Shown here: positions 1 to 20,403 of the stretch, in pieces
Layout of the letters: every line of letters starts with the position of its first letter
Numbering within the stretch: position 1 is the first letter of the stretch
Virus record (IMG/VR): IMGVR_UViG_3300030099_003698
Span: 1 to 20,403 of that record
Direction: 5' to 3' (one strand)
DNA: 20,403 nt
Source: a virus
Position numbers and translations under genes: made by a program
Notes under the pieces: model-generated
The model's input: the letters and a program-made list of their open reading frames with translations, nothing else
Database searches by the model: none
Told to the model about the DNA's origin: nothing

Positions 1-896
1 ACTGGCAACCCTGCGGCAACTGGTATTTCTTCTTTGGATATATGTGTATCAGTAACCCACATTGGATATACAGGTTTGCCTTCATTAATAGTTCCAAGGC
101 GATTCATCACATATACATCTATCCAGCTTTTCGTTTTGCCCTGTATCAGATTCGAGTAATACGTCCTCAATAGGTTTTTTTGATTTTCTGCACTCGTGTT
201 TGGCTGGTATTCGATGATTGATCCGTCCTCGTCTTTTACTTCTTCCATTCCGCTTGGTTGTGTGAAGAACTTCCAATTGTCGGGAGCCACTAACATTTTT
301 GCCTCGTCTGAAGTTATGTGGTCTGGTATTGGCACTTCCCCCGACATAATAGGCCACCAATGATCCTCCTCTGGTGCGTTAGTATCTGCAATCACCCCTG
401 TCCAAGTGGGGCCACCCTCTCTCATAGATGGATACCGACCCACCCTCATAGTACATGCATCAATAATAGATTTTGGTATTTCTCGTGCCTCATTTACCCA
501 CACACCTGTAAGTTCCAATGACAATAGTTTTTTGACATCTTCAGGTCTATCAAGAGCCAGGAATATTACTTCCAGATCAAGATCACCCTGCTGTATGTGG
601 TGAGTATAGGGAACAGACCATTGGAATCTGCCCCATGTATCTTCAGGAAACCAATCTAACCAAGTCTTGATAGTAGTAGTTCTAAGCTGTGGGTTTGTAT
701 TTCTTATGATTGCCCAACGAGACTTGCGTATACCCTGCTCATTCTTTTCTTGTGACAATGCTCTACGAAACACTTCAACACAACAACCAACAGATTTACC
801 AGAACCAACGGGGCCACGAATGCCCCGAAAGAAAGTATTATCCTTCATAAAGGATTTGAGTACTTCTCCATCAGGTTTGTATTTAAATGTTGTCAA
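1..896 (-). CDS. terL: Terminase large subunit, N-terminal part (cut by left edge)
   Basis: This is the ATPase/nuclease motor subunit that packages DNA into the prohead. About 298 residues are visible and the C-terminal nuclease domain lies outside the window. Translation shows a Walker A motif GPVGSGKS at residues 28-35, and a Walker B-type segment GVWVNEARE (about 131-139) with the likely catalytic Glu136. The start is taken as TTG at 896. An in-frame TGA lies two codons upstream, AAGGAT precedes the TTG, and the resulting N-terminus (TTFKYKPDGEVLKSF) places Walker A at the usual distance. The first in-frame ATG (Met17) would trim that conserved lead. The start overlaps the end of the upstream 63-residue gene by 14 bases, so translation is probably coupled. 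No frameshift is seen in the visible part. The family assignment is firm; the subfamily (marine podovirus-like) is from memory. Confidence 0.93.
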   Translation of the reverse strand, partial: MTTFKYKPDGEVLKSFMKDNTFFRGIRGPVGSGKSVGCCVEVFRRALSQEKNEQGIRKSRWAIIRNTNPQLRTTTIKTWLDWFPEDTWGRFQWSVPYTHHIQQGDLDLEVIFLALDRPEDVKKLLSLELTGVWVNEAREIPKSIIDACTMRVGRYPSMREGGPTWTGVIADTNAPEEDHWWPIMSGEVPIPDHITSDEAKMLVAPDNWKFFTQPSGMEEVKDEDGSIIEYQPNTSAENQKNLLRTYYSNLIQGKTKSWIDVYVMNRLGTINEGKPVYPMWVTDTHISKEEIPVAAGLP

Positions 897-1074
897 TATT
901 CATATCCTTGCCAACTTTCATTAGCCTTTCAACCACTTCGGGTGCAATGATGGATATGAGTTTGTCGGCTTCATGGTCAGTGCAGAACTGCTCTGGATGA
1001 TGTTTAAGATGCACCTTCTTTACAATCGTTCTAAGGATGCGTCTTTCTTCTTCGTTTATCGTGTGTAGAAACAT
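883..1074 (-). CDS. Small hypothetical protein upstream of terL
   Basis: A 63-residue acidic/basic mixed protein that starts MFLHTINEEERRILRTIVKK and is predicted mainly helical. It has a His-rich stretch (HLKHHPEQFCTDHEADK) and no membrane segment. The gene starts on the A of the preceding gene's TAA (TAATG) and its last codons overlap the TTG start of the large terminase, so all three genes look translationally coupled. The sequence gives no function. A role linked to packaging or head proteins is only suggested by position. The HxxxHH and C..H residues could bind metal, but the spacing is not a recognised zinc finger. Confidence 0.75.
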   Translation of the reverse strand: MFLHTINEEERRILRTIVKKVHLKHHPEQFCTDHEADKLISIIAPEVVERLMKVGKDMNIDNI

Positions 1075-1331
1075 TACGTCTTTCTATAGCGCGCTGTCTT
1101 TCGCGCAACTTTGCGCGGTTGTTTAGAAAATTGTTTACCTTTTCTAATCGCTCTGCGTTTAGCAGAAGTAGTGGCGGCGTATTCACTGGCCGATAAAGCT
1201 TTAATCGCTTTTTCAGGGAGATAACGCTCACCTGTAGCTTCTGGCCCCTGAGTAGAAGGCTTCCCGCTTTTTGTTCTCCACTTCTGCTTGCCCCATGAAA
1301 GTAGGCTTCTCTGTGATTTTTTGAGTGCCAT
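1074..1331 (-). CDS. Small basic conserved phage protein (85 aa)
   Basis: The 85-residue product is very rich in Lys and Arg (KKSQRSLLSWGKQKWRTKSG near the N-terminus, KQFSKQPRKVARKTARYRKT at the C-terminus). From memory it matches a family of short basic viral proteins with a WxKQKWRTxSGKPS motif followed by GERYLPEKAxxALSxxEYAATT, widespread in marine phages and of unknown function. A GAGAAG ribosome site sits about nine bases before the ATG. The stop overlaps the next start as TAATG. A longer frame across the same bases (1031-1348) is a shadow. The charge suggests nucleic-acid binding or a packaged internal peptide, but that is inference. Confidence 0.85.
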   Translation of the reverse strand: MALKKSQRSLLSWGKQKWRTKSGKPSTQGPEATGERYLPEKAIKALSASEYAATTSAKRRAIRKGKQFSKQPRKVARKTARYRKT

Positions 1332-1344
1332 AACCTATTTCTTC

Positions 1345-1512
1345 TCAACTGGTATAACCACCACCACGTTTCTTATATTCACGAGCAAGCATTTGGGCTT
1401 TTCTGGCTGACCACTGGCCAGGAGCGCCACCTTTTCCACTAGCCTTAATACGATTAAATAAACGCTTCCGCATTGCTGGCTTTGTATAGTTACCCGCCGC
1501 ATTTACAGCCAT
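1345..1512 (-). CDS. Small conserved phage protein (55 aa)
   Basis: A 55-residue product read directly from the minus strand. It starts MAVNAAGNYTKPAMRKRLFN, continues with an IKASGKGGAPGQWSARKAQM segment, and ends YKKRGGGYTS. This pattern (NAAGNYTKP, then RK..FN.IKA, then KGG.PGQWSARKAQ, then a GGGY tail) is one I recognise as a very common small protein in phages, with no known function. The ATG shares its A with the TAA of the preceding gene (TAATG). The next gene starts 13 bases downstream. The product is strongly basic. The intact frame, the expected pattern and the tight packing make a real gene very likely despite its size. Confidence 0.88.
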   Translation of the reverse strand: MAVNAAGNYTKPAMRKRLFNRIKASGKGGAPGQWSARKAQMLAREYKKRGGGYTS

Positions 1513-1709
1513 TATGCTTTGGCCTTATTTTTAAGCATAGCAACAAGTGCTTTTCGTCTGACTGACTTTGGAAGGTCTTTCAAATGAAATAGTGGTTTAC
1601 TAGCTGATGTATGTTTTTTACCTGAATGCACAGTACCATCATTCATTTTATGGCTTTTGCCTTTGAATAAAGATCCATCCTTAAAAAAATGCGGAACACC
1701 CTTTGCCAT
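1512..1709 (-). CDS. Small basic conserved phage protein (65 aa)
   Basis: The 65-residue product starts MAKGVPHFFKDGSLFKGKSH and continues KMNDGTVHSGKKHTSASKPL, ending in a Lys/Ala-rich helix. The repeated pattern of DGxxxKGxxHKMxDGxxHxGxxH resembles a small phage protein family seen next to the NAAGNYTKP protein, known from memory and without an assigned function. It has several His residues spaced by Gly and Lys but no standard metal site. It is coupled at both ends by TAATG overlaps, with the 31-residue gene upstream and the 55-residue gene downstream, so the three are probably made from one ribosome pass. Confidence 0.85.
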   Translation of the reverse strand: MAKGVPHFFKDGSLFKGKSHKMNDGTVHSGKKHTSASKPLFHLKDLPKSVRRKALVAMLKNKAKA

Positions 1710-1804
1710 TAGTACATCCCCCTGCCAGCAGGTTTCATAGGTCTTTTTTTCTTTTTAGACTTCATTGGTTTTTTCTTTTTTTGTAATAGTGATTTGCCAT
1801 ACAT
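1709..1804 (-). CDS. Very small Lys-rich peptide (31 aa)
   Basis: A 31-residue peptide, MYGKSLLQKKKKPMKSKKKK followed by a short RPMKPAGRGMY tail, with about 13 basic residues. It is accepted as a gene because AGTAGGAG lies six to seven bases before the ATG, the frame fills the gap between its neighbours exactly, and its stop overlaps the next ATG as TAATG. The poly-lysine content suggests binding to DNA, RNA or a capsid interior, but no function can be read. The alternative is a leader peptide whose translation feeds the following gene. Confidence 0.7.
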   Translation of the reverse strand: MYGKSLLQKKKKPMKSKKKKRPMKPAGRGMY

Positions 1805-1813
1805 AGCAGACTC

Positions 1814-2134
1814 CTACTTTTTAAAACCTAAAAGATTTTTAAATTGAGTATCTATTGCCTCAACTTGCTTTTGTGCCGCCGCATTAGCTTTACGTTTTTC
1901 TTCAGATGAAGCATCCATTTGTCTAATTTGAGTACGCGCTTTTCTCATTTCTTTTCTAAGAACATTCTGTCCTATTTCATACATACGCCTTCGTTTGCCA
2001 GCACTTTCCCGCGAATAATTAAGTGAGGGATTCATCATACCAGATAATGACATAACTTTATCGTCAAACGATCCTTTGAAGTCTTTTGTTACCATGTCAA
2101 ATAAACTTTTAGGTTTTGTAAACTTAAAATCCAT
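1814..2134 (-). CDS. Hypothetical helical protein (106 aa)
   Basis: The product starts MDFKFTKPKSLFDMVTKDFK and ends DTQFKNLLGFKK. The second half (YEIGQNVLRKEMRKARTQIR and on) is charged and probably a long helix or coiled coil; there is no membrane segment. Start choice: the frame is open back to 2230 with further ATGs at 2191 and 2230, but those overlap the upstream gene by 38-77 bases. The ATG at 2134 lies 20 bases after the upstream stop and follows GAAGTGG at a normal distance. The next gene upstream has a similar AAGTGGTGA sequence before its chosen start, which supports this choice. Function unknown; the position suggests a virion or packaging accessory protein. Confidence 0.7.
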   Translation of the reverse strand: MDFKFTKPKSLFDMVTKDFKGSFDDKVMSLSGMMNPSLNYSRESAGKRRRMYEIGQNVLRKEMRKARTQIRQMDASSEEKRKANAAAQKQVEAIDTQFKNLLGFKK

Positions 2135-2153
2135 TTTATCTACCACTTCTCTT

Positions 2154-2672
2154 TTACTTTGTAAGAATTTTAAATAAACTTGTTGATCCATATCGTGTAT
2201 CAGGATTCTTTTTGATTTGGTTATGAACACGAACCAACTCTGACATCATAATACCTGCACCAACCAAACCTGCTCCTCTTGCAACAGTACTTAAAAGACT
2301 GCGAGATGCAGACGTTTTTTGTGCAGTATTTTTTATAAGATCTTTTATTTTAGGTGCTTGGTAGTCACTTGCCGCCTGATTTGCGAGCGACCTAACTTGC
2401 CTAATATCTGACTTGTTTAATTTTTTAATATCAGCCGCCCTATTGGTTAAAGTTTTCAAAGCACGCTTTCTAGCATTTGCTCTCATCTCTGCGCGATTTT
2501 TAGAGCCAATCTTAGTTGCTTTAGCATCCTGTCGTTTTACTCGTTTTTTTTCTTTTTTTTCTTCCTCGAAACTTTCAGGAAGACCGTCAGACACACCACC
2601 TCTAATACCACGGCCTCTAACTTGCCTAGATCTTTCTCTTACCGTTTCTTCTCTACCAAAACGAATTTCCAT
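2154..2672 (-). CDS. Hypothetical basic protein with C-terminal hydrophobic segment (172 aa)
   Basis: The N-terminal 50 residues are Arg/Glu-rich, followed by a Lys/Arg-rich middle (RAEMRANARKRALKTLTNRA) and a short hydrophobic stretch, LLSTVARGAGLVGAGIMMSE, about 30 residues before the end. That stretch might insert in a membrane, but it is short. The chosen start at 2672 follows AAAGTGGTGA, part of which is the stop of the upstream gene, with good spacing. The upstream ATG at 2702 would overlap that gene by 25 bases. Function unknown. A minor structural or DNA-injection protein is possible but only inferred from its place among late genes. Confidence 0.72.
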   Translation of the reverse strand: MEIRFGREETVRERSRQVRGRGIRGGVSDGLPESFEEEKKEKKRVKRQDAKATKIGSKNRAEMRANARKRALKTLTNRAADIKKLNKSDIRQVRSLANQAASDYQAPKIKDLIKNTAQKTSASRSLLSTVARGAGLVGAGIMMSELVRVHNQIKKNPDTRYGSTSLFKILTK

Positions 2673-2677
2673 ACTGT

Positions 2678-2962
2678 TCACCACTTTTCTTTGTTTGCCC
2701 AATAAGCCGCAGACAATCTGCCTCTGGCTATGTTTCTACGATGACGCGCCTTAAAACTAGCACGTTTCTTTTTAGTTGCCTCACTTTCGCCTTCTTTTGG
2801 TTTGCCAGCAGTCTTGGCTCCCTGCTGTCCAAAGCGAATGGTTTTTATAGTATCACCTACTTTTGCAACTACAACATGAGATTTAGTTGGATGATTAGGA
2901 GTACGCTTTGCCTGGTTGTAGCGTTTCAGTCCTAATCTAACAAGGCGAGGGTCAGTTGCCAT
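2678..2962 (-). CDS. Conserved small basic phage protein (94 aa)
   Basis: It starts MATDPRLVRLGLKRYNQAKR and contains KRTPNHPTKSHVVVAK, TIRFGQQGAKTAGKP, SFKARHRRNIARGRLS and a final AAYWANKEKW. This series of motifs (RFGQQG..TAGKP, then SFKARH..NI..G.LSAAYWA..KW) is one I recognise from many marine phages as a conserved short protein of unknown function. It overlaps the end of the 402-residue gene by 11 bases. The length and both ends look complete. It is strongly basic, like the other small genes downstream of it in this block. Confidence 0.87.
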   Translation of the reverse strand: MATDPRLVRLGLKRYNQAKRTPNHPTKSHVVVAKVGDTIKTIRFGQQGAKTAGKPKEGESEATKKKRASFKARHRRNIARGRLSAAYWANKEKW

Positions 2963-4160
2963 CTACTTCTTCCGCTAATTGGGTAGTGTATGAATTGCCG
3001 CGCCACTTAAATACATCCAAGCCATCAGCACGGCTTTTAGCAAAGGCTTCACCAAATGCCATATCATCATTGTTATCACTGTAAAGACGTTTGCCTATAG
3101 CTGTTTGCATTTGTTCGACACGATTATCGCTTAATATGGCTTTTGGTAATGTAGGCCGCGATGTAAAAAAATTCATATTCATATCAGGGATGTTGCCAGC
3201 TAATCTATCAAATGCTGGTAGTTTAATATCAATATCCAACAAATTACCTGACGCTTCTGCCATATCACCTATCTTTGTTTTTAATTTATCATATATTTGA
3301 AACCCACCATCTTCTGTAGGCGCGGCCTCAAAGAAAGTCATAATGTCTGGCATATCTTTAAAGTCAGGCATTTCCATGTCTACAAACCCAGCAGTTTGGG
3401 CTTCAGGGTTAGCGGCAAAGAAATTTGCAATCTTTTCTCTAGCAAGAGCAATAAACTCTAATGGCACATCATCAGTAGTAATTTTACCTGTGCTTTGAAA
3501 AATATCTTCAACAGAGTTGTAGATGCCATCTAAAAAACTAGCTTGATACAACTCATCTTGTGTTTTAGTGGATGCAATTGTTTGTGCAGGGCTTGGCATA
3601 ACATTGCCCATACTTCTAAGTCTAGCCACAACATCAGGTGGGGCTGTTCCTAAATTAACTAGAGTTTTCCTCGTACCTTCACCAGACACAGAAAAAATAT
3701 TTCCAGGCTCAAAAAGTTTATGGATCTTATCAACTAATCTTCCAGGAGTTTCTCCTTGAGGATCAAAGTTATAATCGTCAACAACTATTAAATTATTATT
3801 GTTATCTACATAAAGATCGCCCTTACCCACTATAGTCTTAGCAACCGTTCCTGGGTCTGTCGCAGATTTTGCAATACCTTTTACTTGATCAAAAAATCCA
3901 CGCCAGCCATCTTCATAAGCATAGGTAGAAACTAAATCATTACCTTCTACAGGATAGTCAGAATAACTTACATTACCAGATCCGCGTAACTGTACCCCAC
4001 GAAGTGCGGCAGTACGCAAAGCATCTAAAGTGCTTTCTGAAATAGTATCTTCTGTAATAGTTGCTTCTGGCAAGGGAACATTCAAACGTTCAGCAACAGA
4101 ACGTAATACCTGAGTACCTAAAAGCCCGAAATGATCAACACTGAAATTCTTTAAAGCCAT
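2952..4160 (-). CDS. Hypothetical phage protein, 402 aa, possible virion-associated
   Basis: A largely hydrophilic, acidic protein starting MALKNFSVDHFGLLGTQVLR. It has no membrane segment or recognisable catalytic motif. Features seen are an Asn-rich turn (YVDNNNNLIVVDDYNFD), a Met/Asp-rich region around DMEMPDFKDMPDIM and a C-terminal tail GLDVFKWRGNSYTTQLAEE. The F.WRG..YTTQLAEE ending is one I have seen at the C-termini of assorted phage proteins; its role is not known to me. An AAAGAG sequence about ten bases before the ATG is a fair ribosome site, and a candidate promoter lies 30-60 bases upstream. It is the first gene of the small-protein operon leading to the large terminase and overlaps the next gene by 11 bases. 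A structural or scaffold-like role is conceivable but unproven. Confidence 0.8.
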   Translation of the reverse strand: MALKNFSVDHFGLLGTQVLRSVAERLNVPLPEATITEDTISESTLDALRTAALRGVQLRGSGNVSYSDYPVEGNDLVSTYAYEDGWRGFFDQVKGIAKSATDPGTVAKTIVGKGDLYVDNNNNLIVVDDYNFDPQGETPGRLVDKIHKLFEPGNIFSVSGEGTRKTLVNLGTAPPDVVARLRSMGNVMPSPAQTIASTKTQDELYQASFLDGIYNSVEDIFQSTGKITTDDVPLEFIALAREKIANFFAANPEAQTAGFVDMEMPDFKDMPDIMTFFEAAPTEDGGFQIYDKLKTKIGDMAEASGNLLDIDIKLPAFDRLAGNIPDMNMNFFTSRPTLPKAILSDNRVEQMQTAIGKRLYSDNNDDMAFGEAFAKSRADGLDVFKWRGNSYTTQLAEEVDGN

Positions 4161-4193
4161 TCAAAACAAACTCTTTTAAATAAATATTTTTTG

Positions 4194-4221
4194 AGTATAC
4201 GTTTTTTTCGAGCCTTGAGAA
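4194..4221 (-). promoter_or_regulatory. Candidate promoter for the 402-aa/terL operon
   Basis: On the minus strand TTCTCA (4 of 6 to the -35 consensus) is followed after 16 bases by TATACT (5 of 6 to the -10 consensus). The -10 ends about 34 bases before the ATG at 4160. An A-rich run lies between the two boxes. The -35 is weak, so this is a candidate only. Confidence 0.4.
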
Positions 4222-4284
4222 GAAATAATGTTTGTAAGGGTGATGTGCGACTAGACGTAACGTACTTTTTCCCCCCACCCCTGT

Positions 4285-4674
4285 CTATCCAAGATCTATA
4301 TCGACTCGTATGTCGCCAGCATGCAGATGCATATGCTTATCTGGGGCTTTGAAACCAGCACGATCTAAGAGATCCTTGCTAGCTTCCAGCTGGACATACT
4401 CGCTTTTCGCAGTGCCAGCTAGCTTGGTGACTGTCGACAGGGCTAACGTAGCTCTTACACCCATCTCCTGTCTCATCTTCTCCATCATATACGCTTGCAC
4501 ATGCGATTGTCCCAAAGCCTTGCTAGCACTCACTCTCCCACTCTCACCATCAGCATATCCCACAGCATGCGCGGCATCTTTCACAGTCCCGCCATTTGCT
4601 ACGAGGTAGTCTACTAGTGCAGTCTGCTTTCTGGTCAGCTTACGCTCTGTCTTGACTAGATTCATCGAACACAT
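4285..4674 (-). CDS. terS: Terminase small subunit
   Basis: The DNA-recognition subunit that selects viral DNA and hands it to the large terminase. The N-terminal third reads RKLTRKQTALVDYLVANGGT then VKDAAHAVGYADGESGRVSA. This is the typical small-terminase helix-turn-helix region (KQ..FV..Y...G....AA..AGY, then a Ser/Ala helix). The remaining residues are helical and would form the ring; the tail ends DIRVDIDLG. Two ATGs are possible, at 4674 and 4665. GAGG sits 3 bases before the first and 12 before the second, so neither spacing is ideal. The gene is separated from the large terminase by nine genes and lies next to a GC-rich structured intergenic region, a typical position for a packaging signal. 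Confidence 0.88.
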   Translation of the reverse strand: MCSMNLVKTERKLTRKQTALVDYLVANGGTVKDAAHAVGYADGESGRVSASKALGQSHVQAYMMEKMRQEMGVRATLALSTVTKLAGTAKSEYVQLEASKDLLDRAGFKAPDKHMHLHAGDIRVDIDLG

Positions 4675-4682
4675 AATCCTCA

Positions 4683-4698
4683 GTATGCTGGTGCATAC
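4683..4698. repeat. Perfect inverted repeat GTATGC-TGGT-GCATAC
   Basis: Six-base arms around a four-base loop, lying just upstream of the ribosome site of the small terminase gene. As RNA it could form a hairpin close to the translation start; as DNA it could be an operator. Confidence 0.55.
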
Positions 4699-4736
4699 CT
4701 GCGGAGTTTAAGAGGGTTCGTCAAGTAAAATCAAGT

Positions 4737-4748
4737 TGCAATATTGCA
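4737..4748. promoter_or_regulatory. 12-bp palindrome TGCAATATTGCA (candidate operator)
   Basis: A perfect 12-base palindrome with no spacer, in AT-rich sequence between the divergent genes. Size and symmetry fit a binding site for a dimeric regulator. No regulator gene is identified with certainty in the window, and a palindrome of this size can also arise by chance. Confidence 0.4.
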
Positions 4749-4774
4749 TTTCTCATTTGCGTATTCTGGTGTTC

Positions 4775-4789
4775 CGACTGTACTAGTCG
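4775..4789. repeat. Inverted repeat CGACT-GTACT-AGTCG with adjacent AGTCGT repeat
   Basis: Five-base arms around a five-base centre. AGTCGT occurs at 4785-4790 and again at 4793-4798, so one arm is also directly repeated. This could be an operator or part of a larger nucleoprotein site. Confidence 0.35.
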
Positions 4790-4814
4790 TGGAGTCGTAG
4801 TCCTCTCAAGGCGT

Positions 4815-4990
4815 GGTACGGGGTCATTCCCAACCGACTTGCCCCGACAGTACACCCTGGCTCACGGTTGCATACCCCCGCCCGCACCACTCGGGCTTCG
4901 CCCGACCGTGTTAGGGGTCGCGGCTTCGCCGCTATGCAACCCCTCACCAGTGTGTCATGTGGGGCGCGTAAGGTTGGGATGTCCCCAACC
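4815..4990 (+). other. GC-rich structured element (leader RNA, origin or packaging site)
   Basis: The core is an outer stem GGTTGCATA (4866-4874) with TATGCAACC (4933-4941), nine perfect pairs. It encloses two hairpins: TCGGGC-TTC-GCCCGA (4891-4905) and GCGGC-TTC-GCCGC (4920-4932). This makes a three-way-junction shape. On each side lies a related palindromic element: GGTACGGGGTCATTCCCAACC-like at 4815-4835 and GGTTGGG-ATGTC-CCCAACC at 4972-4990. The 4821-4835 and 4972-4985 segments can also pair with each other (13 pairs, one mismatch, one bulge). The last hairpin ends 21 bases before the ATG at 5012. The pairing is read directly from the sequence; the role is not known. Confidence 0.6.
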
Positions 4991-5011
4991 ACTTCTAGAG
5001 AGGAACTACAA

Positions 5012-5386
5012 ATGTCCAAGACAAAAGTACAATCGCAACACACCATGAACGTAAATGAGGTCATTTCATATTGCACCTCTGCTGATGACTCACCTGCATC
5101 TCAAACTTCGCAGGCACGCGGTCTAGCATACATGCACGATACAACGTGCGATTATCTACTCAAGACAATCGCTGATGTTCAAGCTGACATCGAATCCATT
5201 GATGCTGAATCAGACCGAGCCACAGAATCAATACAACTCTTAAAGAAAGAGAATCTGCTGACACGGCTCGTTGATGATTACAAAATCAACTTTGCAAAGA
5301 TGCAAGCCGCCATCGAGGTTCACGAGGCTTTCAAGGCTGACTATCAACAGTCTTACAAAATGCTTCACAAACCACAGCAGTTCTAA
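5012..5386 (+). CDS. Hypothetical helical protein, first early gene (124 aa)
   Basis: The product starts MSKTKVQSQHTMNVNEVISY. Its second half is a long charged helix (KTIADVQADIESIDAESDRA and on) typical of a coiled coil. There are no membrane segments and no enzyme motif. The start at 5012 is chosen because AGAGAGGA lies about seven bases upstream. The frame is open further back to 4868, but that stretch is the structured GC-rich element and gives an unlikely Arg/Pro-rich sequence. The gene is followed seven bases after its stop by a strong hairpin. As the first gene after the divergent region it could be an early regulator or host-takeover protein, but this rests on position alone. Confidence 0.78.
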   Translation: MSKTKVQSQHTMNVNEVISYCTSADDSPASQTSQARGLAYMHDTTCDYLLKTIADVQADIESIDAESDRATESIQLLKKENLLTRLVDDYKINFAKMQAAIEVHEAFKADYQQSYKMLHKPQQF

Positions 5387-5393
5387 GCAACAT

Positions 5394-5418
5394 GGAGCGA
5401 GGTTCACAGCCTCGCTCC
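5394..5418 (+). other. Intercistronic hairpin without U-tract
   Basis: GGAGCGAGG and CCTCGCTCC form a perfect nine-pair stem around a seven-base loop, seven bases after the stop at 5386. No T-run follows, so it is not a standard intrinsic terminator. It could be an RNA-processing or 3' end-protecting structure, or could need an accessory factor. Confidence 0.65.
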
Positions 5419-5429
5419 TACATTGCCTG

Positions 5430-5458
5430 TTGACAACTCAGTAATACTTATGCACAAT
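5430..5458 (+). promoter_or_regulatory. Sigma70-type promoter TTGACA-17-CACAAT
   Basis: The -35 is a perfect TTGACA at 5430-5435. The spacer is 17 bases, and the -10 CACAAT at 5453-5458 matches four of six. A start site near 5465 would place the ribosome site AAGGAG (about 5470-5475) very early in the message. It lies between the hairpin after the first gene and the small membrane-peptide gene at 5486, so the promoter would drive the main early block. Confidence 0.65.
5448..5456 (+). promoter_or_regulatory. DnaA-box match overlapping the promoter -10
   Basis: TTATGCACA fits the TTWTNCACA DnaA-box consensus and overlaps the -10 hexamer. Chance alone predicts about one match in a window of this length, so the location, not the match, is what makes it notable. 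The same early block encodes a protein with a DnaA domain IV-like DNA-binding motif. Confidence 0.4.
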
Positions 5459-5485
5459 GTGTACAAGTAAAGGAGATTACTTACC

Positions 5486-5596
5486 ATGAAAAATTTACTT
5501 TGGAATATTTTAGAAGCCTTTGTTCTGCTTGGAACTCTGACGGCTATCTATCTGTCGTTGTGGATCGTGTCGATTGCAATAGAAGGAAAAATTTAA
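5486..5596 (+). CDS. Small membrane peptide (36 aa)
   Basis: The 36-residue product starts MKNLLWNILEAFVLLGTLTA and continues as a hydrophobic helix through IYLSLWIVSIAIEGKI. That is one membrane span with a short charged start. AAGGAG lies nine bases before the ATG, directly downstream of the best promoter in the window. The stop shares bases with a following ATG as TAATG. Small single-span peptides expressed early in phages can affect host membrane or exclusion functions, but nothing in the sequence identifies a target. Confidence 0.7.
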   Translation: MKNLLWNILEAFVLLGTLTAIYLSLWIVSIAIEGKI

Positions 5597-5640
5597 TGAG
5601 CCAGGATTATAGAATTGAAATGCAAAAGGAGGATGCATTC

Positions 5641-5808
5641 ATGAAAAAATACAAACCAATGACACTACAAGTTGTCGTTCATTACATGGTTGAACTTGAG
5701 CCAGAAGATTATGCTGAGTATCAAGATGGTAGGCCTATCGAAACCTTTGACCATTGGAAAGATAATATGAATGAACCAACAGTTATAAAAGAATTTCCAA
5801 CAGAATAA
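5641..5808 (+). CDS. Small hypothetical protein (55 aa; 70 aa with alternative start)
   Basis: The product starts MKKYKPMTLQVVVHYMVELE and ends NEPTVIKEFPTE. It is acidic overall and has no membrane span. The start at 5641 has a near-perfect ribosome site, AAAGGAGG, eight bases upstream. The alternative ATG at 5596 is also reasonable: it overlaps the previous stop (TAATG) and has AGAAGGA nine bases upstream, adding 15 residues. Both products may be made. The gene is followed 11 bases after its stop by a GC-rich hairpin. No family recognised. Confidence 0.72.
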   Translation: MKKYKPMTLQVVVHYMVELEPEDYAEYQDGRPIETFDHWKDNMNEPTVIKEFPTE

Positions 5809-5819
5809 TTCACTCAGGT

Positions 5820-5853
5820 TGCACGCACCCCCGTTTGGGTGAGGGTGCGTGCA
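5820..5853 (+). other. Intercistronic hairpin without U-tract
   Basis: TGCACGCACCC and GGGTGCGTGCA form an 11-pair perfect stem with a 12-base loop. The loop contains a possible small inner CC/GG pairing. It lies 11 bases after the stop at 5808, is followed by GCCCTCGTTC rather than a T-run, and precedes the ribosome site of the next gene. Confidence 0.65.
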
Positions 5854-5882
5854 GCCCTCGTTCATAAGCAAAGGAGAAAACT

Positions 5883-6056
5883 ATGAGCGTCCTTAAACAA
5901 TTGATGACTGAAAATGCAGATCTCAAAGTAGAGAATGCAACACTAAAACAAAGGCTATACATGCGTGAGCAAGAACTCACAGACCTGTGGAGTCAAAGCA
6001 CTATCAACCAATATGAGTCATCTGACGAGTATCTTGAAGCGAAAGGAGACAACTAA
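5883..6056 (+). CDS. Small coiled-coil protein (57 aa)
   Basis: It starts MSVLKQLMTENADLKVENAT and continues as a Leu-repeat helix (LKQRLYMREQELTDL). The spacing of Leu/Ile/Val residues every three to four positions suggests a short dimeric coiled coil. The C-terminal 20 residues are polar and acidic. AAAGGAG lies about seven bases before the ATG, after the hairpin at 5820-5853. The stop overlaps the next start as TAATG. No DNA-binding basic region is seen before the zipper, so it is not a standard bZIP-type factor. Function unknown. Confidence 0.75.
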   Translation: MSVLKQLMTENADLKVENATLKQRLYMREQELTDLWSQSTINQYESSDEYLEAKGDN

Positions 6057-6277
6057 TGACGACCATTCGTGATGCGGAGCATCCAATCAAAAAGCAAATA
6101 GAACAACTTGAAACCTATTTGCGTTGGTCAGCTGAAGCTGTTGAAGCGACAGGCTATGACCAATTCGTAAATGTTTGCGACTTAGATAAATGTAGTAAAG
6201 CAATACGCGATGCACGAGAAGCCTTGAGTGTTGCTAAACAACACAAATTTATTGCGGGGCATATTGATGAAGCGTGA
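6056..6277 (+). CDS. Small hypothetical protein (73 aa)
   Basis: The product starts MTTIRDAEHPIKKQIEQLET and looks all-helical and soluble, with two Cys (VCDLDKC) near the middle. It is translationally linked on both sides. Its ATG overlaps the previous TAA, AAAGGAG lies inside the previous gene just upstream, and its end overlaps the start of the ArdC-type gene by 11 bases. That arrangement suggests the three products are made in similar amounts. No family recognised; a partner role for the antirestriction protein is possible by position only. Confidence 0.75.
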   Translation: MTTIRDAEHPIKKQIEQLETYLRWSAEAVEATGYDQFVNVCDLDKCSKAIRDAREALSVAKQHKFIAGHIDEA

Positions 6278-7148
6278 TGCATTTCTTGAAAACATCCTCA
6301 CACGTTTTGTAAAAAACCTTGAGGATCATGGCAAAGATTGGGTGAAGCCTTGGGTGGGTTCATCCAATTTGCAGTCACCAATCAACGGTGCAACTGGATA
6401 TGCATATGCTGGTATCAACTGGTTCAATCTAATTATGACAGCCGATGCAAGAGGATACACCAGCAATCGTTGGGGTTCTTACAAACAATGGACAAGCATT
6501 GGTCGTAAGGTTCCTAAAGGTAATGGTTCATATGTTTTCTACTATGGCAAAGGCTATGACAAAGATAATGAAAAAGCATACAGCTTTGGTAAGATTACAC
6601 CTGTATGGAACGAATCTCAGCTACCTGATTACGTTCCACCACCTGCACCTACAAAGAAAAATCTAGTAGTACAGCATCAAGACTGTGAAGCATTTGTACA
6701 AATGGTAAATGCAAATGTTGAATATGGTGGTAGTCGTGCGTGTTACACACCAGCAACTGATACAATCAACATGCCAAATGCTGATGCGTTTGTTGACACA
6801 CCTGATGCAACAGCAACACAAAGTTTCTATTCAACTCTATTGCATGAGCATGTTCACTGGACAGGCCATGAAAGCAGACTGAATAGACTAAAATCCAAAG
6901 GCAAGTTTACCAGTGACTATGCATATGAAGAACTCATTGCTGAACTTGGCTCTGTGATTCTTGCTGTGCAACTTGGCTTGGAAGTCCAGCCAACACCAGA
7001 CCATGCCAAGTACATCAATACTTGGTTGACAGGACTAAAGGATGAACCACGCGCCCTGGTTAGGGCTATGAGCGATGCAAGTAAAGCTGTTGCATGCCTT
7101 GAAGCTGAGAAACGAAAGAACCTGATGGCAACTCTTGCCGCAGAATGA
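6267..7148 (+). CDS. ardC: ArdC-type antirestriction metalloprotein
   Basis: The 293-residue product starts MKRDAFLENILTRFVKNLED. It has the two-part ArdC layout. An N-terminal single-stranded-DNA-binding domain contains YAGINWFNLIMTADARGYTS and an SYKQWTSIGRKVPKG-type segment. A C-terminal zincin-like domain carries HEHVH (193-197) followed by WTGHESRLNR, with downstream glutamates near 221-226 (YEELIAELGS) as the probable third ligand. In plasmids this family shields incoming DNA from type I and related restriction and binds single strands; the metalloprotease part's substrate is unclear. The start at 6267 overlaps the previous gene by 11 bases; the open frame back to 6228 lacks a matching domain. 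A large hairpin follows the stop. The neighbouring methylase-like gene supports a counter-defence pair. Confidence 0.9.
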   Translation: MKRDAFLENILTRFVKNLEDHGKDWVKPWVGSSNLQSPINGATGYAYAGINWFNLIMTADARGYTSNRWGSYKQWTSIGRKVPKGNGSYVFYYGKGYDKDNEKAYSFGKITPVWNESQLPDYVPPPAPTKKNLVVQHQDCEAFVQMVNANVEYGGSRACYTPATDTINMPNADAFVDTPDATATQSFYSTLLHEHVHWTGHESRLNRLKSKGKFTSDYAYEELIAELGSVILAVQLGLEVQPTPDHAKYINTWLTGLKDEPRALVRAMSDASKAVACLEAEKRKNLMATLAAE

Positions 7149-7158
7149 GGGGCGTTGT

Positions 7159-7198
7159 CCACAGCCCCGCCCCGCCCGTGTGAGGGCGGGTGCTGTGG
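7159..7198 (+). other. Intercistronic hairpin without U-tract
   Basis: An outer stem CCACAGC/GCTGTGG (7159-7165 with 7192-7198) and an inner stem CCCGCCC/GGGCGGG (7171-7177 with 7184-7190) enclose the loop GTGTGA. It lies 10 bases after the ArdC stop and has no T-run. It is very GC-rich compared with the genes around it. Confidence 0.65.
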
Positions 7199-7225
7199 TC
7201 AATCGCCCGACAGAAAGGAAACCAA

Positions 7226-7549
7226 ATGACACCAACACTTGAAGATCTTGAAGTAGAGTTAGCTAATCGTCTGCGTGAGATTACTGCTGACCCAAACAAA
7301 CCATTTGTTGTCGATGAAATAGTCAACAATCTGATACCAACAACACCATCAATACTTGGGTTGGTATATGCATCTGCGACTACAGTACTCGATAAAATGG
7401 ATGATGATGGTGGCAGTGTTACTGCAATCATACACTATCATCTTAAACAACATCTTATGGATTTTGGTATGAAACTACACAAAAGCCGATCACAATACAG
7501 GATTGAGAACAATGACAGTGTTGTTCCATTTCAACCAAAGGATGATTGA
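7226..7549 (+). CDS. Hypothetical protein (107 aa)
   Basis: The product starts MTPTLEDLEVELANRLREIT and is mostly helical with a predicted soluble fold. The tail NNDSVVPFQPKDD is polar. The ATG at 7226 is chosen because AGAAAGGA lies about seven bases upstream; the open frame back to 7190 runs through the hairpin. The stop TGA is directly followed by the ATG of the methylase-like gene, so the two are probably co-translated. No motif of known function is visible. Confidence 0.78.
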   Translation: MTPTLEDLEVELANRLREITADPNKPFVVDEIVNNLIPTTPSILGLVYASATTVLDKMDDDGGSVTAIIHYHLKQHLMDFGMKLHKSRSQYRIENNDSVVPFQPKDD

Positions 7550-8194
7550 ATGGCAAAAATACTAATCGGATGTGAAACATCTGGCATTGTGCGTGAAGCA
7601 TTTATTCGTGCTGGGCATAATGCATGGTCATGTGACGTATTGCCTAGCGATATACCAACTAACAAACACTTTGTTGCTGATGTGCGTGATGTAATGGTTG
7701 ATCATGATTGGGACATGCTATTCGTAGCACACCCACCATGTACAAGGTTATGTAACTCTGGTGTTCGATGGCTTTCAAAGCCACCGCCAGGCAAAACACT
7801 GGATGAGATGTGGCAAGAACTTGACGAAGGTGCTGATCTATTCTCTGACATATGGAATGTAGATATTCCGCATGTAGCTGTTGAGAATCCAGTGATGCAT
7901 AAGTATGCCAAAGAGCGCATAAGAAACTATGAACCACAAGCACAGTCTATCCAGCCATGGCAGTTTGAAACAACTGAAGATGGCAAAGACAATGTAAAGA
8001 AACGCACCTGTCTTTGGTTGCGAAACCTCCCGAAACTTAAGCCTACTGGTTGTCTTGATGGATCAACTGCTAGACCAGAAGTACATCATGCACCACCAAG
8101 TGCTGATCGTTGGAAGATACGCAGTAGATTTTACAAAGGTATTGCTGATGCAATGGCAGAACAATGGGGCTGGTACATACATCATGCGTTCTAA
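7550..8194 (+). CDS. C5-cytosine-methylase-like protein
   Basis: The 214-residue product starts MAKILIGCETSGIVREAFIR, with a GCETSG..R..F..AGH..WSCD pattern like the SAM-binding motif I region of cytosine methylases. It has a PPC catalytic-loop motif at residues 62-64 (VAHPPCTRLCNSG) and an ENP motif at 112-114 (VAVENPVMHKYAK) in the place of motif VI. The family converts cytosine to 5-methylcytosine using SAM and protects DNA from restriction. The product is short for a full Dcm-type enzyme, and no clear target-recognition domain or C-terminal motif X is seen. It could be a minimal phage methylase or a related SAM-dependent enzyme. It directly follows the 107-residue gene with no gap and overlaps the next gene by 11 bases. 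Confidence 0.75.
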   Translation: MAKILIGCETSGIVREAFIRAGHNAWSCDVLPSDIPTNKHFVADVRDVMVDHDWDMLFVAHPPCTRLCNSGVRWLSKPPPGKTLDEMWQELDEGADLFSDIWNVDIPHVAVENPVMHKYAKERIRNYEPQAQSIQPWQFETTEDGKDNVKKRTCLWLRNLPKLKPTGCLDGSTARPEVHHAPPSADRWKIRSRFYKGIADAMAEQWGWYIHHAF

Positions 8195-8354
8195 AGACAA
8201 ACAATTTTTTGTTACCTGTTCTGTATGCAAACTCAAAGAATCTGATTGGGTTGCATTGCTAACAAACATAGAACCAGAAGAACATACAATAATGTGTCGA
8301 GAATGCTTTATCAAAAGCCAAGCAAAACCTGAAAGGAAACAACACCCATGGTAA
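8184..8354 (+). CDS. Small zinc-ribbon-like peptide (56 aa)
   Basis: The product starts MRSKDKQFFVTCSVCKLKES. It has two CxxC pairs, C12/C15 and C38/C41 (MCRECFIKSQ), the layout of a small zinc ribbon. The remainder is polar and basic at the end. The ATG lies 11 bases inside the methylase-like gene, and the end overlaps the start of the resolvase gene (ATGGTAA arrangement), so translation is probably coupled. Such small zinc proteins in phages often bind nucleic acids or host polymerase, but no specific family is recognised. Confidence 0.72.
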   Translation: MRSKDKQFFVTCSVCKLKESDWVALLTNIEPEEHTIMCRECFIKSQAKPERKQHPW

Positions 8355-8677
8355 GTAAAAGCAAAGCCAAGGGTACATACCATGAAAAGTTTTTTGTAAA
8401 ACTATTCAACTCACTTGGTATTCCTACCAAAAGACAGCCGTTATCTGGTTCTCTCGGTGGAGAATATTCTGGTGATTTGGTATTAGATTTTGATAGTCGG
8501 CAACTTATTGCCGAGGTCAAATACAGAAAGCAATCCAGCTTTCCATCACCATTTACAGTTTTAGAAAACAGAGATCTAGCAATCTACAAACGTGGGACAG
8601 ATCGTAAATGGTTACTAATAGTCCCAGGAGAACTAGTCGAGGAGATACTCAATGAACACCAGACCAAAAACACCTGA
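8348..8677 (+). CDS. Holliday-junction resolvase-like nuclease (Hjc/PD-(D/E)XK type)
   Basis: The 109-residue product starts MVSKSKAKGTYHEKFFVKLF. It shows the compact Hjc-type order: an early acidic residue (E13), SGSLGGEYSGDLVLDFDSRQ with D43, and EVKYRK with E56 and K58. These fit the Glu-Asp-Glu-X-Lys site of archaeal-type and phage junction resolvases. A branched recombination or replication intermediate would be the substrate, and the length is right for the family. AAAGGA lies about ten bases before the ATG. The 3' end overlaps the next gene by 26 bases. The exonuclease and annealing genes downstream in the same block support a recombination role. Another PD-(D/E)XK nuclease is the main alternative. 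Confidence 0.8.
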   Translation: MVSKSKAKGTYHEKFFVKLFNSLGIPTKRQPLSGSLGGEYSGDLVLDFDSRQLIAEVKYRKQSSFPSPFTVLENRDLAIYKRGTDRKWLLIVPGELVEEILNEHQTKNT

Positions 8678-8957
8678 AGAAAAACGTTATCGTAAATTTC
8701 AGATGACTGATCTGATCAGACAAACTCTTGATGCAGAAGAAGTATCATCATTTGATTTTTATGGCAGACGTAAAGACAATCCACATGTAATAGAAACCAG
8801 GCAAAAGATTTGTTTTATGTTACAGGAACGTGGGTTTTCTACACCTGAGATTGGCGAAATGATTGAGCGTGACCACACAACAGTCATGTACAATATCAAA
8901 CAATATAAACAACGTATGAAGAAAAAGAACAATGGAACTCAATCATCATCAACGTGA
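8652..8957 (+). CDS. DnaA domain IV-like DNA-binding protein
   Basis: A 101-residue protein starting MNTRPKTPEEKRYRKFQMTD. Residues about 50-85 read ICFMLQERGFSTPEIGEMIE then RDHTTVMYNIKQY. This matches the helix-turn-helix and the signature RDHTTV (73-78) of DnaA domain IV, the part that binds DnaA boxes. No ATPase (AAA+) domain is present, so the protein cannot act as a full DnaA. It might bind DnaA-box-like sites to regulate early transcription, mark a phage origin, or compete with host DnaA. The start lies inside the resolvase gene with GAGGAGAT just upstream. It overlaps the next gene by 26 bases. Confidence 0.8.
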   Translation: MNTRPKTPEEKRYRKFQMTDLIRQTLDAEEVSSFDFYGRRKDNPHVIETRQKICFMLQERGFSTPEIGEMIERDHTTVMYNIKQYKQRMKKKNNGTQSSST

Positions 8958-9465
8958 GCAGATCATACACAAGCTATTCATACAAAAAATGGCAACATTG
9001 TATGCATGCCCAAAACATATTCGTTCCAACAAAGACTCACAACAAGAGTATTATCGACAGCTTAGAAAAACACTTAATCAAAGTTTGGATAATCGCATAC
9101 CAAATGAGGAAGTATTTTCTTTGCTGGTTGGTAAAGTTTATGATCGTTGTTGTTCTGCTCAAGAGTTTCGTGTCTGGTTTTCACCGCATCTTGTGTCGAA
9201 GGTTGCTGGCAAGGTAAGTGCTGAGTGGGTTCATAATCATGAGTCTATTGATCGACATCTTGCTAACCCAAAGAACAAAGAGACAGAAGAAAGAACAGGT
9301 AATCCATTCACACTTGAAAGCTGTGATGCACATATTGCAGAAACACAAGCAATGATTGATAGTGGAGAACTACCTGCCGCGCTTGGTAACATGTTGATTC
9401 GTATACCAAAAAAAGCAAAAGAAAGGTTGTTAACAGGGCAAACACCTGATACAAAGAACGAGTAA
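8932..9465 (+). CDS. Hypothetical protein (177 aa)
   Basis: It starts MELNHHQREQIIHKLFIQKM and is helix-rich. A two-Cys pair (DRCCSAQEFRVWFSP) lies in the middle and a basic tail reads LIRIPKKAKERLLTGQTPDT. No enzyme motif is recognised. It overlaps the DnaA-like gene by 26 bases and is followed 13 bases later by the YqaJ-type exonuclease, so it is probably expressed with the recombination functions. Replication accessory proteins (for example primase or loader partners) often occupy such positions, but nothing here proves that. A later Met (Met20) could also be the start. Confidence 0.75.
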   Translation: MELNHHQREQIIHKLFIQKMATLYACPKHIRSNKDSQQEYYRQLRKTLNQSLDNRIPNEEVFSLLVGKVYDRCCSAQEFRVWFSPHLVSKVAGKVSAEWVHNHESIDRHLANPKNKETEERTGNPFTLESCDAHIAETQAMIDSGELPAALGNMLIRIPKKAKERLLTGQTPDTKNE

Positions 9466-9478
9466 AGGAGAACTCACA

Positions 9479-10261
9479 ATGCAAGATAGAACTGGATTTA
9501 TCGGTGGCAGTGATGCTGTCCGAATTGTCGATGGTGATTTATATTCACTGTGGATGGAGAAAACAGGACGCAAAGAACCAGATGATTTGTCTGATGTATT
9601 ACCAGTACAACTAGGCATATTCACTGAGCCATTCAATGTCCAACTGTTTGCCAGGAAAAAACAAGTAGAGGTGTCAGAGCAAGAAGTATTCAACATGATG
9701 TGGAATGATGTTCCATGTCGAGGTACGCTTGATGGTGTATTTACAGAACATGGACAACGCATTGGTTTGGAGTGCAAGCATACTAATCAAACAACAAACA
9801 TGACCAAACAACTTGATCGGTACATGCCCCAACTACAGTTTTACATGCAGATATCAGCCATATCATCCATGTATCTGTCGTGCATCTTTGGTAATCAAAA
9901 GCATGATTATGTAAAGATAGATGCAGACCAAGAGTATCAAGGGCTATTGATCCAACACATTCAACATTTCTGGCAGTCTGTGACCGATAATATTGAACCA
10001 GTCAATCCAGATATTCCTGACATGCCAAGTATTGATTATATCAAAATCAATGACATGGTTGCCCGTGATGCTAATACTGACAATCAGTTTGTAAGTCTGG
10101 CACACGAATACATAGAAACAAAAGAAGCGGCAGATCGTAATGCAACTGCCGCCAAAAGCCTCAAGTCATTGGTAGCTGACAATGAACGTGAGGTGCATTG
10201 CAACACTCTAGCAGTCAAACGTGACAAGAGAGGAGCAAAGCGAATATACATAACCAGCTAA
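9479..10261 (+). CDS. YqaJ-type viral recombinase/exonuclease
   Basis: The 260-residue product opens with MQDRTGFIGGSDAVRIVDGD, the typical IGGSDA start of the YqaJ family. Further motifs are LGIFTEPFN with E50, PCRGTLDGVF with D85, and GLECKHT with E98 and K100. Together they form the PD-(D/E)XK site of lambda-exonuclease-like enzymes. A QLDRYMPQLQFYMQ helix follows as expected. The enzyme would resect double-stranded ends to give 3' single strands for the annealing protein encoded next. AAAGGAG lies just before the ATG. The length fits the family and both ends look intact. Confidence 0.9.
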   Translation: MQDRTGFIGGSDAVRIVDGDLYSLWMEKTGRKEPDDLSDVLPVQLGIFTEPFNVQLFARKKQVEVSEQEVFNMMWNDVPCRGTLDGVFTEHGQRIGLECKHTNQTTNMTKQLDRYMPQLQFYMQISAISSMYLSCIFGNQKHDYVKIDADQEYQGLLIQHIQHFWQSVTDNIEPVNPDIPDMPSIDYIKINDMVARDANTDNQFVSLAHEYIETKEAADRNATAAKSLKSLVADNEREVHCNTLAVKRDKRGAKRIYITS

Positions 10262-10290
10262 TCGTTTGTAGTATGAAAGGAGAAACATAC

Positions 10291-10833
10291 ATGACGGAAA
10301 CTAAAGACAAACGTAAATCAACTGCCAAATCAAAACCTGAAACACTCGCTTCAGCTTTGGTTGCTTTTCACAATACCAGGCCATATGCACCAAAAAATGC
10401 AGAAGGTGTGTGGAAACCATATGCAGATATCAATTCAGTTATTGATGCTGTTCGTGGTGCTTCTGAGCATGGTCTTACATTTACACAAGAGTTGGATTTC
10501 TTAGATGAACATCCACACATTAGTTATGTACGAACCATATTGATGCATGAATCAGGTGAAACGCGAGAAAGTCGTGCATTAATCCATGTACAAGAAAAAG
10601 ACAAAGCAAATTCACAAAGACATGGATCAGGTATTACATATGCCAAACGCTATGCACTATGTTCAGCCTTTGGACTACCAACACCTGATGATGATGCTGA
10701 TGAAATCTCTGATGCACAAGCAGAGAAAGACAAACAGGAAGCTAGAAAGAAAAAGCTGGCAGACAACTTGCCAGACAAACAACCTGAAAAACAAGCAACA
10801 TCAGAATCAAATTCTTCAGATCATCCGTTTTAA
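10291..10833 (+). CDS. erf: ERF-family single-strand annealing protein
   Basis: A 180-residue protein starting MTETKDKRKSTAKSKPETLA. The central region shows the ERF pattern: KPYADINSVIDAVRGASEHG followed by LTFTQELD, then VRTILMHESGETRESRA and GSGITYAKRYALCSAFGLPT, the conserved G..xTYAkRYAL segment. The C-terminal tail is Lys/Gln/Glu-rich, probably disordered, and ends in SSDHPF, an acidic-aromatic end similar to SSB-type tails. It would bind the 3' single strands made by the exonuclease upstream and promote annealing. AAAGGAG lies eight bases before the ATG at 10291; an earlier in-frame ATG at 10273 overlaps that ribosome site. Confidence 0.9.
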   Translation: MTETKDKRKSTAKSKPETLASALVAFHNTRPYAPKNAEGVWKPYADINSVIDAVRGASEHGLTFTQELDFLDEHPHISYVRTILMHESGETRESRALIHVQEKDKANSQRHGSGITYAKRYALCSAFGLPTPDDDADEISDAQAEKDKQEARKKKLADNLPDKQPEKQATSESNSSDHPF

Positions 10834-10862
10834 CGATAAATCAGTAGAGAAGGAAATATACT

Positions 10863-11231
10863 ATGACGCAATATGATGATACTAATCGTGGCGCACTATT
10901 CCCACCACGCAACAAACCTGATTCCTCTGAACCAAATACCAGGGTCATACTAACAGGAACTATTGATGACAATGGACAAGAAAAACGGGTGGCCGCTATT
11001 ATGGTCACAACCAAAGATGGTAAAGACATTATCGACCTCTATGAAAAAGTCGGGACGTTGTACAAAAACGATGATAAGAAAACCGACAAGCATCCCGATT
11101 ATTCGGGGCCATTTGGAAACAGACGTGTTTCCGTCTGGACTAAACAAGCCAAAGAAACAGGACTAAACTACATGTCTCTTTCTTTGTCAGACAAACGTGG
11201 TGAACCCACAGAGCCAGACGTAGGATTCTAA
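10863..11231 (+). CDS. Hypothetical DUF736-like protein (122 aa)
   Basis: The product starts MTQYDDTNRGALFPPRNKPD and contains GPFGNRRVSVWTKQAKETGL followed by NYMSLSLSDKRGEP. The pattern of a beta-rich domain with PDY.GP..., W.K...ETG..Y.SL.L.D resembles DUF736-type or single-strand-binding-associated small proteins; this is tentative and from memory. It directly follows the ERF gene with GAGAAGGA before the ATG, so a role beside recombination (for example DNA binding) is reasonable. The stop is followed six bases later by a strong hairpin. Confidence 0.72.
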   Translation: MTQYDDTNRGALFPPRNKPDSSEPNTRVILTGTIDDNGQEKRVAAIMVTTKDGKDIIDLYEKVGTLYKNDDKKTDKHPDYSGPFGNRRVSVWTKQAKETGLNYMSLSLSDKRGEPTEPDVGF

Positions 11232-11237
11232 GGTTTA

Positions 11238-11273
11238 TGGCAGGGTCGCTTAACTCCTTTCGTGACCCTGCCA
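11238..11273 (+). other. Intercistronic hairpin without U-tract
   Basis: TGGCAGGGTC and GACCCTGCCA form a perfect ten-pair stem with a 16-base loop, six bases after the stop at 11231. ACCATTCC follows, not a T-run. It is the fourth such element in the plus-strand block. Confidence 0.65.
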
Positions 11274-11300
11274 CCATTCCTTCAATGAAAGATATGTCCA

Positions 11301-11507
11301 ATGTTTGATTATTTATTGATTGTATTTGTAGCAACTTCTTTGAGTGATCCTCACAAATACACAATTAGAGATGTAACCTACACAATTTCACCAGAAGAAT
11401 GCATGGTAGAGGCAGAAGAATACAATGAGGAAGAACCTATTGGCAGCTTTACCTTTGCAACCTGTGTACCTTTACTAGATAAAAGTATGTCTGATACACT
11501 TGATTGA
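11301..11507 (+). CDS. Small hypothetical protein with hydrophobic N-terminus (68 aa)
   Basis: It starts MFDYLLIVFVATSLSDPHKY. The hydrophobic first 14 residues could be a signal sequence or a short anchor, although there is no positive charge ahead of it. The rest is acidic (EECMVEAEEYNEEEPIGSFT) with two Cys that could form a disulfide if exported. The ribosome site is weak. The stop overlaps the next start as TGATG. Not recognised as a family. Confidence 0.6.
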   Translation: MFDYLLIVFVATSLSDPHKYTIRDVTYTISPEECMVEAEEYNEEEPIGSFTFATCVPLLDKSMSDTLD

Positions 11508-11725
11508 TGTCAGACCAGGCTCCAATACAAATCCAACGTTGCCCCCCAACAAGCAAATGGGGTGGACGCTGGAAGCAATACTACGAACTACGCAAATCAA
11601 TACACAGTCTGAGTAATGCAGGTATGTCCATAGAGGAAATCAAAATAGAACTAGCAAAACGCAAACCAAACAAATTACTACGAGTAGTACATATTGATGA
11701 ACAATTCAAAAAAGGAATTGGTTGA
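11507..11725 (+). CDS. Small hypothetical basic protein, last gene of the plus block (72 aa)
   Basis: It starts MSDQAPIQIQRCPPTSKWGG. A central helix pair (LRKSIHSLSNAGMSIEEIKI then ELAKRKPNK) resembles a minimal helix-turn-helix: a short helix, a Gly-Met-Ser turn and a second helix beginning IEEIKIELAKR. The ATG at 11507 overlaps the previous TGA; a TTG one codon earlier is less likely. It is the last gene before a foldable non-coding stretch and a strong terminator. A DNA-binding regulator is possible but unproven. Confidence 0.65.
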   Translation: MSDQAPIQIQRCPPTSKWGGRWKQYYELRKSIHSLSNAGMSIEEIKIELAKRKPNKLLRVVHIDEQFKKGIG

Positions 11726-11765
11726 CTAACCCCTTTTTGGACGACGGGGCAAGTAAGTGTGTCTC

Positions 11766-11872
11766 GTGATTCATAACTTAAATCGTGGTATTCCATGTCC
11801 AGCTATTCAGCATCGAATACTATCGCAATGCCCTGTTAGTCGTAAAAAGGATAGGGAAAATTTAAGTATCAC
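11766..11872 (+). ncRNA. Candidate structured RNA or 3' UTR before the terminator
   Basis: A 150-base gap with no gene can fold into a closed shape. ACTTAAAT (11776-11783) pairs with ATTTAAGT (11860-11867). GTGAT (11766-11770) pairs with ATCAC (11868-11872), leaving a five-base bulge. Inside lie a GTATTC/GAATAC hairpin (11788-11793 with 11815-11820) and a TATC/GATA arm (11821-11824 with 11850-11853). The intrinsic terminator begins six bases after the closing stem. No clear promoter is seen just upstream, so it may be a processed tail of the early transcript rather than a separate RNA. The pairing is direct; the function is unknown. Confidence 0.4.
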
Positions 11873-11877
11873 TTACT

Positions 11878-11920
11878 AGGGGCAGTGCCTCCTGATTGAA
11901 CACTGCCCCTTATTTTTTTT
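11878..11920 (+). terminator. Strong intrinsic terminator of the plus-strand block
   Basis: AGGGGCAGTG (11878-11887) and CACTGCCCCT (11901-11910) form a ten-pair stem with a 13-base loop, followed by TATTTTTTTT. The U-tract is on the plus side. The stem also covers the 3' end of the convergent peptidase gene (stop at 11910-11912), but no T-run follows on the minus side, so it mainly stops rightward transcription. Confidence 0.9.
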
Positions 11921-12371
11921 GCGCCAATCCAATAGTGTAATTAGTACCATCAAATGTCAGGCATTGATCTCTATTCTTGCCATCATCTCTGTAAGAAATA
12001 TGAATCCAGCCACTATTAGGATCTTCTGGTGTGTAATACTCAAGTATCAGCTGATCAAACACTAAGTTTTCTCGTATCCACCAGGCAACATCATAATTAG
12101 AAATACCAATGATCTCGAAGTCTGCGGCTTGTCCTTTTGCATGTTGGCTGGTTGTCTTACTGCCAATCTCTAAACACAATGCCTCACTACGATATCCACT
12201 AGATACAATCACAGGGGCTTTAAAATTGCCCCGTATAGGCTCTAGGACGTTCACACAGAGGGCTTCTAGTGATTTCTTATGCTTAGAGGTAGGAGTATTA
12301 TCAATGCCGTTCCTGAGTGCTGTCTGGCTTTTTGTCATCTCCTGCAAAGAAAAGTGTGGTGATAGTTTCAT
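11910..12371 (-). CDS. Endolysin, M15-type peptidase (D-Ala-D-Ala carboxypeptidase-like)
   Basis: A 153-residue protein starting MKLSPHFSLQEMTKSQTALR. The N-terminal FSLQEMTKSQTA pattern and the SSGYRSEALCLEIGSKTTSQ region are typical of phage M15_3-type peptidases. Zinc ligands are visible as H77 and D84 in SQHAKGQAADF and H124 in WIHISY, with E111 a possible general base. It would cut peptide bonds of cell-wall peptidoglycan at lysis. There is no signal peptide, so release depends on the holin-like protein encoded just upstream (11-base gap). The length is normal for a single-domain enzyme without a wall-binding domain. Confidence 0.92.
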   Translation of the reverse strand: MKLSPHFSLQEMTKSQTALRNGIDNTPTSKHKKSLEALCVNVLEPIRGNFKAPVIVSSGYRSEALCLEIGSKTTSQHAKGQAADFEIIGISNYDVAWWIRENLVFDQLILEYYTPEDPNSGWIHISYRDDGKNRDQCLTFDGTNYTIGLAQKK

Positions 12372-12382
12372 TGCAGGAGCCC

Positions 12383-12775
12383 TTACTTTTTTCGGCGCAT
12401 GCTCATTAGTTTGTCGGCACCTTTAATCCCAAAACTACTGCTGATAGCAATAAAAAGAAGATATTGATACCAATCAGGTAGTGTTTCAAGTATAGCAAAA
12501 CCCTCTTTAACTGCATCCCGTGTGCCTTCAAACATCACAAGTGGTAGAGGAAGTAGCAGAACCACCAAAGAAAGTTCGTCTTTCCAGGAATCTTTTGTGG
12601 CGTCAGCCATTGTATTTTCCCAATCAATTTTACCTGATGCTACTTTTTTAGATACCTCTGCTTGCGCTTCTGCCTTTGCAACCTTGGCTTTTGTTTTGGC
12701 TTTTGATTCTTCTACCTTGCCTTCCATGTAGTTTCCTACAATCCCTGCAAGAGGTGATATCAAACTACCCCACAT
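12383..12775 (-). CDS. Holin-like membrane protein
   Basis: The 130-residue product starts MWGSLISPLAGIVGNYMEGK. A long charged Ala/Lys helix (about 18-50) precedes a WKDELSLVVLLLPLPLVMFE segment. Two membrane segments lie near 68-82 and 102-116 (WYQYLLFIAISSSFGI), and the N-terminal hydrophobic start may be a third. This order matches, from memory, the three-segment holin family found in alphaproteobacterial phages and gene-transfer agents. AGTAGGAGA lies before the ATG. The direct upstream neighbour of the endolysin fits a holin that lets it reach the wall. No antiholin dual-start motif is evident. Confidence 0.85.
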   Translation of the reverse strand: MWGSLISPLAGIVGNYMEGKVEESKAKTKAKVAKAEAQAEVSKKVASGKIDWENTMADATKDSWKDELSLVVLLLPLPLVMFEGTRDAVKEGFAILETLPDWYQYLLFIAISSSFGIKGADKLMSMRRKK

Positions 12776-12784
12776 ACTGATCTC

Positions 12785-13255
12785 CTACTCTGTTGCCAGA
12801 TATGCCAATAAAAACAACATAAATACTGCAATACCACCCACAACGGATCCAATAATCATCATCAGTTCTTTACGCTCTTGCGCTCGTTTTCTAGCAATAC
12901 GCTTGGCTTCGGCAATGCGTTCTTTTTCTTCGCGAATTTGTTTATTTCGCTCGGCTATAATCTGCTGAAACGTGCCATGGCCGAAACGAGCATTAATGAG
13001 TTGTCTCATCTCATCCATAGATTCTTTAGCTAATTTTGCGTCAATGACCATGTGTGCAGCATCTTTGGTTTGACCAAGCATCGACTTATTACCAAATCGT
13101 TCTTGCTGTATCTGTTTTTCACCAGCAAACAAGCCATCCAAAGCACCTGCAATGTCTTTGATATCATTAGCTGTGGCTATATTAGATTTTATAAAAGAAA
13201 CAGACTTTTGTACTAAAGCAATTCCTGTTAGCGCGGCAGATACTGGTTCCACCAT
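12785..13255 (-). CDS. Hypothetical protein with C-terminal membrane anchor (156 aa)
   Basis: It starts MVEPVSAALTGIALVQKSVS. The middle is a long charged helix (RNKQIREEKERIAEAKRIAR and on), and it ends in one membrane segment, MIIGSVVGGIAVFMLFLLAY (about 133-153), with a short acidic tail. Orientation is therefore probably N-terminus in the cytoplasm with a C-terminal anchor. It sits between a small membrane peptide and the holin-like gene, so a lysis or ejection role (second holin, antiholin or spanin-like helper) is plausible; it lacks the lipoprotein box or N-terminal anchor of usual spanins. AGTAGGTGAT precedes the ATG. Confidence 0.78.
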   Translation of the reverse strand: MVEPVSAALTGIALVQKSVSFIKSNIATANDIKDIAGALDGLFAGEKQIQQERFGNKSMLGQTKDAAHMVIDAKLAKESMDEMRQLINARFGHGTFQQIIAERNKQIREEKERIAEAKRIARKRAQERKELMMIIGSVVGGIAVFMLFLLAYLATE

Positions 13256-13266
13256 ATCATCACCTA

Positions 13267-13437
13267 CTAAGCACCTATTACAATGTTAAGAAGTAAAACA
13301 ATTGTTGCTCCACCAGTACCTACAATAACCATTTCCAGGCGTTTGATGCGATTAATTGTTTCTTGCCAACGCTCTGCACAAATAGCTTCATGCGTGTCAA
13401 TCTGAGTTTTAACAGACTGCACTGTAGGCTTTGCCAT
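13267..13437 (-). CDS. Small single-span membrane protein (56 aa)
   Basis: The product starts MAKPTVQSVKTQIDTHEAIC and ends in a hydrophobic helix MVIVGTGGATIVLLLNIVIG. The polar N-terminal helix carries WQETINRIKRLE before one membrane segment, a layout like XhlA-type hemolysin/holin helpers of phages. The ATG shares its A with the previous TAA (TAATG), so it is coupled to the 59-residue gene. It lies 11 bases before the anchor-bearing 156-residue gene, within the lysis region. A holin-helper role is inference. Confidence 0.78.
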   Translation of the reverse strand: MAKPTVQSVKTQIDTHEAICAERWQETINRIKRLEMVIVGTGGATIVLLLNIVIGA

Positions 13438-13616
13438 TAGTCTGCGTCCTGTATTGTTAGTGTGCCAGCTTCTACTTGGCGTAGGATTTCTGCGTAGTGG
13501 CGGTTGTCTGTATCAAGCGGCACAGTCATAGGAAGCCCGTCTATTGTTGCCCTAATAGATGTTGTTTCACCATCATGTGCTTGATATTTTGCAGATGTAA
13601 TATTCATTTTATCCAT
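13437..13616 (-). CDS. Small conserved-looking hypothetical protein (59 aa)
   Basis: It starts MDKMNITSAKYQAHDGETTS and continues IRATIDGLPMTVPLDTDNRH, then YAEILRQVEAGTLTIQDAD. The pattern of a short beta-rich half followed by NRHYxEILxxVxxGxLTIxDAD resembles small phage proteins found just downstream of tail fibre genes, some annotated as tail-fibre assembly helpers; this is from memory. GGAG precedes the ATG at about nine bases. The stop overlaps the next gene as TAATG. It may be a fibre chaperone or an unknown lysis-region protein. Confidence 0.75.
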   Translation of the reverse strand: MDKMNITSAKYQAHDGETTSIRATIDGLPMTVPLDTDNRHYAEILRQVEAGTLTIQDAD

Positions 13617-13618
13617 AA

Positions 13619-14719
13619 TTATAACTCCGCATCTGCTTCATATGCAAATCTAACACCGCCCTTAGTGGTTGAGTTGTCGCTGAAAAAAGAAAAACCCTTA
13701 TCAACAATTAACACAATCGTTGCAGTAAAATTAGCAGTTGTTGAGCCACCTATATAATAATTTACCTTACCTGAAGTTCCATCTCTGTCATAAACTGTCA
13801 TAGTTGGGGCGGCTCTCATTCTTGATGTAAATTGAAAGTCACCTTCAATAAATCCTGTTTGTTGGTCACTTTGTCTAAGTGTTGTTCCTACTATGCCACT
13901 TAGTGTTGCTGTTCCTGGAGCAGTCGAATATGGATATGTTTTTTGATAATACCTCTGACACAATTCCAACTCCTCACCAAAACTGCGATGCTCAAACTCA
14001 GTAGCTACAGAGCCAATCTCCATCTGCAAACCCGTCATAAAAAATGTATTGTCTGTGCTGCTAAAGATACTCTCACAACCCACTGCACGATTCGCAGTTG
14101 TTTGTGACCCCCATGCTGTTTGCAACGTACCGCTTGTGTAGGTGCTACCAACATGAAAATAAAAAATAATTGCAAAACTTCTTGCATTGTCATTGTCAAG
14201 CTCACCCGTTGTATCTACAGGAAACGTAAGCTCGATGCGACTGTAGCTTGTTCCAACGGTATATGTCTGCGAACAAGTTCTATTATTGTCGTGGTCTTTA
14301 AGCTCAACTACGTAAGTTTTAGATGCGTTAGCTTTCGCAAAAAAAGATACTGTGAGTTGTTTTGCGTCTGACGTTCCTTTTGCTAATTGCTGTAAGTCTT
14401 GCCCTTCAATTTGATAGCTAATGGCAAAAAACTCGTCTGCCGCAATAGAAGTATCAGCAGTTGTGCAATCTAGTTTCATCGCTGCACCAAACCCAGATGG
14501 CGCATCGGTATCTTGTGACATTGTAAAACGACCAGCAGTACTGCCAGCTAAAACCAAATCAAATCTATCTTGAACGTGGTATCCACTATCAGTGTTTGCG
14601 CCTAAACCAGATTTTGAGGTAGCCCTTTGACAGACGTTCATTGCACCATTTATTACAATGTTCTTCCGACCTTCAGGTGCGCTTGCGGTTTGTGCTAATT
14701 GTCTTGCTTTGCTTGTCAT
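13619..14719 (-). CDS. Tail fibre / receptor-binding-type protein (366 aa)
   Basis: It starts MTSKARQLAQTASAPEGRKN and then reads IVINGAMNVCQRATSKSG, the KNIxINGxMxVxQR segment typical of phage fibre proteins. A galactose-binding or carbohydrate-binding-like beta domain follows (YHVQDRFDLVLAGSTAGRFT and KQLTVSFFAKANASKTYVVE). It continues with FFMTGLQMEIGSVATEFEHR and a SFGEELELCQRYYQKTY motif near residue 260, again recurrent in tail proteins. The last 100 residues are beta-rich and probably the variable tip. It overlaps the end of the 93-residue gene (TAATG) and is followed by the 59-residue gene. Role: contact with host surface sugars; this is inference from the fold pattern. Confidence 0.82.
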   Translation of the reverse strand: MTSKARQLAQTASAPEGRKNIVINGAMNVCQRATSKSGLGANTDSGYHVQDRFDLVLAGSTAGRFTMSQDTDAPSGFGAAMKLDCTTADTSIAADEFFAISYQIEGQDLQQLAKGTSDAKQLTVSFFAKANASKTYVVELKDHDNNRTCSQTYTVGTSYSRIELTFPVDTTGELDNDNARSFAIIFYFHVGSTYTSGTLQTAWGSQTTANRAVGCESIFSSTDNTFFMTGLQMEIGSVATEFEHRSFGEELELCQRYYQKTYPYSTAPGTATLSGIVGTTLRQSDQQTGFIEGDFQFTSRMRAAPTMTVYDRDGTSGKVNYYIGGSTTANFTATIVLIVDKGFSFFSDNSTTKGGVRFAYEADAEL

Positions 14720-15000
14720 TATGCTGGCCCTGGTTGGTTATCCATAAATGTTTCGTAAGCAGACTTAACGGTATCCGTCCAAACCGCATTGCATACCGCT
14801 TGAACGGTTGCATCTTCGCCTGAGATGTCTGTGTTACCCCAACTGTTGCCAGTCTTGGTGCGGCAATGCAAAACGTGTCGGTGATAGGTGCGGCTTACCT
14901 CTGCACCATCATCCTTAACAATCGTTGCTTTACGAACTTGAACATTCTTATGAACGCCACGAACTTCGCAGTCATATTCAAACTCTTTTGTGAGTGCCAT
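14719..15000 (-). CDS. Small conserved phage protein of tail region (93 aa)
   Basis: It starts MALTKEFEYDCEVRGVHKNV and then QVRKATIVKDDGAEVSRTYH. The middle has HRHVLHCRTKTGNSWGNTDI and the end is acidic and polar (TFMDNQPGPA). It appears beta-rich first, then helical. I recall similar small proteins next to tail fibre genes of marine phages, without a known function. AGGGGAGAT precedes the ATG with normal spacing. Its stop overlaps the start of the 366-residue fibre gene as TAATG, so the two are co-translated. A tail component or fibre-assembly helper is possible. Confidence 0.82.
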   Translation of the reverse strand: MALTKEFEYDCEVRGVHKNVQVRKATIVKDDGAEVSRTYHRHVLHCRTKTGNSWGNTDISGEDATVQAVCNAVWTDTVKSAYETFMDNQPGPA

Positions 15001-15018
15001 TTTTATCTCCCCTAATAT

Positions 15019-17184
15019 CTAAGCATTTGTGAAGTGAAACCCTATTCCAATAATTCGGGTACCAGCATTGAGTGTGTCATTAGCGGATGTACCAGCTTGC
15101 ACTAAATTTATTTTTGACCCTGAAATATTTATATAACCACCTTGTATTCCATCGGCTGTTGCAAAAGCTATGTGCATCGCACCAAATGACCCATCGGGCG
15201 TAAAAGGTAAATTCTCAATAAACTGAGTGGCTGTTGAGCCAGCGGCAGATGTAGCATCCATGACTAAAAAAACAGCACGACCAATTTTTGTATATCTGCA
15301 AGGAGTAGATTGCGTCATCGTATTGCCGCCGTGCGTTGGCGACCAAGTGCCTTCTTCATAATCATCCAGCGCATTGGCGGCGGCTGTGTCTCCGTTAAAG
15401 GTTAGGCCACCGCTTGACAGGATACGAAGACGCTCATTAAGTCCGTTTGTATAAAACGCAAGTGTATCTGCGGCAGGAGTTCCAATATAACCATGTGCAG
15501 TAGAACCATCATTTTCCACAAACTCAATCAAACCAAATTCGTCTGCCGACCTTGCCCGAACCCTCAGTGAAACACCATTTGTATTGGCAACAGAATCAAC
15601 AGGTGCGGCTGGTGACGCAGTTCCAAATCCAACCCGATTATTCGTGCTGTCTACCTTCAGGGTGTTGGTGTCAAATGCAACATCACCAGTAATGCCACCA
15701 CTAAATCCAACAGCACCACTAAACGTGCCACCAGAAGTTTTGGAAACCATATCTGCGGTAGTAAAGGATTTGAAAGCATAGATGTTTATCTGGTCGCCAA
15801 GCGTAGCTCCGCTATCCAGCACAACGCTAGTGCCGTTGGTTGCAGTAAAATCTGCTGGATCAAGCACCACACCATTCATCACAACCTGGAGATTGTCTAC
15901 GGTGTAGGACAGTGTTGCACTGTTATCGTCACTGCCTGAGAATGTAGTCTGCCCTGCGGTTGCGGTGTACTCATACAGGATAAGAGAAACATTGCCAGCC
16001 GAGGTTGCGGCTATCCAGTTTGCACCATCATATACGCGCATCTCATTGGCACTATCATTAAAATATAAAGCACCTGCAACTAAGGCGTTTCCATCATTGT
16101 CTACTGTGGGATTGCTAGATTTTACCCCAAGGTAACGATCATCAAAACTATCCAAAGCTGTAGCCGCACTTGCCGCAGAAGCCGCCGCCGCAGTCTCGGA
16201 AGATGCCGCCGCAGTTGCAGAGCTAGCCGCCGCTGTAGCAGATGAAGCTGCTGCTGTTGCTGATGATGCGGCTTCTGTTGCTTTTGTAGTAGCAGTTGTA
16301 GCTGATGTTGCCGCTTCAGATGCTTTTGTGGTGGCTGTGCTAGCAGAAGTAGATGCGTTAGTTGCACTAGTAGCCGCTTCACTTGCTTTAGTCGTAGCTG
16401 TTGATGCACTGCTAGCGGCATTGGTAGCACTTGTACTTGCTTCACTAGCCTTTGTGGTAGCTGTAGTAGCATTAGTAGCGGCAGATGTAGCAGAACTTGC
16501 CGCATTTGTTTCACTAGTGCTTGCATTGCTAGCTGATGTTGATGCCTCTGATGCTTTAGTTGTTGCTGTGCTTGCTGAAGCCGCCGCGCTGGTTGCACTG
16601 CTAGCCGCATTTGTAGCTTGTGTAGGAGCGGCAGTAATAGCAGAAATATTGTTAGCACAAGTTTCAATATCTGCCGCTTGATCTGCAACAGTTTGCGTAG
16701 CTGTAATAGTCGGGCCAGCCTCCACAGCACCAGTAGTGGAGTTAAATGCCAGCACCTTGCCAGCACGACCAGTAACATTTGGAAGAGTAACGCTGACATC
16801 AGTATCGCTATCAGAAAGAGTGATGCCACGACTTGCAAGATCCTCAAGATCTGCAATCATAGCAATAATCTTATCTAACTCTGTGTTAAGAGATGCAACC
16901 TGGAATGGCCCCGAAGATGGGAAGTCAGTTGTTCTTTGGAGTGTTACATCACGAGTAATAATAACTTTGTCATTTACTGTTGCACCTGATGTAAGTGTAA
17001 CAGTGCCAGTAGAACCACTACCCCCACTCACTGTATAGTGAGTAGTAATAGTTTTAAGTGTTTCATTTATATACACATTTAGGTCTGAGTTATCAAAAAA
17101 CTCAAACGGAACAGTAAATGCTGTTTGTCCAGCAGTTGCTGTATACGCTATGCGTGGATTATTATCTGCAATACTTATAGTCAT
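15019..17184 (-). CDS. Tail fibre protein with T7-type N-terminus and Ala/Ser/Thr-rich shaft
   Basis: A 721-residue protein. Residues about 10-110 (YTATAGQTAFTVPFEFFDNS, then LNVYINETL and VIITRDVTLQRTTDF) look like the T7 tail-fibre N-terminal domain that docks to the tail. Residues about 185-345 are a low-complexity Ala/Ser/Thr shaft with repeats of TATTKASEA. A second YTATAGQT-type module starts near residue 404. The C-terminal part (NRVGFGTASPAAPVDSVANT, then DDYEEGTWSP) is the beta-rich tip type common in fibre proteins. A possible ATAGG/CCTAT hairpin spans the ribosome site and ATG. Six-frame open reading on the other strand across the shaft is a repeat artefact. Role: host recognition. 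Confidence 0.9.
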   Translation of the reverse strand: MTISIADNNPRIAYTATAGQTAFTVPFEFFDNSDLNVYINETLKTITTHYTVSGGSGSTGTVTLTSGATVNDKVIITRDVTLQRTTDFPSSGPFQVASLNTELDKIIAMIADLEDLASRGITLSDSDTDVSVTLPNVTGRAGKVLAFNSTTGAVEAGPTITATQTVADQAADIETCANNISAITAAPTQATNAASSATSAAASASTATTKASEASTSASNASTSETNAASSATSAATNATTATTKASEASTSATNAASSASTATTKASEAATSATNASTSASTATTKASEAATSATTATTKATEAASSATAAASSATAAASSATAAASSETAAAASAASAATALDSFDDRYLGVKSSNPTVDNDGNALVAGALYFNDSANEMRVYDGANWIAATSAGNVSLILYEYTATAGQTTFSGSDDNSATLSYTVDNLQVVMNGVVLDPADFTATNGTSVVLDSGATLGDQINIYAFKSFTTADMVSKTSGGTFSGAVGFSGGITGDVAFDTNTLKVDSTNNRVGFGTASPAAPVDSVANTNGVSLRVRARSADEFGLIEFVENDGSTAHGYIGTPAADTLAFYTNGLNERLRILSSGGLTFNGDTAAANALDDYEEGTWSPTHGGNTMTQSTPCRYTKIGRAVFLVMDATSAAGSTATQFIENLPFTPDGSFGAMHIAFATADGIQGGYINISGSKINLVQAGTSANDTLNAGTRIIGIGFHFTNA
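16140..16630 (-). repeat. Low-complexity Ala/Ser/Thr-coding repeat in fibre shaft
   Basis: The coding DNA repeats units that translate as variants of STATTKASEA-STSATNAASSA, about 160 residues in all, then ends with four near-identical SSATAAA units. The repeats are imperfect at the base level but strongly similar at the protein level. Slippage or unequal exchange here could change the fibre length. Confidence 0.8.
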
Positions 17185-17208
17185 AGGCGAATCCTATCAT
17201 AATAATCT

Positions 17209-20200
17209 TTAGTTACCACTCAAACTTTCTCTAACAAATCCACGAACATCTTGGTCTAACCCAAACAATGACCCCCAACCAAGAGGCACATTATATACAA
17301 ACTTTTTTGCCGCTTCAGATTCGTTACCTTCCAGTACATCATTCACAGCACCAACCCACTCACCTATCATTCCTGGTGTTGCACCAAATGGTTCTAAAAA
17401 TGCATCAGTTCCAGTTGGTCGATACTTGCCTTGTATAATCGAATATTCTGGATCTATTGCACCTATTCCAATAGCCATGTGCAATCCCATATATGCAATA
17501 TCTGAATATACACCCATAATCCCAGAATAATCAAAAGTTCGTGCAATGATATCTGCATTATCCTTGCTTTCAAACCACCAATCAGGTCGTCTGAACTTTT
17601 GAGATAAATATGCCATGCCAAACAATGCTATTGCACCTTGTACTCTGTGCATTCTTTGAGGATCAGCTAGTGACGCTGTAATTCTGTTTGTTGCGGCAAG
17701 ACCAAAATCCCAAAACTGGAATGGCAGTGTCATCATACCACTCTCAATACGCACAAGATTTACATCTCGTGTTGATGCTTGTTTATCTGCCGTATAGCCA
17801 AGCTGTTTTGTTGCCCAGTTTTCTCGTACATATACAACACCACGAGTAATAATTGGCTTATCAAAGGCTGTAGCAAACATAATTGTGTTGCCCAAACCTC
17901 TGTCCATTGCAGATTCCCACTTAAAACGTAACTCACGTTCTCTTGCAGTTGCTTGAGGCCAGTTATCTACATTAGCAAAGTAAAAGTTTCCATCTTGAAT
18001 AATTGCATCAAACTTGGCTATTTCCTGGCAATCTTCTAACTCAAGACCATACCGAGCCATATATTCAATATCATCACCTTGTGCTTTGCCATTAGCAATA
18101 CGTTTGATTCTTTCAATGTAATGACTTTGCCTTAGTACCGCATCTACTTGTCTACCAAATCGGGTAATAACCCCAAGGTTATTCCCAATCAAAGGTATAT
18201 TATAAAATGCATTGGTAATTGGATTTAGCACACGCTCTTTAGCATTAGGCGTTACACGAGTAATATTATCAGATACAAGTCTAGCTTTTGCTTGAGCATT
18301 AATAATAATGTCCAAACCTCTTGCTATTTTTCTTTGTTCTTTTAGTGCAAGCCCATAAGTTTCTGCTTTTGTATTACTTATTATTGGGTCAAGAACTCTA
18401 CGAAATCCATGCTCAAATACAACTGCACCTAAATCACCCAATGCGGCTATTCCAGCATTGTTGAGATATGTCAGACCTGCAAGATCTTTCAAACCATCAA
18501 CTATTTGTTGATCCCACCTATCAGGGTTTCTTCTGTACATACCCATTGTATATTCATAGTCAGCAATCAAATCTCGGCGCACTTGTGCAATTTCTTTTGC
18601 TGTAAGTTTTCCATCTCTGTACATTACTTCTTCAGCTTCATCTAAAATATCATCAATATTTTTATTGCCAAAATTACTAGCCCATTCAATACGTTGACCC
18701 ATTTTGCGTGTGTATGCAGAAATAACTTGCTGATCCCGTATAATAAAGTCTTTTACCTTCCACTCTGGAATATCAAGAGTACGCATACGAGTATGTTTAC
18801 TACCTACCAATCCTGTGCCTGGTGTGTAGTTTTCTGCTTCTTCCATAATGGTACGAACAACGCCTTCAGCAATTTCCCTGCTACTTACACTAGGATCACG
18901 CTTTTCCATTTTTTTAGAAACTGCGTTCCAAACAAACTCTTTTGGATTTTGTTCAATATGTTTTTCAATTATTTCTGTAAATACTTCTCGTTGTTGAGGA
19001 TCACGCAATTTCATTTTGTCATAGTAAATCGGAAAGTAAAATTTTGGTCGATCAATCCCATTTACCAATAATGTTTCATTATATTCTAAATCATTACGCA
19101 ACCTTGCAAGGCGTTCACCTAATTTATCAATTAAGGCTTGTTGTTTTTTAGTTATTCCAGGCTTTGCTTTGTCTGCTTGGATATCTGTAATCTTTGTTTC
19201 CGTTTCTTCTATTTTTGTTTTGAGATTTTTAACAGTAGTTTCGATGTCCTTTTTGCTTTTCCAAAGATTTAACTCAAGCGCACGTTTTTCAAATCCCTCA
19301 AAAAACTCTCTAAGTATTGTAAAACTTTGTTTATCTACATCTGACAAACTGCTGTATCTATTTGGTACATTCCAATCTTCACCAAACTCAATATAGCGTT
19401 TAGCTAAATCATCAAACCATTGCTCAAAACTTGGCTTAGTAGACCAAAATCTATGTGTGTATAGTCCACTAGCATCATTGCCTAGCACAACAGAAGATCT
19501 ATCAACTAACACTTCTTTGTCATACAAAATACGCAACTCTCGTAACATAGCCTCACCTTTTGCTTGATGAGTAGGAACCCTTTGCATAATTGATTGATAG
19601 CCTTTGCCAGCCATGTTTCTGGCTGTAGCCATCGCCGCATTGCCATTAATCGTAGTGTAAATACGCTTTACACTTTCTGGTATTTTATCATTCAACAGGA
19701 TCCGTTTTGCTGGTGTAGACAATGCTCTGTAAAAAATATTGTTGGTTGCAACTGTTTTTTTTAAACCTTCACCAGCAATAGTTCTTTCAAAAGCTAGCGT
19801 ATTAATACGATCTACATAACTAGCATCAGATTCCCCTGGTGTTCGTTTTACTTGTGATCGAACAAGTTCTTTGTGAACCAAAAAGTCTTTGTATTCTCTG
19901 CGGCTTTTTATATCGCCTGGATTAAATGCTCTTGCACCAGCTACTTCTGGTTGTGTCCAAACAGCCGCATCATAATCTCTATCTGCAATATCTTCATTTA
20001 TTTCAATCTGATCTTTTTCTACTTTAACTGCTTGCTCTTGATCTGCACCGCGCACATAAGACACTGTATAACCATCAACTTCACCTACAAAATCACCACG
20101 ATCTGTAAGCATATCTTTTGTTGTATTGAGGGCATCATCTGTATGTACTCGCATATTCTTGTAAATAGATGGTATAGAACCAAACAAGCTACCTAGTGCT

Positions 20201-20403
20201 GTAGATGCAGCAAGTGTCATACCAACTTCTGCTTTAGTAGCATTAGGATCAAATGGAGCGCGTGTTGCCTCGCCAGCAACACCAGCCGCAAAACCACCTT
20301 TTGCCGATGCACGAGCCGCTTGACCTACTGTCATGCCACCTCTTGCAAGCAATCCCAACTGACCAGCAACAGGTAAGGCAAATGCTATATTTATTGGATC
20401 AAC
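17209..20403 (-). CDS. Large internal virion/ejection-type protein, C-terminal part (cut by right edge)
   Basis: 1064 residues are visible and the frame stays open to the window edge; a TTG near 20358 is inside the frame, not a clear start. The first visible part is Gly/Ala-rich and hydrophobic (ARASAKGGFAAGVAGEATRA). A charged coiled-coil stretch follows near residues 385-445 (TVKNLKTKIEETETKITDIQ, LIDKLGERLARLRND). The C-terminal 200 residues mix hydrophobic helices and Trp-rich segments (KFRRPDWWFESKDNADIIAR, ILEGNESEAAKKF-like end). Podoviruses encode such giant proteins inside the head that pass through the envelope at DNA entry. No transglycosylase motif lies in the visible part; it may be outside the window. 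Placed upstream of the tail fibre in the late operon. Confidence 0.78.
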   Translation of the reverse strand, partial: VDPINIAFALPVAGQLGLLARGGMTVGQAARASAKGGFAAGVAGEATRAPFDPNATKAEVGMTLAASTALGSLFGSIPSIYKNMRVHTDDALNTTKDMLTDRGDFVGEVDGYTVSYVRGADQEQAVKVEKDQIEINEDIADRDYDAAVWTQPEVAGARAFNPGDIKSRREYKDFLVHKELVRSQVKRTPGESDASYVDRINTLAFERTIAGEGLKKTVATNNIFYRALSTPAKRILLNDKIPESVKRIYTTINGNAAMATARNMAGKGYQSIMQRVPTHQAKGEAMLRELRILYDKEVLVDRSSVVLGNDASGLYTHRFWSTKPSFEQWFDDLAKRYIEFGEDWNVPNRYSSLSDVDKQSFTILREFFEGFEKRALELNLWKSKKDIETTVKNLKTKIEETETKITDIQADKAKPGITKKQQALIDKLGERLARLRNDLEYNETLLVNGIDRPKFYFPIYYDKMKLRDPQQREVFTEIIEKHIEQNPKEFVWNAVSKKMEKRDPSVSSREIAEGVVRTIMEEAENYTPGTGLVGSKHTRMRTLDIPEWKVKDFIIRDQQVISAYTRKMGQRIEWASNFGNKNIDDILDEAEEVMYRDGKLTAKEIAQVRRDLIADYEYTMGMYRRNPDRWDQQIVDGLKDLAGLTYLNNAGIAALGDLGAVVFEHGFRRVLDPIISNTKAETYGLALKEQRKIARGLDIIINAQAKARLVSDNITRVTPNAKERVLNPITNAFYNIPLIGNNLGVITRFGRQVDAVLRQSHYIERIKRIANGKAQGDDIEYMARYGLELEDCQEIAKFDAIIQDGNFYFANVDNWPQATARERELRFKWESAMDRGLGNTIMFATAFDKPIITRGVVYVRENWATKQLGYTADKQASTRDVNLVRIESGMMTLPFQFWDFGLAATNRITASLADPQRMHRVQGAIALFGMAYLSQKFRRPDWWFESKDNADIIARTFDYSGIMGVYSDIAYMGLHMAIGIGAIDPEYSIIQGKYRPTGTDAFLEPFGATPGMIGEWVGAVNDVLEGNESEAAKKFVYNVPLGWGSLFGLDQDVRGFVRESLSGN

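Follow-up and report, generated by a model that had tools for sequence, protein, structure and literature searches.

The 76-base fold at 4866-4941 of this phage DNA is the apex of a much larger structure, a bulged inverted repeat of 449 nt (hereafter the rod) that reaches into the start of a neighboring gene, gene 1. Rod and gene 1 go together among relatives, complementarity is kept while both arms change, and the non-coding arm tracks the gene. The two look like an undescribed two-part phage module, and no description of it was found in the literature searched. Selection appears to act on the rod as a single-stranded molecule, most probably an RNA of late sense, antisense to gene 1, that would be its cis-encoded regulator or partner. 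We give this reading a probability of about 45%.

The apical fold and the rod that contains it

The window, that is, the whole stretch of DNA analyzed, is a 20,403-base phage fragment from IMG/VR. The 76-base fold sits in the divergent gap between terS and gene 1, and the features referred to below are these.

4285-4674, minus strand: terS, terminase small subunit (PF03592, phrog_2538), the divergent neighbor of gene 1
4683-5131, either strand: giant bulged inverted repeat (the rod), 449 nt with 159 Watson-Crick pairs, from the self-complementarity alignment and folds of both strands
4701-4748, minus strand: block at the rod's left base, GCGGAGTTTAAGAGGGTTCGTCAAGTAAAATCAAG plus TTGCAATATTGCA, conserved in relatives whose rod is unrelated or absent
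4866-4941, either strand: apical domain, closing stem 4866-4874/4933-4941, fold z -4.05
4882-4910, either strand: conserved core module, CCGCACCACT, the hairpin at 4891-4905 and ACCGTG, in several phage lineages with differing outer stems and compensated hairpins
4920-4932, either strand: second TTC-loop hairpin, present in the closest relatives only (L084, L086 and L085)
4972-4990, plus strand: local hairpin GGTTGGGATGTCCCCAACC upstream of the Shine-Dalgarno sequence of gene 1, which pairs within the rod too; compensated as GGTCGGGACAGTCCTGACC in L009
4997-5014, plus strand: Shine-Dalgarno sequence (AGAGAGGAAC) and start codon (ATG) of gene 1, both in the right arm
5012-5386, plus strand: gene 1, encoding a helical protein of 124 aa that evolves fast; it accompanies the rod in every strong-rod locus
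5394-5418, plus strand: strong terminator-like hairpin ending the gene 1 unit; relatives have canonical U-tract terminators here
5430-5458, plus strand: promoter-like site (TTGACA-17-CACAAT), separate, for the other early genes; L002, L009 and Hodr have sites with 11/12 matches in this position

The preliminary description had reported a three-way junction enclosing two perfect hairpins. Its elements are present: a perfect nine-pair stem joins GGTTGCATA (4866-4874) to TATGCAACC (4933-4941), and the hairpins TCGGGC-TTC-GCCCGA (4891-4905) and GCGGC-TTC-GCCGC (4920-4932) both carry TTC loops. However, the first inner arm is not a single perfect hairpin, as hairpin 1 sits atop two short stems with C-rich internal loops between them (CCGCACCACT/ACCGTG), and the junction is only the apex of the larger rod. 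The order was correctly judged to be above chance, since the minimum free energy of the fold as RNA was -39.4 kcal/mol (z -4.05) and none of 200 shuffles equaled it. The opposite strand of the same 76 bases gave -40.2 (z -3.12); at the apex the minus strand has purine triloops, including two GCGAAGC-type hairpins. The absence of a known riboswitch was likewise borne out, with no Rfam family matching at the gathering threshold in the window or in 16 relatives. A permissive Rfam scan returned weak matches at chance level only. Bacterial genomes were also scanned for the core pattern; a usable stem was present in two of the 20 matches, and both of these read as coding sequence.

The extent of the rod was determined with a symmetric self-complementarity alignment in which Watson-Crick pairs alone were scored, so the alignment favors neither strand. 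The apical motif makes up the innermost sixth of the repeat. The whole span folded with z values of -12.4 (plus strand) and -14.8 (minus strand), and the sub-span 4780-5011 folded as one rod at -120.9 kcal/mol (z -7.3). The palindrome score of 294 is unique in the window, where the median is 52 and the next-best place reaches about 85. The right arm contains the ribosome site, the start codon and the first 40 codons of gene 1. Comparable rods of 0.2-1.4 kb occupy the same place in many marine phages, including the nearest cultured relative, Pelagibacter phage EXVC031P Hodr (TerS identity 50%), whose rod has an apex related to that of the window (TGCCCGC...CCGTGTTG). The longest uninterrupted helix run in these rods is mostly 8-15 bp. 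In L353 the rod around gene 1 is broken by dozens of one-base bulges at intervals of a few to about a dozen bases. Most of them are in the coding arm, with 31 in the gene region, which gives the impression that perfect helices are interrupted on purpose. Vibrio phages with a distantly related virion protein showed no such palindrome. At the divergent junction of the abundant pelagiphage HTVC010P (L288; about 34351-34892 and 1-300) there is a weak, AT-rich symmetric region that is only modestly above background and gives no clean rod fold; it might be a decayed or distant counterpart.

The conserved block at 4701-4748 is a possible terS late promoter and operator. It consists of GCGGAGTTTAAGAGGGTTCGTCAA followed by TGCAATNATGCAACA-type repeats, is also found upstream of terS in L001, L005-L010, L243 and L256, and is highly conserved even beside unrelated rods; HTVC010P carries a similar TTATGCAACA repeat. 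In other relatives (L026-L049) the late strand of the terS leader contains two runs of G7 (GGGGGGGATTACAGGGGGGG type), in L037 for example at most 60 bases from the terS start, which could be a packaging or promoter signal. No consistent sigma-70 promoter was found at the apex or the rod ends, the exception being a good site near the apex in Hodr; nor did the DNA to the right of the rod yield a convincing late-sense promoter. Transcripts arriving from the right could also be halted by the hairpin that follows gene 1.

The early genes to the right of gene 1 encode an ArdC-type antirestriction protein, a DnaA C-terminal-domain protein, a Holliday-junction-resolvase-like protein, a YqaJ/RecE-type exonuclease, ERF and SSB, and no DNA polymerase was recognized in the window fragment. 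The DnaA C-terminal domain (DNA-binding, PF08299) stands alone in its gene (8652-8957, plus strand), and a DnaA-box-like TTATGCACA (5448-5456, plus strand) overlaps the -10 element of the promoter-like site after gene 1. A tail-fiber-like protein (15019-17184, minus strand) has a long Ala/Ser/Thr repeat region (STATTKASEAATSATNAST...). No tRNA or tmRNA was found.

Rod and gene 1 among relatives

The preliminary description had named an alignment of relatives lacking compensatory changes as grounds for abandoning the fold, and the fold stands because such changes proved to be abundant. The closing stem of L084 (GATTGCATA/TATGCAATC) has a G-C to A-T change, and that of L243 has been wholly replaced and is still complementary (TGTGGTCTA/TAGACCACA). 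The core, CCGCACCACT-hairpin-ACCG, recurs within other outer stems with the hairpins CGGGC/GCCCG, CGCC/GGCG, TGGC/GCCA and TCTGGC/GCCAGA, and in L243 and L256 a short GCTGTCGC segment takes the place of the second hairpin. Over the whole rod, the comparison of the window with L243 gave 19 doubly changed pairs that preserve Watson-Crick pairing, against 0-7 in slid controls; with the closer L003 the excess was small (6 versus 0-2). The outer left arms in L243 and L256 are unrelated, and each is complementary to its own gene 1. Fold and compensation were thus rightly anticipated, but the element is six times longer than had been described, includes a gene start and is part of a rod-plus-gene module.

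The protein partner is variable. Gene 1 proteins are 118-177 aa long across loci, and among relatives their identity to that of the window ranges from 6 to 62%. The protein of the window belongs to no Pfam or PHROG family. Its predicted structure is a long helical hairpin (pLDDT 81), and a structure search with this model returned no significant match.

Among loci selected by terS, all 30 with a palindrome score of at least 147 have gene 1, as the first gene in the early direction, while it was found in 0 of the 27 that score lower. Presence of gene 1 was called by an HMM (E < 1e-4). Since this profile had been trained on rod-bearing loci, we carried out a prospective test on new loci, which were fetched by gene 1 protein similarity alone and freed of redundancy (n = 27). 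A giant inverted repeat surrounds the start of gene 1 in all 27. Their rod scores were 109-990 compared with 43-107 for shuffles, and 25 of them outscored every control window (maximum 121). In at least 10 of the prospective loci, arms of 540-750 bases span the whole of gene 1. The arm opposite the gene is non-coding in such whole-gene rods, with open frames of at most 70 codons and frame-breaking bulges. Rods persist across gene 1 proteins of 25-35% identity.

Strand asymmetry and the nature of the molecule

There is a clear strand bias in the mismatches of the rods. Opposed mismatches were counted in the strand-neutral alignments. On the plus strand of the first set (27 rods), A.C outnumbered G.T by 232 to 85 where composition predicts 162 to 134, and in the independent prospective set by 604 to 248. 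Isolated mismatches in both sets gave 249 A.C versus 47 G.T, 85 A.A versus 20 T.T and 61 C.C versus 17 G.G, and leaned the same way in 34 of 35 loci and the opposite way in none. Read on the late-sense (minus) strand, the favored mismatches become G.U, U.U and G.G, the ones that an RNA helix tolerates best. The minus strand also folded better in 24 of the 27 first-set loci (-813 versus -638 kcal/mol in L313), a difference explained in part by base composition. A strand-specific composition bias was considered as the cause of the asymmetry and rejected, as a 2.4- to 4-fold residual was left after correction for arm composition.

Several observations complicate the assignment of this bias to a strand. 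The asymmetry of the window itself is weak (9:9 over the whole rod and 4:3 for isolated mismatches). The strand-neutral C.T/A.G mismatches are not depleted, which fits poorly with a plain rule that the minus strand prefers stable mismatches, and the letters of one-base bulges show no polarity matching that of the mismatches. The plus strand could instead be avoiding the soft mismatches G.U, U.U and G.G. Single-stranded DNA, moreover, follows pairing rules similar to those of RNA. We nevertheless infer that the bias reflects a minus-strand RNA; the choice of RNA over DNA, the strand, the timing and the action of the rod are likewise inferences. The preliminary description had suggested a leader RNA in the early transcript, which is doubtful because the mismatch spectrum favors the fold of the opposite, late-sense strand. 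Its other suggestion, a DNA cruciform, would not by itself predict strand-asymmetric mismatches.

We propose that a self-folded RNA of late sense, which in the window corresponds to the minus strand and is antisense to gene 1, may be made around the early/late switch. It may be a stable RNA, encoded in cis, that regulates gene 1 or serves as its partner. The antisense arm would cover the ribosome site of gene 1, and the opposite arm would keep that antisense sequestered in the fold until it is opened or processed. With bulges and mismatches so frequent, uninterrupted helices stay short, which would limit cutting by RNase III. More tentatively, and at odds somewhat short of even, the rods may represent a hitherto undescribed class of giant bulged RNAs of 0.2-1.4 kb that are selected in the late sense, have a partner protein gene on the opposite strand of one arm in an HDV-like layout and reside in abundant marine DNA phages.

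Other explanations involving RNA were weighed against the same data. If the early transcript begins left of the rod, the ribosome site of gene 1 would be buried in a plus-strand hairpin, and translation would wait for processing, a helicase or a protein. Complementarity indeed peaks around the Shine-Dalgarno sequence and ATG held in the right arm (83% Watson-Crick), and a plus-strand terminator ends the gene 1 unit, with a separate promoter beyond it in several relatives. Yet G.U, which would be harmless to such a lock, is among the rarest plus-strand mismatches (A.C 54 versus G.T 4 in the Shine-Dalgarno zone), no promoter was found left of the rod, and a rod over a whole gene is far more than a lock needs. 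We consider this mRNA lock rather unlikely. A similarly low likelihood is given to a long structured RNA that is bound by the gene 1 protein and acts in trans, either as a decoy for host RNases or immune sensors or in packaging. The length and bulged form of the rods are in line with this, as is a predicted helical protein that is always beside them, but no trans target is known and the structure search with gene 1 gave nothing significant.

Two further explanations place the rod in DNA. The minus strand, which is the template of gene 1, may fold as single-stranded DNA and serve, for instance, in initiation or priming or as a protein-recognized hairpin. Strand asymmetry is compatible with a single-strand origin, an element at which ssDNA is converted to dsDNA in one orientation; the stable minus-strand mismatches, the purine triloops and the GCGAAGC-type apex hairpins suit DNA as well as RNA, and the early genes include recombination and DnaA-like proteins with no polymerase recognized. 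It would not account for rods that accompany gene 1 and are lost when it is, and we know of no double-stranded DNA phage that needs a strand-specific hairpin of 0.5-1.4 kb; we regard it as distinctly unlikely. More improbable still is a palindrome with little function of its own that is maintained by a copying process, either template switching or gene conversion, acting on the inverted copies of the gene 1 region. The arms are inverted copies that include whole genes, and template switching can generate compensated changes. Such correction, however, would give long perfect stretches and no asymmetric spectrum, whereas bulges are frequent, the asymmetry runs 34:0 by locus and the rods are maintained across proteins of only 25-35% identity.

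Comparison with known systems

Hepatitis delta virus RNA and the obelisks are self-complementary rod RNAs, about 1-1.7 kb in length, in which a small helical protein is encoded along one arm, for HDV on the strand complementary to the genomic rod. The predicted rod fold and the small protein in one arm are alike here. In contrast to those RNAs, which are circular, replicate independently and lack a DNA copy, the present rod belongs to the genomes of DNA phages, the deposited Hodr genome among them. Nothing points to circular RNA, ribozymes or RNA replication, and gene 1 has no recognized homolog. Because it is DNA-encoded and there is no evidence of RNA replication, we do not file the rod under HDV or the obelisks; the module may be a DNA-borne counterpart to such rod-shaped infectious RNAs.

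In type I toxin-antitoxin systems of the hok-sok type, an expressed antisense RNA, which overlaps the ribosome site of a small gene with a highly folded leader, represses a toxic peptide. The overlap is shared, here at the level of sequence, but the putative antisense can reach 1.4 kb and is paired with itself over almost its entire length. The put RNAs of HK022 are phage leader RNAs of about 70 nt that have two adjacent stem-loops and bring about antitermination by direct binding to RNA polymerase. Two adjacent stem-loops are also found near the apex here, as part of a 0.2-1.4 kb rod linked to one gene. The promoters of the N4 virion RNA polymerase are hairpins in the template strand of an early gene, with short stems and purine loops of three bases. 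The apex shares these features, but it belongs to a giant rod. An N4-type promoter was rejected, as a Pfam scan of the large virion proteins of the window (a fragment) and of Hodr detected no virion RNA polymerase.

The cabRNA of staphylococcal phages, which is about 400 nt long and has double-stranded segments, comes from within the terS-terL coding sequence (PMC10686824). It resembles the putative rod RNA in being partly double-stranded and in its origin from the terminase region, but the rod lies upstream of terS rather than within terS and into terL, forms a single long structure and is tied to gene 1. If it is an RNA, the rod would be among the longest conserved rod-like RNAs of bacterial viruses, made with a dedicated protein gene, and the module would offer a new antisense or RNA-protein mechanism and a possible target or decoy for defenses that sense double-stranded RNA. 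A hairpin arm that tracks a changing gene over its full length, in many marine phages and among them a cultured SAR11 phage, is hard to fit to known phage elements.
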